A DNA stretch of 64,000 nucleotides from Confluentibacter flavum (GTDB lineage Bacteria; Bacteroidota; Bacteroidia; Flavobacteriales; Flavobacteriaceae). The stretch's first letter is position 1, and each line of letters begins with the position of its first letter. The stretch covers positions 62,001-126,000 of the forward strand of contig NZ_PJEO01000050.1 in NCBI RefSeq assembly GCF_002843175.1, read 5' to 3'. The translations under genes and the position numbers were made by a program. The notes beneath the pieces are model-generated. The model saw only the letters and a program-made list of their open reading frames with translations, made no database searches and was not told where the DNA came from. Below, piece after piece: positions 1 to 64,000 of the stretch.

Positions 1-3000
1 GTGTTTTGGTTGAAGGGATCGACTACATAGTAAACTATGAGTTAGGACGTGTGCAAATTTTAGATGAAGCGTTAAAAGCATCCAATACACCCATTAATAT
101 CTCTACAGAAAACAATGCGGTTTTTGGTCAACAAACCAGACGCTTTACTGGTCTTAATATTGAACATAAATTCAACGAAAACTTTGTATTAGGAGGTACA
201 CTCTTAAATCTTAACGAACGACCCATTACCCAAAAAGCGAATTATGGCACCGAACCAATTAATAATACAATCTTAGGGATTAATGGAAATTACGCCACCA
301 AAGTGCCGTTTTTAACTCGTTTGGTAAATATGTTGCCAAATATAGATACCGATGTGGAATCTAATTTGTCCTTAAGGGGTGAGTTTGCGTATTTAGCCCC
401 TGGAGCTCCCAAAGGCACCAATCTTAATGGAGAAGCAACGTCGTATGTGGATGATTTTGAAGGAACTCAAAACGCAATCGATTTAAAATCACAGTTATCA
501 TGGTTTTTATCCAGCAGACCTTTAGACTTAACAAATTCGCCAGGTGATGACAATAATGGTATTCAAAATGGTTATGGTAGAGCCATGTTAAACTGGTATA
601 CCATCGATCCTATTTTTTACACCAACCAAAGACCTAATGGCATATCTGATGACGATTTGTCCAGTTTATATACCAGTAGGGTTTTTATAAATGAACTGTT
701 TCCAGATAGAGAACTGGTGCAAGGTCAAAATTCGATATTGTTTACTTTAGATTTAGCGTATTATCCAACCGAAAGAGGGCCTTATAATTTTGACCCAAAC
801 GCGGCCAATGGCGTTTTAAATAATCCTACAGAATCTTGGGCCGGTATTACACGGCAATTAACATCAACCGATTTAGAACAGGCAAATGTAGAATATATTG
901 AATTTTGGTTGCAAGATCCATTTCAAGAGAATCCTACAAACCCTGGCGGGAAATTGGTTTTTAACCTAGGAAACATTTCCGAGGATATTATTAAAGATGG
1001 ACGTAAACTATATGAAAACGGTTTGCCAAAAAGTGGTGATGTAAGTTTGTTGCCAACTACGGCTTGGGGTACTGTGGTGCCTCAAAATCAAGCATTAGTG
1101 TATGCGTTCGATAGTACAGGAGAGGAGCGTGTTAATCAAGATGTAGGATACGATGGTTACAACGATGCTGAAGAGGCTGCCGTATTTGGTGCTGAGTTTG
1201 GACCAGATCCTTCAAAAGATAATTATACCTATTTTTTAAATACAGACGGAGATATTTTTGAACGTTACAAGCAGTACAATGGTGTGGAAGGCAATACGCC
1301 AGACACATTTAGTAATACAGATAGAGGTGCCAACACCCAACCGGATGTAGAAGATATTAATCGTGATAATACCATGAACACGATTGATAGTTATTTTGAG
1401 TATGAACTAGATATTACAAGACAAAATTTACCAGAAGATCAATTAGGATTTGATAATATGCCCGATTCAAATCCTTTAAAAGAATTTTTAAGGGATTACA
1501 AAGAACGCCCTCGTGCACTTGCTAATGGAGATAGTCAAAATGTTAGATGGTACTTACTTAGAGTCCCTGTTCAAGGAAGCCATGTAACGGCTGTTGGTGG
1601 TATTACTGATTTAAGATCGGTTCGTTTTGCTCGTGTTTTTCTTAAAGAATTTACTGAAACTACCATTTTTCGTTTTGGTACTTTAGATTTAGTAAGGAGC
1701 GATTGGAGGCGTTATAACCAAACGCTACAAACTGATAAAGATGATCCTGCCGATGACAATACAGATTTTTCGGTAGGCGTTATTGGTACGCTGGAAAACG
1801 AAGGTAGTTATAGCAGTCCTCCCGGAATCGAACCAGAAGAACTTTTTAACAATAATACGGTCATACCACAAAATGAACAATCACTAGTAGTGAATGTTTG
1901 TAATTTAGAATCAGAGGATTCCAGAGGGGTATTTAAAAATATCAGTATTGATATGCGCCAGTACAAACGTTTAAGAATGTTTTTACATGCAGAACCAGGA
2001 GATTCAGGGTCTTTAACGGACAATGATTTAGTTGGTTTTATACGAATAGGTAACGATTTAAACCAGAATTTCTATCAAATTGAGATTCCTTTACAAGTAT
2101 CAACCTCTAATTCAAGACAAGGGCTATGGCCAGAAGACAACGAAATTAATATAGCAATCGAACTTCTGGGTCAGATTAAATCAAATGGTATTTCAGATGG
2201 AACTTTAATAAATGAGGATCCCACATTTTATGATGTTGTAAATGGCGAATTAGTAGCAGTTACAGACCCGTTTTCTGGTTATGTGTCGGGACAACATCGT
2301 ATAGGGGTAAAAGGAAATCCAAATTTTGGTGACATCAGAACCCTTATGGTAGGCGTTAAAAATGCAACTAGTAGTAATGATATTTGTGCCGAAGTTTGGT
2401 TTAATGAACTTCGGTTGTCCGATATGGATAACGAAGGTGGTTGGGCCGCTGTAGTAAGTATGGATAGCAATTTCGCAGACTTCATGAATATTAGTGCTAC
2501 GGGAAGACAAAGTACTTCTGGTTTTGGTAGTTTAGATCAAGGGCCAAGTCAGCGTAGCCTTGAAGACGTCAAGCAATATGATGTAGTTGCCAACGTAAAC
2601 GTTGGACAGTTATTACCAAAAAAATGGGGCATTCAAATTCCTTTTAATTATGGACAAAGTGAAGAATTGATTACACCTAAATATGATCAGTTTTATGAAG
2701 ATTTAACCTTGCAATCTAGATTAGATGCTGCCAATTCTAGTGGTGAAGAGGAAACTATAAGACAACAATCTGAAGATTATACAAAACGACAAAGCATCAA
2801 CTTTATAGGCGTAAGAAAAACAAGAACAACCGATGCCACGCCCCGTTTTTATGATGTTGAAAATCTAACCTTAAACTATTCTTATAATGAAGTTGAACAT
2901 CGGGATTTTGAAATTGAAAATGCCGTAAACAAAACAGTAAGGGTTGGTGCTAATTATGCTTTTAACTTTAACCCTATTAATATTGAGCCTTTTAAAAAGA

Positions 3001-5090
3001 ATGATTCCTTGTTTACTGGAAAATACTGGAAAATACTAAAAGATTTCAACGTTAATTTACTACCAACGAGTTTTACCATCAATACAGATATTAACAGACA
3101 GTTTAATAAGCAAAAATTCAGGGATATTGATTTGGGTGGAGGCAATATTGGAATAGAAGAGTTGTTTCGAAGAAATTATACATTTGATTTTCAGTACACC
3201 ATTAATTATGCCCTTACTAACGCATTGCAATTAAACTTTACGGCAGCCAATAATAATATTGTGCGTAATTATTTTAAAGATGATATTCTTAATGGTGAAC
3301 AAGACCCTAATTTGGATGTTTGGGATGGCTTTCTGGATTTTGGCGACCCCAATAGACAATTTCAAAGATTAGGACTTACTTATAAATTACCGCTAGATAA
3401 AATTCCAACCTTTAGTTTCATCAATGCGACTTATGAATATATGGGAGATTTTCAATGGCAAAAGGGATCCGATTTATATGGCAATTTGGAACTCGATGGA
3501 CAGACCTATGATTTAGGGAACAATATTCAAAATGCTAATACCCATAATATTAATTCGGCACTCGATATGACCAAGCTATACAGATACATCGGGTTGGTTA
3601 AAAAGCCTATTTCGCGAGCTAGTACCACAACAACTAGTAGGGTTGGCCCTCCTGGCCCTGGACAAAATAATCCAGTTCAAGCAAACAGAAAACCCCAAGG
3701 AATCACTAAATTATTAAATGCTGGTGTAGATATATTAACAAGCATAAAAAGAATTCAACTTAATTATACGGAAAACAATGGTACTTTTTTACCAGGTTAT
3801 TTGCAAACACCCGGTTTTATAGGAACCCTCAAGCCAACTTTAGGTTACACGTTTGGTAGCCAAAGTGATATTAGATATTTAGCCGCTAGCCGTGGTTGGT
3901 TAACACTGTATCCAGAATTTAACCAACAATATACAGAAACACATACCAAACAATTAGATGTTTCTGCAAGCTTACAACCTGTAACTGATTTGCAAATAGA
4001 TGTTATAGGCAATAGGGCTTATTATGAAAACTATACTGAAAATTTTAGGGTTAATAATAATGGTGGAGAGTTACAATATGAATCGTTAACCCCAAATACA
4101 TTTGGGAATTTTAATATCTCTACACTTTTAATTAAAACGGCATTTGGTATAAGCGATGAAAATACATCGGATGCGTTTAATGATTTTAGAACAAACCGAC
4201 TTACCATTGCAAGAAGATTAGCTTCAGAAAGAGGTGCCGATGTTAATGATGTTGATGCAGATGGCTATCCAAATGGGTTTGGTAAAAATAGTCAAGCGGT
4301 ATTGCTGCCTGCCTTTTTAGCGGCCTATACGGGGCAAGATGCCAGTAAAGTAAAACTGGGCGCATTTAGGAATGTGCCTATCCCTAACTGGGATTTAAAA
4401 TACACGGGCTTTATGAAGTTTGCTTGGTTTAAAAAGAATTTCAGACGTTTTTCAATCAATCACGGTTATCGTTCTTTTTACACCATCAATCAATTTAGGT
4501 CTAATTTAGATTTTAATGGTATCGATTATGGTTTGGATTATGCATCGCAACCAAATGATGATTTAGACCAATCTGGAAATTTTAAAAACCAAACATTATA
4601 CAGCAATATAAATTTAGAAGAACATTTTAGTCCGCTTATTAGAATTGATATGGAGATGCAAAACTCCATAAAGATTTTGGCTGAAATTAAAAAAGATAGA
4701 TTATTATCACTTAGTTTCGATAATAATTTATTGACCGAAATTCAAGGAAATGAATACATTATAGGTTTGGGTTATAGGATTAAAGATTTGCGCATACGCT
4801 CTAATTTAGCTGGACCAAGTGCACGTATTGTAAGCGACTTAAATATGAAAGCGGATATTTCCATCAGGGATAATAAAACCATTATTAGATATTTAGATTT
4901 AGAGAACAATCAAATAACCTCAGGGCAAACCATTTGGATGTTAAAATATTCGGCCGATTATGCGTTTAGTAAAAATCTAACAGCCTTGTTTTATTTTGAT
5001 TATTCGTTTTCAGAGTATGCAATTTCAACAGCATTTCCGCAAACCACCATCCGTTCCGGATTTACGCTAAGGTATAATTTCGGAAATTAA
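1..5090 (+). CDS. sprA: SprA, T9SS outer-membrane translocon / gliding protein (5' end missing)
   Basis: Carboxy-terminal part, about 1,690 residues, of SprA, the giant outer-membrane barrel that forms the conduit of the type IX secretion system and is needed for gliding and protein export in flavobacteria. The frame is open at the left edge (codons in phase from base 3), so the amino end is outside the window; family members are known to be over 2,300 residues. The stretch SYVDDFEGTQNAIDL near the start is typical of the family, and the tail is a long run of alternating aromatic beta-strands ending in TLRYNFGN, as expected of a barrel. A TTG near base 6 is not the true start. The next genes are gcvH, a VanZ-like gene, tonB and remB, an order common in Flavobacteriaceae. 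Identification is firm; only the start is missing. Confidence 0.95.
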   Translation, partial: VLVEGIDYIVNYELGRVQILDEALKASNTPINISTENNAVFGQQTRRFTGLNIEHKFNENFVLGGTLLNLNERPITQKANYGTEPINNTILGINGNYATKVPFLTRLVNMLPNIDTDVESNLSLRGEFAYLAPGAPKGTNLNGEATSYVDDFEGTQNAIDLKSQLSWFLSSRPLDLTNSPGDDNNGIQNGYGRAMLNWYTIDPIFYTNQRPNGISDDDLSSLYTSRVFINELFPDRELVQGQNSILFTLDLAYYPTERGPYNFDPNAANGVLNNPTESWAGITRQLTSTDLEQANVEYIEFWLQDPFQENPTNPGGKLVFNLGNISEDIIKDGRKLYENGLPKSGDVSLLPTTAWGTVVPQNQALVYAFDSTGEERVNQDVGYDGYNDAEEAAVFGAEFGPDPSKDNYTYFLNTDGDIFERYKQYNGVEGNTPDTFSNTDRGANTQPDVEDINRDNTMNTIDSYFEYELDITRQNLPEDQLGFDNMPDSNPLKEFLRDYKERPRALANGDSQNVRWYLLRVPVQGSHVTAVGGITDLRSVRFARVFLKEFTETTIFRFGTLDLVRSDWRRYNQTLQTDKDDPADDNTDFSVGVIGTLENEGSYSSPPGIEPEELFNNNTVIPQNEQSLVVNVCNLESEDSRGVFKNISIDMRQYKRLRMFLHAEPGDSGSLTDNDLVGFIRIGNDLNQNFYQIEIPLQVSTSNSRQGLWPEDNEINIAIELLGQIKSNGISDGTLINEDPTFYDVVNGELVAVTDPFSGYVSGQHRIGVKGNPNFGDIRTLMVGVKNATSSNDICAEVWFNELRLSDMDNEGGWAAVVSMDSNFADFMNISATGRQSTSGFGSLDQGPSQRSLEDVKQYDVVANVNVGQLLPKKWGIQIPFNYGQSEELITPKYDQFYEDLTLQSRLDAANSSGEEETIRQQSEDYTKRQSINFIGVRKTRTTDATPRFYDVENLTLNYSYNEVEHRDFEIENAVNKTVRVGANYAFNFNPINIEPFKKNDSLFTGKYWKILKDFNVNLLPTSFTINTDINRQFNKQKFRDIDLGGGNIGIEELFRRNYTFDFQYTINYALTNALQLNFTAANNNIVRNYFKDDILNGEQDPNLDVWDGFLDFGDPNRQFQRLGLTYKLPLDKIPTFSFINATYEYMGDFQWQKGSDLYGNLELDGQTYDLGNNIQNANTHNINSALDMTKLYRYIGLVKKPISRASTTTTSRVGPPGPGQNNPVQANRKPQGITKLLNAGVDILTSIKRIQLNYTENNGTFLPGYLQTPGFIGTLKPTLGYTFGSQSDIRYLAASRGWLTLYPEFNQQYTETHTKQLDVSASLQPVTDLQIDVIGNRAYYENYTENFRVNNNGGELQYESLTPNTFGNFNISTLLIKTAFGISDENTSDAFNDFRTNRLTIARRLASERGADVNDVDADGYPNGFGKNSQAVLLPAFLAAYTGQDASKVKLGAFRNVPIPNWDLKYTGFMKFAWFKKNFRRFSINHGYRSFYTINQFRSNLDFNGIDYGLDYASQPNDDLDQSGNFKNQTLYSNINLEEHFSPLIRIDMEMQNSIKILAEIKKDRLLSLSFDNNLLTEIQGNEYIIGLGYRIKDLRIRSNLAGPSARIVSDLNMKADISIRDNKTIIRYLDLENNQITSGQTIWMLKYSADYAFSKNLTALFYFDYSFSEYAISTAFPQTTIRSGFTLRYNFGN

Positions 5091-5102
5091 AAATATATCT
5101 GT

Positions 5103-5132
5103 TTGAATTTAAAGTTCGAATAGATACATTTG
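5103..5132 (+). promoter_or_regulatory. Bacteroidetes-type promoter of gcvH
   Basis: TTG at 5103-5105 and TACATTTG at 5125-5132, separated by 19 bases, match the Bacteroidetes consensus TTG ... TAnnTTTG. It lies 26 bases before the gcvH ATG and after the sprA stop, so gcvH is probably transcribed separately from sprA. Seen directly; activity is inferred. Confidence 0.6.
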
Positions 5133-5157
5133 CCCATATTTAACTTAAAACAATAAC

Positions 5158-5538
5158 ATGAATATTCCATCAGAATTAAAATATACAAAGGACCACGAAT
5201 GGGTTAAGATTGAAGGAGATATTGCCACAGTCGGCATTACAGATTTTGCGCAAAGTGAATTGGGCGATATTGTATATGTTGAAGTTGAAACATTAGATGA
5301 AACATTGGCCGCCGAAGAAATTTTTGGAACGGTTGAGGCTGTAAAAACGGTTTCAGATTTGTTTTTACCCTTATCAGGAGACATTGTTGAATTTAATAAT
5401 GCTTTAGAAGACGAACCAGAAAAGGTTAATAAAGACCCTTATGGTGATGGTTGGATGATAAAAATAAAGTGTTCTAACCTAAGTGAGGTCGATAATTTAT
5501 TATCTTCAGAAGAATACAAAAACCTTGTCGGTGCTTAA
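5158..5538 (+). CDS. gcvH: Glycine cleavage system H protein
   Basis: Lipoyl carrier of the glycine cleavage complex: it shuttles the aminomethyl group from the P protein to the T protein and is reoxidised by the L protein in the cytoplasm. The 126-residue length is normal for the family. The lipoylation site is the lysine of [12 protein letters not shown] (Lys63), in the usual beta-hairpin, preceded by the conserved KDHEWV near residue 11. Its own promoter lies just upstream. The other cleavage-system genes are not in the window. The 3' end overlaps the following VanZ-like gene by 8 bases if the GTG at 5531 is used, suggesting co-translation. No oddities. Confidence 0.96.
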
Positions 5539-5908
5539 AAAGTATTTATTTTTAATAACCATTTTTTATTCTTTGGCACTGGCTTCGGTTTGTTTATTAC
5601 CAATTAAAAAGTTACCAGATGTGGGTGTATCCTTCGGCGACAAGATCTTTCACTCATTATCGTACGCTGTTTTAGCTTTTTTATGGTTTTATACCTTTTT
5701 TTTTCAATTTAAAATAAGTAAAACAAAAGCCATCTTGTTTGCATCTGTTATATCGATTATTTTTGGTATAATTATTGAGGTATTGCAAGGAGTGTTTACA
5801 TCAACAAGACAAGCGGATGTGTATGATGTGCTAGCGAATTCCTTGGGAGTATTGTTTGCGGCATGTTTGTTACTGTTAAAAAATATAAATACAGTTAAAA
5901 AATTATAA
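5531..5908 (+). CDS. VanZ-like membrane protein
   Basis: Small integral membrane protein of the VanZ-like family, about 125 residues, with four hydrophobic segments and the family pattern [15 protein letters not shown] followed by [24 protein letters not shown]. The exact role is unknown; VanZ itself modestly affects teicoplanin resistance in Gram-positives, but flavobacterial members are uncharacterised. I place the start at GTG 5531, which overlaps the gcvH stop by 8 bases and begins with a plausible lysine plus hydrophobic segment. An in-frame GTG at 5483 would overlap gcvH by 56 bases and adds only polar residues, so it is less likely. Placement between gcvH and tonB is recurrent in flavobacteria. 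Confidence 0.85.
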
Positions 5909-5968
5909 ACGCTTGCAATTTTGATAAATAAATACTTATTTTAGCAATCTTCAAAAACAGTATAAATT

Positions 5969-6688
5969 ATGGAACCTAAAAAAAATCCTAAAGCAAATGT
6001 TGGACGTAACAGTTCGCTTTACTTCGCAATTGGTTTAATGCTCATGTTATTTTTAACCAATTTTGCCATTAATTATAAAACCTATGATAAATCTAATATA
6101 GATATAGGTCAATTAAATTTAGATGATGAAATAGAAGAAGAAATTCCAATTACAGAACAATTAGTACAACCACCACCACCACCACCACCACCAGCTCCAA
6201 CTGAAGTAATTGAGATTGTTGAAGATGAGGAAGAAGTTGAGGAGACCATCATACAATCGACTGAAACTAGTCAAACTGAAGAAATTGTAGAAGTGCAACA
6301 AATCGAAGTAGCACAAGTAGAGGAAGACCTTGAAGTGCCATTTGCAGTTATTGAAAATGTTCCTACATATCCTGGTTGTGAAAAAGGGAATAATGAGCAA
6401 AAGAAAAAATGTATGTCTGAAAAAATTCAAGAATTTGTTGGAAAAAAATTCAATACAGACTTGGCAAGTGATTTAGGATTATCTGGAAGACAACGTATCA
6501 CTGTTATGTTTAAAATAGACAAAACAGGTGCTGTAACTGGTGTTCAGTCTAGAGCTCCACATCCAGGTTTAGAAAAAGAGGCTGCTAGAGTCATCAATTT
6601 ATTGCCAAAAATGTTGCCAGGAAAACAACGTGGTAAAGCTGTTACCGTGCCATATTCATTACCTATAGTTTTTGTAGTTCAAGATTGA
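5969..6688 (+). CDS. Energy transducer TonB, first paralogue
   Basis: TonB-like protein that would couple the ExbB-ExbD proton motive force to outer-membrane receptors. It has an inner-membrane anchor at about residues 17-36, a proline run of eight residues at 68-75 followed by an acidic, Glu-rich linker, and a carboxy TonB domain from about residue 130 ending in YSLPIVFVVQD. The Bacteroidetes signature VENVPTYPGCEKG and a second cysteine in KKCMSEK, about ten residues later, open the domain. The proline run is encoded by a CCA trinucleotide repeat. A promoter-like TTG (5913) and TATTTTAG (5937) precede it, the latter one base off consensus. A strong terminator follows. No exbB or exbD gene is present here, so the transducer must use components encoded elsewhere. 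Confidence 0.92.
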   Translation: MEPKKNPKANVGRNSSLYFAIGLMLMLFLTNFAINYKTYDKSNIDIGQLNLDDEIEEEIPITEQLVQPPPPPPPPAPTEVIEIVEDEEEVEETIIQSTETSQTEEIVEVQQIEVAQVEEDLEVPFAVIENVPTYPGCEKGNNEQKKKCMSEKIQEFVGKKFNTDLASDLGLSGRQRITVMFKIDKTGAVTGVQSRAPHPGLEKEAARVINLLPKMLPGKQRGKAVTVPYSLPIVFVVQD

Positions 6689-6711
6689 TTTTTTTTAAAA
6701 TTCTTTACATA

Positions 6712-6756
6712 AAATCCCGTTACAAAAATTTTTGTAACGGGATTTCTTTTTTGGTA
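6712..6756 (+). terminator. Rho-independent terminator after tonB 1
   Basis: A perfect 34-base palindrome at 6712-6745, with arms of 17 bases beginning AAATCCCGTTAC and meeting at AAAAATTTTT, is followed by a T-rich run. It sits 23 bases after the tonB stop and separates the two tonB paralogues into different transcripts. Confidence 0.85.
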
Positions 6757-6803
6757 TGCTTCTTGTGATTTTATCATAATATTAACATTTAAATTATTAC
6801 ATT

Positions 6804-7586
6804 ATGAAAACTCCAAAAAAGACTCTAGACCTCATTCGGCAAAATGAGCAAGTCGTAAAAAAATCACAAAAGCATGATGCAAATTTACAAAAAAACTCCG
6901 TTCTGTTTTTTCAGGTAGGGTTAATTGTATGTTTTTTGGCAGCCTATGGCTTGCTTGAAATGAATTTTGAAAAAACAGATGACATTGTAACCGCTTATCC
7001 TCGAATGGACGACAATGACCTATACGTTTTTCATGATCCCGTAAAAGTTTATGAAGAAGAAGTTAAAAAAGAACTAGTAAAAAAGATACCTAATAGTTTC
7101 AAGGAACCAACTATAAGTGATGATCCTACTATCGAAGTAATCTCAGAAATTTTTACAGAACCTCCAGTTATAGATAAGCCAATATCTCCAGGTGATATAA
7201 AAGTTGATGTAGTGCCAGAAGACATTCCAATACATATAACTTTTATTGAACAAGTGCCAATCTACCCTGGTTGTGAAAAAGAAAAAAGTAACGATGCAAA
7301 ACGTAAATGCATGTCCGAAAAAATAACCAAATTAGTTCAAAAACAATTTGATACCAATTTAGCTGGTGAGTTGGGTTTAACAGGGAAACAAGTTATAAGA
7401 ACACAATTTAAAATTGATAAAACTGGGCATGTTACAGATATTCAAATACGGGCTCCACATTCAAAACTAAAAGAAGAAGCAGAACGCGTACTTAACCAAA
7501 TTCCTGATATGACCCCTGGGAGGCAGCAAAATAAAAATGTAGGTGTTATTTATTCCCTACCCATTGTATTTCAGGTACAGAATTAG
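6804..7586 (+). CDS. Energy transducer TonB, second paralogue
   Basis: Second TonB-type protein, 260 residues. A longer polar cytoplasmic head (residues 1-31) precedes one membrane segment (about 32-53), then a periplasmic linker with scattered prolines instead of a pure proline run, and a carboxy TonB domain from about residue 145. The domain shares with the upstream paralogue the pattern VPIYPGCEKE...KRKCMSEKI, RAPH, and the ending YSLPIVFQVQN, so the pair arose by tandem duplication and then diverged in linker and head. Each copy is bounded by its own terminator. Which receptors each serves cannot be told from sequence. Confidence 0.9.
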   Translation: MKTPKKTLDLIRQNEQVVKKSQKHDANLQKNSVLFFQVGLIVCFLAAYGLLEMNFEKTDDIVTAYPRMDDNDLYVFHDPVKVYEEEVKKELVKKIPNSFKEPTISDDPTIEVISEIFTEPPVIDKPISPGDIKVDVVPEDIPIHITFIEQVPIYPGCEKEKSNDAKRKCMSEKITKLVQKQFDTNLAGELGLTGKQVIRTQFKIDKTGHVTDIQIRAPHSKLKEEAERVLNQIPDMTPGRQQNKNVGVIYSLPIVFQVQN

Positions 7587-7610
7587 TAATGCATAAAATA
7601 TTATATTTTG

Positions 7611-7646
7611 AAAACCGTTATCATAGCAGTGATAACGGTTTTTTAA
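7611..7646 (+). terminator. Rho-independent terminator after tonB 2
   Basis: Inverted repeat AAAACCGTTATCA (7611-7623) and TGATAACGGTTTT (7630-7642) with a 6-base loop, followed by further T residues. It lies 24 bases after the tonB 2 stop. Confidence 0.85.
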
Positions 7647-7649
7647 TCG

Positions 7650-7750
7650 AAAGAATTCCTCGACGTTTTGCGTCGGGTTTCCGTTGAAATTGTCATTGAC
7701 TTTGTCGAATCTTCGATTTCCCGTGACATCGTAAGATTCATGAATTCTTT
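7650..7750. repeat. 101-bp palindrome-rich intergenic element
   Basis: The stretch is bounded by perfect 9-base inverted arms, AAAGAATTC at 7650-7658 and GAATTCTTT at 7742-7750. Inside are smaller stems: CGACG/CGTCG (7661-7675), GTCA-T-TGAC (about 7692-7700) and TCGAA-TC-TTCGA (7705-7716). It is more GC-rich than its surroundings and has no reading frame. The architecture resembles a short non-autonomous repeat of REP or MITE type, but no second copy is in the window, so this is a candidate only. Confidence 0.45.
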
Positions 7751-7888
7751 ATTATAAAAATATTAAGTAATGAATAAAACGGGAATCCAAATATAGAATT
7801 TTGATTATTGATCCAAAGGTCAAAATGAAACGAGCGAAATGCCTCTATGGCTCTGCCTCGAAGATGGTTCGTTTCAAAAAATTCTTTA

Positions 7889-7919
7889 TTGGCTCATTAT
7901 TAAAAATATACTATCTTTC
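7889..7919 (+). promoter_or_regulatory. Promoter of the remB-like gene
   Basis: TTG at 7889-7891 and TATCTTTC at 7912-7919 with a 20-base spacer; the second box is one base off TAnnTTTG. It lies 28 bases before the ATG at 7948 and inside the upstream extension of the reading frame, which argues that translation starts at 7948 and not at the TTG at 7801. Just upstream, TGAAACGA (7826) and TCGTTTCA (7869) form an inverted pair of unknown role. Confidence 0.5.
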
Positions 7920-7947
7920 AACTCTAAATCAATTCTTTTTAATTCTT

Positions 7948-10044
7948 ATGAAGCGATTCATTGTACTACTTCTATTTTTAGTTCAATATAATACCTATTC
8001 ACAAGAACCATCTTATAACGAAAGACCTCCGGTTTTTACCAACTGTGATTCTACATCAATTGATGCACAACAACATTGTTTTAATAGCCAAGTACACCAA
8101 TTTATTTACGATAATTTTAAAGTTCCTCAAAAAGTTTTAGACCAAAATTTTAAAGGTGAGGTGTCGGTCATTTTTGAAGTAAATGCTGAAGGACAATTTA
8201 AGGTTGTGTATACAGATGCCATGTATGATGAGCTAAAGGAAGAAGCGAAACGTGTTTTTGACTTGTTTCCAACAATAAAACCTGGTACTTATAATGGCAA
8301 TCCTACGTTTAAGCAATATTCAATAGCTATTAATATTCCATTGGTTAATCAAGAAGTCCCATTAGATAATACTTCAAAAGCAAATGAAATAACTCAATTA
8401 CAGGAAAAAGCTCAAAGAGAATTTGATAGTATAAACAATAATCTAACTGCGTTTACCAATAAAGCATATTCCAGTCAATTAAATATCCCTTTTACCCATA
8501 GTGATTATGCTAGATTTGATAGCCACATGAATGTAATTGGCACTAACAGCCATACGGCATCTAAACCTTTTATTTATGAGGATGTGTCTAGATATTATGA
8601 CATCAAAAAAGAAAAAGAAGCACTAAAAAGAGAAACAAGGACTTGGACAGAAAAAAAACTTTGGAATGAGCATTTAGTGGCATTGCAGGGTAAAGATTAT
8701 TGGTTTACAATTGACCCCATTTTAGATTTACAAGTAGGTAAAGACACTGAAGCCGAATTTGGTTCAACCTATAATAATACACGAGGTTTTTTGGTGCAAG
8801 GTGGATTGGGTAAAAAGTTTAATTTTTATTCCTCGGTTTTTGAAAGCCAAGGGCGATTTGCACACTATGTAAATACTTATGCCGAAAGTTTAAAAGCATT
8901 TGGGCCAGACCCAGCCATTATTCCAGGGCGGGGTATTGCAAAACGTTTTAAAACTAATGGTTACGATTATCCTGTAGCTGAGGCTTATTTATCATATTCC
9001 CCAGCAACGTTTTTAAATGTTCAATTCGGACATGGTAAAAATTTTATAGGTGATGGGTATCGGTCTTTATTGTTGAGCGATGTGGCTAGTCCACATCCTT
9101 TTCTGAAGCTAAACACCACGTTTTGGAAAATAAAATATACCAATACATGGATGTGGTTAAAAGATGTTAGACCAGAAGTCACTCAAGACAAGGCGTTTTT
9201 AACCAAATATATGGCGACACATTATTTAAGTTGGAATGTGTCTAAACGATTTAATTTAGGATTATTTGAATCGGTTTTATGGACCAATAGTAACGATAGG
9301 GGTTTCGATATAAACTATTTAAATCCGATTATATTTTACAGAGCTATAGAATTTGAAACAGGTCAGGGTGCAGGCAATGCTGTTTTAGGGGCTTCAGCAA
9401 AATATAAATGGAACAATAGCGTAAACCTATACAGCCAATTTATTTTAGATGAATTTTCCCTTAGCGATGTCAAAGGAGGAGAAAGAAGTTGGAAAAATAA
9501 ATTTGGATACCAACTAGGGGTTAAATACTTCAATGCTTTTAAAGTTGATAATTTATTATTGCAGTTTGAATATAACAGAATAAGGCCATATACCTATTCA
9601 CATAATACGGTCTTAAATTATGGGCATAATAACCAGTCTATGGCACATTTATGGGGAGCCAATTTTAGTGAAGCTATTATCATTGGTAGATACTATTATA
9701 AACGATGGTTTGCTGATGCCAAACTTATTTTTGGCGTAAGAGGATTAGATTTTAATAATGATACCGATAATTTTAGTTATGGTGGTGATATTTATAGAAA
9801 TTATAACGAGAGACCTTTTGACACTGGCGTTGAAGTTGGCCAAGGGATAAAAACCAATACGTTTAATGGTAACATTCAGGCAGGTTATTTGATTAATCCG
9901 GCATCAAACCTAAAAATATTTGCTGATATCACATTTAGAAACTTTAACCCAGAAGCCGAAACTACTACTGCTTTTAATAGTGATACGGTATGGTTAAACT
10001 TGGGCATAAGAACAGATTTGTTTAATTGGTATTTTGATTTTTGA
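7948..10044 (+). CDS. remB: RemB-like gliding/capsule-associated protein with TonB-like head domain
   Basis: Predicted exported protein of about 698 residues. The ATG at 7948 is chosen because it starts a clear signal peptide (MKRFIVLLLFLVQYNTYSQ) and follows a promoter; the open frame to 7801 has no such features. After the signal is a domain of about 110 residues resembling the carboxy domain of the two preceding TonB proteins, with the same cysteine pair (FTNCDSTSIDAQQHCF). The rest is a beta-strand-rich region with GRGIAKRF, FGHGKNFIGDGYRSLLLSD and WLNLGIRTDL, which fits a Wzi-like outer-membrane barrel. In Flavobacterium johnsoniae remB, a motility gene, lies close to sprA, which supports the name. 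The exact function is not known; the name is a family and context call. Confidence 0.72.
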   Translation: MKRFIVLLLFLVQYNTYSQEPSYNERPPVFTNCDSTSIDAQQHCFNSQVHQFIYDNFKVPQKVLDQNFKGEVSVIFEVNAEGQFKVVYTDAMYDELKEEAKRVFDLFPTIKPGTYNGNPTFKQYSIAINIPLVNQEVPLDNTSKANEITQLQEKAQREFDSINNNLTAFTNKAYSSQLNIPFTHSDYARFDSHMNVIGTNSHTASKPFIYEDVSRYYDIKKEKEALKRETRTWTEKKLWNEHLVALQGKDYWFTIDPILDLQVGKDTEAEFGSTYNNTRGFLVQGGLGKKFNFYSSVFESQGRFAHYVNTYAESLKAFGPDPAIIPGRGIAKRFKTNGYDYPVAEAYLSYSPATFLNVQFGHGKNFIGDGYRSLLLSDVASPHPFLKLNTTFWKIKYTNTWMWLKDVRPEVTQDKAFLTKYMATHYLSWNVSKRFNLGLFESVLWTNSNDRGFDINYLNPIIFYRAIEFETGQGAGNAVLGASAKYKWNNSVNLYSQFILDEFSLSDVKGGERSWKNKFGYQLGVKYFNAFKVDNLLLQFEYNRIRPYTYSHNTVLNYGHNNQSMAHLWGANFSEAIIIGRYYYKRWFADAKLIFGVRGLDFNNDTDNFSYGGDIYRNYNERPFDTGVEVGQGIKTNTFNGNIQAGYLINPASNLKIFADITFRNFNPEAETTTAFNSDTVWLNLGIRTDLFNWYFDF

Positions 10045-10047
10045 TAC

Positions 10048-10114
10048 ATTCCTGCGAAATCGGAGGTTCATGAATACCTATTCTAAAATAAGAATGAATG
10101 AGTAAAGCAGGGAT
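10048..10114. repeat. Degenerate REP-like inverted repeat
   Basis: ATTCCTGC at 10048-10055 and GCAGGGAT at 10107-10114 form an inverted pair with one mismatch; ATTCT and AGAAT nested inside form a further stem. A related sequence, ATTCC...GGAAT with CTTTCGC in the loop, is near 33350-33372. Such ATTCCTGCGAAAGCAGGAAT-type remnants are frequent between flavobacterial genes. It may serve as a weak terminator of the remB-like gene. Confidence 0.35.
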
Positions 10115-10194
10115 CTTAGACAATCTCTTAATTATAAACAGGAAATTATGAGTTGCGAAAATTATATGCCCATAAATTAAATAATTAAAGCTGC

Positions 10195-10292
10195 AAACAT
10201 GCCCGCGTGAGGGATGGCAGTGAAAATCCTTTTTGTGAGGCACGAGCAAAAAGATTGTAACGAACAGCCCGACCTGTAAAGGGCACGCCCAA
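10195..10292 (+). ncRNA. Candidate structured RNA (Flavo-1-like)
   Basis: Between remB and cyoE lies a GC-rich segment with consecutive stems: CCC/GGG around GCGTGA (10202-10213), GGAT/ATCC (10212-10229), a 7-bp stem CTTTTTG/CAAAAAG (10229-10253) and GCCC/GGGC (10267-10284), the last overlapping a GGGCACGCCC hairpin. No reading frame fits it. The style, including AAGATTGTAACGAACAGCCC followed by a GGGCACGCCC end, recalls a multi-copy RNA of flavobacterial intergenic regions that I associate with the Rfam Flavo-1 motif. The name is from memory and the strand is a guess; the stems are seen directly. Confidence 0.42.
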
Positions 10293-10335
10293 ATAAATAG
10301 TGTTGGTTTCCTAAATAAATTACCAATAAAAAGCA

Positions 10336-10366
10336 TTGCTCAAAATGCATTAATAAAGTATCTTTG
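10336..10366 (+). promoter_or_regulatory. Promoter of the cyoE-cox operon
   Basis: TTG at 10336-10338, a 20-base spacer and TATCTTTG at 10359-10366 give a perfect match to the Bacteroidetes consensus. The TTG inside the second box is itself in frame with cyoE, which lets the reading frame be extended to 10364, but a start codon inside the promoter core cannot be used by this transcript. The start must therefore lie downstream. Confidence 0.65.
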
Positions 10367-10402
10367 CACTCGCCATATAAAAAGCGATCTAGACATAAAA
10401 CG

Positions 10403-11296
10403 TTGAGCGGTACAAATTCTTCATTAACAACATATTCTGTTATTTCAGATTTTAAGGAAATCACTAAAATGCGATTAGCAATAAGTGTGGTTTTTTCATC
10501 GCTTGCAGGTTATTTGTTAGGGGTTGACATAGTAGATTTTAAAACATTGGTTTTATTGGCCTTTGGCGGTTATTTTATGGTTGGAGCTTCCAATGCTTTT
10601 AATCAAATTATTGAAAAGGATTTAGATGCCTTAATGGATCGTACTAAAAACCGTCCCATACCTGCTGGACGTATGTCTGTAAACACAGCCTTTATCATTG
10701 CTTCTGTTTTTACGTTGTTGGGAGTGATTATTTTATATACCATCAACAAGCAAACCGCTATGTTTGGTGCTATTTCCATTTTTATATATACCTGTGTTTA
10801 TACACCACTAAAAACAAAAACTCCACTATCGGTTTTTGTAGGTGCCATTCCAGGAGCCATTCCATTTATGTTGGGTTGGGTAGCCGCTACAGATAATTTT
10901 GGCATAGAACCGGGCACGTTGTTCGCTTTGCAATTTTTTTGGCAATTTCCTCATTTTTGGGCTATTGGCTGGTTTTTGTTTGAAGATTATAAAAAAGGTG
11001 GATTTTTTATGTTGCCTACAGGTAAGCAAGATAAAGGAACAGCTGTGCAAATCATTATGTACACTATTTGGACGTTAATAGTATCTATCATTCCTGTTTT
11101 TGGTTTCACAGGGACGTTGCAGTTGTCTATAATTGCAGCTATTTTGGTGTTTATTTTAGGTCTCGGAATGCTTTATTATGCCATTAAATTATTTAAAAAA
11201 ATGACGGTACAAGCAGCAAAACAATTGATGTTGGCAAGTGTATCCTACATAACATTGGTTCAAATTGTTTACGTCATCGATAAATTTATAAGATAA
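10403..11296 (+). CDS. cyoE: Protoheme IX farnesyltransferase (heme O synthase)
   Basis: UbiA-family prenyltransferase that adds a farnesyl group to heme B to make heme O, the first step to the heme A of cytochrome oxidase; an inner-membrane enzyme. The Asp-rich substrate motif is visible as NQIIEKDLDALMDRTKNRP, and several hydrophobic helices follow. The open frame reaches back to a TTG at 10364, but that codon forms part of the promoter -7 box, so I prefer the TTG at 10403, giving 298 residues with the usual ISDFKEITKMRLAIS beginning. ATG 10468 would cut into the conserved start. It opens a long, tightly packed oxidase operon: the next gene begins 3 bases after its stop. Confidence 0.93.
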   Translation: MSGTNSSLTTYSVISDFKEITKMRLAISVVFSSLAGYLLGVDIVDFKTLVLLAFGGYFMVGASNAFNQIIEKDLDALMDRTKNRPIPAGRMSVNTAFIIASVFTLLGVIILYTINKQTAMFGAISIFIYTCVYTPLKTKTPLSVFVGAIPGAIPFMLGWVAATDNFGIEPGTLFALQFFWQFPHFWAIGWFLFEDYKKGGFFMLPTGKQDKGTAVQIIMYTIWTLIVSIIPVFGFTGTLQLSIIAAILVFILGLGMLYYAIKLFKKMTVQAAKQLMLASVSYITLVQIVYVIDKFIR

Positions 11297-11298
11297 AT

Positions 11299-11880
11299 AT
11301 GGATTTAACTCAAGGTACTTTAGAAGAAAAAAATAACAGGGCAAAAAAAATGATGCTTTGGTTTGGTATTATTTCGCTTATTATGTCGTTTGCTGGATGG
11401 ACAAGTGCATTTGTTGTTAGCAGCTCTAGACCAGATTGGTTGAAAGATTTTCAATTACCAAATGCGTTTATTGTAAGCACTGTAGTTATCATATTAAGTA
11501 GTGGCTCCTTTTTTTTAGCAAAACAAGCATTAAAAAAAGATAAGAAACAGTTAACTACTTTATGGTTATTTGTAACGCTTATTTTGGGATGTGTTTTTAT
11601 TTTCAATCAATTTTCAGGCTTTCAGCAAATTATTGATTTAGGTTATAATTTTACGGGACCAACTAGTAATGTAACCATGTCTTACATCTATTTAATAGCA
11701 ATAGTGCATATTTTGCACGTTGTTGTTGGGTTAATTTGTTTGTTAGTCGTAATTTATAATCATTTTAAACAAAAGTATAATGCTTCGAAAATGCTTGGTT
11801 TTGAACTGGCATCCACCTTTTGGCACTTTATAGATATACTTTGGGTGTATCTCTTTTTGTTTTTATATTTTATTAGATAA
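11299..11880 (+). CDS. Cytochrome c oxidase subunit III-type protein, short form
   Basis: Heme-copper oxidase subunit III family protein of 193 residues with five predicted membrane helices. Family motifs are ELASTFWHFIDILWVYLFLFLYFI at the end (the WHFxDxxWxxLF pattern) and AIVHILHVVVGL in the middle. Subunit III supports stability and proton uptake of the oxidase and binds lipid. Flavobacterial cox operons often carry two tandem subunit III genes; this is the shorter, and the next gene is the longer. The gap to cyoE is only 2 bases, so the two are co-transcribed. The catalytic subunits I and II are not in this window. Confidence 0.9.
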   Translation: MDLTQGTLEEKNNRAKKMMLWFGIISLIMSFAGWTSAFVVSSSRPDWLKDFQLPNAFIVSTVVIILSSGSFFLAKQALKKDKKQLTTLWLFVTLILGCVFIFNQFSGFQQIIDLGYNFTGPTSNVTMSYIYLIAIVHILHVVVGLICLLVVIYNHFKQKYNASKMLGFELASTFWHFIDILWVYLFLFLYFIR

Positions 11881-11890
11881 ATAAATTGAT

Positions 11891-11898
11891 TATTTTTG
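11891..11898 (+). promoter_or_regulatory. Internal -7 box upstream of the long cox3
   Basis: TATTTTTG at 11891-11898 matches TAnnTTTG and lies in the 49-base gap before the long cox3 gene. No TTG at the right distance is visible, so a secondary internal promoter is only possible. Confidence 0.25.
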
Positions 11899-11929
11899 TG
11901 CAACTTTTTTTTAAAAACAACCAATATAT

Positions 11930-12910
11930 ATGAGTAATACAGTTGTAGCTACTGAAATTGAAGGTAAAGCTTGGGGAGGTGGTAACGAGCCATTAAAAGC
12001 AAGTTATGGCAAAATGATGATGTGGTTTTTCATCGTGTCTGATGCTTTAACATTTTCTGGGTTTTTAGCAGCCTATGGATTTTCAAGATTTAAGTTTATA
12101 GATTATTGGCCTATTGCCGACGAAGTGTTTACTCACGTACCTTTTTTACACGGTCAAGAGTTACCCATGATTTATGTTGCGTTTATGACGTTTGTGCTTA
12201 TCATGTCGTCTGTAACCATGGTTTTGGCTGTTGATGCTGGCCATCATTTAAATAAAGGAAAAGTTACTATTTACATGTTTTTAACCATCATTGGTGGGTT
12301 AATATTTGTGGGTTCCCAAGCTTGGGAATGGGCCACATTTATTAAAGGGGATTTTGGTGCTGTACAAACAAAAGGAGGTAATATTTTACAATTTGTAGAT
12401 GCTGATGGACATAGAGTCGCTTTAAGGGATTTTGTTGTGGGAGAACACACAGAAAGAACTGAACATGGAAGGGAAAATGGCCTTTGGTTTGTTGAAGAAG
12501 GGACTTTGCCAACCTATACAGTTGAAGAGGTTGTTAGTGGTTTAGAAGCTCATGAAAATATATTAGTAAGAACACAATTGCTTAATGAACATGGTGAAAA
12601 AACAGTGCTTTCGCGAGCGGAATCATTAAAACAGTTAAAAAACAATGGTACCCATGTTGTTGAAGGTGCTAACTTGAAAGAAAACGAATATGGTTCTCCA
12701 CTATTTGCCGATTTCTTTTTCTTTATTACAGGGTTTCACGGGTTTCACGTATTTTCTGGAGTCATCATTAATATCATTATTTTCTTTAATGTTATTCTAG
12801 GTACTTATGAAAAACGTAAAAACTACGAAATGGTTGAAAAAGTGGGGCTTTATTGGCACTTTGTAGATTTGGTTTGGGTATTTGTATTCACGTTCTTCTA
12901 CCTTGTTTAA
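11930..12910 (+). CDS. Cytochrome c oxidase subunit III, long form with soluble insertion
   Basis: Subunit III of a heme-copper oxidase, 326 residues. The usual helices are present: MMMWFFIVSDALTFSGFLAAY near residue 28, the central pair around residues 80-130, FFFFITGFHGFHVFSG near 263, and the terminal LYWHFVDLVWVFVFTFFYLV. Between the fourth and fifth segments, about residues 145-255, is a polar insertion with almost no hydrophobic stretch, so the protein is longer than typical bacterial subunit III (about 190-270 residues). It is followed after 19 bases by the subunit IV gene. Membership is clear; the role of the insertion is not known. Confidence 0.93.
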   Translation: MSNTVVATEIEGKAWGGGNEPLKASYGKMMMWFFIVSDALTFSGFLAAYGFSRFKFIDYWPIADEVFTHVPFLHGQELPMIYVAFMTFVLIMSSVTMVLAVDAGHHLNKGKVTIYMFLTIIGGLIFVGSQAWEWATFIKGDFGAVQTKGGNILQFVDADGHRVALRDFVVGEHTERTEHGRENGLWFVEEGTLPTYTVEEVVSGLEAHENILVRTQLLNEHGEKTVLSRAESLKQLKNNGTHVVEGANLKENEYGSPLFADFFFFITGFHGFHVFSGVIINIIIFFNVILGTYEKRKNYEMVEKVGLYWHFVDLVWVFVFTFFYLV

Positions 12911-12929
12911 TTTTATTTAATATTAAGAA

Positions 12930-13310
12930 ATGGCACACGCACATAAATTAGAAATATTTAGAGGCTTAGTTAAGTTTAAATCCAATACCCAAAAAATTTG
13001 GGGCGTTTTAATCTTTTTAACTATAGTAACAGCTATAGAGGTTGTGTTAGGTATTTATAAACCAGAATCTTTAATGGCAAAGTTTATAGGAATGAAAATC
13101 CTAAACTGGATATTCATCATATTAACTTTGGTAAAAGCCTATTACATCACTTGGGATTTTATGCACATGCGCGATGAGGTCAAAGCATTAAGACGTATGG
13201 TGGTTTGGACAGCTATATTCTTAATTCTATACTTAATTTTCATCTTATTGCAAGAAGGAGGTTATATTGAAAGTATTTATACCACAGGATACATCAAAAC
13301 AGATTTTTAA
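12930..13310 (+). CDS. Cytochrome c oxidase subunit IV family protein
   Basis: Small inner-membrane protein of 126 residues with three hydrophobic helices (about residues 24-42, 52-70 and 90-108), matching the prokaryotic cytochrome c oxidase subunit IV family (CyoD/CtaF-like), which helps assemble or stabilise the copper-heme centre. The loop YYITWDFMHMRDEVKALRRMV between helices 2 and 3 is characteristic. It is the last of the clustered oxidase structural genes; a hairpin terminator follows, so downstream assembly genes may be expressed from a separate start. Confidence 0.9.
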   Translation: MAHAHKLEIFRGLVKFKSNTQKIWGVLIFLTIVTAIEVVLGIYKPESLMAKFIGMKILNWIFIILTLVKAYYITWDFMHMRDEVKALRRMVVWTAIFLILYLIFILLQEGGYIESIYTTGYIKTDF

Positions 13311-13341
13311 TACGTTATTTATATTGTTAAAAGATAAATTC

Positions 13342-13370
13342 AAGGTGGTTATTTAAACCACCTTTTTTAT
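13342..13370 (+). terminator. Terminator after the cox subunit IV gene
   Basis: AAGGTGGTT (13342-13350) and AACCACCTT (13356-13364) form a 9-bp stem with a 5-base loop followed by a T run. TATTTTTG at 13368-13375, overlapping the T run, matches the Bacteroidetes -7 box and could start the following transcript. Confidence 0.75.
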
Positions 13371-13405
13371 TTTTGCAAATCGGTTTACAATAACAGAATA
13401 CTTCA

Positions 13406-14128
13406 ATGGATTATAAAAAAGTTGCCCGCTATGTAGTTTTAGGAATTCTGTTTTTTCTTCCTGTTACGTTTTTATTGTTTTTATACCCGGCCACCCACAA
13501 CTACACGCCATTAGATATTGTTAATGAATCTGTGTTTGATTTAAACGGATTTACTTCAGATTCCAATGAAGAGATTGTTTTATATGATCATATTACTGTA
13601 CTGGGTTTTTTAGGAAAGCATCCTATGGAAAAAGCGATTGCAGCCTCCAATTTGAAAGAGTTGGTTTATGATAAATTTAAAGGATTCAAACGTTTTCAAG
13701 TGGTGATTGTAGTGCCAAAAGAAGCCGATGCAGAAGTTGAATCATTAAAGAAGGAAATAAATTCGTATGACGATATCAGATTTTGGTACTTTGTTTTTGG
13801 AGAACCAGAAACCATTCAGAATCTATTTAAAAGTTTGAAAAGTAACATGTCATTAGATGCTAATTTAGCCACCGATGATGTGTTTATAATCGATAAAGAT
13901 TTGAACCAAAGAGGACGATTGGATGATAGAGGAGATAATGACATTGCTAAAAAAAGTTCAATACATGGTTTGTACTCATATAATTGTATTGAGGTGGCTG
14001 AAATCAAAAATAAAATGAGTGAAGATATGCGGATATTGTTTACAGAGTACCGTCAAAAAAGAAAAGGAGATTTTGATTCTTCAACCAGAAGGGCAAACGA
14101 TTTAATAGAACATGATGAAGAAAACTAA
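13406..14128 (+). CDS. Membrane-anchored thioredoxin-fold-like protein, cysteine-poor SCO neighbour
   Basis: Protein of 240 residues with an amino-terminal membrane anchor (about residues 9-29) and a soluble domain facing the periplasm. I do not recognise a named family. Its layout follows that of the next gene, a SCO protein: VLYDHITVLGFLG occupies the place of the SCO strand leading to the copper site, and DDVFIIDKDLNQRGRLDDR resembles the later ALIDKNGFIRSRKDEFG. However, the CxxxC pair is absent; the position reads FLGKHPMEKA. It overlaps the SCO gene by 17 bases, so the two are translationally linked. A non-copper-binding paralogue assisting oxidase assembly is an inference. Hypothetical proteins here are common in flavobacterial cox operons. 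Confidence 0.8.
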   Translation: MDYKKVARYVVLGILFFLPVTFLLFLYPATHNYTPLDIVNESVFDLNGFTSDSNEEIVLYDHITVLGFLGKHPMEKAIAASNLKELVYDKFKGFKRFQVVIVVPKEADAEVESLKKEINSYDDIRFWYFVFGEPETIQNLFKSLKSNMSLDANLATDDVFIIDKDLNQRGRLDDRGDNDIAKKSSIHGLYSYNCIEVAEIKNKMSEDMRILFTEYRQKRKGDFDSSTRRANDLIEHDEEN

Positions 14129-14855
14129 TTATTCGTACATAGGTATCGCCTTTGTTATTTTGGTATTTGGTATTTATTTTATCCCAAGAATTATTGATAG
14201 AATTACAAATAATGATGTCTCTAGGAAAGAAAGCAGAAGTGACCAAAAGCTAGAAGAAATATCTAAATCAGATTTAGTATTTATTAAAATTAATGACGAA
14301 CCCAAAAAAGTTCCTGCATTTTCTTTTACTAATCAAGATGGCAAGATAATATCAAATAAGGATTATGAAGGAAAGGTGTATGTGGTTGAATTCTTTTTTA
14401 CAACTTGTCCAACCATTTGTCCAAGAATGAATTCAAATTTGGTTCAAATTCAAAATGAGTTCAAAGATTTTGAAAATTTTGGAGTGGCGTCTTTCACAAT
14501 TAATCCAGAATACGATTCACCAGAAGTATTAAAGGAATATGCTAAAAAATATGGTATTACCAATCCAAACTGGCATTTAATGACAGGTGATCAGAATACA
14601 ATTTATAAACTGTCTAACGAAGGGTTTAATTTATATACAGCAGAGGAAGAAGATGTTTTGGGTGGATTCGAACATTCAGGAAATTTTGCTTTAATTGATA
14701 AAAATGGGTTTATTCGTTCCAGAAAAGATGAATTTGGAAACCCAATAATTTATTATAAAGGTATTGTTTCAGAAGAAGAGAAAGTAGATGATGACGGTTC
14801 GAAAGAAGAAATTAGTGCGTTAAAAGAAGATATAAAAAAGTTGCTTAATGAATAA
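14112..14855 (+). CDS. SCO1/SenC family copper chaperone
   Basis: Membrane-anchored thioredoxin-fold protein, 247 residues, that delivers copper to, or reduces the cysteines of, the CuA site of cytochrome oxidase subunit II. The anchor is at about residues 8-25. The copper ligands are visible as the CxxxC in FFFTTCPTICPRMN (Cys99 and Cys103) and a histidine in GGFEHSGNF near residue 193. The acidic carboxy tail is an ordinary extension. Tandem ATGATG codons leave the start uncertain by one residue. The gene overlaps its neighbours on both sides (17 and 8 bases), placing it firmly inside the oxidase assembly operon. Confidence 0.92.
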   Translation: MMKKTNYSYIGIAFVILVFGIYFIPRIIDRITNNDVSRKESRSDQKLEEISKSDLVFIKINDEPKKVPAFSFTNQDGKIISNKDYEGKVYVVEFFFTTCPTICPRMNSNLVQIQNEFKDFENFGVASFTINPEYDSPEVLKEYAKKYGITNPNWHLMTGDQNTIYKLSNEGFNLYTAEEEDVLGGFEHSGNFALIDKNGFIRSRKDEFGNPIIYYKGIVSEEEKVDDDGSKEEISALKEDIKKLLNE

Positions 14856-15384
14856 TTCTGAAAAAATATTGGATGAAAAAAAGTACAACAAATTAATTGT
14901 CATACTATCCATAGCTATTCCAGTGGTAGTAGCCATTTTATTTGGTGTAAAAATCCCCAATGTAGAACCACTGTCTTTTTTGCCTCCTATTTATGCAACA
15001 ATAAATGGTTTAACCGCTATTATTTTAGTTTTTGCTTTAATAGCTATTAAAAATAAGAATTTAGTGCTTCACGAAAATTTAATGACCACGGCTATTTGGT
15101 GTTCTGCGGTATTTTTGGTTATGTATGTGGCTTACCACATGACAAGCGATTCCACGAAATTTGGTGGTGAAGGTGTTATAAAATACATCTATTATTTTAT
15201 ATTAATTACACATATATTATTGTCAATAATTGTTATTCCGTTTGTGCTTATTACTTATGTAAGAGCCATAACCAATAATATAGAAAAACATAAAAAAATA
15301 GCTAAAATAACATTTCCGCTTTGGTTTTATGTAGCGGTAACAGGTGTTATGGTTTATATCATGATTTCTCCATATTATGTTTAA
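14848..15384 (+). CDS. DUF420 membrane protein
   Basis: Integral membrane protein of 178 residues with five hydrophobic segments, matching DUF420, a family typically found next to cytochrome oxidase genes and thought to act in oxidase assembly. Seen features are NGLTAIILVFALIAIKN, the conserved histidine in NLVLHENLMTTA, and YVAYHMTSDSTKFGGEG. It overlaps SCO by 8 bases and the next small gene by 8 bases. The precise biochemical role of DUF420 is unknown; its link to the operon is strong. Confidence 0.9.
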   Translation: MNNSEKILDEKKYNKLIVILSIAIPVVVAILFGVKIPNVEPLSFLPPIYATINGLTAIILVFALIAIKNKNLVLHENLMTTAIWCSAVFLVMYVAYHMTSDSTKFGGEGVIKYIYYFILITHILLSIIVIPFVLITYVRAITNNIEKHKKIAKITFPLWFYVAVTGVMVYIMISPYYV

Positions 15385-15619
15385 ATTAAAGTATAAAATA
15401 GTAGTCTTTTATCTTTTATCTCTTGTCTTTAGTCCCAAGACCAATGCGCAATGTGCTATGTGTAGAGCCGTACTGGAAAGTGAAGAAGGGCAAACCGCGG
15501 CGCAAGGCATCAATGACGGCATTGTATACCTTATGGCAATTCCTTATATTTTAGTGGCGGGTATAAGTTATTTAATATATAGGAAATTTTACAGAGTGAA
15601 TGCTAAGTTAAATAAATAA
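15377..15619 (+). CDS. Small exported membrane protein with CxxC, cox-associated
   Basis: Eighty-residue protein with a signal peptide (ending near KTNA) directly followed by QCAMCRAVLESEEG, a CxxC motif on the periplasmic side, and one carboxy-terminal membrane helix (YLMAIPYILVAGISYLIY). It overlaps DUF420 by 8 bases and closes the oxidase operon. The CxxC near a membrane anchor would suit copper or redox handling during CuA assembly; this is an inference from motif and context. Small genes of this kind recur after DUF420 in flavobacteria. Confidence 0.8.
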   Translation: MFKLKYKIVVFYLLSLVFSPKTNAQCAMCRAVLESEEGQTAAQGINDGIVYLMAIPYILVAGISYLIYRKFYRVNAKLNK

Positions 15620-15705
15620 TAAATTTTTTTTATTATTTATATGTAACATTTCTTTGTAATCCAAGTCTAACAAATAAATCTGTAAGGCTTATTAATCAAT
15701 CAAAG

Positions 15706-16407
15706 ATGTTACAAATTAAAAAATTACACAAATCCTATCCCATAGGAAATTCCAGTTTGCATGTTTTAAAAGGTATAGATTTATCCGTAGAACAGGGTGA
15801 AATGGTTGCTATTATGGGATCTTCAGGTTCTGGAAAATCCACATTGTTGAATATTATAGGGATGCTTGATGAAGCCGATTCGGGTGAATATATACTTGAT
15901 GGGCTACTTATTAAAAACCTTACCGAAAAAAAAGCGGCTGTTTACAGAAATAAGTTTTTAGGGTTTATTTTTCAATCATTTAATCTTATTAATTATAAAA
16001 ATGCGCTTGAGAATGTAGCATTGCCTTTATATTATCAGGGGTTGAAACGTAAAGAGCGTCAAGAATTGGCTATGTTCCATTTAGAAAAAGTAGGATTAAC
16101 AAATTGGGCCCACCACTTACCTAAAGAACTTTCAGGCGGACAAAAACAACGCGTTGCTATTGCCAGGGCATTAGCAGCAAATCCAAAGTTATTATTGGCA
16201 GATGAACCTACGGGAGCCTTAGATACAACTACTTCCAATGAAATTATGGAGTTTATCCAGCAATTGAATGATGAAGGTAAAACCATTTTAATGGTAACCC
16301 ATGAAGAAGATATAGCTAATATGTGTAAACGCATTGTACATTTACGTGATGGTGTCATTATAGAGGATAAAAAGATAAAACAAGTAAGAGCAGGACACTA
16401 TGTTTGA
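15706..16407 (+). CDS. ABC transporter ATP-binding protein, MacB/LolD type
   Basis: ATPase subunit of 233 residues powering a MacAB-type exporter. Walker A is GSSGSGKST at residues 38-46, the signature LSGGQKQR lies near residue 144, and Walker B with the catalytic Glu is LLLADEPTG near residue 164, followed by LDTTTSNEI typical of the LolD/MacB/FtsE group. The stop overlaps the first permease gene by 8 bases. Unlike Escherichia coli MacB, where ATPase and permease are fused, the parts here are separate genes. Substrate is unknown. Confidence 0.94.
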   Translation: MLQIKKLHKSYPIGNSSLHVLKGIDLSVEQGEMVAIMGSSGSGKSTLLNIIGMLDEADSGEYILDGLLIKNLTEKKAAVYRNKFLGFIFQSFNLINYKNALENVALPLYYQGLKRKERQELAMFHLEKVGLTNWAHHLPKELSGGQKQRVAIARALAANPKLLLADEPTGALDTTTSNEIMEFIQQLNDEGKTILMVTHEEDIANMCKRIVHLRDGVIIEDKKIKQVRAGHYV

Positions 16408-17629
16408 TTTAGATCTCTGGAGAGAAATTTTTCAAAGTATCAATAAAAACAGAACTAGAAGTTTGCTTTCTGGGTTTACTGTGGCGTTTGCTATTTTATT
16501 ATTTACCATTCTTTTTGGTATTGCCAATGGATTACAAAATACTTTTGAACAAGAGTTTGTTGATACGGCTACTAATTCCATTTTTATTATGTCGGGGCGA
16601 ACAACCATAGCTAACGAAGGCCTTCAGGCAGGAAGACGTATTCAATTTAAAAATGAAGATTATGAGTATGTAAAAGAAGAATTTAACGATAAAGTTGAAT
16701 TTATTACCTCGAGGGTTTACAAAAACGTAAATGCCTCATATAAAAATGAAAAGAATAGCTACAGTTTAATTGCTGTACACCCAGATTACCAGTTTGTAGA
16801 AAAAAATATTATAAAAGAAGGACGCTATATTAATCAAAATGATCTTGAAAACAGAACTAAAATCATCGTTATTGGAAGATTAGTTGAAGAAGATTTATTT
16901 ATAAAAGAATCAGCCATAGGTAAATACATAAATCTTAATGGTATACAATATATGGTAGTAGGTGTCTTTACAGATGAAGGCGGTGATAATGAAGAGCGTC
17001 TTATTTATATGCCAATTACTACAGCACAGCTTCTTTATGGTAATAATGACTATATAGACCAGATTAACTTAACCTATAATCCCAATTTAAATTATGATCA
17101 AGCATTAGGCTTTAGTAATTTGCTTACTAGAAAGTTAAAGAGTAGGTTTTCTGTTGCTAGTGACGATCAAAGGGCTATAAGGGTATTTAATATGGCCGAA
17201 GCAACACAACAAATAGACCTAATGACAGGGGGGCTCACAGTCATTATTTTAGTTATTGGTTTTGGAACACTTATAGCAGGTATTGTAGGTATTAGTAATA
17301 TTATGATTTTTATAGTAAAAGAACGTACTAAGGAAATAGGTATTAGAAAAGCTTTAGGGGCTACTCCAAAATCAATCATATCCATCATATTAATTGAATC
17401 TATACTTATAACGGCTATAGCAGGTTATGTTGGACTGTTAATAGGAGTTGGTGTTTTAGAATTGAGTGGTCCAAGTTTAGAAGTTTATTTTATTACAAAC
17501 CCAGGTGTTAGTACTAGCCTAGTTATAGGTGCCACCATAACCCTTGTTTTGGCCGGGGCATTGGCCGGATATTTACCAGCACAAAAGGCCTCTAGAATTA
17601 AACCAATTGTTGCTTTAAGAAATGATTAA
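16400..17629 (+). CDS. MacB-type ABC transporter permease, first subunit
   Basis: Permease of 409 residues: an amino-terminal helix (about 20-43), a large periplasmic domain of the MacB-PCD type (about 50-270), then three helices in the FtsX domain. The conserved coupling motif ERTKEIGIRKALGATPKSI lies just after the second helix and the end reads ASRIKPIVALRND, both typical. It forms a probable heterodimer with the next, similar permease 2 bases downstream and works with the ATPase upstream. The mechanism known for MacB is a mechanotransmission cycle that pushes periplasmic substrates through a TolC-like duct. Confidence 0.93.
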   Translation: MFDLDLWREIFQSINKNRTRSLLSGFTVAFAILLFTILFGIANGLQNTFEQEFVDTATNSIFIMSGRTTIANEGLQAGRRIQFKNEDYEYVKEEFNDKVEFITSRVYKNVNASYKNEKNSYSLIAVHPDYQFVEKNIIKEGRYINQNDLENRTKIIVIGRLVEEDLFIKESAIGKYINLNGIQYMVVGVFTDEGGDNEERLIYMPITTAQLLYGNNDYIDQINLTYNPNLNYDQALGFSNLLTRKLKSRFSVASDDQRAIRVFNMAEATQQIDLMTGGLTVIILVIGFGTLIAGIVGISNIMIFIVKERTKEIGIRKALGATPKSIISIILIESILITAIAGYVGLLIGVGVLELSGPSLEVYFITNPGVSTSLVIGATITLVLAGALAGYLPAQKASRIKPIVALRND

Positions 17630-17631
17630 GC

Positions 17632-18876
17632 ATGTTTAGATTTTTATTTGATAGAGATACTTGGCAAGAAGTTTTTGATAGCTTTAATAAGAACAAATTA
17701 AGGTCCATCCTTACTATGGTAGGTGTTTGGTGGGGTATTTTATTATTGATAGGGTTGTTAGGGTCTGCTAGAGGTCTGGAAAATTCCTTTAACCGCTTAT
17801 TTGGAGATTTTGCAACTAATAGTGTTTTTATTTGGGCTCAAAATACAAGTATACCTTTTAAAGGTTTTCAAGAGGGAAAACGTGTAAGATTATCATTAAC
17901 TGACGCCAAAAAGGTGGAAGAGAATGTAGAAGGTGTTGAGTTTGTAGTGCCTAGAAACCAAAATCAAGCAACAGTAGTAAGAAACTTTCTTTCTGGAAGT
18001 TTCGCGGTAGGTGGAGACTATCCCTTGCTAGATAAAGTTGAAAAGAAAAAACTGATACATGGACGTTTCATTAATCAAAATGATATTGATGATAGAAAAA
18101 AAGTGGTTGTTATATCAGAAGATATATATAAACAATTGTTTAAAAAGGATGAAGAAGCCATAGATCAGTACATTCAAATTAACAGCATTAATTTTAAAGT
18201 TATTGGGTTGTTTGAAGTATCAAATATAACCATGGGACCTCGTATAGACCTGCATATTCCATTTACAACTTTTCAGCAAGTTTATAACGCGGGAGATCAA
18301 ATTGGTTGGATGATGATTACAGGTAAATTGGAATATGACATCGTGCAAATAGAAGAGGACGCAAAGTTATTACTAAAAAATTTGAATAGTATACATCCTG
18401 ACGATAATCGCGCTTTGGGAAGCGCAAATGCAGGACAAGAGATTGGAAGAGTAACGGGGTTTTTAACTGGTATGCAGTTCTTAACTTGGTTTGTGGGTGT
18501 TGCTACGTTATTTGCAGGGGTCTTTGCTATAGGGAATATTCTATTGATTACCGTTCGGGAACGTACCAAAGAAATTGGCTTACGTCGGGCATTGGGAGCT
18601 ACGCCATTTGAAATAAAAAGGCAAATAGTAGTGGAGGCCGTGTTTTTAACCCTTGTGGCAGGATTATTAGGAATCATTTCAGGAGGCTGGATTTTAATAG
18701 GACTAGATGCTGCTTTTGGACAAGGAGATGAAGCCGTGATTGTAAACGCATCAGTATCTATAGCTGTTGTATTTATAGCACTTACATTGTTAATCATTTT
18801 AGGAACATTAATAGGCTTAATTCCGGCATTTAAAGCCACAAGCGTAAAACCAATAGAAGCATTAAGAGAAGAATAA
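17632..18876 (+). CDS. MacB-type ABC transporter permease, second subunit
   Basis: Second permease, 414 residues, paralogous to the one just upstream: amino-terminal helix around 22-45, periplasmic domain, and FtsX domain with ERTKEIGLRRALGATPFEI and the ending ATSVKPIEALREE. Two divergent permeases with one ATPase suggest an asymmetric transporter instead of the MacB homodimer. The gap of 2 bases from the first permease makes co-transcription near certain. A longer gap of 168 bases with repeats separates it from the adaptor gene. Confidence 0.93.
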   Translation: MFRFLFDRDTWQEVFDSFNKNKLRSILTMVGVWWGILLLIGLLGSARGLENSFNRLFGDFATNSVFIWAQNTSIPFKGFQEGKRVRLSLTDAKKVEENVEGVEFVVPRNQNQATVVRNFLSGSFAVGGDYPLLDKVEKKKLIHGRFINQNDIDDRKKVVVISEDIYKQLFKKDEEAIDQYIQINSINFKVIGLFEVSNITMGPRIDLHIPFTTFQQVYNAGDQIGWMMITGKLEYDIVQIEEDAKLLLKNLNSIHPDDNRALGSANAGQEIGRVTGFLTGMQFLTWFVGVATLFAGVFAIGNILLITVRERTKEIGLRRALGATPFEIKRQIVVEAVFLTLVAGLLGIISGGWILIGLDAAFGQGDEAVIVNASVSIAVVFIALTLLIILGTLIGLIPAFKATSVKPIEALREE

Positions 18877-18889
18877 ACAATCAAAAAAG

Positions 18890-19049
18890 TGAACCTTCTA
18901 TAACGCAAATGTATAATCAGCATTTGAAGAATTAGAAACAATAAGAACAACCAAATGAACCTTCTATAACGTTATATATTTTTTTATTATGAACTTGACA
19001 TAGAAGCACCATTTGACAAATTAAAAAACATTAAGAATAACCAAATGAA
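18890..19049. repeat. Direct repeats before the adaptor gene
   Basis: TGAACCTTCTATAACG occurs at 18890-18905 and again, identically, at 18956-18971. A second motif, AACCAAATGAAC, appears at 18949-18960 and at 19038-19049, where the ATG is the start of the adaptor gene. The first copy therefore offers an ATG at 18955 reading only MNLL before a stop. The layout suggests a short duplication of the translation start region. No longer reading frame is present between. Confidence 0.6.
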
Positions 19050-20172
19050 CAAAACAGTAAAAATTATTTTAGGATTAGTTGCCGCCATATTATTAATAAT
19101 TGTGCTCAAGTATTTTATGGATTCCAATTCAAAAGCCGTCGAGGATTTTAAAGTTGAGGAGCCCTTTTACACAACTATCAACACAAAAGCTGTAGCAACT
19201 GGTAAATTAAACCCAGAGGAAGAAGTGGAGCTAAAACCTCAAATTTCTGGAATTGTTGACGAAATTTTTGTTGATGAAGGCGATATCGTTAAAAAAGGAG
19301 ATTTAATAGCATCTATTCGGGTAGTGCCAAACGAGCAAACCTTGGTGCAAGCTCAAAGTAGAATAAAAACATCTCAATTAGCTTTTGATAATGCCAAAAT
19401 TCAATACGACAGAAACAAAGCATTGTTTGAAAAAGGGGTCATTTCGAAACAAGATTTTGAAAACACAGAACTTAGTTTTAATCAAGCAAAAGAGACATTC
19501 TCACAGTCCCAAAATGATTACCAAATTATAAAAAAAGGTTCTATTTCTGGTGGTAGCTCTGCAAACACGAGCATTACGGCTCAAATTTCGGGAACTATAT
19601 TGGAAATTCCGGTTAGAGCAGGCGATCAAGTTATTGAAAGCAATAACTTTAATGAAGGAACTACCATTGCAACTATTGCCGACATGAGCCTAATGATTTT
19701 TGAAGGGAAAGTTGACGAAGCAGAAGTTGGCAAACTAAAAGCAGGTAAAGAAATTAAAATAGTTCTTGGGGCCATTCAAGATAAAGATTTTCCTGGTAAA
19801 TTAACATTTGTCGCACCAAAAGGCATTGAAGAAAATGGCGCCGTTCAGTTTACTATTAAAGCAGACGTAACTATTGATTCGACTACTAATATCAGAGCTG
19901 GTTATAGTGCCAATGCTGAAATAGATTTAGAAGGCAAAGACAGTGTTTTCAGTATGAGGGAAGCCTTACTTCAATACGACAGAATTACAGACAAACCATT
20001 TGTTGAAACACAGACAGGAGAAGGGAAATTTGAAAGGAAAGATGTAAAGATAGGATTGTCTGATGGTATTAATGTTGAAATTCTTGATGGCGTTAAGACG
20101 GGAGATAAAATTAAAGTTTGGAACAAAGCTTCTAAAGATAATAATGAAGAAGAACAAAGGAGAAATAACTAA
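19045..20172 (+). CDS. MacA/HlyD-type periplasmic adaptor
   Basis: Membrane-fusion protein of 375 residues linking the ABC permeases to the TolC protein. It has an amino-terminal membrane anchor (about residues 5-24), a split lipoyl domain (LKPQISGIVDEIFVDEGDIV near 64 and AQISGTILEIPVRAGDQV near 179), a helical hairpin between them (about 95-165) and a beta-barrel domain with KLKAGKEIKIVLG. This order is typical of MacA-like adaptors. The stop is directly followed by the TolC gene. Direct repeats lie upstream of its start. Confidence 0.92.
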   Translation: MNKTVKIILGLVAAILLIIVLKYFMDSNSKAVEDFKVEEPFYTTINTKAVATGKLNPEEEVELKPQISGIVDEIFVDEGDIVKKGDLIASIRVVPNEQTLVQAQSRIKTSQLAFDNAKIQYDRNKALFEKGVISKQDFENTELSFNQAKETFSQSQNDYQIIKKGSISGGSSANTSITAQISGTILEIPVRAGDQVIESNNFNEGTTIATIADMSLMIFEGKVDEAEVGKLKAGKEIKIVLGAIQDKDFPGKLTFVAPKGIEENGAVQFTIKADVTIDSTTNIRAGYSANAEIDLEGKDSVFSMREALLQYDRITDKPFVETQTGEGKFERKDVKIGLSDGINVEILDGVKTGDKIKVWNKASKDNNEEEQRRNN

Positions 20173-20178
20173 TTGATT

Positions 20179-21507
20179 ATGAGACAGATAAAAAATAGCA
20201 TTGTAATCAGTGTTTTCTTTGTAAGTGCATTGTGTTTTTCACAAAAAAAATGGACACTGCAAGAATGTGTGGCGTATGCCTTAGAAAATAATATTACTGT
20301 AAAAAAAGCTGAAAACACACTGCTTATAAATGATCAAGATATTATAGCATCAAAAGGAAGTTTTTTGCCATCGGTTTCGGGTAGTGCTTCACATGGTTTA
20401 AGTTTAGGACAAAGTCAGTTATTTGAAGGATCCTTTGTAAATAGAACTAGTAATTCTACCAATTTTGGAGTTAGGGTATCTGAAAATGTTTTTAATGGTT
20501 TTAGAACCACCTATTTATACAAACAAGCACAGCTAAACTTAGAAACAAGTGAGCTTGAGTTAAATAGGATTAAGGACGATATTTCGTTAAATGTCGCTAA
20601 TTCATATTTGAATGTATTGTTTAATAAAGAACAATTAGAAACAGCTAAGGCTCAATATGATTTTTCTACAAAACAATTACAACAGGTTAAGGATTTGGTA
20701 GATGCCGGTACACAACCAAGAGTAAATATTTATGATGCAGAAGCCACTTTAGCAAATGATGAACAAGCTTTAACAGTGGCAGAAAATAACTTTACATTGT
20801 CTTTGTTAACCTTGTCACAATTGTTGCAAGTACCTTTTGAAGGGTTTGATGTTCAGGTTATAGAAGTTGATACCCCGTCGGAAGCTTTATTATATGATGA
20901 TGTTTCCCCTATATTAGATTTTGCGATGGAAAACAGAAATGAAATTAAAATAGCAGAGAAAAACATAGATAATTCAGAAATAAATACCAAACTTTCTAAA
21001 GCTGGATATTTGCCAAGTGTTAGTTTTGGTTATAGCTTTGGTACCAATGTTTTCTTTACCAATCTAAGTACTACGGAAGAAGCTTTTTTTACACAACTAG
21101 AAGATAATAAAGGACACAGTTTTAATTTAAATGTTAATATCCCCATATTTTCCCAATTTCAAAATAAAACGGCAGTTGCTAAATCAAAAATAAGGGAAGA
21201 CAATGCTCAGTTGGATTTAGATCAAGCGAAATTAAATTTAGAATCAAACATTCAACGAGCCTATACCGATGCTCAAGCTGCGTTTAAAACTTACGAGTCT
21301 GCTAAAAAATCATTAGAATCCCAAGAATTATCATTCAATAATTCTCAAGAACGTTTCAACATTGGAGCGATGAATGCTTTTGAGTTGGAACAATCACGTA
21401 TTAGATATATAAATGCACAAGCTTCTTTAATTAATGCGAAATATGATTTTGTTTTTAAGACAAAAGTTTTAGACTTTTACATGGGGAAAACAATAAAGAT
21501 AAATTAA
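20179..21507 (+). CDS. TolC family outer-membrane efflux protein
   Basis: Outer-membrane duct of the tripartite exporter, about 443 residues. A signal peptide (VISVFFVSALCFS) is followed by WTLQECVAYALENNITVKKAEN, the usual TolC-family opening, and two repeats of long helical hairpins with beta-strands. The ATG at 20179 is preferred; an in-frame TTG six bases earlier directly abuts the adaptor stop and has no special support. The gene ends 1 base before tsaB. Together with the four preceding genes it makes a complete exporter. Confidence 0.93.
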   Translation: MRQIKNSIVISVFFVSALCFSQKKWTLQECVAYALENNITVKKAENTLLINDQDIIASKGSFLPSVSGSASHGLSLGQSQLFEGSFVNRTSNSTNFGVRVSENVFNGFRTTYLYKQAQLNLETSELELNRIKDDISLNVANSYLNVLFNKEQLETAKAQYDFSTKQLQQVKDLVDAGTQPRVNIYDAEATLANDEQALTVAENNFTLSLLTLSQLLQVPFEGFDVQVIEVDTPSEALLYDDVSPILDFAMENRNEIKIAEKNIDNSEINTKLSKAGYLPSVSFGYSFGTNVFFTNLSTTEEAFFTQLEDNKGHSFNLNVNIPIFSQFQNKTAVAKSKIREDNAQLDLDQAKLNLESNIQRAYTDAQAAFKTYESAKKSLESQELSFNNSQERFNIGAMNAFELEQSRIRYINAQASLINAKYDFVFKTKVLDFYMGKTIKIN

Positions 21508-21508
21508 T

Positions 21509-22177
21509 TTGGCTTTAATACTTAATATTGAAACAGCAACGACCAATTGTTCGGTTTCTATTTCAAAACAAGGTAAAACAGTATTCTTAAAAGAAGACAA
21601 TAATAAGAACTATTCGCATGCCGAAAGTTTGCATGTTTTTATTGATGCCGCTTTAAAAGAATCAAAAATAGCTTTAACTGATATTGATGCCATAGCGGTA
21701 AGCAAGGGGCCAGGGTCTTACACGGGTCTTCGAATTGGCGTTTCGGCAGCTAAAGGGCTTTGTTTTGCTTTAAACAAGCCGTTAATTTCAGTGTCCACAC
21801 TTGAATCTTTAGCATATCAAGTAAAAATGGATGAAGGTATAATCATCCCTATGCTTGATGCAAGACGTATGGAAGTGTATTCGGGAATTTTCAATTCAGA
21901 CTATAACCAAATCAGAGAAACACAAGCCCAGATTTTAGATGAAAATGCGTTTGTTAAATATTTAGAAAAAGGTAAAGTCTATTTCATTGGTAATGGTGTT
22001 GAAAAAGCCAAAGGCATCATAATGCACCCCAATGCCATTTTTATAGATAATAAATTACCTTCTGCAAATAACATGGGTTTGCTAGCTTATAATAAATACA
22101 AAATAAGCGACTTTGAAGATGTCGCTTATTTTGAACCTTATTATTTAAAAGATTTTGTCGCGTTAAAAGCCAAATAA
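21509..22177 (+). CDS. tsaB: tRNA threonylcarbamoyladenosine biosynthesis protein TsaB
   Basis: TsaB, 222 residues, a non-catalytic ASKHA-fold partner of TsaD needed to make the universal t6A37 modification in tRNAs decoding ANN codons. Seen are MALILNIETATTNCSVSI at the start, the nucleotide-fold motif VSKGPGSYTGLRIGVSAAKG near 64-83 and PMLDARRMEVY. The start codon is TTG (21509), fixed by the family's first residues; it begins one base after the TolC stop, so this housekeeping gene may ride on the exporter transcript. It is shorter than E. coli TsaB by about ten residues, as usual in Bacteroidota. Confidence 0.93.
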   Translation: MALILNIETATTNCSVSISKQGKTVFLKEDNNKNYSHAESLHVFIDAALKESKIALTDIDAIAVSKGPGSYTGLRIGVSAAKGLCFALNKPLISVSTLESLAYQVKMDEGIIIPMLDARRMEVYSGIFNSDYNQIRETQAQILDENAFVKYLEKGKVYFIGNGVEKAKGIIMHPNAIFIDNKLPSANNMGLLAYNKYKISDFEDVAYFEPYYLKDFVALKAK

Positions 22178-22184
22178 AAATTAA

Positions 22185-22217
22185 AGTCCTTTCCCTTTGG
22201 GAGAGGATTTAGGAGAG
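22185..22217. terminator. Possible bidirectional terminator between tsaB and mscS
   Basis: TCCTTTCCC and GGGAGAGGA, separated by TTT, form a 9-bp stem with one G-T pair between two convergent genes. The flanking T tracts are weak. Sequences of this type (CCTTTCCC-TTT-GGGAGAGG) are frequent between flavobacterial genes and may be a dispersed repeat. Confidence 0.4.
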
Positions 22218-22220
22218 GGA

Positions 22221-23036
22221 TTAAGCCATTTTCCTAATTTCAACTTGATGTGGATATGGTATTTCTATACCGGCAGCATCTAGAGATTCTTTAACGTTTT
22301 CTGTTATTTCAAAATAAACGGCCCAATAGTCCTCTGAGTTACACCATGGCCTGACAGCAAAATTAACAGAGCTATCTGATAATTCTAAAACATTTACGGT
22401 TGGTTCTGGGATTTCTAAAACTTTAGGATTATTTTTTAAAACCGTCATTAAAACCTCTTTTGTTTTTTTGATATCAGAATCATAACCAACACCAAAAACC
22501 AAATCGACTCGTCGGGTGCCTTCTGTTGTGTAATTAATGATATTTCCGTTTGATAAAGCACCATTAGGAATGATTATTTCCTTGTTGGAAAGCCCAATTA
22601 ACTTAGTGGTAAATATTTCAATCTGTTTTACAGAACCAATCTCACCTTGTGCTTCTACAAGATCTCCTATTTTAAATGGTTTGAAAATCATAATCAATAC
22701 ACCTCCAGCAAAATTACCTAAAGAACCTTGAAGCGCTAAACCAATGGCTAAACCAGCGGCTGCAATTACAGCAGCAAAAGAGGTTGTAGGAACTCCTAAT
22801 GTTCCTAAAAGCGTAATGATTAACAATATTTTTAATGACCAATTTAAAAGGTTCATCAGAAATTTTTGCAGACTTTCTTCATAATTGCTTTTGGTCATTA
22901 CTTTACGGCTAGCTTTGAGGATTTTTTTAATAATCCATGCGCCAACAATCCAAATAATAATGGCGCCAATAATCTTTATGCCATATTCTGTAGCTAATAA
23001 TATCCATTTTTCTGTTTCAATAGTTTCTAAATCCAT
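22221..23036 (-). CDS. Small-conductance mechanosensitive channel, MscS family
   Basis: Inner-membrane channel of 271 residues that opens on membrane tension to release solutes after osmotic downshock. Three hydrophobic helices occupy about residues 15-38, 58-80 and 85-110. The pore helix is recognisable as AVIAAAGLAIGLALQGSLGNFAGGV, with the alternating Gly/Ala pattern of MscS TM3. The beta domain has FKPFKIGDLVEAQGEIGSV and IIIPNGALSNGNIINYT, both conserved. It is a single-gene transcript convergent with tsaB. Confidence 0.94.
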   Translation of the reverse strand: MDLETIETEKWILLATEYGIKIIGAIIIWIVGAWIIKKILKASRKVMTKSNYEESLQKFLMNLLNWSLKILLIITLLGTLGVPTTSFAAVIAAAGLAIGLALQGSLGNFAGGVLIMIFKPFKIGDLVEAQGEIGSVKQIEIFTTKLIGLSNKEIIIPNGALSNGNIINYTTEGTRRVDLVFGVGYDSDIKKTKEVLMTVLKNNPKVLEIPEPTVNVLELSDSSVNFAVRPWCNSEDYWAVYFEITENVKESLDAAGIEIPYPHQVEIRKMA

Positions 23037-23110
23037 GAATGTTTGTTTTAATAGGTTTATTATGTTAAGACATGATACAATTTTCTTATTAAAAATGGGA
23101 AACCAAAAAG

Positions 23111-23473
23111 TTAAATAATGTTAATAAATAGGGAAACCATAGCAAGAATTGCTGGAATCGATTGAATATAGAATAGTTTGATTTGTTTGGTGGAATAGGC
23201 ACCGTAAATACCAGCAATGGTAACACAAGAAAGAAAAAACAAGGCGATTTTAATATCGTTTTCTACGATTGAAAAAACCAATCCAGCTGATAAAAAACCA
23301 TTATATAATCCTTGATTTGCAGCCAAAACTTTGGTGTCTTCTGCAAATTGTTTAGACTTCAATCTAAATGCTTTTATCCCTTTTGGTTTTGTCCAAAAAA
23401 ACATTTCTAATATTAAAAAGTATACATGTTCTAAAGCAACAAGTAGTATTAAAAACATGCTTAAAAAACTCAT
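23111..23473 (-). CDS. DUF1304 membrane protein
   Basis: Small integral membrane protein of 120 residues with four helices, matching DUF1304. The first helix carries [15 protein letters not shown], and [15 protein letters not shown] is the family's most conserved stretch. The role is unknown. The start overlaps the stop of the DUF255 gene upstream on the same strand by 4 bases (ATGA), so the two are translationally coupled. Confidence 0.88.
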
Positions 23474-25581
23474 TCTTTTAAAAATTCTAAAGCTTTACCA
23501 ACGTCTTTAACAGGTAATTTACAAGCTTTGTTCACACATACGTAAATGAACGTTTCTTGTGGGTTGTATCTGTTTTCCAACAAAGGTAAATTATTTTCCG
23601 TAGTACTTGCAGCAATTAATTTATTGGGAATATAATGTTTATTTAAATCCGTTATTTTTTGTTTGGCGTCTTTACCTACTATGGCGACTTCATAAAACGG
23701 ATTGGTATAATTTAACATTAAATCCAACCAATTGGAATAACCAGATGGGTATTCCTTCATTTCTGGTTTTACATTGTTTAGCATGGTCATGGCTGATTTT
23801 GAGAAATGCTCATTATCAAAATAATGTGATAATTTAAATAAATTTTTAGCCATAATGGAATTACTTGCAGGAATAACATTGTCTCGGTATTCAATACTTC
23901 TAGATACTAAGGATGCGTCACTATTGGAGGTGAAATAAAACATTTTGCTAGAGTCATCAAAAAAATGATCAAAGGTATAATTAGCTAAATCTCTTGCTGT
24001 TGTTAACCAAGTTTCATTTAAAGTGTTTTCGTAAAGAGAAATAAAAGCCTCAATAGTGGCAGCATAGTCTTCAAGATAACCGTTTATGGTGCTTTTTCCG
24101 TCTTTATAATTATGGTTCAAACCACCATCTTCACGAAGTTGGTTGCTGATTATAAAGTTGGCATTTTTTTCAGCAGCCTCCAAAAAGCTTTTGTCGCCTA
24201 ATACTCTATAAGCATCTACATAACCTTTAAGCATCAAGGCGTTCCAAGAGGTTAGTGTTTTATCATCCAAACGCGGTTTGTCTCTTTTGTTTCGAACATT
24301 TAAAAGAACCGTTTTCCATTGCTGTTTTTTTTCTGCTAATTGTTTTTCGTTTATTTGAAATTTCTTAATAATGGAAGCATCATCATCTTTACGGATTAGA
24401 ACATAATTGTCATGTTCCCAAAGTCCATAATCATTGATGTTATAATATTCTAAAAACAAATCAAAATCTTCTTTAAGAAGTGTTTTTAATTCGTTTTTGG
24501 TCCAAACATAAAAAGCCCCTTCTTCAAGTTTTCCTTCTGGGGTATTACTATCGGCGTCAAGCGAGGAATAGAACGCACCATTACTAGCAGTCATATCATT
24601 TTCTATATACTCTAAGGTTTCCGTAATAACTTTTTTATAAAGTGGGTTTTTTGTTATCAGATAGGCGTCTGCATATAAACTGACCAATTGGGCATTATCA
24701 TATAGCATTTTTTCAAAGTGGGGCACATGCCATTTTTCATCAACCGAATATCTTGAAAAACCACCACCAAGATGATCATAAATCCCGCCATACGCGATTT
24801 GGGTAAGTGTTACATTCACAAACTCCTGGAGGTCTTTGTCATTGTTTTGGTAAGCTTGCCTCAGCAGAAAATGGTAATTGCTTGGCATCATAAATTTTGG
24901 AGCTTGATTCATACCGCCATTTGTATGGTCGAAATTTTTCGACCAATTTTTTAGTGCATCATCTATAAAAGCAGTTTCAAAAACGGGCTCGTCGGTATTT
25001 AAACTAACAACGTCCAACGACTTAATGCCTTGGGATAGTTTGTCTGCATATTCATATAGTTTGTCTGGATTCTCAACATAAAGTTTTGAAATCTGATTTA
25101 AAATGTCAATCCATTGTTCTTTTTTAAAGTAAGTACCTCCCCAAACTGGTCTGCCGTCAGGTAATGCTATTACGTTTAAAGGCCAACCACCACTGCCAGT
25201 CATAAGTTGTACGGCACTCATATAAATTTGGTCAACATCAGGGCGTTCTTCCCTGTCCACTTTTACATTGATGAAATCTTTGTTCATAACCTGCGCTACT
25301 AAACTATCTTCAAAACTTTCATGTTCCATAACGTGGCACCAATGGCATGCTGCATAGCCAACACTAATCAATAAAAGTTTTTTTTCAGTTTTTGCTTTCG
25401 CTAATGTTTTATCATTCCATGCATTCCAGTTTACAGGGTTGTGCGCGTGCTGTAATAAGTACGGACTAGTTTCATGTATAAGGTCGTTTGTGTATAGATG
25501 TGTCATGTCTTTTGAAGTTTCACTTTTACAGCTGAAAAGTATAATGGGCAATAGTAACAATAGAGTAAGCGTTTTTTTCAT
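23470..25581 (-). CDS. Thioredoxin-domain protein, DUF255/YyaL (spermatogenesis-associated 20) family, lipoprotein
   Basis: Protein of 703 residues with a lipoprotein signal (LLPIILFSC, lipidated Cys18). The amino domain is the DUF255 thioredoxin-like fold with [17 protein letters not shown] and the active-site-like [12 protein letters not shown] (Cys79 and Cys82), followed by [17 protein letters not shown]. The rest is an alpha/alpha-barrel similar to six-hairpin glycosidases, with [28 protein letters not shown]. The family is widespread but its reaction is unproven. Most members are cytoplasmic; the lipobox here suggests periplasmic anchoring. It is co-transcribed with the DUF1304 gene. Confidence 0.92.
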
Positions 25582-25596
25582 TTTAAGAATTGATGT

Positions 25597-25626
25597 AGAA
25601 AAAAAGCGTTCAGATATGAACGCTAA
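25597..25626 (-). terminator. Terminator of the dodecin gene
   Basis: AGCGTTCA (25605-25612) and TGAACGCT (25617-25624) form an 8-bp stem with a GATA loop; on the minus strand it is followed by a run of T residues. It sits 29 bases after the dodecin stop. Confidence 0.75.
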
Positions 25627-25652
25627 GGTTTTAGTTTTAACATTGTTGAGGT

Positions 25653-25853
25653 TTATTCAACTTCAAAAGTGATTTTTACATTGACTCTAAATTCTGTGAT
25701 GTTTCCATTTACAACACTGGCACTTTGTTCTTTCAAATAAACAGAGCGTATGTTTTTAACACTTTTTGAGGCGTGGGTAACTGCTTTTCTTGCGGCATCT
25801 TCCCAACTTTTGTCTGAATTCGATAATACTTCAATAATTTTTAATACGGACAT
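25653..25853 (-). CDS. Dodecin family flavin-binding protein
   Basis: Sixty-six-residue protein matching dodecin, which assembles into a hollow dodecamer that stores flavins such as FMN or riboflavin in the cytoplasm. Seen are [20 protein letters not shown] with the conserved Ser-Trp-Glu-Asp and the ending [13 protein letters not shown]. Length is normal. Single-gene unit with its own terminator. Confidence 0.93.
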
Positions 25854-25906
25854 AGTTTAGTTTTTTAAAATAATTAATAACTCTAAATATAAGAAAATAA
25901 ACTGAG

Positions 25907-26809
25907 TTAGCCGTTTATGGCTTCAACTGTTTCCACTTTGTCTTTTAGCATTTCTTTTAGCATATTTTCAATACCGCTTTTTAAAGTATATGTTGAAGAT
26001 GGACAACCACTACAGGCACCTTGAAGTAGCACACTTACATTTTTGGTATCGGCATCATAAGAAATAAACTGAATGTTTCCACCATCACTGGCAACAGCTG
26101 GTTTTACATATTCTTCAAGAATGTTTATGATCTCTTTGGAGGTATCATCAAGCGATTCAAAATGGTCATCTATTTGTTTGGTCGATTTCTGCAAACTTTC
26201 TGCAGCTCCAGGTAAAACAATATCTTTTCCTTGTTCGATATAATTTTTTATAAATTCGCGTAATTGTACTGTAATCTCTTGCCATTCGGCTATATCATAT
26301 TTTGTTATCGATATATAATTTTCATCAAGAAAAACATTTTTTACAAACGCAAAATGGAACAATTCTGTAGCTAATGGAGACAGTTTTGCTTTATCAATAG
26401 AAGTAAATTCAAATAAAGCTGTAACTAATTTTTTATTGGCAACAAACTTCATAACAGCAGGGTTCGGGGTACTTTCTGCATACACTGTAATAGGTACTTT
26501 TTTAGAAACGGCGGTTTCTTCAATAATAATGCCCCCATCATTTAAATAATCGCTTATTTGTTCTGCGATTTCATCCTGTACATCTTCCCACTCTACAATA
26601 TTGTATCGTTCTATAGCAATAAAATTTCCTGCGATATACACCTTTTTTACAAAGGGCAAATAAAATAATTGCTGTGCTAATGGCGATTGCTTTGCTTCAT
26701 CTATATTGTTGAATTCAAAACTTTGGTTTTTGGTAATGAACTGATTAAGTTCAAATTTGATGATAGCTTTATTCGAGGTTTCCTGTATTGAAACGGTAAA
26801 AGTATTCAT
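25907..26809 (-). CDS. Nfu-type iron-sulfur cluster scaffold with duplicated N domain
   Basis: Cytoplasmic Fe-S carrier of 300 residues. It has two tandem Nfu-N (scaffold protein Nfu amino-terminal) domains: one at about 1-90, one at about 105-195 beginning ITVYAESTPNPAVMKFV. The carboxy NifU-like domain (about 220-300) has the cluster-binding CxxC in LLQGACSGCPSST. It probably receives [4Fe-4S] clusters and passes them to apoproteins. The two-Nfu-N layout is common in flavobacteria. It is divergently transcribed from the PorP-like gene. Confidence 0.93.
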   Translation of the reverse strand: MNTFTVSIQETSNKAIIKFELNQFITKNQSFEFNNIDEAKQSPLAQQLFYLPFVKKVYIAGNFIAIERYNIVEWEDVQDEIAEQISDYLNDGGIIIEETAVSKKVPITVYAESTPNPAVMKFVANKKLVTALFEFTSIDKAKLSPLATELFHFAFVKNVFLDENYISITKYDIAEWQEITVQLREFIKNYIEQGKDIVLPGAAESLQKSTKQIDDHFESLDDTSKEIINILEEYVKPAVASDGGNIQFISYDADTKNVSVLLQGACSGCPSSTYTLKSGIENMLKEMLKDKVETVEAING

Positions 26810-26971
26810 TTTAGCTTTTTTTTTGTAAAAATACTAAAAGAAAACTATAGTTATGTATATATTTGGGTTTTGTTGCACTTTTGAAGGCATGAAGAATAGT
26901 TGAATTTTATATTATAATTTACTTATAATCAAAACATTGACATATATATAAAACCTACTTAACAATAGTTT

Positions 26972-27976
26972 ATGAAGTCTACATATTGTTTCATTTTAAT
27001 TATAACCCTTTTGGGGACTCTTAAAATCCAGGCCCAGGAAGGGTTGCCTATTTATGCAGACTATTTAACAGATAATTATTATTTAATCCACCCTTCTATG
27101 GCTGGGGCAGCAAATTGTGCAAAGGTGCGCTTAACTGGTCGCCAACAATGGTTTGGTCATGAAGATGCACCAAAACTTTTAACCTTAAGTATGAATGGTA
27201 GAATCGGGGATACGCCATCTGCTATTGGAGGTATTTTATATACTGATAAGAATGGATACCATTCGCAAACTGGGGCTTATGTAACGTATGCGCATCACCT
27301 GATGTTTTCTAGGTCTGAAGTAGATTTAAACATGTTATCGTTTGGCTTAAGTGTTGGGTTTATTCAATATAAATTAGATGAAACATCATTTCCGCAAGAT
27401 GGTTTCGATCCTATAATTGATGGCGTTGTACAAAGTGAAACAAATCTTAACATGGATTTTGGTTTTTCGTATAATTATTTAGATTTCTATGCACATGGAA
27501 CCGTAAAGAATCTTCTGAAAAACTCAGGAATCAATAACGATATTGAGATCACCAGTAATTTAAGACGTTATTTACTATCTGCAGGATATGTTTTTGGAAA
27601 ATATGGAAGCGATTGGACATATGAACCTTCTTTAATGTTTCAATATAAAGAAGGCACACAAGAGTCTTCTATAGATATAAACGCCAAAGCTTATAAAACA
27701 ACGCAATTTGGAAGTCTTTGGGGCGGCTTATCTTACCGTCAAAGTTTAGATGGTGCGCAATATCTAACAAATTCTGGAGCCATTGATAGTCAAAAATTGC
27801 AAAATATAACCCCAATTATAGGGGTAAATTACGATCAGTTTATGTTTGCTTATACCTATACATATCAAACCAATTCGGTTGTGTTTACTAATGGTGGGTT
27901 TCATCAATTAACTCTAGGGTATAACTTTAATTGTAAAAAGGTACGATACGATTGTAATTGTCCTGCCGTAAATTAA
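26972..27976 (+). CDS. PorP/SprF family T9SS membrane protein
   Basis: Outer-membrane protein of 334 residues with a signal peptide ending near IQAQEG. The motif PIYADYLTDNYYLIHPSMAGAANCAKVRLTGRQQW is the defining start of the PorP/SprF family; about a dozen beta-strands follow and the end is YNFNCKKVRYDCNCP. SprF-like proteins help export or anchor specific T9SS cargos such as SprB, and are often encoded next to a large adhesin. No adhesin gene is beside it here, so this is an orphan copy. It converges with the next gene, leaving only 6 bases. Confidence 0.92.
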   Translation: MKSTYCFILIITLLGTLKIQAQEGLPIYADYLTDNYYLIHPSMAGAANCAKVRLTGRQQWFGHEDAPKLLTLSMNGRIGDTPSAIGGILYTDKNGYHSQTGAYVTYAHHLMFSRSEVDLNMLSFGLSVGFIQYKLDETSFPQDGFDPIIDGVVQSETNLNMDFGFSYNYLDFYAHGTVKNLLKNSGINNDIEITSNLRRYLLSAGYVFGKYGSDWTYEPSLMFQYKEGTQESSIDINAKAYKTTQFGSLWGGLSYRQSLDGAQYLTNSGAIDSQKLQNITPIIGVNYDQFMFAYTYTYQTNSVVFTNGGFHQLTLGYNFNCKKVRYDCNCPAVN

Positions 27977-27982
27977 AAATTA

Positions 27983-28411
27983 TTAGTAGGAGGTATAAAC
28001 AATAATTTTCCATTCATTATCAATTTTCCTAAAAAGTAACATAAAAAAATCATCGATATTCCCTGCGTTTCGTTTTATGTGATATTCACCCAAAACATAA
28101 TAGTTGTCATCACTAATTTTAGAAACATCATTTATTTTATAACTTAATATACCTGTGTGGTCTTTATCTGGATAGCTTCTTCTGTATTTCTCGAAGGTAT
28201 TGTCCCAACCATGTGTAATACCATTGGAGCCATAGATTTTGAGTGAATCGTTTTTCCAAAAAACTTCCATATAGCCTTCTATATCATCTTTAGACCAAGC
28301 CATTCTTTGGTCTTTTAGAACACCAAGAATATCCTTTTTATCTTTCTCTTCCGTTTGGGCATTACTATTGTAACATGATAAAATAAAGAATAGTAGTAAA
28401 AACTTTTTCAT
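27983..28411 (-). CDS. Exported NTF2-like (SnoaL/DUF4440) protein
   Basis: Protein of 142 residues with a signal peptide (LLLFFILSCYNSNAQ) and a cone-shaped NTF2-like domain: VLKDQRMAWSKDDIEGYMEVFWKNDSLKIYG at the start and FFMLLFRKIDNEWKIIVYTS at the end. Such domains are used as small-molecule binding or oligomerisation modules; the ligand cannot be deduced. Single gene, convergent with the PorP-like gene. Identity of fold fairly sure, function unknown. Confidence 0.85.
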   Translation of the reverse strand: MKKFLLLFFILSCYNSNAQTEEKDKKDILGVLKDQRMAWSKDDIEGYMEVFWKNDSLKIYGSNGITHGWDNTFEKYRRSYPDKDHTGILSYKINDVSKISDDNYYVLGEYHIKRNAGNIDDFFMLLFRKIDNEWKIIVYTSY

Positions 28412-28491
28412 ACTTAATTTTAATATTATAGAGGTAAAAATAGTAAAATCTAAATATCAAAGCTTTACGACATCGATTAATTTAATAACTA

Positions 28492-29592
28492 TCACAAAAC
28501 ATTTTTTTGTTGTTTAAAGAACGCATCGGCTTGAAGCTGCATAAGTTCCCTGGCTTTTTTACGCTTATAGGTGTATAGTTCGTCCTCGTTTTCTATATCG
28601 GAGTAGATGCGGTCGTTTATGGCATAATCTGTTTTCAACATGGCTTCCCGTTGGTTTTTGTTTTGAAGCACGTTTGTTTTAATGGCGGTTTCTTGGTCTT
28701 CCAATTTAAAATCGTAAGCACTTTTAGGCGATAACAGTTTTGCGAAAATTGGAGACGTTTCAATGGCTAAAAACAATAGAAATATAAAGAACGAGGGGAG
28801 CCAAGGCAATTCACTTAAAGCATTAACACGAGCCATTAAACCATCAAAATTATTGATGATGGGCTGTGTGTTTTGCACTTCAATATCGTAATTGCTTTTT
28901 AAATCGCTTATTTGAGTTTCATAAGCGGCCATTTTTAATTTGTTTTCAGCTTTTAATTGCTGCAATTCTGTTAATAAGGCATCGTGTTTATCACGTTTTT
29001 CTTTATAAACAGGCCCTTTGCCCAATAGTTTTGTGCCTGCGGTCCCTTCGGCTTCGGCAATGTAGGTATCATACAAAGCATTCACTTCAGCTTCTTTAGC
29101 ATCAATTTGCTGTTGAAGGGATTTAATATTGTCATCCAAACCCGTAATGGTTGGCGTGAATTGTTCGGCAATCTGATTTTTATTGGCGAGTGTTAAGTCG
29201 TTTTTTTGTTCTAACAATACTTGGTTGATTTCCTTTTCAAAAATTTTAAGTTCCAAAGGTTTTGCAATAACAATAGCTATAATAACTGCCAGAATAATTC
29301 GTGGTGTGGCTTGAATGAATTCATCCATAAAGTTCCCTGTTTTTTTAATGGTAGACACAATAAAGCGGTCTAAATTAAAAATGAGAAATCCCCAAATAAG
29401 TCCGAAAAAAATGGATGAATACAGATTATCAAAAACTGTATAAAGCGCATAACTGGCTGCTATAAAAGCCATAACGGCTGTAAAGAACACGGTAGCGCCA
29501 ATGCCGGCGTATTTATTTTGTTCGCCTTTAGAACAGCTTTCTAAAATATCGGTATCGGCACCAGAGCAAATAATGAAGAATTGCTTTAACAT
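28492..29592 (-). CDS. DUF4407 membrane protein
   Basis: Integral membrane protein of 366 residues. Three amino-terminal helices (about 33-55, 58-76, 86-106) are followed by a long coiled-coil region (about 120-240) and a fourth helix near 262-282, then a charged tail with KKARELMQLQADAFFK. It fits DUF4407, common in Bacteroidota and of unknown function. The coiled coil should lie in the periplasm if the first helix enters from the cytoplasm. Stand-alone gene with about 115 bases and a hairpin separating it from the M56 gene. Confidence 0.87.
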   Translation of the reverse strand: MLKQFFIICSGADTDILESCSKGEQNKYAGIGATVFFTAVMAFIAASYALYTVFDNLYSSIFFGLIWGFLIFNLDRFIVSTIKKTGNFMDEFIQATPRIILAVIIAIVIAKPLELKIFEKEINQVLLEQKNDLTLANKNQIAEQFTPTITGLDDNIKSLQQQIDAKEAEVNALYDTYIAEAEGTAGTKLLGKGPVYKEKRDKHDALLTELQQLKAENKLKMAAYETQISDLKSNYDIEVQNTQPIINNFDGLMARVNALSELPWLPSFFIFLLFLAIETSPIFAKLLSPKSAYDFKLEDQETAIKTNVLQNKNQREAMLKTDYAINDRIYSDIENEDELYTYKRKKARELMQLQADAFFKQQKNVL

Positions 29593-29655
29593 AACGTTTG
29601 TGATTTGATTGATTGACTGTTAGAACGTTAAAGTATGCTAAATGTTACATGATGG

Positions 29656-29700
29656 GTAAAAAAATAGTCAAGGTCTAGACTTGACTGTGGGTTTATTTTT
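29656..29700. terminator. Hairpin terminator between M56 and DUF4407 genes
   Basis: AGTCAAG (29666-29672) and CTTGACT (29680-29686) flank a small TCTAGA palindrome. A-rich sequence lies to the left and T-rich to the right, so a U tract would follow in either direction. It is well placed to end the minus-strand blaI-M56 transcript. Confidence 0.65.
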
Positions 29701-29707
29701 TAAGATT

Positions 29708-31816
29708 TTAATTTTTTGCTGGTGGGCGTGGAACATCTTGTTTTTTCAAATCTTTCGAAGAATCCAATTCTTTTTTAGCTAAAGCTGAATATTTTATATA
29801 AAGAACCATTGTGGATTCGCGAATTTTCCAAAGTTCTGCAAGACTTTCTTTTTTCTCATTAAAATAAATTTTTACTATTTCAGCATAGGCATTTGCTTCC
29901 TCATTATATTCTTTTTTTAATTGAAGTAATTCTTGAGATGGGTTTTCTGGCTCAAGAGGTTTTGGTGGCATTGGTGGAGGTATTATATTGGGAAACGGCT
30001 CTGCACTGACTCTTTGTTCTTTATTCATTTTATTATATACATTTGCTATGAAGTCAATATCACTTTGCCTTTTAGTACTTTCATCATGTAAACGAAAATT
30101 ATTTTTTCTAACAATATTAGTGTATTCTTCAATTTCTTCAAGAGTAGCTTTTTGTTGATGTGGTTGAGGTGGAAGTAATATCGTTGTAAAATCAGGAAAT
30201 AGTTCATTTTCATTTTTTTGCTTCATAGTCATTAAGCCGTAGATGACCACGATACGATTTTTGTCCTTTACTTTAAGTATACGTTCACCTTCTGGATTTG
30301 AGTTAAATTTTTTAACTAAGTTGTTATATTCTTCTATCTCTTTTGGAGCGGCTTTCTGTTTATTTTTATTAAGCCAAGGTTCACCGTCCGTAAATTTTAG
30401 ATTAACTTCTCCATATTCCATTAAGATTTTTTCAACTTCAGATATCGTTTTTTCCGATGTACCATTTCTAACAACAATTTCTATTTCCGTAAGGTTTTTT
30501 AGCTTTTTAAAGTACCTAAGATTCATTTCATCTCTCAAATCATTTGTGTCTAACCATAATCCGAATGCCGTTAAATTATCGGTATCTAGATAAAAAACCA
30601 TTCTAAAAGCCTTATTTATTTCCTGTGGAACTGTTTCTTGAATTTTTGAAGAACTGTTAAGAGTTATTTTTGATATACCAATTAATCTAATAAATTCTTT
30701 TACATAAGACGTGTAAAGTCCATTTGTACCACTTTCTACTTTTAAATTAACGATGATATTACTCTTGACATCTTCTGACAAGCCATTTGTTAACGCATTT
30801 AATTTTTTGTAAAGATCTGCATAATGAAATGTTTCATCATTCAGTGTAACTTCAGCTTTTTTGTTTAATGTAATTGTAATTTGGCTTATACTTTTTTGTA
30901 TGGTTTGTGATTTGGCAGTTGAACCATTTATTTGTACGGATTTTTCAATAACGTTCTTTTCACTAAAACTATAAATCAATATAGCTAGTAGTGGTAATAA
31001 AATGAGGCTGCGAAGCCAAAAAGCTTGTTTGGATGTGTGTGTTTTCATAACTGTGAATCGTTTTTTGATTGATGAATAATTAAGGGCGTTTGCCAATGGT
31101 AGTTCTGTAGCATCCCGATTGCTATCGGGAGATGAGAATGCCAATAAGATGTTTTGGTAAGTTGATGAGTCTATACCTTGTTTTAAAACGGCGTTGTCTG
31201 CTAAAAACTCATGATTTAATTTGATGCTGTGCTTTATGAAATAGATTAACGGGTTGAACCAAAATAGGATGTGCAGGATTTCAATAAACAGCACATCTAA
31301 ACTGTGTTTTTGTTTGGCGTGGGTTTCTTCATGTAACAAGACTTCTTTGGGAATTTGATGTGTTTCAAATTTTTGTTTGTTTAAAAAAATGTAATCGAAA
31401 AAGGTATGTGGCACAATTAAATCCTGCAATAGTACATGTGTAAATTGGTGGATTTTAACTTTCGTATTGTGTTTAATTTTATAAAAAAGTTGCGCTAGAT
31501 TTTTAAAAAACTTGATGCTGAAAAGTAATACGCCCATTCCGTAAATAGCCCAAAGAATAATAGGAACATAGTTTATGGGCTGGACTTCTATAATGGTATT
31601 AGTTATTGGAGCATCTGAAAAAGTTAAAGGAAATTTTTGTGCTGTAGGTTCAATATATTCTGTAAAGGTTATTAACGGAATAACGAATGCTAAAACTGCC
31701 GAAACCAATAAATAGAAACGTTTGAAAACATGAAAGCTTTCTTTTTCTAATACCAGCTTATAAAAGGTATAAAAGATTGCTAAACAGATGCCCGATTTTA
31801 AAACATAGAATTCCAT
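29708..31816 (-). CDS. M56 family metallopeptidase, BlaR1-like
   Basis: Membrane-bound zinc peptidase of 702 residues, partner of the BlaI-type repressor 2 bases upstream. Four helices lie at about residues 5-22, 33-50, 83-103 and 263-282. The zinc motif HEETH is at 162-166 within EVLLHEETHAKQKHSLDVLFIE. A periplasmic region of about 400 residues follows the last helix. It has no obvious penicillin-binding sensor domain, unlike staphylococcal BlaR1, and ends in a proline-rich, coiled stretch. In the known system the peptidase senses a cell-envelope signal and inactivates the repressor; the signal here is unknown. Confidence 0.9.
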   Translation of the reverse strand: MEFYVLKSGICLAIFYTFYKLVLEKESFHVFKRFYLLVSAVLAFVIPLITFTEYIEPTAQKFPLTFSDAPITNTIIEVQPINYVPIILWAIYGMGVLLFSIKFFKNLAQLFYKIKHNTKVKIHQFTHVLLQDLIVPHTFFDYIFLNKQKFETHQIPKEVLLHEETHAKQKHSLDVLFIEILHILFWFNPLIYFIKHSIKLNHEFLADNAVLKQGIDSSTYQNILLAFSSPDSNRDATELPLANALNYSSIKKRFTVMKTHTSKQAFWLRSLILLPLLAILIYSFSEKNVIEKSVQINGSTAKSQTIQKSISQITITLNKKAEVTLNDETFHYADLYKKLNALTNGLSEDVKSNIIVNLKVESGTNGLYTSYVKEFIRLIGISKITLNSSSKIQETVPQEINKAFRMVFYLDTDNLTAFGLWLDTNDLRDEMNLRYFKKLKNLTEIEIVVRNGTSEKTISEVEKILMEYGEVNLKFTDGEPWLNKNKQKAAPKEIEEYNNLVKKFNSNPEGERILKVKDKNRIVVIYGLMTMKQKNENELFPDFTTILLPPQPHQQKATLEEIEEYTNIVRKNNFRLHDESTKRQSDIDFIANVYNKMNKEQRVSAEPFPNIIPPPMPPKPLEPENPSQELLQLKKEYNEEANAYAEIVKIYFNEKKESLAELWKIRESTMVLYIKYSALAKKELDSSKDLKKQDVPRPPAKN

Positions 31817-31818
31817 AT

Positions 31819-32184
31819 CTATTTGTTTTTGAGTTCTTTATCTATAAGCGTTTTTAAATCCTCTAATTCTTCCTTGGTTAAATTGGTTTCTTTGGTAAAA
31901 AACGAGGCGAATTGAGAGGCGCTATCGTTAAAAAAGTTCTTTATTAGGCCGTTTACATGTTTAGAGAAATAGTCTTTTTTTTTAACCAGCGGATAATATT
32001 CCCGTGAATTTCCATATAAATTGTAATCAATAAACCCTTTGTCGGTCATACGTTTTAAAAGTGTTGCCACGGTTGTGGTTGCTGGCTTGGGTTCTGGATA
32101 GGCCTCAAGCAGGTCTTTCATAAACGCTTTTTCTAGCTTCCAGAGGTAATTCATTAATTCTTCTTCGGTTTTTGATAATTGCAT
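31819..32184 (-). CDS. BlaI/MecI/CopY family transcriptional repressor
   Basis: Winged-helix repressor of 121 residues. Seen are MQLSKTEEELMNYLWKLEKAF, the recognition region PKPATTTVATLLKRMTDKGF and the dimerisation tail. Dimers bind TACA-N2-TGTA-type palindromes and are cleaved by the partner M56 peptidase. The gene precedes the peptidase with a 2-base gap, and three matching palindromes lie directly upstream, so the pair is autoregulated. Such modules in Bacteroidota respond to diverse envelope stresses and not only beta-lactams. Confidence 0.94.
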   Translation of the reverse strand: MQLSKTEEELMNYLWKLEKAFMKDLLEAYPEPKPATTTVATLLKRMTDKGFIDYNLYGNSREYYPLVKKKDYFSKHVNGLIKNFFNDSASQFASFFTKETNLTKEELEDLKTLIDKELKNK

Positions 32185-32186
32185 TT

Positions 32187-32248
32187 TCTACAAAATTAGA
32201 TTGTGTTCTACAAACATAGAACAAATATTTTAATTCTACAAGTGTAGA
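32187..32248 (-). promoter_or_regulatory. blaI promoter with three BlaI-type operators
   Basis: Three 14-base palindromes share TCTACA....TAGA: TCTACAAAATTAGA at 32187-32200, TCTACAAACATAGA at 32207-32220 and the perfect TCTACAAGTGTAGA at 32235-32248. On the minus strand the promoter reads TTG (complement of 32239-32241), a 20-base spacer and TATGTTTG (complement of 32211-32218), a full Bacteroidetes consensus. The perfect operator covers the TTG box, the middle one covers the -7 box and the third touches the start codon. This is a textbook arrangement for autorepression. The sites are seen directly; binding is inferred. Confidence 0.78.
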
Positions 32249-32388
32249 GTAAAAATAATTTTAATTGTAATGTAATAATTAGGGATTTTCAATAGAAATT
32301 GTATGGAGACTTCCTAACTCCTGCTAAGTTTCACTTATTGAAAATATTGCTTGAATGCAAAAACAATTATTTTGGGAACTATTATTTT

Positions 32389-32440
32389 CACTAATCACTA
32401 ATCACTAATCACTAATCACTAATCACTAATCACTAATCAC
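32389..32440. repeat. Heptanucleotide tandem repeat (CACTAAT)7
   Basis: Seven perfect copies of CACTAAT plus CAC run from 32389 to 32440. The last unit supplies the stop codon of the EamA gene on the minus strand (TGA, complement of 32437-32439). Perfect tandem copies are prone to slippage, so the length is likely to vary among strains. Confidence 0.9.
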
Positions 32441-33300
32441 GGATTGTTTCGGGAACGAATACTCTCAATAACAACCGTTGCTAAAATCAGCGAGCCACCA
32501 ATAAATGTCTTGAGGTTGGGGGTTTCATTTAAAAAAATAAAGGCCAAAATGATTCCAAAAATTGGCGTAATACTGGTAATAATACTCGCCGTACTTACTG
32601 AGAAGTGTTTAAAGCTGCTCACTAGCATTGTATGACCAATAGCCGTTGGTAACAATCCTAACATGACTACATAAGGAATTTGGTTTGTGATATTTGATAT
32701 ATCCATGAAAAATAAGGATGGAAGCAATAATACACTTAGTATGGAAATTTGATAAAACATAATACTAGTGCCAGAATAATGGCTGGTTAATTTTTTGGAA
32801 ATAATATTTCTAATGGAATATAAGAGTGCAGATAATACACCAAACAAAATAGCACCAATATGAGCATTTTCAAGATTAAATTCAGGGGCTAAAATATAGA
32901 GGCCAAGTAATACCATAAGACTCAAAACAATATACATGGGGTCGAACTTTACCTTAATAAAAAGAGGTTCAATAAGAGCGGTAATCATGGGGTAGGTAAA
33001 CAACGAGAGCATGCCAATGGCAACATTCGATAATTTAAGGGCGTAGAAATACGTAATCCAGTGGGCACCAAAAAACAAAGCGCTTACCAGAATGGTTAAA
33101 AAATCCCTTTTCGAATAAACTTTTAGGTTTACCTTTTTGAAGTAACAAAAACCATATAAAAACAAGCCGCCCACAATGCACCGACACCAAATAATCACCG
33201 GAGGCGGTAAGTCTATAAATTTGCCTAAAGGACCAGAAGTACTACCAAATAATGTGGCTATGAAAAGAAAGATAAGGTTTTTGGTATGTTGGTTTTTCAT
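32437..33300 (-). CDS. EamA/DMT superfamily transporter
   Basis: Ten-helix drug/metabolite transporter of 287 residues, with two EamA halves (about 6-140 and 147-282). Typical motifs are FGSTSGPLGKFIDLPPPVIIWCRC at the first helix and PIFGIILAFIFLNETPN in the ninth. Members export metabolites or amino acids; the substrate cannot be told. The stop codon sits inside a heptanucleotide repeat. It is a single-gene unit. Confidence 0.9.
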   Translation of the reverse strand: MKNQHTKNLIFLFIATLFGSTSGPLGKFIDLPPPVIIWCRCIVGGLFLYGFCYFKKVNLKVYSKRDFLTILVSALFFGAHWITYFYALKLSNVAIGMLSLFTYPMITALIEPLFIKVKFDPMYIVLSLMVLLGLYILAPEFNLENAHIGAILFGVLSALLYSIRNIISKKLTSHYSGTSIMFYQISILSVLLLPSLFFMDISNITNQIPYVVMLGLLPTAIGHTMLVSSFKHFSVSTASIITSITPIFGIILAFIFLNETPNLKTFIGGSLILATVVIESIRSRNNP

Positions 33301-33424
33301 CTAGTATTCTTAGTAAGTATTAGCGATTGAAACGACATCCTTTTTTATGGATTCCGGCTTTCGCAGGAATGACAGAATGAAAAGATATAGTGTAAAGCGC
33401 GACCCCATTTGGGTAACACCAAAA

Positions 33425-34813
33425 TTATTTAGATAGCTCCGTAAAATACTTATAAAACAAGGGAATGGTTTCAATGCCTTTTAAATAGTTAAAAATCCCG
33501 AAGTGTTCGTTTGGTGAATGGATGGCATCGCTGTCCAAACCAAAACCCATTAAAATGGTTTTGCTTTTTAATTCTTGCTCGAAAAGCGACACAATAGGAA
33601 TACTACCGCCACTGCGTTGGGGGATAGGTGTTTTACCAAAGGTAACTTGATAAGCTTTGCTTGCCGCTTGGTAGCCAATACTATCAATAGGTGTGACGTA
33701 ACCTTGTCCGCCATGATGCGGTTTTACGTTTACCTTCACACCTTCTGGAGCAATGCTGGTGAAATGTTTGGTAAATAATTCAGTAATTTCTAGCCAATCT
33801 TGATGTGGTACCAATCGCATGGATATTTTAGCATGCGCCTTACTGGCAATGACGGTTTTAGAACCTTCGCCTGTGTAACCGCCCCAAATGCCATTCACAT
33901 CTAGAGTAGGCCTAATGGCATTTCGCTCGTTGGTGGTATAGCCAGATTCTCCATAAACGCCTTCAATATCTAAGGCTTTTTTATAGTCTTCTAAATTGAA
34001 AGGTGCTTTTGCCATGTCGGCACGCTCCTCTTGTGATAACTCTTCAACCTTATCATAAAACCCAGGGATGGTAATATGGTTATTGTCATCATGAAGCGAT
34101 GCAATCATTTTCGCTAGAATATTAATGGGGTTTGCGACGGCTCCACCATACAAACCCGAATGTAAATCGCGATTGGGACCGGTAACTTCAACTTCCACAT
34201 AACTAATTCCGCGTAAACCCGTGGTGATGGAAGGAATATCATTGGCAATCATGCCTGTATCGGAAATAAGTATAACGTCATTCTTTAGTTTTTCTTGATT
34301 TTTTTTAACAAAAACGGTCAGATTCCGACTTCCCACTTCTTCTTCTCCTTCAATCATAAATTTCACATTGCATGGTAATTGGTTGGTTTGCACCATAAAT
34401 TCCAAAGCCTTTACATGCATGTACATTTGTCCTTTATCATCACAAGAACCTCTTGCAAAAATAGCACCATCTGGGTGCAAATCGGTTGTTTTAATTACAG
34501 GTTCAAAAGGGGGTGAATCCCATAAATCCAGAGGGTCTGCAGGTTGCACATCATAATGACCGTAAACTAAAACCGTAGGTAAGTTGACATCAATAATTTT
34601 TTCGCCATACACAATAGGATTGCCTTCCGTTTCACATAACTCAACAATATTGCAACCTGCTTTTTCTAAACTTATTTTTACAGCTTCGGCAGTTTTTAAA
34701 ATATCTGCCTTATAGGCAGAATCTGCACTTATGGAAGGTATTTTAAGAAGTTCAATAAGTTCGCTTAAAAATCGGTCTTTGTGTTCTTTAATATAAGATT
34801 GAATATGGTTCAT
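33425..34813 (-). CDS. M20 family dipeptidase
   Basis: Cytosolic di-zinc peptidase of 462 residues. Metal ligands are visible in VYGHYDVQPAD (first His and Asp), RGSCDDKGQMY (bridging Asp), EGEEEVGSRN (catalytic Glu and ligand) and the final LMGFGLDSDAIHSPNEHF (His). A lid domain follows DLHSGLYGGAVANP. It resembles the carnosinase/CNDP-type dipeptidases annotated as dipeptidase in Flavobacteriaceae. It stands alone. The substrate range is a family inference. Confidence 0.93.
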   Translation of the reverse strand: MNHIQSYIKEHKDRFLSELIELLKIPSISADSAYKADILKTAEAVKISLEKAGCNIVELCETEGNPIVYGEKIIDVNLPTVLVYGHYDVQPADPLDLWDSPPFEPVIKTTDLHPDGAIFARGSCDDKGQMYMHVKALEFMVQTNQLPCNVKFMIEGEEEVGSRNLTVFVKKNQEKLKNDVILISDTGMIANDIPSITTGLRGISYVEVEVTGPNRDLHSGLYGGAVANPINILAKMIASLHDDNNHITIPGFYDKVEELSQEERADMAKAPFNLEDYKKALDIEGVYGESGYTTNERNAIRPTLDVNGIWGGYTGEGSKTVIASKAHAKISMRLVPHQDWLEITELFTKHFTSIAPEGVKVNVKPHHGGQGYVTPIDSIGYQAASKAYQVTFGKTPIPQRSGGSIPIVSLFEQELKSKTILMGFGLDSDAIHSPNEHFGIFNYLKGIETIPLFYKYFTELSK

Positions 34814-34875
34814 GGCGTGTTTAAAAATGATTTTTCCAAAAGTATAAAAAAAGAATGTTTTTTAATCTTAGAAGT

Positions 34876-34904
34876 TTGCCATTTAAAAATCTTGATTATA
34901 TTTG
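34876..34904 (+). promoter_or_regulatory. Promoter of the tRNA-Leu locus
   Basis: TTG at 34876-34878, an 18-base spacer and TATATTTG at 34897-34904 match the Bacteroidetes consensus. Transcription should begin about at the first base of the truncated tRNA copy, so the intact tRNA 74 bases further on is probably processed from the same transcript. Confidence 0.65.
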
Positions 34905-34914
34905 CAGTCCTTTT

Positions 34915-34953
34915 GCGGGCGTGGTGGAATTGGTAGACACGCTAGACTTAGGA
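34915..34953 (+). pseudogene. Truncated tRNA-Leu (5' half only)
   Basis: Thirty-nine bases agree at 38 positions with the 5' half of the intact tRNA-Leu just downstream: acceptor strand GCGGGCG, complete D arm and anticodon loop CTTAGGA. After that the sequence departs (CTTAGCCAAGCAAAAGG); there is no variable arm, T arm or 3' acceptor strand. It cannot fold as a tRNA. It lies directly after the promoter, so it would form the 5' leader of the transcript. Confidence 0.85.
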
Positions 34954-34988
34954 CTTAGCCAAGCAAAAGGACAAAAAAATTTTAAAAT

Positions 34989-35070
34989 GCGGGCGTGGTG
35001 GAATTGGTAGACACGCCAGACTTAGGATCTGGTGCCGCGAGGTGTGGGAGTTCGAGTCTCCCCGCCCGTA
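34989..35070 (+). tRNA. tRNA-Leu(UAG)
   Basis: An 82-base class II tRNA. Acceptor GCGGGCG pairs with CGCCCGT (terminal G-T wobble) and the discriminator is A. The D arm contains AATTGGTAGA; the anticodon stem CCAGA/TCTGG holds loop CTTAGGA with anticodon TAG; the long variable arm TGCC-GCGA-GGTG and T arm GGGAG-TTCGAGT-CTCCC are intact. The CCA end is not encoded. A terminator follows directly. Confidence 0.96.
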
Positions 35071-35071
35071 C

Positions 35072-35101
35072 AAAAAGCCGAAGGTTTTCTTCGGCTTTTT
35101 T
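35072..35101 (+). terminator. Terminator of the tRNA-Leu transcript
   Basis: AAAAAGCCGAAG and CTTCGGCTTTTT, 12 bases each, separated by GTTTT, start two bases after the tRNA; the right arm ends in the T tract. Perfect stem. Confidence 0.9.
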
Positions 35102-35130
35102 ATTTCAAAAAACAGCCTTCTTTTTTACAC

Positions 35131-35152
35131 AGGTACAACATAGGTACAACAT
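35131..35152. repeat. Perfect 11-bp tandem duplication
   Basis: AGGTACAACAT is repeated head to tail at 35131-35141 and 35142-35152, about 60 bases after the tRNA. Placed next to a tRNA and a truncated tRNA copy, it may be a trace of an integrated element, though no integrase gene is present. Confidence 0.55.
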
Positions 35153-35927
35153 TTTACGATTTTGCTGTTCATTTTTTAATTTGTGCTTATTTGATATCTT
35201 TTAATAGTAATCTATATAAAAATATTGAAAGTAATAGTTTTCCTATTACTCATATTACTTTTGTTTAGTCCTATTGGCTTAAATTAGAGTGAGAAAAATA
35301 TTTCATTGGAGAATTGATGTTTTTAGAAAACTCAAACAAAAAGATTAGAGCAACAAAAGAAAAAGGAATTTATTGATATAACTAATGCACATAATTGGAT
35401 GATTAAAAATAGATTGGTTCTATAGCATTTATATTAATCCTCATTGGATTTAAATTGCTCTCATAAATTTTGTTAAAACTATAGTTGAAAAGAGAGCCCA
35501 CATTTAAGGGTTGAGTAATACATTATCTTAAGAATTATAATTCAAAAAAGGGCTTTAAATCAATCTTTTATACGCAATTTTCATAATTTGGTTGTCAACA
35601 TTCTGCAGTATCAAGGTTTAGTGTTCTTTATGGAAGTAATTTTGAATTAAGTTTAGTAAATTCGAATTTATAAGATTGGAATAATGATTAAGAATTAAAT
35701 GATTTTAATTTCGAAGCGTAGGAGTGGTCATGTTAATATTTGAAATTTCCAAATCCAGTAAAAGATACATTTTTAATCAATTTACAATAGTTATTGGTCT
35801 TCAGGCCAAAAATAGATTACATTTAGTATAGGACAAATTGTTTTTTATAAAATCATCACTACAAAAACTAGATTTATGAACAAAATAGCTGTAAATAAAC
35901 TTAGTAGACATTTATTTTAAATCATTC
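35153..35927. other. Gene-free, AT-rich stretch with a possible T9SS-tail remnant
   Basis: About 775 bases without a credible gene. Stops occur in all frames and no tRNA, terminator or repeat is evident. At 35740-35790 a short plus-strand frame reads LKFPNPVKDTFLINLQ before a stop, which resembles the start of a T9SS type A sorting domain (PNPVKD). Upstream in broken frames are fragments such as DWNND and ELNDFNFEA. This suggests a decayed gene for an exported protein, but the evidence is short and weak. Confidence 0.35.
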
Positions 35928-36581
35928 ATGCAGAACACAAAAAATATATATATCATTAAACGTATTGGTAAGGGACTATTGAATATAAAAGAAGAGGGGT
36001 TAAGTGTTATATGGGAGACCGCTCATGAATTGGTAGATTTTACTTCTCCATGGAATTCACAAAAAGTAGATAAAATAGTATTTAGATCCTTGTGGGATAC
36101 TGAAACACTCTTTTTTAATTTTGAAGTTGAGGACCCAGAAGTATATATTGATACTACAAATGATACCATTGAGAGCATTAACAATTCTGATCGCGTAGAA
36201 TTGTTCTTTAGGTCGGATAACAGCTTAAATCCATATTATTGTTTAGAAATAGATCCAACAACAAGGATATTGGACTTCAAGGCCAGACCAAATAATAAGT
36301 TTGATTTTAATTGGAATTGGCCTGTTAAGGACATTGAGGTAAAATCGTCAATTAATAAAACTGGTTTTATGGTTGTAGGAGCCATTAGTATTAGTTCACT
36401 TCTCAAGCTTGGTTTGATAAAATCTGGTATAATTGAGACTGGAGTTTTTAGAGCAAAATATAATAAACAGGAAAACGGGAAATATATACCTACTTGGATA
36501 ACATGGGTTGACCCAAATACGGAGACCCCTAATTTTCATGTAGCATCTTCTTTTGGAATATTCAAATTGGAAAATTTTTAA
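35928..36581 (+). CDS. CBM9-like carbohydrate-binding domain protein, no signal peptide
   Basis: Protein of 217 residues resembling the carbohydrate-binding family 9-like (DOMON-type) domain: FRSLWDTETLFFNFEVEDPEVY, then NSDRVELFFRSDNSLNPYYCLEIDP and an ending with THSW-type motif TWITWVDPNTETPNFHVASSFGIF. These domains usually bind sugars in xylanases or sit alone in polysaccharide loci. No signal peptide is visible, so a cytoplasmic location is predicted, which is unusual for this domain. It converges on the LacI-type regulator with a 4-base overlap. Fold assignment is fair, function unknown. Confidence 0.75.
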   Translation: MQNTKNIYIIKRIGKGLLNIKEEGLSVIWETAHELVDFTSPWNSQKVDKIVFRSLWDTETLFFNFEVEDPEVYIDTTNDTIESINNSDRVELFFRSDNSLNPYYCLEIDPTTRILDFKARPNNKFDFNWNWPVKDIEVKSSINKTGFMVVGAISISSLLKLGLIKSGIIETGVFRAKYNKQENGKYIPTWITWVDPNTETPNFHVASSFGIFKLENF

Positions 36582-37624
36582 TTGCCCATAAAAGGCTCTA
36601 CATTTTCCGAATTTATAATATCTATGGGCAGGAGCAATTCATTTGGGATTTCTTTTTCGAAAAGCAAAAAATCCACTAAGTATTTTAATGCGAGGTAGGC
36701 TTGTTGTTTGGGATTTTGGTGTATCAAGAAGTCAATAGTTCCTTCCTTTAAATGAGCTACATTTTCAGGTAATAAATCATATCCAACAATAGAAATGTTA
36801 TGTTGCGTTCTATTTTTGATTATTTCGGCAACTTGATAGACTTTAGAAGTAGTAACAAAAATTCCAGTTAAATATTTATGCTCATTTAAAAACAAGTTAA
36901 ACTGAGATTCAAAATTTGGATGTTTTAATTTACAGGTCAATATTTTATTTTTAAATTTCAGGGATTCATCAAAAAAACTTTTGAACCCCTTTTCCTTTTC
37001 TTGCATGTGTATGGCGTTTTTGTATTTTTCGTCAATATGTATAATCACAAAGTCGCCCTCTGATTTTCTTAAACCATACAATAATTTTGCTGCAATCCTG
37101 CCACTTTGAAATAGATCCTGTCCAACGAATTTATTGATTGTTGCAGAATTAATGCGATTGTTAAAAGTTGATACGATAATACCTAATTCTTCATATTTTT
37201 CCAATACAAACAATGATTCTTTATTAAATAGAGGAACTAGTACAACAGCATCCGGCAACATGATTTGAATGTTTTCATTTTCATTTAAAAACGATTTGGT
37301 GCATTGGGGATTGAACAGTACCGTCAGTATATTTACGCCAAAGGCTTTCAATTCAATAATGGCGTTTTTTATTCCATCGGTACAAGGACTCCAATAAGGG
37401 TCTACTTCTGGATCTGGCATTAATACACAAATATCATATACCTTGTTGTTCTTTAGGTTTCTTGCAATAAGATTCGGTTCATAATCAATCTCAGTAAGCA
37501 ATTTGGTTATTCTTTCAAGGGCTTTTTTTGAAACTTTACCCCGGTTATGTATTACCCTATCAACCGTACCTTTAGAAACCCCCGCCAATTCCGCAATATC
37601 GCGTATAGTGTATTTTTTTTTCAT
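36578..37624 (-). CDS. LacI family transcriptional regulator
   Basis: Regulator of 348 residues: LacI-type helix-turn-helix at 4-50 (TIRDIAELAGVSKGTVDRVIHNRGKVS) and the hinge helix YEPNLIARNLKNN, then a periplasmic-binding-protein-like sensor domain (about 63-345) with ICVLMPDPEVDPYW. The SKGTVDRVIHNRG variant is typical of the Bacteroidota subgroup annotated as substrate-binding domain regulators. It is divergent from the hexosamine-type operon and two LacI-like palindromes lie between, so it probably controls that operon and itself in response to a sugar or sugar phosphate. Confidence 0.92.
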   Translation of the reverse strand: MKKKYTIRDIAELAGVSKGTVDRVIHNRGKVSKKALERITKLLTEIDYEPNLIARNLKNNKVYDICVLMPDPEVDPYWSPCTDGIKNAIIELKAFGVNILTVLFNPQCTKSFLNENENIQIMLPDAVVLVPLFNKESLFVLEKYEELGIIVSTFNNRINSATINKFVGQDLFQSGRIAAKLLYGLRKSEGDFVIIHIDEKYKNAIHMQEKEKGFKSFFDESLKFKNKILTCKLKHPNFESQFNLFLNEHKYLTGIFVTTSKVYQVAEIIKNRTQHNISIVGYDLLPENVAHLKEGTIDFLIHQNPKQQAYLALKYLVDFLLFEKEIPNELLLPIDIINSENVEPFMGN

Positions 37625-37660
37625 ACCAACAAATATATAAAACTAATTTAAAAACCGTTA

Positions 37661-37695
37661 ATGTGTTCGATAACATTTTTTTGTGTTCGTACACA
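37661..37695. promoter_or_regulatory. Two LacI-type operators spaced 20 bp
   Basis: ATGTGTTCGATAACAT (37661-37676) and TGTGTTCGTACACA (37682-37695) are palindromes centred on CG, the usual centre of LacI-family operators. Both contain TGTGTTCG, at 37662 and 37682, exactly 20 bases apart, about two helical turns. They lie 37 bp from the regulator start and 88 bp from the operon start. A -7 box TATATTTG for the operon is at 37714-37721. Sites are seen; the assignment to this regulator is inference. Confidence 0.65.
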
Positions 37696-37782
37696 TTTAT
37701 AAAATAATTTATTTATATTTGAAAAAAAATGATGGGTGATCGAAGGTAATTCAAATGCCTAAGTTTTTAATTAAAGTGAAAA

Positions 37783-38691
37783 ATGATGCTTAAAAAACCA
37801 ACACTTGTCATATTAGCAGCAGGTATGGGAAGCCGATATGGTGGGTTGAAACAAATCGATTCTTTTACACCTGAAGGTGATACAATTATTGATTTCTCAC
37901 TGTATGATGCCCTAAGTGCAGGATTTGGAAAATTTGTTTTTATAATACGCAAGAGTTTTGAAAACGAGTTCAAGAAAATTTTCAATAAAAAACTGGAAGG
38001 TAAAGCTGAGATTGTATACGTGTATCAAGAGCTTGATTGTGTACCCAATAAATATGTAAATCCAGAAAGAACTAGACCTTGGGGTACAGGGCATGCCCTT
38101 TTAATGGCAAAAGATGCGGTAAGTGAAAACTTTGCTATTATCAATGCAGACGATTTTTATGGTAAAGAGGCTTTTGAAATTATGGCGAAATCGCTCTCGG
38201 AAATGGATGTGAATTCATATAATTTTAATACCATGGCATATTTGTTGAAAAACACGTTGTCAGATTATGGGTTCGTATCAAGAGGCGAATGCCAAGTCAG
38301 TGAAACAGGGTTTTTGATAGATGTGACCGAGCGCACCCATATTGAAAGAATTAATGGCAAGATAATGCGAGAAAATGACGAGGGTGACCTTATCCCAATA
38401 GATGAGAACTCCGTAGTTTCAATGAATTTCTGGGGCTTTACGCCGAAATGTTTTGAATTTGGGAGCAGGTTGTTTGAAACGTTTTTAGAAGCAAACAAAG
38501 AAAATTTAAAAGCCGAATTTTACATTCCTTCAATAGTAAAGGAGATATTGAAATCGAACATGGCTACTGTTGAAGTGCTAAAGTCGAATGCAAAATGGTT
38601 TGGGGTTACTTATCAAGAAGATAAGGAAATAGTTGAAAAAGCCATTGGAATGTTGAAAAAAAATAAGGTTTATCCACGCAATCTTTGGTAA
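37783..38691 (+). CDS. Sugar-1-phosphate nucleotidyltransferase
   Basis: NTP-transferase family protein of 302 residues that joins a hexose or N-acetylhexosamine 1-phosphate to a nucleotide. The amino-terminal signature is LAAGMGSRYGGLKQID (residues 9-24), the substrate loop PWGTGHALLMAK is near 105 and the metal-binding region INADDFYG near 122. It is directly followed, 1 base later, by a kinase-like gene, suggesting kinase plus nucleotidyltransferase act in sequence. Known examples of this pairing are the Bifidobacterium lnpB-lnpC genes and mucin-related loci of Bacteroidota. Specificity for HexNAc is inferred from context. Tandem ATGATG leaves the start uncertain by one codon. Confidence 0.87.
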   Translation: MMLKKPTLVILAAGMGSRYGGLKQIDSFTPEGDTIIDFSLYDALSAGFGKFVFIIRKSFENEFKKIFNKKLEGKAEIVYVYQELDCVPNKYVNPERTRPWGTGHALLMAKDAVSENFAIINADDFYGKEAFEIMAKSLSEMDVNSYNFNTMAYLLKNTLSDYGFVSRGECQVSETGFLIDVTERTHIERINGKIMRENDEGDLIPIDENSVVSMNFWGFTPKCFEFGSRLFETFLEANKENLKAEFYIPSIVKEILKSNMATVEVLKSNAKWFGVTYQEDKEIVEKAIGMLKKNKVYPRNLW

Positions 38692-38692
38692 T

Positions 38693-39772
38693 ATGTCAAT
38701 AGAGAAACTTAAAATTATATTCAATCAGTTCCAGCACGAAGGGGAGTTCGAATCCTATCAAGAATTAGCTTCTGGTCATATCAATGATTCTTATTTAATA
38801 AAAACAAATCATAAACCCTATTTTGTATTACAGCGTATAAACCATGAAGTTTTTAAAGATGTACCAGGACTTATTGAAAACAAGGTTGCCATTAGTCAAC
38901 ATATTAGAAGAAAGTTAAAAGACCTACCTAAGAAAAAACTGAAACGCCGTGTATTGGCTTTTGCCAAAACGAAAGCAGGAGCATTTTACTTTCGGGGTGA
39001 TGACGGTAATTACTGGAACCTAATGTACTTTATTGACAAAAGTGTGTCTTTTGAAACAGTAAAAGATGAACGGATTGCCTATGAGGGAGGATGTTTGTTA
39101 GGGCAATTTTTAACTCTCACCAATGACTTTGATGTGTCAAAATTGATAGAAGTCATTCCTAAATTCCATGATATGTCATTTCGTTATATGCAATTTGAAG
39201 ATGCTTTGAGAATAGCTTCAAATGAACGACGTGGTATTGTAAAAGAACAGATTTTATTAGTTGAGGGTTTAAAGGCTGAAATGCACATTCTTCAAAGTTT
39301 GAAAGAGTCTGGGGCGATAAAAATACGAGTTACTCATAACGATACCAAAATATCTAACAGTCTTTTTAATGAAAAAAGTAAAGGACTTTGTGTGATTGAT
39401 ACAGATACAATCATGCCAGGAATAGTGCATTATGATTTTGGGGATGCTATTCGAACCATTTGCAACACAGCCGCTGAGGATGAAACCAATCTAGATTTAG
39501 TGGAGTTCAACCTTAAATATTATAAGGCATACACAAAGGGATTTCTAAAAAAAATGAAATCTTCATTGACACCTATAGAGTTGAAATACCTTCCATTGGG
39601 AGCAAAGACCATGATATTCATTATGGCTTTGCGGTTTTTAACGGATTATTTAAATAATGATGTGTATTATAAAATAAAATATCCCAATCATAATTTAGAT
39701 CGAGCTAAAAATCAGTTTAAGCTGTTACAGAGTATGTCTCAAAAGATGTCACAAATAGAAAATGAACTGTAA
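38693..39772 (+). CDS. Phosphotransferase family protein, N-acetylhexosamine 1-kinase-like
   Basis: Aminoglycoside-phosphotransferase-fold kinase of 359 residues. The catalytic loop is visible as VTHNDTKISNSLF near 213 and the metal-binding Asp in CVIDTDTIMPGIVHYDFGDAIRT. This subgroup includes N-acetylhexosamine 1-kinase (NahK/LnpB), which phosphorylates GlcNAc or GalNAc at C1; the Prevotella mdsC gene, once called mucin desulfatase, belongs here. The preceding nucleotidyltransferase would take the product. Its stop is followed directly by the ATG of a decayed epimerase gene. The exact sugar is not proven. Confidence 0.82.
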   Translation: MSIEKLKIIFNQFQHEGEFESYQELASGHINDSYLIKTNHKPYFVLQRINHEVFKDVPGLIENKVAISQHIRRKLKDLPKKKLKRRVLAFAKTKAGAFYFRGDDGNYWNLMYFIDKSVSFETVKDERIAYEGGCLLGQFLTLTNDFDVSKLIEVIPKFHDMSFRYMQFEDALRIASNERRGIVKEQILLVEGLKAEMHILQSLKESGAIKIRVTHNDTKISNSLFNEKSKGLCVIDTDTIMPGIVHYDFGDAIRTICNTAAEDETNLDLVEFNLKYYKAYTKGFLKKMKSSLTPIELKYLPLGAKTMIFIMALRFLTDYLNNDVYYKIKYPNHNLDRAKNQFKLLQSMSQKMSQIENEL

Positions 39773-40090
39773 ATGAAAAATTATGTAATCACAGGGGGTT
39801 GATTTTATAGCTAGCCATATAACCGAAATAATAATATAATGAAGGTCATACGTTGCAATTTAGATGGTTTTAGAGTAGGATTTGAAAAGAATCTTTAACG
39901 GTTACTGTGAATTTTATAACATGGGATGTTTGGGAAAGAGTATTGGTTATTGATATGGTTGAAAAATAGATGCCGTTTATATTTAGCCAAACTATAAAGT
40001 GTTCCTGAATCTTTTTAGAAAATAGAGCAATGTATTTAAATTAATTCCATAGATGCCTATGAAGTTTTTAGCCACCTAATTAAAAAGTGA
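39773..40090 (+). pseudogene. Decayed NAD-dependent sugar epimerase (amino-terminal third)
   Basis: The stretch begins MKNYVITGG (39773-39799), the Rossmann start of SDR epimerases, then a 2-base loss shifts the frame and DFIASHITEI continues at 39801. NEGHTLQF (about 39838) and NLDGFRVGFEKNL (about 39856) match later parts of the same domain in other frames, then IDAVY (about 39967). At 39986-40090 one frame reads AKL, stop, SVPESF, stop, KIEQCI, stop, INSIDAYEVFSHLIKK, stop, collinear with the epimerase segment DAVFHLA-SVPES. At least five lesions are visible and the last two thirds of the gene are gone. The ATG follows the kinase stop with no gap, so it was once a member of the operon. It is clearly non-functional. 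Confidence 0.78.
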
Positions 40091-40097
40091 GAGTATT

Positions 40098-41420
40098 ATG
40101 CAACAAATTAATAAGCAAAAAAGCAATTTAGTGCCAATAGCCATTATAGCAGGGCTCTTTTTTATATTCGGCTTCATTACTTGGATCAATGGGGCACTTA
40201 TCCCCTTTATGAAGACAATCAATGATCTGACCGATGCCCAGTCATATTTTGTAGCCTCCGCCTCTTATATTTCCTTTGTAGTTATGGCGCTGCCAGCTTC
40301 TTATATTTTAAATAGGATTGGCTATCGAAAAGGAATATCCTTAGGGTTGATGGTTATGGGAGTGGGTGCATTGGTTTTTATTCCTGCGGCAGAAGCAAGA
40401 ACCTACTGGGTATTCTTAACAGGCATTTTTATCCAAGGCACTGGAATGACCTTGTTGCAAACGGCAGCAAACCCATATATAACCATATTGGGCCCTATTG
40501 AAAGCGGCGCAAAGCGTATCGCTATTATGGGAATCGCCAACAAAACGGCTGGGGCCTTAGGATCGTTGATCTTTGGAGCCTTGTTGTTATCAGGAATCGA
40601 TGAAGTAAAAGAGAATTTGGGGAGTGTTACTGTTGAAGAAAAAGAAATCTTGTTGGACAAGATGGCCGACAGTGTATTTATGCCCTACCTAATAATGGCT
40701 ACGGTTTTATTTGTATTGGGTATACTAATTAGAAAAGCCCCGTTACCAAATTTAGAAGCAGAAGAATTTAAAGAAGTAAAAATTGATAAAAGCACAAAAG
40801 GAAGTATTTTTCATTTTCCGCATCTATGGTTGGGGGTGCTGACTTTGTTTGTTTACGTTGGGGCTGAAGTAATAGCGGGCGATACTATAATCGCCTATGG
40901 AATATCTTTAGGGTTTTCTGCTGCCGATGCCAAATTCTTTACCACATTTACGCTTTTAGCCATGGTATGTACCTACGCTTTAGGTATTATATTAATCCCT
41001 AAATATTTAAGGCAAGGAACAGCTCTTAAAATCAGTGCGGTTCTAGGTATTTTTTTTAGCATTTGCATCCTATTTACCACAGGCTTTACATCGGTCTTGT
41101 TTGTGGCGGCATTGGGAATCGCCAATGCCTTGGTTTGGCCAGCTGTTTGGCCTTTAACATTGGAAGGTTTGGGTAAGTTCACTAAAACAGGATCGGCTTT
41201 GTTAATTATGGCCATTTCTGGAGGGGCTATTATTCCACCGTTATACGGACGTATGGTAGATATCAACAAAAATGGGCTTATTTTTAGTGGAATAGAAAAA
41301 TCAGAGGCTATGGCAACAGCGGCAACAAATAGCTATTGGATATTAATCCCCTGCTATGTGATTATATTATTTTTTGCCATTTGGGGGAAGAAATACAAAA
41401 ATTGGTCTAAAAATTATTAA
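40098..41420 (+). CDS. Sugar MFS transporter, FucP/NagP-like
   Basis: Major facilitator permease of 440 residues with 12 helices. The amino terminus IAGLFFIFGFITWINGALIPFMK and QTAANPYITILGP near 126 are typical of the FucP group (fucose, glucose/galactose, GlcNAc permeases). Another conserved piece is FVYVGAEVIAGDTIIAYG near 251. With the downstream NagB fusion, uptake of N-acetylglucosamine (NagP-like) is a reasonable inference. The gene starts 7 bases after the epimerase remnant and continues after 42 bases to nagB. Confidence 0.9.
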   Translation: MQQINKQKSNLVPIAIIAGLFFIFGFITWINGALIPFMKTINDLTDAQSYFVASASYISFVVMALPASYILNRIGYRKGISLGLMVMGVGALVFIPAAEARTYWVFLTGIFIQGTGMTLLQTAANPYITILGPIESGAKRIAIMGIANKTAGALGSLIFGALLLSGIDEVKENLGSVTVEEKEILLDKMADSVFMPYLIMATVLFVLGILIRKAPLPNLEAEEFKEVKIDKSTKGSIFHFPHLWLGVLTLFVYVGAEVIAGDTIIAYGISLGFSAADAKFFTTFTLLAMVCTYALGIILIPKYLRQGTALKISAVLGIFFSICILFTTGFTSVLFVAALGIANALVWPAVWPLTLEGLGKFTKTGSALLIMAISGGAIIPPLYGRMVDINKNGLIFSGIEKSEAMATAATNSYWILIPCYVIILFFAIWGKKYKNWSKNY

Positions 41421-41462
41421 AGGGAAATAAAACTTAATCAATTAAAAATTCAATAAAAAAAA

Positions 41463-43391
41463 ATGTTACAGAGTACTATAGATAAGGCCACAGGTTTCGA
41501 AAAAAGATTTGAGAATATTGGAACAGTAGTCTATGAAAATTCAACCATAGCTTCAAAATCAGTCGCTAAGGAAATAGCAGATCTAATAAGGGTGAAACAA
41601 GCCCAAAAGCAACCTTGTATTTTAGGTTTGGCGACAGGCTCTTCGCCTAAAGGGTTATATTCAGAATTGGTCCGGTTACATAAAGAAGAGGGTTTAAGTT
41701 TTAAAAACGTAGTTTCCTTTAATTTGGATGAATACTACCCAATGGAACCAGACTCTATTAATAGTTATGTCCGATTTATGAAAGAACAACTTTTCAACCA
41801 TGTCGATATACTTACAGAAAATTATTATATACCAAATGGTAAGTTATCTAAAGAAGACATAGCTGATTATTGTAGTAATTATGAAGCAAAAATAGAAGCA
41901 TTGGGAGGTATAGATCTGCAAATCTTGGGAATAGGTGGTAATGGACATATAGGTTTCAATGAATCGGGTTCGTTACAAAACTCAAAAACCCGTTTGGTAG
42001 CTTTGGATCATGTCACAAGAGTGGCCGCAAGCAATGATTTTTCTGGATTGGAGAAAACGCCAAGAACCGCAATTACTTTAGGTGTAAAAAAAATCATGGA
42101 AGCTAAACGTGTTATACTTATGGCATGGGGAGAAGGTAAATCGCATATTATCAAAGCGTCTACCGAAGGGCCTGTTACCAGCCAGGTTCCAGCCTCGTTT
42201 TTACAAGAGCACAATAACGCCACTTTTGTTTTGGATCAATCATCAGCATCCAAATTAACACGCATCAATACGCCATGGTTGGTTGAGAAAATTAAATGGA
42301 CAGATAAGCTGATAAGAAAAGCAGTTTTGGGATTGGCGCTTCATTTGAATAAACCAATTTTAATGTTAACAGATGCCGATTATATCGAGAATGGAATGAG
42401 TGATCTATTGGCAGATTCTGGACCTGCATATGATATCAATATCAAGATATTCAATAAGCTTCAGAATACTATTACAGGTTGGCCAGGCGGAAAGCCTAAT
42501 GCAGATGACAGCAAGCGACCGGAACGTGCTGAACCGATAAAAAAGCGAGTACTTATATTTAGTCCACATCCCGATGATGATATCATCAGCATGGGAGGTA
42601 CGTTTAAACGTTTGCAAGAGCAAGGTCACGAAGTACACATAGGGTATCAAACTTCAGGTAATATAGCTGTAGCTGATGATGAGGCCTTAAGGTTTGCCAG
42701 TTTTGTATGTGATTACAATGATAAATTTGGAATTAAGAGTTTAGAAGCTGATAACATATATAAAAAAGCTATTACATTTCTTGAAAATAAAAAGACGAGT
42801 GAAATAGATATTTTAGAGGTAAGATATATCAAAGGGTTAATTAGGAAAGGAGAAGCACAATCTGCCTGCTATTTTATTGGTGTTCCAGAAAGTCAAATTC
42901 ATTTTATGGAACTGCCATTTTATGAAACAGGAACTATTGAGAAAAAACCATTGGAAGAAGAAGATATTCAAATTACAATGGACTTGATCGAAAAAATAAA
43001 ACCACACCAAATTTATGCTGCAGGGGATTTGCAAGATCCACATGGTACCCACAAGGTATGTTTAGATGCTGTTTTTGGAGCGGTGAAAAGACTTAAGTCT
43101 AAAAAATTCATGAATGACTGTTGGGTGTGGTTATACAGAGGCGCTTGGCAAGAATGGGGCATAGATGAAATTGAAATGGCAGTGCCTATGGGTCCAGACC
43201 AAGTGTTGGAAAAGCGTAAAGGCATATTTAAGCACCAATCACAAAAAGACGGTGTAGTTTTTCAAGGAGCGGACAGTAGGGAGTTCTGGCAACGTGCGGA
43301 AGATAGAAACAAGGAAACAGCCAATTTGTATGACCAATTGGGGTTATCCCGTTATGCAGCTATGGAAGCCTTTGTAAGGTGGATGTATTAG
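41463..43391 (+). CDS. nagB: Glucosamine-6-phosphate deaminase fused to a PIG-L/LmbE deacetylase domain
   Basis: Two-domain protein of 642 residues. The first part (about 1-270) is NagB: LATGSSPKGLYSELV near 55, VVSFNLDEYYPM with the catalytic Asp, and LGIGGNGHIGFNESG near 157. It converts GlcN6P to fructose-6-phosphate and ammonia. The second part (about 365-642) is a PIG-L/LmbE-type zinc deacetylase with SPHPDDDIISMGG and DPHGTHKVC. The fusion is a known Bacteroidota architecture annotated as glucosamine-6-phosphate deaminase; the function of the second domain is unproven. No nagA is in the operon, so the deacetylase could conceivably fill that step, which is inference. Confidence 0.95.
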   Translation: MLQSTIDKATGFEKRFENIGTVVYENSTIASKSVAKEIADLIRVKQAQKQPCILGLATGSSPKGLYSELVRLHKEEGLSFKNVVSFNLDEYYPMEPDSINSYVRFMKEQLFNHVDILTENYYIPNGKLSKEDIADYCSNYEAKIEALGGIDLQILGIGGNGHIGFNESGSLQNSKTRLVALDHVTRVAASNDFSGLEKTPRTAITLGVKKIMEAKRVILMAWGEGKSHIIKASTEGPVTSQVPASFLQEHNNATFVLDQSSASKLTRINTPWLVEKIKWTDKLIRKAVLGLALHLNKPILMLTDADYIENGMSDLLADSGPAYDINIKIFNKLQNTITGWPGGKPNADDSKRPERAEPIKKRVLIFSPHPDDDIISMGGTFKRLQEQGHEVHIGYQTSGNIAVADDEALRFASFVCDYNDKFGIKSLEADNIYKKAITFLENKKTSEIDILEVRYIKGLIRKGEAQSACYFIGVPESQIHFMELPFYETGTIEKKPLEEEDIQITMDLIEKIKPHQIYAAGDLQDPHGTHKVCLDAVFGAVKRLKSKKFMNDCWVWLYRGAWQEWGIDEIEMAVPMGPDQVLEKRKGIFKHQSQKDGVVFQGADSREFWQRAEDRNKETANLYDQLGLSRYAAMEAFVRWMY

Positions 43392-43489
43392 ATGATTATT
43401 TTATTAGGTTAAATTGAAAGAAGCTGAAGGTTTATTTGTGGGATATTTCATAATTTTTGCCATGTGTTGGCCATATAAAGTTAAATTAA

Positions 43490-43816
43490 ATGATAAAGAT
43501 TGATTATAAGAAGGAAAGTATATTAAATGAAGATTCAGTTTTTGGATTAATTCAAAAGAAATCTTTTAAAACCATTGAACTATACCAAAAGTTTATTAAT
43601 TGGGTTTCTGGAGAATTTGATTTATATCTTCAGGAAGAATCCATGGGTTTAAAAGTGTACTATCCAAATGGGTGGTTTGCATTTGAAAAGAAAAATAAAC
43701 ATACTAGTAATTTTAGTGTTGAAATACTTGTAAAAGGAAAATCAAGAATAGACTGTCAAAAGATATTATTTCAACTAGATCTCATTTATAACCATGTTGC
43801 TTGTTTTCAGAATTAA
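43490..43816 (+). CDS. Hypothetical protein of 108 residues
   Basis: Open frame with a clear ATG and an acidic/lysine mix (ESILNEDSVFGLIQKKSFKT), no signal peptide and no membrane helix. I recognise no family. The stop abuts the next open frame. Codon use resembles that of its neighbours, which supports a real gene, but there is no motif to name it. Confidence 0.5.
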   Translation: MIKIDYKKESILNEDSVFGLIQKKSFKTIELYQKFINWVSGEFDLYLQEESMGLKVYYPNGWFAFEKKNKHTSNFSVEILVKGKSRIDCQKILFQLDLIYNHVACFQN

Positions 43817-44023
43817 ATGTTAATCAAAACCAAACAATTAAATATGGAAATAATTAACAATTCACTAAAAAATGTGAATGGCCTTTTTCATATCTCAAGC
43901 TCTAATTCTTTTTTTAGAGGTTTTTTCTTATATATATATTGTCTCAACTTTTATGGTAGCCGATGGATTAGTAATTGTTTTTTGAGATGGTCGCGATTGA
44001 TAAACATTAAAAATCTTATACAA

Positions 44024-45952
44024 ATGAAAAAATTAAAGAAACAAAATGAAGGCTTCTATTATTTAAAAAATAATTTAGATCCTAAAATCGGAAACAAACA
44101 TCACTATATAGACCTATTCATAATATTACTTATTAATTTGCACATATATGGGCTAACTTCAGAAACTCCCTTATATCGATTAAATCATGCAAATTACCAA
44201 TTTCAAAATGTCGATTTTGATAGAGCCATTCATGATGAATTAATTTTAGCGGGCAATAATAAACATGAACAACATACTAAGTACACTAACAAAGATTTGT
44301 ATGCTATCGATGATGCTAATTATTATAGAGTTTACGAAAAGGGGACACTAGTAGGAACAGCTTATCATGTTGGCCCTGGACAAGCTTTAGCTACAATTTC
44401 TGAAGTCCCTTGGGCCACTTTAGAACCAGGAGATTGTGTTTACATTCACTGGCGAGAAACTCCTTATAAAGAAAAATGGGTAATTAATAGACAAGGCACA
44501 GAAGCTAATCGCATTAAAATCATTGGAGTTAATGGTCCAGAAGGGCAACAAGCAGTAATTGATGGTAATGGGGCAACCACAGTAGATGGCGTTATTCTTT
44601 GGAATGATACAAGAGGAGTTATTAAAATAGGAGGGTCTGCAATACCTCAAGATGGATTACCCAACTATATCACTATTGAAAATCTTGAAGTGAAATCTGC
44701 TCGACCACCTTATGATTACACTGATGAAGATGGCATAACGGAAGGTTATTCTACTTTAGGAGCTGCAATTTATGTAGAAAAGGGAGCAAACTTAATTATT
44801 AGAAATTGTACATTACATGATTCGGGATTTGGTTTGTTCATTGGTGCTAACAATGGAAACTCAGAAAATATTTTGATTGAAGGAAACCACTTCTATGATA
44901 ATGGTATTGAATCTAGTAACTTTGGGCACAACACTTATACGGCTGCTGTTAATATCACCTATCAATATAATCATTTTGGTCCCTTGAGGGCTGGAGCGAA
45001 TGGCAATAATCTTAAGGACAGATCGGCAGGTTTAGTCGTTCGATACAATTGGATTGAAGGAGGCAATAGACAATTAGATATGGTAGATGCTGAAGATTCC
45101 CATATTTTGGTAAACCACCCAAGTTACAACACTACTCAAGTTTATGGGAATGTTTTAATTGAACCTGCTGATTCAGGAAACAATCAAATGGTTCTTTATG
45201 GAGGCGACAGTGGCACTACAGTAGATTATAGAAAAGGAAATCTGTATTTTTATAATAACACCATTATCTCTACTAGAGACGATACAACCACACTACTTGC
45301 ATTATCTACTAATGACGAAACTGCACACGTATTCAATAATGTTCTGTATACTACAGTTTCTGGAGATCAATTGGCAATAATGAGCACTGAAGGTACAGTT
45401 AATATACATCATAACTGGCTCAAAACAGGATGGAAAGATTGCCATTGTGCTATTCAAAACGGCAGTGTAAATGACCAAGGAAATAATATAACTGGTTCAG
45501 ATCCACTATTCAAAGATTTTAATGCTCAAAATTTTAGTTTAATGGAAAATTCCTCATTAATTAACCAAGGCAATGTCATTCCCTCCTTATTGCTGCCAAA
45601 TCATAACGTGTCTTTTGAATATATTAAGCATCAAAACTTTGAGAGCAGAACAGTATCTGGAAATTTAGATATAGGTGCTTTTGAATACAATTCGAATTTA
45701 TCTGTAAACGACGAAATATTTAGCTCAAGAGTCTCAGTTATGCCAAATCCTATAGATACAATTTTTAAAATTGAGATTGAAGGTGGTGTTTTAGAGAATG
45801 TAATTATTTATAATGAATTTGGGCAACAATTAAAAAAAGTAACGACCTACAAAGTTGATATTTCCAATTTTTCTCCTGGTATTTATTTTTTTAAAATAAT
45901 CTCAAAAGATGGAAAAACGACTATTAAAAAAGTGATTAAGAAATTAAAATGA
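44024..45952 (+). CDS. Right-handed beta-helix protein with T9SS sorting domain
   Basis: Predicted exported protein of about 642 residues. The ATG at 44024 is preferred: it follows an A/T-rich stretch and precedes the hydrophobic segment YIDLFIILLINLHIYG; an open frame to 43817 adds about 69 residues with no signal peptide. After a 190-residue head the protein shows parallel beta-helix repeats such as NLIIRNCTLHDSGFGLFIG, NILIEGNHFYDNG and LYFYNNTII, typical of pectate-lyase-like sugar-active enzymes. The end has a type IX sorting domain: VMPNPIDTIFKIEI, then SPGIYFFKIISKDGKTTIKKVIKK. The stop overlaps the next gene by 4 bases. Substrate is unknown. Confidence 0.85.
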   Translation: MKKLKKQNEGFYYLKNNLDPKIGNKHHYIDLFIILLINLHIYGLTSETPLYRLNHANYQFQNVDFDRAIHDELILAGNNKHEQHTKYTNKDLYAIDDANYYRVYEKGTLVGTAYHVGPGQALATISEVPWATLEPGDCVYIHWRETPYKEKWVINRQGTEANRIKIIGVNGPEGQQAVIDGNGATTVDGVILWNDTRGVIKIGGSAIPQDGLPNYITIENLEVKSARPPYDYTDEDGITEGYSTLGAAIYVEKGANLIIRNCTLHDSGFGLFIGANNGNSENILIEGNHFYDNGIESSNFGHNTYTAAVNITYQYNHFGPLRAGANGNNLKDRSAGLVVRYNWIEGGNRQLDMVDAEDSHILVNHPSYNTTQVYGNVLIEPADSGNNQMVLYGGDSGTTVDYRKGNLYFYNNTIISTRDDTTTLLALSTNDETAHVFNNVLYTTVSGDQLAIMSTEGTVNIHHNWLKTGWKDCHCAIQNGSVNDQGNNITGSDPLFKDFNAQNFSLMENSSLINQGNVIPSLLLPNHNVSFEYIKHQNFESRTVSGNLDIGAFEYNSNLSVNDEIFSSRVSVMPNPIDTIFKIEIEGGVLENVIIYNEFGQQLKKVTTYKVDISNFSPGIYFFKIISKDGKTTIKKVIKKLK

Positions 45953-46383
45953 CACGAATATTATTAAACATTGATAGGGGTAGATTGCTCGCTATAAGTA
46001 TAGGAATCATATATTTTTGGTTTGGATTATTAAAGTTTTTTCCTGAACTAAGTCCAGCTGACGGTCTTGCAAAACATACCATAACTTTTTTAACCTTTGG
46101 ACTGATTCCTGAAAACATCAGTATTTTAATGCTTGCTATTATTGAAGTAGGTATTGGGTTGTGTTTATTGTTTAATGTTCAACTTAAAACTGTAGTAAGC
46201 ATTGCTATAATTCATTTAATATTAACCTTTATTCCTGTATTATTTTTCCCTGAAGTATCTTTTGCCAAAGCACCTTTTGTACTAACATTGGTTGGGCAAT
46301 ATATAGTTAAAAACATAGTCATTATAAGTGCCTTGTTTTTTATATATCCTATTAATGATTACACTAAACATCTAATTAAATAA
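45949..46383 (+). CDS. DoxX-like membrane protein
   Basis: Integral membrane protein of 144 residues with four helices (about 12-30, 52-72, 77-97 and 112-132), of the DoxX/DUF417-like type: GIIYFWFGLLKFFPELSPADGLAKHT and IEVGIGLCLLF. Start overlaps the beta-helix gene by 4 bases (ATGA), indicating coupled translation, and the next gene follows after 12 bases. Function not known; DoxX relatives take part in respiratory or redox membrane complexes. Confidence 0.75.
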   Translation: MTRILLNIDRGRLLAISIGIIYFWFGLLKFFPELSPADGLAKHTITFLTFGLIPENISILMLAIIEVGIGLCLLFNVQLKTVVSIAIIHLILTFIPVLFFPEVSFAKAPFVLTLVGQYIVKNIVIISALFFIYPINDYTKHLIK

Positions 46384-46395
46384 ACATCTAAAATC

Positions 46396-47535
46396 ATGAC
46401 AAAATTTAAACTCTTAAAACAAATATTTTCAATAGGAATTCTTTTTCTAATTCTCGGAATTCATAAAATACATGCTCAAGGCTGTGTTGCTATTCGCGGA
46501 TTCTCTTCTTGTAATGGTTATATGGAAGATGGCGGATTTTTAATGAAAGGGGATTTTTCTGTTGGAACAAATTTTAGATATTTTCAGTCCTTCAGACATT
46601 TTAGAGGGACCCATGAAGAAACCAACAGGGTTGCAAATGGCACACAGGTTATTAATGATTCTTACTTTGTGGATATTGCATTTAATTATGCTGTTACAGA
46701 TAGATTGTATGCTACTGTATTGCTTCCTTTTGCATCACATGTTAGGTCGTCAATGTATGAACATGGCGGGAATCCTCCAAACGGATTAGGCGAACGGCAC
46801 ATTACACGCTCAAGTGGATTATCGGATATGAGATTAGGTGTAGGTTACTGGCTATTTGAGCACAGTACAAAGCCTTATAATTTTGCCATTGGCACAGGTA
46901 TTAAATTACCTACTGGAGATTATAATTATATGGATACATTTTATAATCAAGGACCCAATAGAGACCAAGATGTTTTAAGGGTTGTAGATCAATCCATTCA
47001 ATTGGGAGATGGAGGTATCGGATTTAATGTTGATTTTCAAGGATATTATATGCTATCAAACAGTTTTACACTCACAACTACCCTCTACTATTTATTTAAT
47101 CCAGAAGAGACGAATGGCGTGTTAACTAGGGGAGGTTCAAGTGAGTTTTCTGTACCCGATCAATTTGCTGCACAATTAGGAACCTTTTATTCTCCAAAAA
47201 TTAAAGGTCTTAGTTTTTATTTAGGCGGAAGAATTGAAGGCGTACCATCATCAGATTTAATAGGTAGTAGCGATGGTTATAGAAGACCAGGTTATGCTAT
47301 ATCGGTTGATCCAGGTATAAATTACAACACAAATAACTTATCTCTAAGCCTTAATGTTCCTGTAGCTTTAGAAAGAAATAGAACCCAAAGCTTTTCAGAT
47401 AAAAAACGTACCTCTGAAACAGGCGTTTTTACACAGGGAGATGCTGCTTTTGCTGATTATCTTATTAACTTCAACCTGACGTACCGATTTAGAAACAATA
47501 AAAATAAAGATGTAGATTTTAATATGGTTCATTAA
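46396..47535 (+). CDS. Outer-membrane beta-barrel protein, unknown
   Basis: Exported protein of 379 residues: signal peptide ending near IHAQG, then CVAIRGFSSCNGYMEDGG with two cysteines close to the mature start. The rest is alternating strands, with YWLFEHSTKPYNFAIGTGIKLPTGDYNYMD and an ending INFNLTYRFRNN, like the Phenol_MetA_deg/transporter-type barrels of Bacteroidota. I do not recognise a specific function. It is in an operon with the beta-helix and DoxX-like genes. Confidence 0.78.
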   Translation: MTKFKLLKQIFSIGILFLILGIHKIHAQGCVAIRGFSSCNGYMEDGGFLMKGDFSVGTNFRYFQSFRHFRGTHEETNRVANGTQVINDSYFVDIAFNYAVTDRLYATVLLPFASHVRSSMYEHGGNPPNGLGERHITRSSGLSDMRLGVGYWLFEHSTKPYNFAIGTGIKLPTGDYNYMDTFYNQGPNRDQDVLRVVDQSIQLGDGGIGFNVDFQGYYMLSNSFTLTTTLYYLFNPEETNGVLTRGGSSEFSVPDQFAAQLGTFYSPKIKGLSFYLGGRIEGVPSSDLIGSSDGYRRPGYAISVDPGINYNTNNLSLSLNVPVALERNRTQSFSDKKRTSETGVFTQGDAAFADYLINFNLTYRFRNNKNKDVDFNMVH

Positions 47536-47574
47536 AAGCCACAAATAGAATCAATGGCGTACGGTAAGTTTTTG

Positions 47575-47718
47575 TTACGTCCCTACGGGACTTTATCGTC
47601 AAAACAAAATCGACTTTCTTCCAATAAATTGCCCTTATGGGGGGCAGTCCCTTTAGGGCCCAGATATTGATAGAAACTAAAAGTGACCCCAGATACATTA
47701 AGTCCCGTAGGGACGTAA
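47575..47718. repeat. REPIN-like inverted repeat
   Basis: TTACGTCCCTACGGGACTT (47575-47593) and its exact reverse complement AAGTCCCGTAGGGACGTAA (47700-47718) are 19-base arms 106 bases apart. Each arm is itself a small hairpin, GTCCC-TAC-GGGAC. Between them is a third, GGGACT-like stem in GCCCTTATGGGG...AGGGC. The CGTCCCTACGGGAC word is typical of Bacteroidota REP elements mobilised by REP-associated tyrosine transposases; no such gene is in the window. Just beyond, TTAAGAT/ATCTTAA (47724-47745) followed by TTTTT may be a terminator. Confidence 0.75.
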
Positions 47719-47917
47719 TAGAATTAAGATATTTAGCAATCTTAATGGGTTTTTGTCGGACAGTGATGTTAAGAAATAAATAAAAGCAAATATGATTTCG
47801 CATCTGTATAAGGAAACAAGATTTAAAAACGTTTATATCTATTTTATTATAGTCTAAAGAAACGGAAAAATTCTTGAAAAATAGTGAAAATACGATGTAC
47901 AATCAAACGCTAAAGTC

Positions 47918-48235
47918 ATAGATAGAGGATACGATATTATCTACATGGAACAAGGCTGTCAAAACAAATGTAATTATTGAAGAACTCATTTTTTCATTCG
48001 GGCAGAGGGTCTCAATATGCCAGTTACGCCTTTACGGATATCATTCAATGCTATAAAAATCTTACATAATCCTATTTTAAAAGTTTGAAACCGGAATGGG
48101 CATATAAACAAATACCATTATGAATCACAAGGTAAACTATCGATCTTTAGTTGGATCCCAATGATTTTTTATTTTAATTCATGGATGTATAATACTCTTT
48201 CATATATGACACACAACGTTTTTAAAGAAACGATT
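47918..48235 (+). pseudogene. IS3-family transposase remnant (OrfB, integrase core)
   Basis: Broken frames carry the signature of an IS3-type OrfB: LSTWNKAVKTNVIIEELIFHSG (about 47941-48000), then RGSQYASYAFTDII, where the canonical HSDRGSQYAS has its catalytic Asp changed to Gly. After a stop and a loss of the usual middle segment, SYFKSLKPEWAYKQ appears, then in another frame YHYESQGKLSIFSWI and WMYNT, and finally LSYMTHNVFKET. These are collinear with the last third of OrfB. Stops and shifts are numerous, so it is a relic. No intact insertion ends could be defined; a palindromic TGTCGGACA is at 47754. Confidence 0.72.
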
Positions 48236-48556
48236 AGTTTTATTCTGTTTTGATTCGCTAATTTCTTTACTAACTTATTTTTTTAAGCTTATAAAAAATC
48301 TTTCAAAACAATTTTTAAAAGTATAATTTTATTATAATAGTAATAAAATAAATTATTTGAAAGATAATTTATTATAAAAAATTGTTATTTTTATTCCTAT
48401 TTTTGGAGATAAGGAGTTTCGCTATTTTATAAAAAAACCATTTAAGTTTATAAAAACCGTCGGGACTTATTAAAAAGAAAGAATTTTTTAATTATCAAAA
48501 TTTTCAAAATATGTGTCCAATAAAAAATCGCATTTAATGTTTTTTAAAAGTAGTGT
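48236..48556. other. AT-rich leader region before the GH172 gene
   Basis: About 320 bases, extremely AT-rich, with no reading frame. TATTTTTG at 48398-48405 matches the Bacteroidetes -7 box, but its TTG partner is not at the right distance. Nothing else is seen. Confidence 0.3.
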
Positions 48557-50851
48557 ATGAAAGAATTTATTTTATGTGTTTCGTGTTGTATATTATGGTG
48601 TCAAATTTCATTATCGCAAAGCTTACTGCCTCAATCAAGCGAGCCTCCAATAATTCCGATAGGGGAGCAGGCATATATTGATTGGGATAAACTTCCTTAT
48701 CATCGAATAGGTATTAGGGGATATATGAGAAGTACTTATGATCGCACTGGGAATAACGAATCTGCAGATGCCAGTAACTTTCTATATCAAGAATCTGAAA
48801 CAATGAATACAGTACTGGATTTAAAGGGTAATGGAATTCTATATTTTGCAAGAACGAATCATTGGCATGGTAGTCCCTGGAATTATGAAATTGATAGTAA
48901 TGGTTTATTTGTAAAAGAAACAGGGACGAGTGACCCTATAAATGCTATTGATAGGTTTAAAGATACCGAGTTTATACCTGAGACACTTTTTCCATATCCC
49001 TTGGTCTGGACTTGGACTAAAACAAAAGGTGCTGATTTAATGTGGAGACCTGTTCCATTTGATAATTCTTTCCGTTTGTCTTATGGGCGGACATTTTACG
49101 GAACCGGATATTTCATTTATCATCTCTTCCCAAGACATATAGACCATGTTCAGCCTAGAACATCTTCCTTAAAAATGAATGCTCCAAAAAAAGAGGTTCT
49201 TGATCTTATAAATGAATCAGGAACAGATATAGCTCCAAAGGGAAATGGAGTGGCTCAATATTCTGGGAATTTATCACTTAAACCATTCGAATCTAAAACT
49301 TTTTTTGAATCAAAAGATGCACCTTCCATGATTAGGGCAGTTAAATTCATTTTGCCAAAGGAAAAAGCCCTTGATTTTGGTAATTGCAGAATCAAAGTTA
49401 CCTGGGATAACCGCTTGTATCCTTCAATTGATGCTCCAATTGATTTGTTTTTCGGCACGGGTGAACTATACAATAATAACGGAAGGGAATATCTAGTAAA
49501 GGGTTTTCCTCTATCAATTAAATATGAAGAGGATACGGTTCATTTATCTTGTTATTGGCCAATGCCATATTTTCAAAATGCTAAATTTGAGATAACCGAA
49601 AGAAATGGACAGAGCATGGAGGATATAAAATGGGAAATACGAACTGTTCCTTATTTAGATCCAATTAACCATGTCTCTTATTTTCACGCCACTTATACTG
49701 ACCATGAATTCCCAGAGGAGGGTAAGGATTTAACTTTTCTAGATACTAAACAAGTCGAAGGGGGTGGAGAATGGAGCGGCCATTTTGTAGGTATGAGCTG
49801 GATATTTACCGAGGACGGTGAGTTGAAAACTTTGGAAGGGGATCCAAGATTTTATTTTGACGATTCCCAGACTCCCCAAGCATGGGGAACAGGAACAGAA
49901 GAATGGGGAGGTGGAGGCGATTATTGGGGAGGTGAAAATATGACAATTCCATTTGCTGGTCACCCCATAGGTCAGGACGCTAAATCGGCTAAAAATAATT
50001 TGGAAAAAATAAATTCAGCCTATCGTTTTCTAGTGGCAGATTTTTTTCCATTTGGTAAACGAGCAATTATTAACCTAGAACACGGCGGACAAAACACCTA
50101 CTCCGAGCATTATAGTGGAGTAACATATTGGTATGGCATAGATGCGCCAAGCTTGGTTTTAACAGATGAGTTAAATGTCTTCAATGAGGAAGACTCTCGA
50201 AGACATAATTATATGTCTCCAACCGCGAGCCTCCCATATTCATTAGTATCAAGATATGAATGGGGGCCTGACACCGATTCCCCGAACTTTGGAAATCCTC
50301 CAGATATGAAAGAGGACTATTACAGTTCACGATTATTTTTTCCTGCTCAACAGGATAGCGTAAGGTCTATGACAGGAGTTTCCCAATTTACTGTTTCTTT
50401 GGATCCAGATAACTTAGGTGTTTTACTACGCAGAAAATTCGATTACCTATATCCTAATCAGAAAGCGAATGTTTATGTAAAAGATGAGAACACTACCGAA
50501 TGGGAATTGGCGGGTGAATGGTATACCGCGGGTAGTAATACTTGCGTATTTAGTTTCCCAGAAGGAGAACTTGATCAAGCGCAACATCAAATGATTACCA
50601 GTAATAGACGATGGCGCGAAGAAGAATTTTTGATTGGGCGCGAATTGACTGAAGGAATAGAAAAATTAGATATTAAAATAGAACATATTCCAAACTCAAT
50701 CCAGTTATTTCCTGGTAAAGATTTTCCTGCTGAGTCACGGTGGAGCGAATCTAGGTACTGGGTTTATTGTTATTCAATGCCTAGAATTCACTCGAAAATT
50801 TCTAATGGTGCTTTTAGTCCGGGAAGAAAGCTAGAAAGTGGTTTAAAGTAG
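48557..50851 (+). CDS. DUF2961 / glycoside hydrolase family 172 protein
   Basis: Exported protein of 764 residues with a signal peptide (FILCVSCCILWCQISLSQS). The DUF2961 core runs from about 45 to 480, including LPYHRIGIRGYMRSTYDR, NHWHGSPWNYEID and EGDPRFYFDDSQTPQAWGTGTEEW with the characteristic Gly-rich run GGGGDYWGG. DUF2961 is now GH172, which includes alpha-fructofuranosyl and alpha-arabinofuranosyl enzymes. The 764 residues exceed the usual core; the extra part is carboxy-terminal with no recognised domain. A terminator follows. Substrate not known. Confidence 0.88.
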   Translation: MKEFILCVSCCILWCQISLSQSLLPQSSEPPIIPIGEQAYIDWDKLPYHRIGIRGYMRSTYDRTGNNESADASNFLYQESETMNTVLDLKGNGILYFARTNHWHGSPWNYEIDSNGLFVKETGTSDPINAIDRFKDTEFIPETLFPYPLVWTWTKTKGADLMWRPVPFDNSFRLSYGRTFYGTGYFIYHLFPRHIDHVQPRTSSLKMNAPKKEVLDLINESGTDIAPKGNGVAQYSGNLSLKPFESKTFFESKDAPSMIRAVKFILPKEKALDFGNCRIKVTWDNRLYPSIDAPIDLFFGTGELYNNNGREYLVKGFPLSIKYEEDTVHLSCYWPMPYFQNAKFEITERNGQSMEDIKWEIRTVPYLDPINHVSYFHATYTDHEFPEEGKDLTFLDTKQVEGGGEWSGHFVGMSWIFTEDGELKTLEGDPRFYFDDSQTPQAWGTGTEEWGGGGDYWGGENMTIPFAGHPIGQDAKSAKNNLEKINSAYRFLVADFFPFGKRAIINLEHGGQNTYSEHYSGVTYWYGIDAPSLVLTDELNVFNEEDSRRHNYMSPTASLPYSLVSRYEWGPDTDSPNFGNPPDMKEDYYSSRLFFPAQQDSVRSMTGVSQFTVSLDPDNLGVLLRRKFDYLYPNQKANVYVKDENTTEWELAGEWYTAGSNTCVFSFPEGELDQAQHQMITSNRRWREEEFLIGRELTEGIEKLDIKIEHIPNSIQLFPGKDFPAESRWSESRYWVYCYSMPRIHSKISNGAFSPGRKLESGLK

Positions 50852-50862
50852 AGCTGCAACAA

Positions 50863-50893
50863 TAAAAAACTTCCAAGCAGTTGGAAGCTTTTT
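50863..50893 (+). terminator. Terminator after the GH172 gene
   Basis: CTTCCAA (50870-50876) and TTGGAAG (50881-50887) with a GCAG loop, followed by CTTTTTA; upstream is an A run. It begins 12 bases after the gene's stop. Confidence 0.8.
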
Positions 50894-51107
50894 ATTAGAG
50901 TATTCGAAGGAATATTTTCATTCAATGTTTGTACTCAAATACTTATATTGTAAGCCGAATAATATATTAGGTTAATAATATTTGGGACTATGCTGTTTCT
51001 AATATTTTCAATCACTTGTTTCTCTAACCGGCTCTTGACACTGGTTTTATGAAGTGCAAATCAGATTTTTATTAATTTGCTGACTTATCGCTTAGGGTTA
51101 CCAAAGA

Positions 51108-52406
51108 TTAAATGATACCAGGTTTTACAATGGGATAGTTTCCGTTTTTATCAGGAAATTTGATTGTATTTGATTCCCACGATATATCAGTCGGTACAAT
51201 ACTAATTTTGGATTCAAGCAATGCTTCCATGGTTATTTCTTTACCAGTTTCCGCTGCCAATCTTCCCATAATGGTCGTTAAAGTACTTTTGGCACCATAT
51301 TCCGTGTTATTGATATGCTTTCCTTTAATTATGGATTCAATAAATATGTTCTGTTCAATTTGTGTGGCGCCTAAATCTCCATTATCCCTATATCTCCAAT
51401 AACTATTGCCTGATAGATCCAAAAACTCTTGTCTTTCATTTGCCACGCCTTTGGTTCCGTTCATTGACCAACCCATTTTATCCGAGCAATGGTCCATGTT
51501 TCTGCTCTGAGAATACATTTTCACACCGTTTTTGTACTCGTACTCTATAAAAAAATGGTCATAAACATCACCGTTATCCTGTCCGTTGTAGACCAATCTT
51601 CCTCCATTTCCAAGTGCCTTTATAGGGTAATCCTTCATGATCCAGTTCATCATGTCAATTTGATGGATAGCCTGTCCCGCTAATTGTCCCCCCCAGAGCC
51701 ATGTAAAATATCGCCAATTACGAACCTGATATTCCATTTCAGTCTGTTGGGGTTCTCTGGGGATGACTTTTGGAGCCCCAACATTATAATAGGTACTTAT
51801 GGAGGTAATATCTCCAATTTCCCCATTCCCTATTCTCTTTACCATTTCCTGATTTCCTATTTCATACCTAAATTGAAGACCAACGACAACGTTTAATTTT
51901 TTTTGGTCAGCCAATTTTCCAGCTTCCATGATTTGAATAAACCCTGGCACATCCACTGCCAACGGTTTTTCCATGAAGACATGTTTGCCAGCTTTTATGG
52001 ATGCCTCAAAATGTTGTGGTCTGAAAGGTGGCGGGGTAGCAAGAATAATAGCATCACAGAACTCTATGACCTTATTGTAGGCATCAAAACCGGAGAAACA
52101 TGTGTTTGTTGTAACATCACATTGTTTACTGAAATTTTGTTTAAGCAATGAAAAAACCCTATTGGTATTATCATCAAAGGTATCGCCAATAGCGACAACC
52201 CTGACCGATGTGGAAGCGGACAAGGCCTCAAAGAGCGCTCCTGTACCCCTTCCACCACAGCCAACAAGACCAATTTTTATAACTTTATCTTCGAAATTGT
52301 ATTCAGAGGAACTATTGGATAGAGGATTATAAAGAACACTCCCAAATGCGGCAATCGAACTTTTTTTAATAAAACTCCTTCTTCCAGATTTACTTATATT
52401 TTTCAT
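51108..52406 (-). CDS. Gfo/Idh/MocA family oxidoreductase, Tat-exported
   Basis: NAD(P)-dependent oxidoreductase of 432 residues. A twin-arginine signal (GRRSFIKKSSIAAFG) precedes the mature domain, so folding with cofactor in the cytoplasm and export are predicted. The Rossmann motif is GLVGCGGRGTGALFE near 46, the conserved catalytic lysine is in FMEKPLAVDV, and the carboxy domain has HQIDMMNWIMKDYP. The family acts on sugars and inositols; in Bacteroidota Tat-exported members are common in polysaccharide-related loci. It is transcribed away from the GH172 gene and convergent with it. Confidence 0.9.
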   Translation of the reverse strand: MKNISKSGRRSFIKKSSIAAFGSVLYNPLSNSSSEYNFEDKVIKIGLVGCGGRGTGALFEALSASTSVRVVAIGDTFDDNTNRVFSLLKQNFSKQCDVTTNTCFSGFDAYNKVIEFCDAIILATPPPFRPQHFEASIKAGKHVFMEKPLAVDVPGFIQIMEAGKLADQKKLNVVVGLQFRYEIGNQEMVKRIGNGEIGDITSISTYYNVGAPKVIPREPQQTEMEYQVRNWRYFTWLWGGQLAGQAIHQIDMMNWIMKDYPIKALGNGGRLVYNGQDNGDVYDHFFIEYEYKNGVKMYSQSRNMDHCSDKMGWSMNGTKGVANERQEFLDLSGNSYWRYRDNGDLGATQIEQNIFIESIIKGKHINNTEYGAKSTLTTIMGRLAAETGKEITMEALLESKISIVPTDISWESNTIKFPDKNGNYPIVKPGII

Positions 52407-52914
52407 TTCGCTATATTTTTTAAATTTGATTTCTATAGTTAGTAATTTGCTTTTTTAATGTCCTTAGACAAGAATACCCCCACTACCAACGATTTTATTC
52501 GCTTTATTAATTACATATCACTTCCTTAAGACTAAGGAAATATATACACTTAAAAGTATTTATTCTAGATCAAAATAAACACTTAACCACTTTAATGGAT
52601 GAAGATAAATTAGTGTTTTATTATAAAGGTAAGCAACCTATTTAATTTTCCAATATATTTCATTTCCTTTAATTTTTGTAAATATAATAAGATTAATAAA
52701 GTATTTTAATTATTTAAACTTATTTTTACGGTAAATATGAATTTTTTGAGAGTCTAATTTTCTAGTTGTAATGGTTATTAAGTTAGTTTTGTGCATTATT
52801 TCTTGTCTTGTGCTTGTAAAGCATTGCCAAGTAGATGTTAAATTAAGGAAAGATTGATGTTTTTCTGGAGATAAGCAAATATAATTGGTTCTTGGTTTTA
52901 ATAATTAGCTACAA
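52407..52914. other. Divergent intergenic region of 508 bases
   Basis: Separates the oxidoreductase (minus) from the serine dehydratase (plus). It is AT-rich without a credible reading frame. TAGTTTTG at 52784-52791 fits the Bacteroidetes -7 consensus and TTG at 52766-52768 lies 15 bases before it, shorter than usual. No repeat or RNA is seen. Confidence 0.35.
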
Positions 52915-54339
52915 ATGGAATATACTAGTGTATTTGATATGTTTAAGATTGGTGTGGGGCCTTCAAGTTCCCATACACTGGGTCCATGGATTGCAGGTCG
53001 ACTTTGGATAAAAAGCTTGAAAGAAAGAGGTGTCTTGAATGATGTCTGTCAGGTAACGGTTCATCTTTACGGATCTTTAGCCCTTACTGGCAAAGGCCAT
53101 GGAACAGATTTTGCGTTAATTCTCGGACTTTCGGATGCCGATCCCGAGACAATTATGATTAGGAATGCTCACACAATTGTCGAAAATGTAAATATTTTGG
53201 GCACGTTGTTTCTGGGAGGGGATAAGGGCATTGCTTTTAATTCACAATCCAACATACTGTTCCATAAAAAATTTCTTCCTTTTCATGCCAATGGATTGAA
53301 GTTCCAAGGAATTCTTAATTCGGGAAGAAAGGTTACCAAGACCTATTATTCGATAGGTGGCGGTTTTGTGTTAGCAGCGGGTCAAATTGCTTCCAAAATT
53401 AATTTACAGACCTTCAACTCTCTTCCATTTCCTGTTAGGACGGGTGGAGAATTATTGGAATTTTGTGAACAAAAAAATCTTTCCATTTCTCAACTGGTTT
53501 TGGAAAATGAGCGTTCGCTGCGCAGCGATGCCAAGATAAATCTGAGATTTCAGGATATTTGGAGTGCCATGCTCGACTGTGTTTACATGGGGTGCCATAA
53601 TGAAGGCATCCTACCAGGAGGCCTGAATGTTAAAAGACGTGCTCCTAAAATCTATCAAAATTTAAAGAATTCTCTTAGTTATTCCAATCCACACGAATGG
53701 TTGGATACAATCCGGGCGACCCCTATGAGGTTTCGTCAGATCTTTCAATGGGTAAGTTGTTTTGCGTTGGCAGTAAATGAAGAAAATGCTTCTTTTGGAC
53801 GCGTGGTGACCGCACCTACCAATGGTAGTGCTGGTGTGATTCCGGCTGTTTTATTATACTATTTGGCCATTGAAGATCGGAGTGGAAATTTTGAGCAGAT
53901 TAAAAAATTTTATTTGGTTGCTGGAGCAATTGGAAGTATATTTAAGACTGGCGCTACAATCTCTGCGGCAATGGGGGGTTGTCAGGCAGAAATTGGCGTA
54001 TCATCGGCGATGGCGGCTGGAGGGTTAACTGAACTGATGGGGGGCAACCCTGCTCAGGTGTTGATGGCTGCCGAAATTGCTATGGAACATCATTTGGGGC
54101 TCACTTGTGACCCGATTGGAGGATTAGTACAAATTCCTTGTATAGAGCGTAATTCCATGGGGGCTATAAAGGCAATTAATGCTGCAGAACTAGCTTTGAA
54201 TTCAAATCCCAAAGAAGCTAAAGTGTCTCTTGATAAGGTTGTCGCAACAATGTGGGAGACGGCAAAAGACATGGATTCCAAGTATAAGGAAACTGCGGAA
54301 GGGGGTTTGGCAATTACAGTAGGCATGAGCGAGTGTTAA
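52915..54339 (+). CDS. sdaA: L-serine ammonia-lyase (L-serine dehydratase)
   Basis: Iron-sulfur enzyme of 474 residues that deaminates L-serine to pyruvate and ammonia. It is the single-chain (bacterial type 2) form: the beta domain starts [28 protein letters not shown], and the alpha domain has [14 protein letters not shown], then [17 protein letters not shown] and [18 protein letters not shown], whose cysteines hold the 4Fe-4S cluster. Length (about 450-475) is normal. It is unlinked to its neighbours by function. Confidence 0.95.
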
Positions 54340-54482
54340 CTGGATTTTGGGACTTAGTTAGAAAGTATATCAACATAGAAGGACGTTCAAATGATAGTTT
54401 AAGCAATGGGTTAGGTCCCACACGTTCGTTTGCGTCACTTAAAAGATTAAGTAATTTCGCCATAAATTTAAATTAATTAAAA

Positions 54483-55487
54483 ATGAAAGAAAATATATAT
54501 CTTCCAATTTTTGTTTTTCTTTTTGTTTTTCAATCATTTTTATGGGCTCAGACTAGATTTGAATATAACTATGAGCAAATGGGGACCCAAATCGGTCTGG
54601 TATTTTATGACAAAGATCATAAAAATGCAGATTTCCTTGCGAAATTGGTTTTTAAAAGAATAGATGAATTAAATAGGATCTTTAGCAATTATCTAATCGA
54701 TAGTGAAATTAACCGACTGAGTGAGACACCATATGAAAATGTTAAAGTAAGCAAGGATCTCTTTCGGTTATTGTTTATTTCTTCGGTATACTCGCAAAAG
54801 ACTTTTGGTTCTTTTGATGTTACCCTTGGTCCGTTGATAGAACTCTGGAAAAAGGCCAAGTCAAACAAAAAAATTCCATTAAAGTCGGAAATACATTTCG
54901 CTTTAGGAAAAACTGGTCATGGCCATATGGAATTCCCAGCCGTAGACATGATAAAATTAAATAAAGAGGGTATGCAATTGGATGTTGGTGGGATTGGGAA
55001 AGGTTTTGTTGCTGATGAGATTATTGCTTTGTTGGCGAATCATGGTGTGCGAATTGCTTTAGTTGATATGGGAGGGGACATTACAGTTGGTGATCCCCCA
55101 CCAAATAAGGAATATTGGACTTTAGGTTTTAGTTTTTTTAATGAGAATGGAGAAGAGGTGTTTAATAAGTTAAAGCTCAGGAACCAGGCTGTTGCAACAT
55201 CTGGGGATCTATATCAGTATGAACTACTTGATGGTAAGCGGTATTCCCATATTATTGATCCAAAAAGTGGTATGGCCCTTAGCAATAATATTCAGGTAAC
55301 CGTAATTGCTCCCACTGGGACTATGGCGGATGCTTATGCCTCTGGAATAAGCGTATTGGACATGGTGGAAGGTGAAAAAGTGGTACGTGAAACACCTGCT
55401 TTAGAGGTCTACATTATAATGGATATGCCCAGTGCATATAAACAGTGGAACAGCAAAGGATTTTTGGATTATATACTTGAAGAGTGA
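54483..55487 (+). CDS. apbE: FAD:protein FMN transferase (ApbE)
   Basis: Flavinyltransferase of 334 residues that attaches FMN to Ser or Thr of target proteins, in the periplasm. It has a signal peptide (LPIFVFLFVFQSFLWAQ) but no lipobox, then the conserved MGTQIGLVFYD, FDVTLGPLIELW, VGGIGKGFVADEI near 179 and the metal-binding SHIIDPKSGMAL near 265, all typical. A T9SS or Nqr/Rnf target is not in the window. Its ATG is 143 bases after the sdaA stop, so a shared transcript is possible but not evident. Confidence 0.94.
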   Translation: MKENIYLPIFVFLFVFQSFLWAQTRFEYNYEQMGTQIGLVFYDKDHKNADFLAKLVFKRIDELNRIFSNYLIDSEINRLSETPYENVKVSKDLFRLLFISSVYSQKTFGSFDVTLGPLIELWKKAKSNKKIPLKSEIHFALGKTGHGHMEFPAVDMIKLNKEGMQLDVGGIGKGFVADEIIALLANHGVRIALVDMGGDITVGDPPPNKEYWTLGFSFFNENGEEVFNKLKLRNQAVATSGDLYQYELLDGKRYSHIIDPKSGMALSNNIQVTVIAPTGTMADAYASGISVLDMVEGEKVVRETPALEVYIIMDMPSAYKQWNSKGFLDYILEE

Positions 55488-55529
55488 CCACAATGATTAC
55501 TTAGGAATATCTACATTTACAGTTTGGTA

Positions 55530-56750
55530 CTATTCGCTATAGTAAGATACTTTTAAAGGATTTTGAAGGCAGTTTTTATAATATTCAATTTGTCCATATA
55601 TTTCATCCAAATCTTCTATGACTAAATAGGTATTTAATTCGTAATATTTACTACCCTTTGGGACGTGTGTAATATGGTCGTTTATCAACCTTCTATCCCA
55701 GTATCGGCCTTCATTGTCTCCAAGTGAGATTTTAGTGTGGGGATCATATAGGGGGGATGTATTCCCTTGAAGGTTAGAATTGTCATATATCAACCTTATG
55801 CTGATCAAACCATATTCATGCTCTTTATTGATAAAGCCTACCCATGATAGATTGTCTCTAAGAGGTAATTTTGTTAAGGAATCCAACTGTGGATTATTGT
55901 ACAAGGCAATATAATTTACCATGCCAGAAGTGTCGGGATAGATTATATGTGTAAAAATTTTATTTACGGTCATCTCATCATTTCGCAGTAATGTAAGTGT
56001 GACATTTTTATTTACTTGCATATTGGATGAATATGTGAAGTAAGGTAAATTGGAATAAAAAGTGTATTCCCCAGTGAGATCGATTTCTTCATACCCTTTT
56101 ACGTTTCCTGATTTAACGAAAGAAAAGAGATAGTCATTGTTTTCTGTCACTTGAGTATTTTCATTGTTCAAATGCCCAATTGTTTTATACTCTAATCCTT
56201 CTTTCTGAAAGTTGGGAGACCAATGTATATTGTTTTCATCTCTTTCGAAGAGAACATTTTTCTTTTTTAGAAACAAGGTGGACAATTGTCCATGGTATAG
56301 ACCTTCTGCCTTTTTTTCATTAGTTATGCCAAAGTTGGCCTTAAAATGGTTGTTTTCAATTGTAATGGCCATGCCTTTACCTGTAATCTTCAGGTCGGAT
56401 GATTTTGTTTTTTTTTTCGAAACGTTCACAAAAAAGGATTTCTTTTCATAGGCATTTATAGTAATAGGAAAAATATACCTACCTGCCTCCTTTCTTGATG
56501 GTGATCCATTTAGTTTTTCACCATAAATCAACTTATCAGATCCAATCTCTTCTAGAGTTATAAATTTTTCGAAATAACCTGGCAACGCAATTTGTATATA
56601 TTCAAGATTCCTTGAAATACCAGTATTTTCTTCAATGACTATTTTTATTTTCTTGGAACGGGTACCACAACTGGAGAAAAGAAACATTGCTACTAATGCA
56701 ATCGTAAAGAAGGATCTATCGGTAATTTTTAAAATATGAAATGAAAACAT
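55530..56750 (-). CDS. Lipoprotein of unknown function
   Basis: Protein of 406 residues with a lipoprotein signal: FFTIALVAMFLFSSCGTRS (lipobox FSSC). Mature part rich in beta-strands, with ENNHFKANFGI, LSWVGFINKEHEYGLISIR and GRYWDRRLINDHITHVPKGSKYYE. I recognise no family. The beta-sandwich-like character, surface anchoring and neighbours (GH172, oxidoreductase, ApbE) suggest a link to sugar handling; this is inference only. Confidence 0.75.
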   Translation of the reverse strand: MFSFHILKITDRSFFTIALVAMFLFSSCGTRSKKIKIVIEENTGISRNLEYIQIALPGYFEKFITLEEIGSDKLIYGEKLNGSPSRKEAGRYIFPITINAYEKKSFFVNVSKKKTKSSDLKITGKGMAITIENNHFKANFGITNEKKAEGLYHGQLSTLFLKKKNVLFERDENNIHWSPNFQKEGLEYKTIGHLNNENTQVTENNDYLFSFVKSGNVKGYEEIDLTGEYTFYSNLPYFTYSSNMQVNKNVTLTLLRNDEMTVNKIFTHIIYPDTSGMVNYIALYNNPQLDSLTKLPLRDNLSWVGFINKEHEYGLISIRLIYDNSNLQGNTSPLYDPHTKISLGDNEGRYWDRRLINDHITHVPKGSKYYELNTYLVIEDLDEIYGQIEYYKNCLQNPLKVSYYSE

Positions 56751-57043
56751 AAATGAACTATTATAATTTAATAAAATAAGTTAAAATAATATATATTTGA
56801 ATAAAATAAAGGTAATATATAATTTTGTTTTAAAAATGAAAGCTTTAAAAATATTTATAAATCATAAAAAAAACGTTTTTGGTTGTTCAAAATCGGGATT
56901 GTTTTATAACATGAAAAATTTACATATTAAACAGTTAATAACCAAACTTGAGATTTATTTGTTTATGAGAAAAATGACAACGACAAAGTGTCAGGGAGGA
57001 ATAGAGGAGTGGTATCTGTACAAATTTCTAATCAAAGATTGAT
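56751..57043. other. Intergenic region between divergent lipoprotein and Nramp genes
   Basis: About 290 AT-rich bases. An open frame of 81 codons (56797-57042) ends one base before the Nramp start, but its composition, lacking signals and matching no family, looks like chance. No clear promoter box is seen. Confidence 0.3.
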
Positions 57044-58270
57044 ATGGGACTCAAAAGTATTATAAAATCATTTGGACCAGGATTTATAATAGCCGCGGTG
57101 GTATTAGGGCCGGGGAGCCTTACGACAGCGGCCAAAATAGGATCTACCATTGGTTATGATTTTTTATGGGTAATCCTGATTGCTGCTATATCGATGATAG
57201 TTTATACGAACATGAGCACTCGATTTGGACTGATGCACAATAGATCTATATTAAATGTTATTTCTGAAAAATATGGAAGATGGTTGTCAATGGCCATTGG
57301 AATAAGTTCCTTTATAGCAACCTTAAGTTTTCAGTTTGGCAACAATTTAGGTGTTGGAATGGGTATGGAAACGCTTACAGGGATTAATGCTGGAATATGG
57401 CCAATAATATTTACCTTTTTGGCAATTATATTAATTTTTTACGCAAAGAATCTTTATAAGATTTTGGAAAAGATCATGATGTATGTTGTGATAATCATGA
57501 TTTTGACATTTGTTGTCAACCTTGTTTTTATCAAACCTGATATTGTGGATATCGTGAATGGCTTTGTGCCAAAACCTTTTTCAAAAGATAATTTAAGTGA
57601 ATTGGCCGCCATTGCCGGCACCACTTTTGTGCTGAATAGTGCTTTGTATCAGTCGTATTTGGTTCAGAACAAAGGTTGGGGGTTGGCGGATAAAGCCAAA
57701 GCTACAAGAGATTCAAACCTCGGTATTTTTCTATTGGCCTTAATGACTGTATTTGTTATTGCCACGGCGGCAAGTGCTCTTAAACCATTTGGAATAACGA
57801 TAAACTCCGCAAGCGATATGGCAATTCAGTTGGAAACGCTTATGGGAAGTTATGCAAAATACATTTTTGCTATCGGTTTCAGTGCTGCGGCTTTTTCTTC
57901 TCTTTTGGTCAATGCAGTGATTGGAGGTGGGTTATTATCGGATGGGTTGGGCCTAGGGCAATCTATGGAACAAAAAGTTCCCAAAATTTTTACAATGATA
58001 ATCTTATTAGTAGGCATGGGAACCGCAATGTATGTTGCCAGTGCTACAGGAAGTCCAGTCTATTCATTGATCATGGCACAGGCTTCTTCCATTATGGCGG
58101 TGCCGCTAATAGCAATAGGGTTATTTTTGGTGCTTAACAATAAAAGTATCATGGGGGAGCATACTAATTCGGGTTACCAAAATATATTATCGGTCATTGG
58201 TTTTGTATTGATTTGTATTTTGGTATATATTATGTACGATAGGTTGATAGGATATCTCAGTTCCCTTTAA
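57044..58270 (+). CDS. Nramp-like divalent metal transporter with altered metal motifs
   Basis: Integral membrane protein of 408 residues with about eleven helices, fitting the Nramp superfamily (LeuT fold). The first helix reads FGPGFIIAAVVLGPGSLTTAAKIGS; canonical Nramp has DPGN in place of GPGS, so the Asp and Asn metal ligands are lost. The sixth-helix region AGTTFVLNSALYQSYLVQ lacks the canonical MPHN. The rest, including ASDMAIQLETLMGSYAK and GGGLLSDGLG, follows the family. A different substrate, as in other Nramp-related transporters, is possible. It is the only gene of its unit. Confidence 0.85.
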   Translation: MGLKSIIKSFGPGFIIAAVVLGPGSLTTAAKIGSTIGYDFLWVILIAAISMIVYTNMSTRFGLMHNRSILNVISEKYGRWLSMAIGISSFIATLSFQFGNNLGVGMGMETLTGINAGIWPIIFTFLAIILIFYAKNLYKILEKIMMYVVIIMILTFVVNLVFIKPDIVDIVNGFVPKPFSKDNLSELAAIAGTTFVLNSALYQSYLVQNKGWGLADKAKATRDSNLGIFLLALMTVFVIATAASALKPFGITINSASDMAIQLETLMGSYAKYIFAIGFSAAAFSSLLVNAVIGGGLLSDGLGLGQSMEQKVPKIFTMIILLVGMGTAMYVASATGSPVYSLIMAQASSIMAVPLIAIGLFLVLNNKSIMGEHTNSGYQNILSVIGFVLICILVYIMYDRLIGYLSSL

Positions 58271-58403
58271 ACATTTTTGGTTTTAATTCCCCTATGCTCT
58301 GCGTCAAAATATAAAGGGAATTACTTTTTAATACCTCATATCCTTGGGGCCAGGCAGTTTATTTCAATACTAGATTTATGATGTCTGAATCTTAAACGAC
58401 TTA

Positions 58404-59177
58404 TTATGCAATGACTACCATGATGCCCGTACTCTCCAATGCTATTTTTTGTTCATTGCTGATACCACTGTCGGTAATTAAAACATTTATTTTTGATACG
58501 GGGCATATAAACGCAAGACTTCTTTTGCCTATCTTGCTGGAATCAGCAAGTACAATAATTTGTTTTGACATTTCTATCATAGTTCCGTTTAGGTGGGCTT
58601 CTTCCACATTGGGTGTGGATAGGCCATAATCTACATCAAGGCCATCTATTCCCAAGAATAATTTGTCACAAAAATAATTTCTAATATTTCGTTCGGCAGG
58701 TGTACCTATTAACGAAAAGGATTTGTTCCTAAGAAAACCACCAGGGATTATGACTTGTATATTGCTATTGTTATGTATTTGATTTACAACATTTAGTGCA
58801 TTGGTTATGACTGTTAAATCAACTTTATTAGTAAGATTCCTAACAAGTTGCATCACAGTTGTGCCCGAATCAATCATTATAGTATCACCTTCATTGACAA
58901 ATTCCGCTGCTTTTAAACCAATTAATTGTTTTTTCTTAATATTAATTTTATTCTTTTCATGAATATTATGATCAACACCTACAGGGTCTATCTTTAAAGC
59001 TCCTCCTCTCGCTCTAATCAAAACATTTTTGTTCTCTAGTTGAGCCAAATCGTTTCTTATGGTGACCTCACTAACATCAAACTTTTTTGCTAGTTCACTA
59101 ATATCAACTTTGCCATTTTGATCAAGTTCTTGGACTATGGTGAATCTTCGATCGACTGTTTTTTTTTTTTTTTGCAT
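58404..59177 (-). CDS. DeoR/GlpR family transcriptional regulator
   Basis: Regulator of 257 residues with an amino-terminal winged helix (RFTIVQELDQNGKVDISELAKKFDVSEVTIRNDLAQLE, about 11-50), then a DeoR-type sugar-phosphate sensor domain with NEGDTIMIDSGTTVMQLV near 95 and IILADSSKIGKRSLA near 215. Members respond to phosphorylated sugars. The coding start contains a run of 15 A residues (complement of 59159-59173) in codons 2-7, coding MQKKKKT. Which genes it controls is not shown; the nearest plus-strand genes are the Nramp-like and VCBS genes. Confidence 0.92.
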   Translation of the reverse strand: MQKKKKTVDRRFTIVQELDQNGKVDISELAKKFDVSEVTIRNDLAQLENKNVLIRARGGALKIDPVGVDHNIHEKNKINIKKKQLIGLKAAEFVNEGDTIMIDSGTTVMQLVRNLTNKVDLTVITNALNVVNQIHNNSNIQVIIPGGFLRNKSFSLIGTPAERNIRNYFCDKLFLGIDGLDVDYGLSTPNVEEAHLNGTMIEMSKQIIVLADSSKIGKRSLAFICPVSKINVLITDSGISNEQKIALESTGIMVVIA

Positions 59178-59792
59178 AGATATGAAGTATTGAATTGAAC
59201 TATATAAAATTAATTGCTTCTAATAATCAAAGATAATTATAATTGTGATATACAAAAAAAAACAGCTAAATAAAATTTATTCTTTCAAAAGCTTTCTTTT
59301 TCATTATTTTTCATTATTTTTATTATTAATAAAGTTAAAAAAACTTATATTTATAAACTAAAATGTGTTTTATATATAACAGTCGGTATTATTTTAATGA
59401 TTTAAATGTTAATACCAATTGATTCCGAATTTAGCCAAACTTGTTTTGATTAATATGATAATAATTATTCTAGGGATAAAATAAATATTTGATTTAGTAA
59501 TCATTGATTCAATAGTCGTGAAAATTAAGATTTTGATTGTTGTGGCTTAAATGTTTGTATGCAACTATATAATTCAACAAGAATTTATCAATAATGAAGT
59601 TAGCACGAGACTGAAGGCTGAATATTTAGGTAGGCTTATTTGGCGTCCAAAGATTCTAAATATTTAAAAATTTAATGATTTTTAGTAGTCGCTAGTTGGT
59701 TCTTTTCCTGATTTCAGTCTAGTGAGAGATGTATTGTGAGGGTTGTTAGTAGGTTCCTCGTTCTTTATTATAACCAATTTAATTATATATAC
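59178..59792. other. Gene-free region between deoR and the VCBS gene
   Basis: About 615 AT-rich bases between divergent genes. No credible reading frame, RNA or repeat is seen beyond simple ATT runs near 59300-59330. An in-frame GTG/ATG extension of the VCBS gene back to 59736 lacks any signal-peptide character. Confidence 0.35.
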
Positions 59793-62700
59793 ATGAGAAT
59801 TTCTTTTTCAATTTTTCTTTTTATGGCTTTATTTTGTTCATGCCAAAAAGCGACCTCCGATAAAAAATTCACCCTTCTAACATCTGCTGAGACAGGTGTC
59901 AATTTCCAAAATATTTTAAAGGAAACAGAAGAATTTAATGTCTTGGAATATGCGTACCTATTTAATGGTGGAGGTGTATCAATTGGTGATGTAAACAACG
60001 ATGGGCTTCCAGATATTTATTTTACAGGTAATATGGTGGGAAGCCATTTGTATATCAATAAAGGTGGATTTAAATTTGAGGAGGTTGCAAAAGAGGCAGG
60101 TGTTTTTGCTGAGGGACTTTGGAACACGGGCACCACAATGGCTGATGTTAATGGTGATGGTTTACTGGACATTTATGTTTGTAGATCAACTGCAAAGGAT
60201 CAGGAAAAAAGAAAAAATCTACTTTTTATCAATAACGGAGACCTTACGTTTACTGAAAGGGCGTCCGAGTATGGAGTTGACAATTCAGGTTATTCCACTC
60301 AGGCCTCTTTTTTTGATTATGATAATGACGGGGATCTTGATCTATATGTACTCAACCATTCGACCCAGGAATATGCGGGCCTAGGTCAAATAACCGCGAC
60401 TTACAAGAATATGAGGAATGATGCCTTTTCGGATAAATTATACGAAAATGTGGATGGTCATTTCATTGATGTAAGTGATAAAGCAGGTTTGATTTCCAAT
60501 GTTCTTGGATTTGGTCTGGGGATTGCAATTTCTGACATCAACAACGATGGCTGGCAGGATATCTATATATCTAACGACTTTAATGAGCAGGATTACTTAT
60601 ACATCAACAATAAGAATGGAACCTTTACGGAGCGGTTGGAAGAATTCATAGGGCATACCTCTTTTTTTTCAATGGGTTCCGATATTGCGGATATCAATAA
60701 CGATGGCCATATGGATATTATGACACTGGATATGCTTCCAGAGGGGAATTATCGTCAAAAAATGGTGTCAGGACCTGATAATTATGACAAATATAGTCTT
60801 CTTGCCAAAGCTGGTTTTTACAATCAAAGCATGCGTAATATGCTACACTTAAACAACCAAGGACAATTTTTTTCAGAAATAGGGCAGTTCTCTGGAATTT
60901 CTAATACTGATTGGAGTTGGTCTTCACTTTGTATGGATCTGGATAATGATGGCTTTAAGGATTTCTTTATAACCAACGGGTATAAAAGAGACTTTACCAA
61001 TATGGATTTTATGAACTATGCGGTGAATGAAAAACTAAAGGAAAATAAAACAGGAAAAAAGACCACGATGCTTGAATTGCTGGAACACCTTCCTTCAACC
61101 ATCGTACAAAACTATACTTATAAAAACAATGGAGACCTAACATTTAAAAAAGTTAATGCTGATTGGGGAATGGATCAGGAATCCCTGTCTAATGGTGCAG
61201 CCTATGCGGATTTGGACAATGATGGCGATTTGGACCTGGTAGTCAATAACATTGATGGGAAAGCTTTTGTTTATAGGAACAATACCCAAATTTTTGACAA
61301 TAACAATTTTTTAAGGATTAAGTTGATGGGGGAAGGGATGAATACTTTTGGAATTGGTGCGAAGGTAATGTTGGAAGTAGAGGGTAGGGTCCTCACACAG
61401 GAAGTTATGCCGACTAGGGGATTTCAGTCATCAGTAGATTATACATTGGTCTTCGGTCTTGGTAAGTCCAATAATATAAGCCAAGTAAAGGTAATGTGGC
61501 CCGACGGTAGGGTTCAGATCATTGAAGATTTGAAAGCTAACCAGACCTTAGTATTGAAACAAAATGAATCCTATACCCAACAACCACGGAAAATTGAGAA
61601 ATTAGAACCGTATTTTGTGAATGTCCCAACTGAAACAATTTTGGATTTTGTGCATTATGAGAACTCCTATAACGATTTTATACGCGAGCGACTGTTACCA
61701 CAAAAGCTTTCCACACAGGGGCCAAGAATTGCCAAAGCCGATGTGAATAATGATGGATTAGAGGATGTTTTTATAGGGGGTTCTAAAGGAAGCTCTGGTA
61801 AGATTTTTTTGCAGACAACTTCTGGCACCTTCAAGGAATTGAAGCAGAATGCTTTGGTGCAGGATAGTGGTTGCGAAGATTTAGATGCGCTTTTTTTTGA
61901 TGCGGATAACGATGGTGATATGGATCTATATGTTGTGAGTGGTGGTTCCGAATATGAAATGGATGCACCTGAACTTCAAGACAGATTATACTTAAACAAT
62001 GGAAAAGGAATTTTCACAAAAGGTCTTACAAACCTTCCTGTTATGCTCTACAGTGGGTCTTGTGTCAAATCTAGTGATTTTGATGGGGATGGAGATGTTG
62101 ACCTGTTCGTAGGTGGCAGACTGGTACCAGGCAAATATCCCACCACTCCTAGGAGTTATATTTTGGAGAATGATGGAAATGGTCATTTTGTGGATGTAAC
62201 AAAGAAAATGAATAAGGGCCTTGAAAATCCTGGAATGGTGACCGATGCAATATGGAGCGATTTTAATGGTGACGGTAGGGATGATCTTATTATTGTGGGA
62301 GAGTTTATGGGCATTAGAATGTTTCAAAATTCCGTCAACCAATTTTTAGAGATTACAGATAGGGAAGGGGTAGACAATTCCCAAGGATGGTGGAATAGTA
62401 TTGAAGAAGGTGACTTTGACCAAGATGGTGATATGGATTATATAATTGGTAACCTAGGGTTGAATTCCCAGTTAAAAGCATCCCTTTCTGAGCCAGTAAC
62501 CTTATTTGCAAAGGATTTCGATGAAAACGGTTCCATTGATCCCATTTTATGTTCTTATATCTTAGGGGAAAACTATCCGGTATTTTCAAAGGACGATCTA
62601 TTAGGACAATTGAGTAAACTCAAAAGCAGGTATGTAAATTATTCTGACTATGCAGATAAAAAGATAACGGACATATTCAGTGAAGAAGACTTAAAGGGCT

Positions 62701-63095
62701 CGCATATTCTAAAAGCAACCAATTTTGAAACAAGCTATTTAGAAAATCTTGGGGATAATAGGTTTCAGCTAAGCGCTCTACCTTATACTGCCCAGTTCTC
62801 CCCAATATATGGCATCCTTGTTAGGGATTTTAATAAAGATGGCTATCTGGATATTCTATTTGGAGGAAATTTCTTTGGATCAAGGGTGAAATATGGACGT
62901 TATGATGCCAACAAAGGACTTTTAATGTTGGGTAACGGAAGCGGTCAGTTCCAAACTGTGGATAATTTGGAAAGTGGACTACGAATTGAAGGAGAGTTAA
63001 GGGATATTTTGGATGTGCGGATGGCCAATAATACTCAATTGCTAATCTTTGCCATGAACAATGGAAAATTGAAAATATATAAAAGCAATCGTTAG
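59793..63095 (+). CDS. VCBS/FG-GAP repeat lipoprotein with ASPIC/UnbV domain
   Basis: Surface-type protein of 1,100 residues. The ATG at 59793 gives a lipoprotein signal (SFSIFLFMALFCSCQK); the open frame to 59736 adds unrelated residues. It contains many calcium-loop repeats (for example DVNNDGLPDIYFTGN, DYDNDGDLDLYVLN and DINNDGHMDIMTLD) that build beta-propellers in the VCBS/FG-GAP class. A CRTAC1/ASPIC-UnbV domain lies in the middle: FGIGAKVMLEVEGRVL, then VFGLGKSNNISQVKVMWPDGR. Such proteins in Bacteroidota commonly accompany SusC/SusD loci, but none is within the window. Role in binding or adhesion is inferred. Confidence 0.92.
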   Translation: MRISFSIFLFMALFCSCQKATSDKKFTLLTSAETGVNFQNILKETEEFNVLEYAYLFNGGGVSIGDVNNDGLPDIYFTGNMVGSHLYINKGGFKFEEVAKEAGVFAEGLWNTGTTMADVNGDGLLDIYVCRSTAKDQEKRKNLLFINNGDLTFTERASEYGVDNSGYSTQASFFDYDNDGDLDLYVLNHSTQEYAGLGQITATYKNMRNDAFSDKLYENVDGHFIDVSDKAGLISNVLGFGLGIAISDINNDGWQDIYISNDFNEQDYLYINNKNGTFTERLEEFIGHTSFFSMGSDIADINNDGHMDIMTLDMLPEGNYRQKMVSGPDNYDKYSLLAKAGFYNQSMRNMLHLNNQGQFFSEIGQFSGISNTDWSWSSLCMDLDNDGFKDFFITNGYKRDFTNMDFMNYAVNEKLKENKTGKKTTMLELLEHLPSTIVQNYTYKNNGDLTFKKVNADWGMDQESLSNGAAYADLDNDGDLDLVVNNIDGKAFVYRNNTQIFDNNNFLRIKLMGEGMNTFGIGAKVMLEVEGRVLTQEVMPTRGFQSSVDYTLVFGLGKSNNISQVKVMWPDGRVQIIEDLKANQTLVLKQNESYTQQPRKIEKLEPYFVNVPTETILDFVHYENSYNDFIRERLLPQKLSTQGPRIAKADVNNDGLEDVFIGGSKGSSGKIFLQTTSGTFKELKQNALVQDSGCEDLDALFFDADNDGDMDLYVVSGGSEYEMDAPELQDRLYLNNGKGIFTKGLTNLPVMLYSGSCVKSSDFDGDGDVDLFVGGRLVPGKYPTTPRSYILENDGNGHFVDVTKKMNKGLENPGMVTDAIWSDFNGDGRDDLIIVGEFMGIRMFQNSVNQFLEITDREGVDNSQGWWNSIEEGDFDQDGDMDYIIGNLGLNSQLKASLSEPVTLFAKDFDENGSIDPILCSYILGENYPVFSKDDLLGQLSKLKSRYVNYSDYADKKITDIFSEEDLKGSHILKATNFETSYLENLGDNRFQLSALPYTAQFSPIYGILVRDFNKDGYLDILFGGNFFGSRVKYGRYDANKGLLMLGNGSGQFQTVDNLESGLRIEGELRDILDVRMANNTQLLIFAMNNGKLKIYKSNR

Positions 63096-63585
63096 AAATA
63101 TAAGGGATTGTATGGTTTTCTACAACAAGATTTGCATGTCTGTAAACAATTATAAAACAGTAAAAGTAGAGACCAATTTTTTGTTATTTGTATTTATCAG
63201 ATCCTTTCTTCATCGTTGACATTTATCAATAAATGTGTAATTTAAAAAACAGAATGACTTTTATTTAGAGTAAATTCTTTTTTCTAATTATTAAAGTCTG
63301 ATTTTGGTGATGTTTAGACACTGATGATTGTCGGCTAATTTTTGAAATCCTTCTTTATCAATAAATATAAGGATTTTTTTACGGTATGGTCTAAGTAGTA
63401 GTTTTATATAATGATAATCAATTGAGACTTTTTTTTAAATTAGAATAATACCTGTGGTTTTGATACATGGCATTATTTGCTTGTATGAAAATGTTAAATA
63501 TCCTTGGCGATTGTAAATCATTTAATAAGCCATGATAGTTTATTGATGAATGATTGAAGAGGAACTTGTCAAAAAATAATCGGCT
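63096..63585. other. Intergenic region before the EamA fragment
   Basis: About 490 AT-rich bases between convergent genes. No gene, RNA, clear terminator or repeat was recognised. Confidence 0.35.
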
Positions 63586-64000
63586 TTATTCTTCTGGATC
63601 CAAAGCCAGTAAAATGGATGCCAAAATAGCTAATATGATCGCAAATATTTTGTATTCGTTGGGTAAGATTCCAAGCATTACCATGGATATGATTGCAGTC
63701 ATAAGAGGTGCTCCTGCATTGATTACAGGTGAAACAACCATTGCCTTACCATATCTATATGCATATACAAGAAACACGCAACCCACGGAATTTAGAATTT
63801 GAATACCAGCGGTTAGATATGGCCCATTTAACCCATAATTTATTTCCTTGCTAAAATCGGTAAGGAATAACGCAATAGGGGTTAATAACAGTCCCGAGAG
63901 CGTCATATAGAAAAAAATACTTTCGGTATTCATGGTTTTATTTGCTAATTTCATATAGAATGCCTGTACTCCCCAGGCTACAAGTACTATTAGAGCTAAA
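63586..64000 (-). CDS. EamA/DMT transporter, carboxy-terminal part (runs off the right edge)
   Basis: Open frame on the minus strand that continues beyond the window: upstream of the internal Met it still codes LALIVLVAWGVQAFY, typical of the start of the second EamA half. The visible part has five helices, with NGPYLTAGIQILNSVGCVFLVYAYRYGKAMVVSPV and the ending IILAILASILLALDPEE. It is a drug/metabolite-superfamily transporter. The complete length and substrate are not known. It converges on the VCBS gene. Confidence 0.8.
   Translation of the reverse strand, partial: LALIVLVAWGVQAFYMKLANKTMNTESIFFYMTLSGLLLTPIALFLTDFSKEINYGLNGPYLTAGIQILNSVGCVFLVYAYRYGKAMVVSPVINAGAPLMTAIISMVMLGILPNEYKIFAIILAILASILLALDPEE

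Follow-up and report, generated by a model that had tools for sequence, protein, structure and literature searches.

The window analysed here, a stretch of 64,000 nucleotides (64 kb) of the Confluentibacter flavum genome, carries the operon listed in Table 1. The kinase is homologous to solved N-acetylhexosamine 1-kinases across nearly its full length, and its THNDTK and DTD motifs are invariant in seven relatives. dN is low for both the kinase and the nucleotidyltransferase (for the latter, dN 0.15 and dS 4.6 against the nearest relative); dS was saturated or undefined in most comparisons, so that low dN alone was used. The MFS transporter matched NF046060 (NagP) with an E value of 5.5e-121, yet stayed under the cut-off of that model. 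The small protein encoded 3′ of NagB matched nothing in Pfam or NCBIfam, and a plasmid search gave no match.

Table 1. Genes and features of the operon in the window.
Feature	Coordinates	Strand	Evidence
CBM9-like protein gene, conserved operon neighbour	35928..36581	+	PF06452 E 6e-12; likewise placed in most relatives
LacI-family regulator, divergent to operon	36578..37624	-	PF00356, PF13407; likewise placed in most relatives
Sugar-1-phosphate nucleotidyltransferase (NTP), intact	37783..38691	+	PF00483; PDB 3pnn E 4e-91
NahK/BT4240-type N-acetylhexosamine 1-kinase, intact	38693..39772	+	PDB 4wh1 E 4.5e-62
Pseudogene, first ~100 codons of WbpP-like UDP-GlcNAc/GalNAc 4-epimerase	39773..40070	+	nhmmer, orthologue alignments
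Deletion junction, then transporter leader	40071..40097	+	40076-40097 resembles a relative's MFS leader
MFS transporter, NagP/GluP-like	40098..41420	+	TIGR01272 above cut-off
Glucosamine-6-phosphate deaminase (NagB) fused to PIG-L domain	41463..43391	+	NF002557 1053 bits; PF01182; PF02585
Conserved small protein, 108 aa, 3′ of NagB	43490..43816	+	likewise placed in several relatives

Between the kinase and MFS genes lies a gap of 325 bases (39773-40097), in which the preliminary description had recognized a broken SDR epimerase gene. Indeed, an ATG directly follows the kinase TAA (39770-39772), and the peptides quoted at that time are all present: MKNYVITGG, LDGFRVGFEKNL, SVPESF and INSIDAYEVF in the first frame of the gap, DFIASHITE in the second. 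They are collinear with residues 1 to ~101 of the intact 308-aa epimerase of relatives, and tblastn with a relative's intact enzyme as query matched the gap as two collinear pieces. A nucleotide profile built from seven intact epimerase orthologues, run against the whole window with nhmmer, gave a sole significant match, at 39773-40070 (75 bits, E 2.5e-23), the runner-up scoring below 0 bits. The closest DNA is that of the intact gene of relative G233 (70%). The profile, the collinear alignment and the shuffles described below thus bear out the first reading of the gap, and we regard it as virtually certain that 39773 to ~40070 is a relic with epimerase homology.

The first frame of this relic contains eight in-frame stops, and at least two indels break the frame, one of them within the GGAGFIG motif of the NAD-binding Rossmann fold. 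Homology stops near codon 101, at ~40070, the epimerase codons beyond this point (about 205) are missing from the gap, and 40076-40097 is similar to the leader found 5′ of the MFS ATG in a relative. Therefore, a single deletion, about 205 codons long, brought epimerase codon ~100 up against the transporter leader. The neighbouring operon genes remained open. Collinear with an intact orthologue at the matching operon slot, and with its frame lost through stops, frameshifts and a deletion, the relic is a case of ordinary gene loss, in which a degenerate 5′ third is left of an SDR epimerase gene that belonged to the operon.

The gap has a G+C content of only 29% and stops in every frame, and an AT-rich spacer might spell epimerase-like peptides in several frames by chance. 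The window-wide E value refutes this, as do 1000 dinucleotide shuffles of the gap, none of which came near the score of 75 bits obtained for the real gap (top score 3.7 bits); position and orientation, moreover, agree with those of the intact genes of relatives. We give such a coincidence a negligible probability, and no greater one to the idea that the gene is intact and was misread in sequencing or misassembled. The assembly is in 57 contigs, which is nothing specific to this locus, but eight stops, several indels and the disappearance of two-thirds of the gene are implausible as base-calling errors, and elsewhere in the genome no match exceeds 41% identity to the operonic epimerase.

How is this gene distributed in the family? 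In a sample of 397 Flavobacteriaceae genomes, that of the window included, 43 encode a close homologue of the kinase, and 38 loci were compared. As a rule, a CBM9 gene and a divergent LacI gene precede the nucleotidyltransferase, kinase, MFS and NagB genes, in that order. An intact epimerase of ~306 aa lies exactly between kinase and MFS in seven relatives (G169, G263, G006, which is Flavicella sediminum, G233, G253, G262, and G170, which is Leeuwenhoekiella polynyae), and Flavobacterium phragmitis is an eighth relative with a whole epimerase at that slot. This comparison, proposed as a check in the preliminary description, upholds the arrangement postulated there: the ancestral order is nucleotidyltransferase-kinase-epimerase-MFS-NagB, still intact in relatives.

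About 30 operons of relatives are cleanly devoid of the epimerase. No relic was found in any of 20 further spacers between kinase and MFS, which are 13-128 bases long, and neither the spacer at 34800-35935 nor the downstream spacers contained any when probed with the ORFs of related loci. In Flavobacterium sp. 245 (L127:6900-9900), the epimerase carries a stop and a frameshift, and the nucleotidyltransferase is broken at several points with the kinase still open; this is a second, independent epimerase decay. On the tree of the nucleotidyltransferase and kinase, epimerase presence requires at least 5-6 changes. The distribution is compatible with an ancient operon gene that has been lost repeatedly, on a tree that cannot separate gain from loss; the absence from the ~30 operons could partly be non-gain, and the certain losses are those in the window and in Flavobacterium sp. 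245.

Part of the operon occurs a second time in the genome, on contig C37, as a set of MFS gene (80% identical), Gfo/Idh oxidoreductase gene and NagB gene (88%) together with the gene of the small downstream protein. Genes for SusC/D, GH20, GH3, GH95 and GH29 are nearby. A 33-codon remnant of the kinase C-terminus is found just 5′ of the C37 MFS gene (L047:1501-1599; G000:C37:29448-29546), and both operon copies therefore carry a relic. The kinase and the nucleotidyltransferase are kept in the window copy only. PDB sequence searches with the ORF at 43817-45952 in the window and with a 642-aa ORF of C37 returned no match. No copy of the kinase turned up in those congeneric genomes that were searched. 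The congeneric flanks (14-17 kb) hold different genes, which places the operon in a variable region. A tRNA-Leu gene lies at 34989-35071, and its 5′ half is repeated ahead of it over 40 bases (34914-34953); in three congeneric genomes there appears to be one copy. DNA similarity to the congeneric genomes G002, G003 and G004 stops just past the tRNA-Leu gene, with 35102-64000 lying beyond.

Which activity was lost can be approached through the intact orthologues. Their best PDB match is 6dnt, followed by WbgU, both of which are UDP-GlcNAc 4-epimerases (PMC12820599). The signature set of the WbpP/6DNT enzymes consists of Gly/Ala-Ser-Val, Tyr, Asn, Ala and Ser (PMC12820599). Six of these seven residues are matched by the intact orthologues (S78, V79, Y141, N170, A184 and S272), the sole mismatch being a Val for the Gly/Ala before SV, and the gatekeeper position is occupied by Ser; SVPES is retained in the first frame of the relic. 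This six-out-of-seven agreement makes the step from UDP-GalNAc to UDP-GlcNAc the most likely one to have been lost, and residue conservation suggests that the ancestor very probably had WbpP-type, UDP-GlcNAc/UDP-GalNAc 4-epimerase activity. Two other contexts of the orthologous epimerase speak for an involvement in the metabolism of amino-sugar phosphates. Its neighbour in G018 is a phosphoglucosamine mutase (GlmM-type) gene, with TIGR03990 above cut-off, whereas in G024 (L212:7015-9944) the genes ahead of it encode a GHMP kinase similar to galactokinase and a nucleotidyltransferase. The G024 row may represent the pathway in a form that uses an unrelated kinase.

The gene content points to the following pathway. 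The kinase would yield HexNAc-1-phosphate and the nucleotidyltransferase UDP-HexNAc; the operonic epimerase would then convert UDP-GalNAc to UDP-GlcNAc, to be drained via GlcNAc-1-P and GlcNAc-6-P to NagA and NagB. A nagA gene is present in the genome (C8:175932). The operonic epimerase would be dispensable in this scheme, as a housekeeping open-gatekeeper GalE, and often also a WbpP-like enzyme of polysaccharide synthesis, would do the same step.

The likeness to Bifidobacterium lnpB(nahK)/lnpC/lnpD that had been put forward for this locus holds in part. The logical and functional set is the same, a HexNAc 1-kinase, a uridylyl transfer and a 4-epimerase ending in GlcNAc-1-phosphate (PMC6109692), and the window kinase, alone among the three, is a clear family member, related to NahK. 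However, LnpC is GalT-like and uses UDP-glucose, and LnpD is GalE-like (PMC6109692), whereas the window nucleotidyltransferase belongs to PF00483 and is not GalT-like, and the epimerase in relatives of the window operon is WbpP/WbgU-like, not GalE-like. The transporter also differs, MFS in the window operon and ABC in Bifidobacterium. PF09508 (GH112, LnpA) had no match in the genome, and the control genomes were equally without match. Among the Bacteroidota, BT4240 of Bacteroides thetaiotaomicron (B. theta), which like the window kinase is related to B. longum NahK, is an APH-type enzyme that phosphorylates GalNAc to the 1-phosphate and without which the bacterium does not grow on GalNAc (PMC11992087). 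Its locus likewise combines an APH-type HexNAc 1-kinase with an MFS transporter in a glycan locus, but the main text of that study makes no mention of a nucleotidyltransferase or an epimerase (PMC11992087). With WbpP, WbgU and the Methanobrevibacter 6DNT enzyme, the intact orthologues share the fold family and six of the seven signature residues; here, in contrast, the operon looks catabolic and the window copy is reduced to a relic. The galE2 remnant of Neisseria meningitidis is also a truncated 4-epimerase pseudogene in the presence of another, persisting epimerase gene (PMC5349592); there the 5′ end was lost through capsule-island capture, whereas the window relic lost its 3′ end inside a catabolic-looking operon.

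Why could the gene be lost? The search for a second epimerase in the genome, suggested at the outset, found two candidates, a WbpP-like gene on contig C22 (G000:C22:31275-32381) and a GalE on contig C4 (C4:192088). By sequence, the WbpP-like enzyme is the closest other epimerase of the genome, at only 41% identity to the operonic one. It has all seven signature residues, and its gene adjoins a further SDR gene and an ORF resembling nucleotide-sugar dehydrogenases. GalE has Ala at the position of E. coli GalE Tyr299, as in all 22 genomes sampled for this gatekeeper. Either enzyme could, judging from these residues, replace the lost step, and for GalE the predicted activity on GalNAc is based on a single residue. 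We had considered that WbpP-like genes might be commoner where the operonic epimerase is absent; this was rejected, 21 of 28 genomes without the epimerase having one against 7 of 8 with it (G018, with a relocated epimerase copy, counted as with). The WbpP-like gene is therefore not a general substitute, seven of the 28 epimerase-less genomes also lacking it, and these counts leave the open-gatekeeper GalE as the more general candidate. Its occurrence in all 22 sampled genomes makes the operonic epimerase look redundant. With two other enzymes still encoded that could take over the step, the genome could probably afford the loss; that redundancy was the reason for losing the gene is an explanation we favour slightly.

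An alternative is that the strain lost the use of GalNAc and that the operon now serves GlcNAc only and needs no 4-epimerase, the remaining epimerases acting in polysaccharide or galactose metabolism. Most operons are without the epimerase, the MFS protein is similar to the GlcNAc transporter NagP, B. longum NahK accepts both sugars (PMC11992087), and the second operon copy adjoins GH20 and GH3 genes that could release GlcNAc. But the related B. theta kinase favours GalNAc about 275-fold (PMC11992087) and 6-phosphorylation would be a simpler route for GlcNAc alone, and we consider this alternative unlikely, if still worth serious attention. Slightly less credit still goes to separate entry of the epimerase into the operon in several lineages, as a mobile cassette member, with later decay of the copy acquired by the window. 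Patchy presence and the other contexts of the gene in G018 and G024 speak for such a history; against it, the operon slot is identical in all eight relatives, and the epimerase and kinase trees have their main splits in common, the agreement extending to those splits only. We retain as probable the explanation as a whole, namely the relic of a WbpP-type epimerase, a nucleotide-sugar pathway whose function is inferred from genes, and a loss tolerated through redundancy.

In conclusion, the relic may be a snapshot of a loss that has happened repeatedly. We tentatively propose, without holding it as the likelier case, that GalNAc catabolism in Flavobacteriaceae, and by extension in other Bacteroidota, runs via nucleotide sugars (GalNAc-1-P, UDP-GalNAc and 4-epimerization to UDP-GlcNAc), the operonic epimerase being an optional member that is repeatedly discarded as the widely present open-gatekeeper GalE covers its step. 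The relic also warns against taking the epimerase as a marker gene for the GalNAc pathway. The operon itself suggests how Bacteroidota handle phosphorylated GalNAc, a product whose further fate the study of the B. theta kinase did not settle (PMC11992087).
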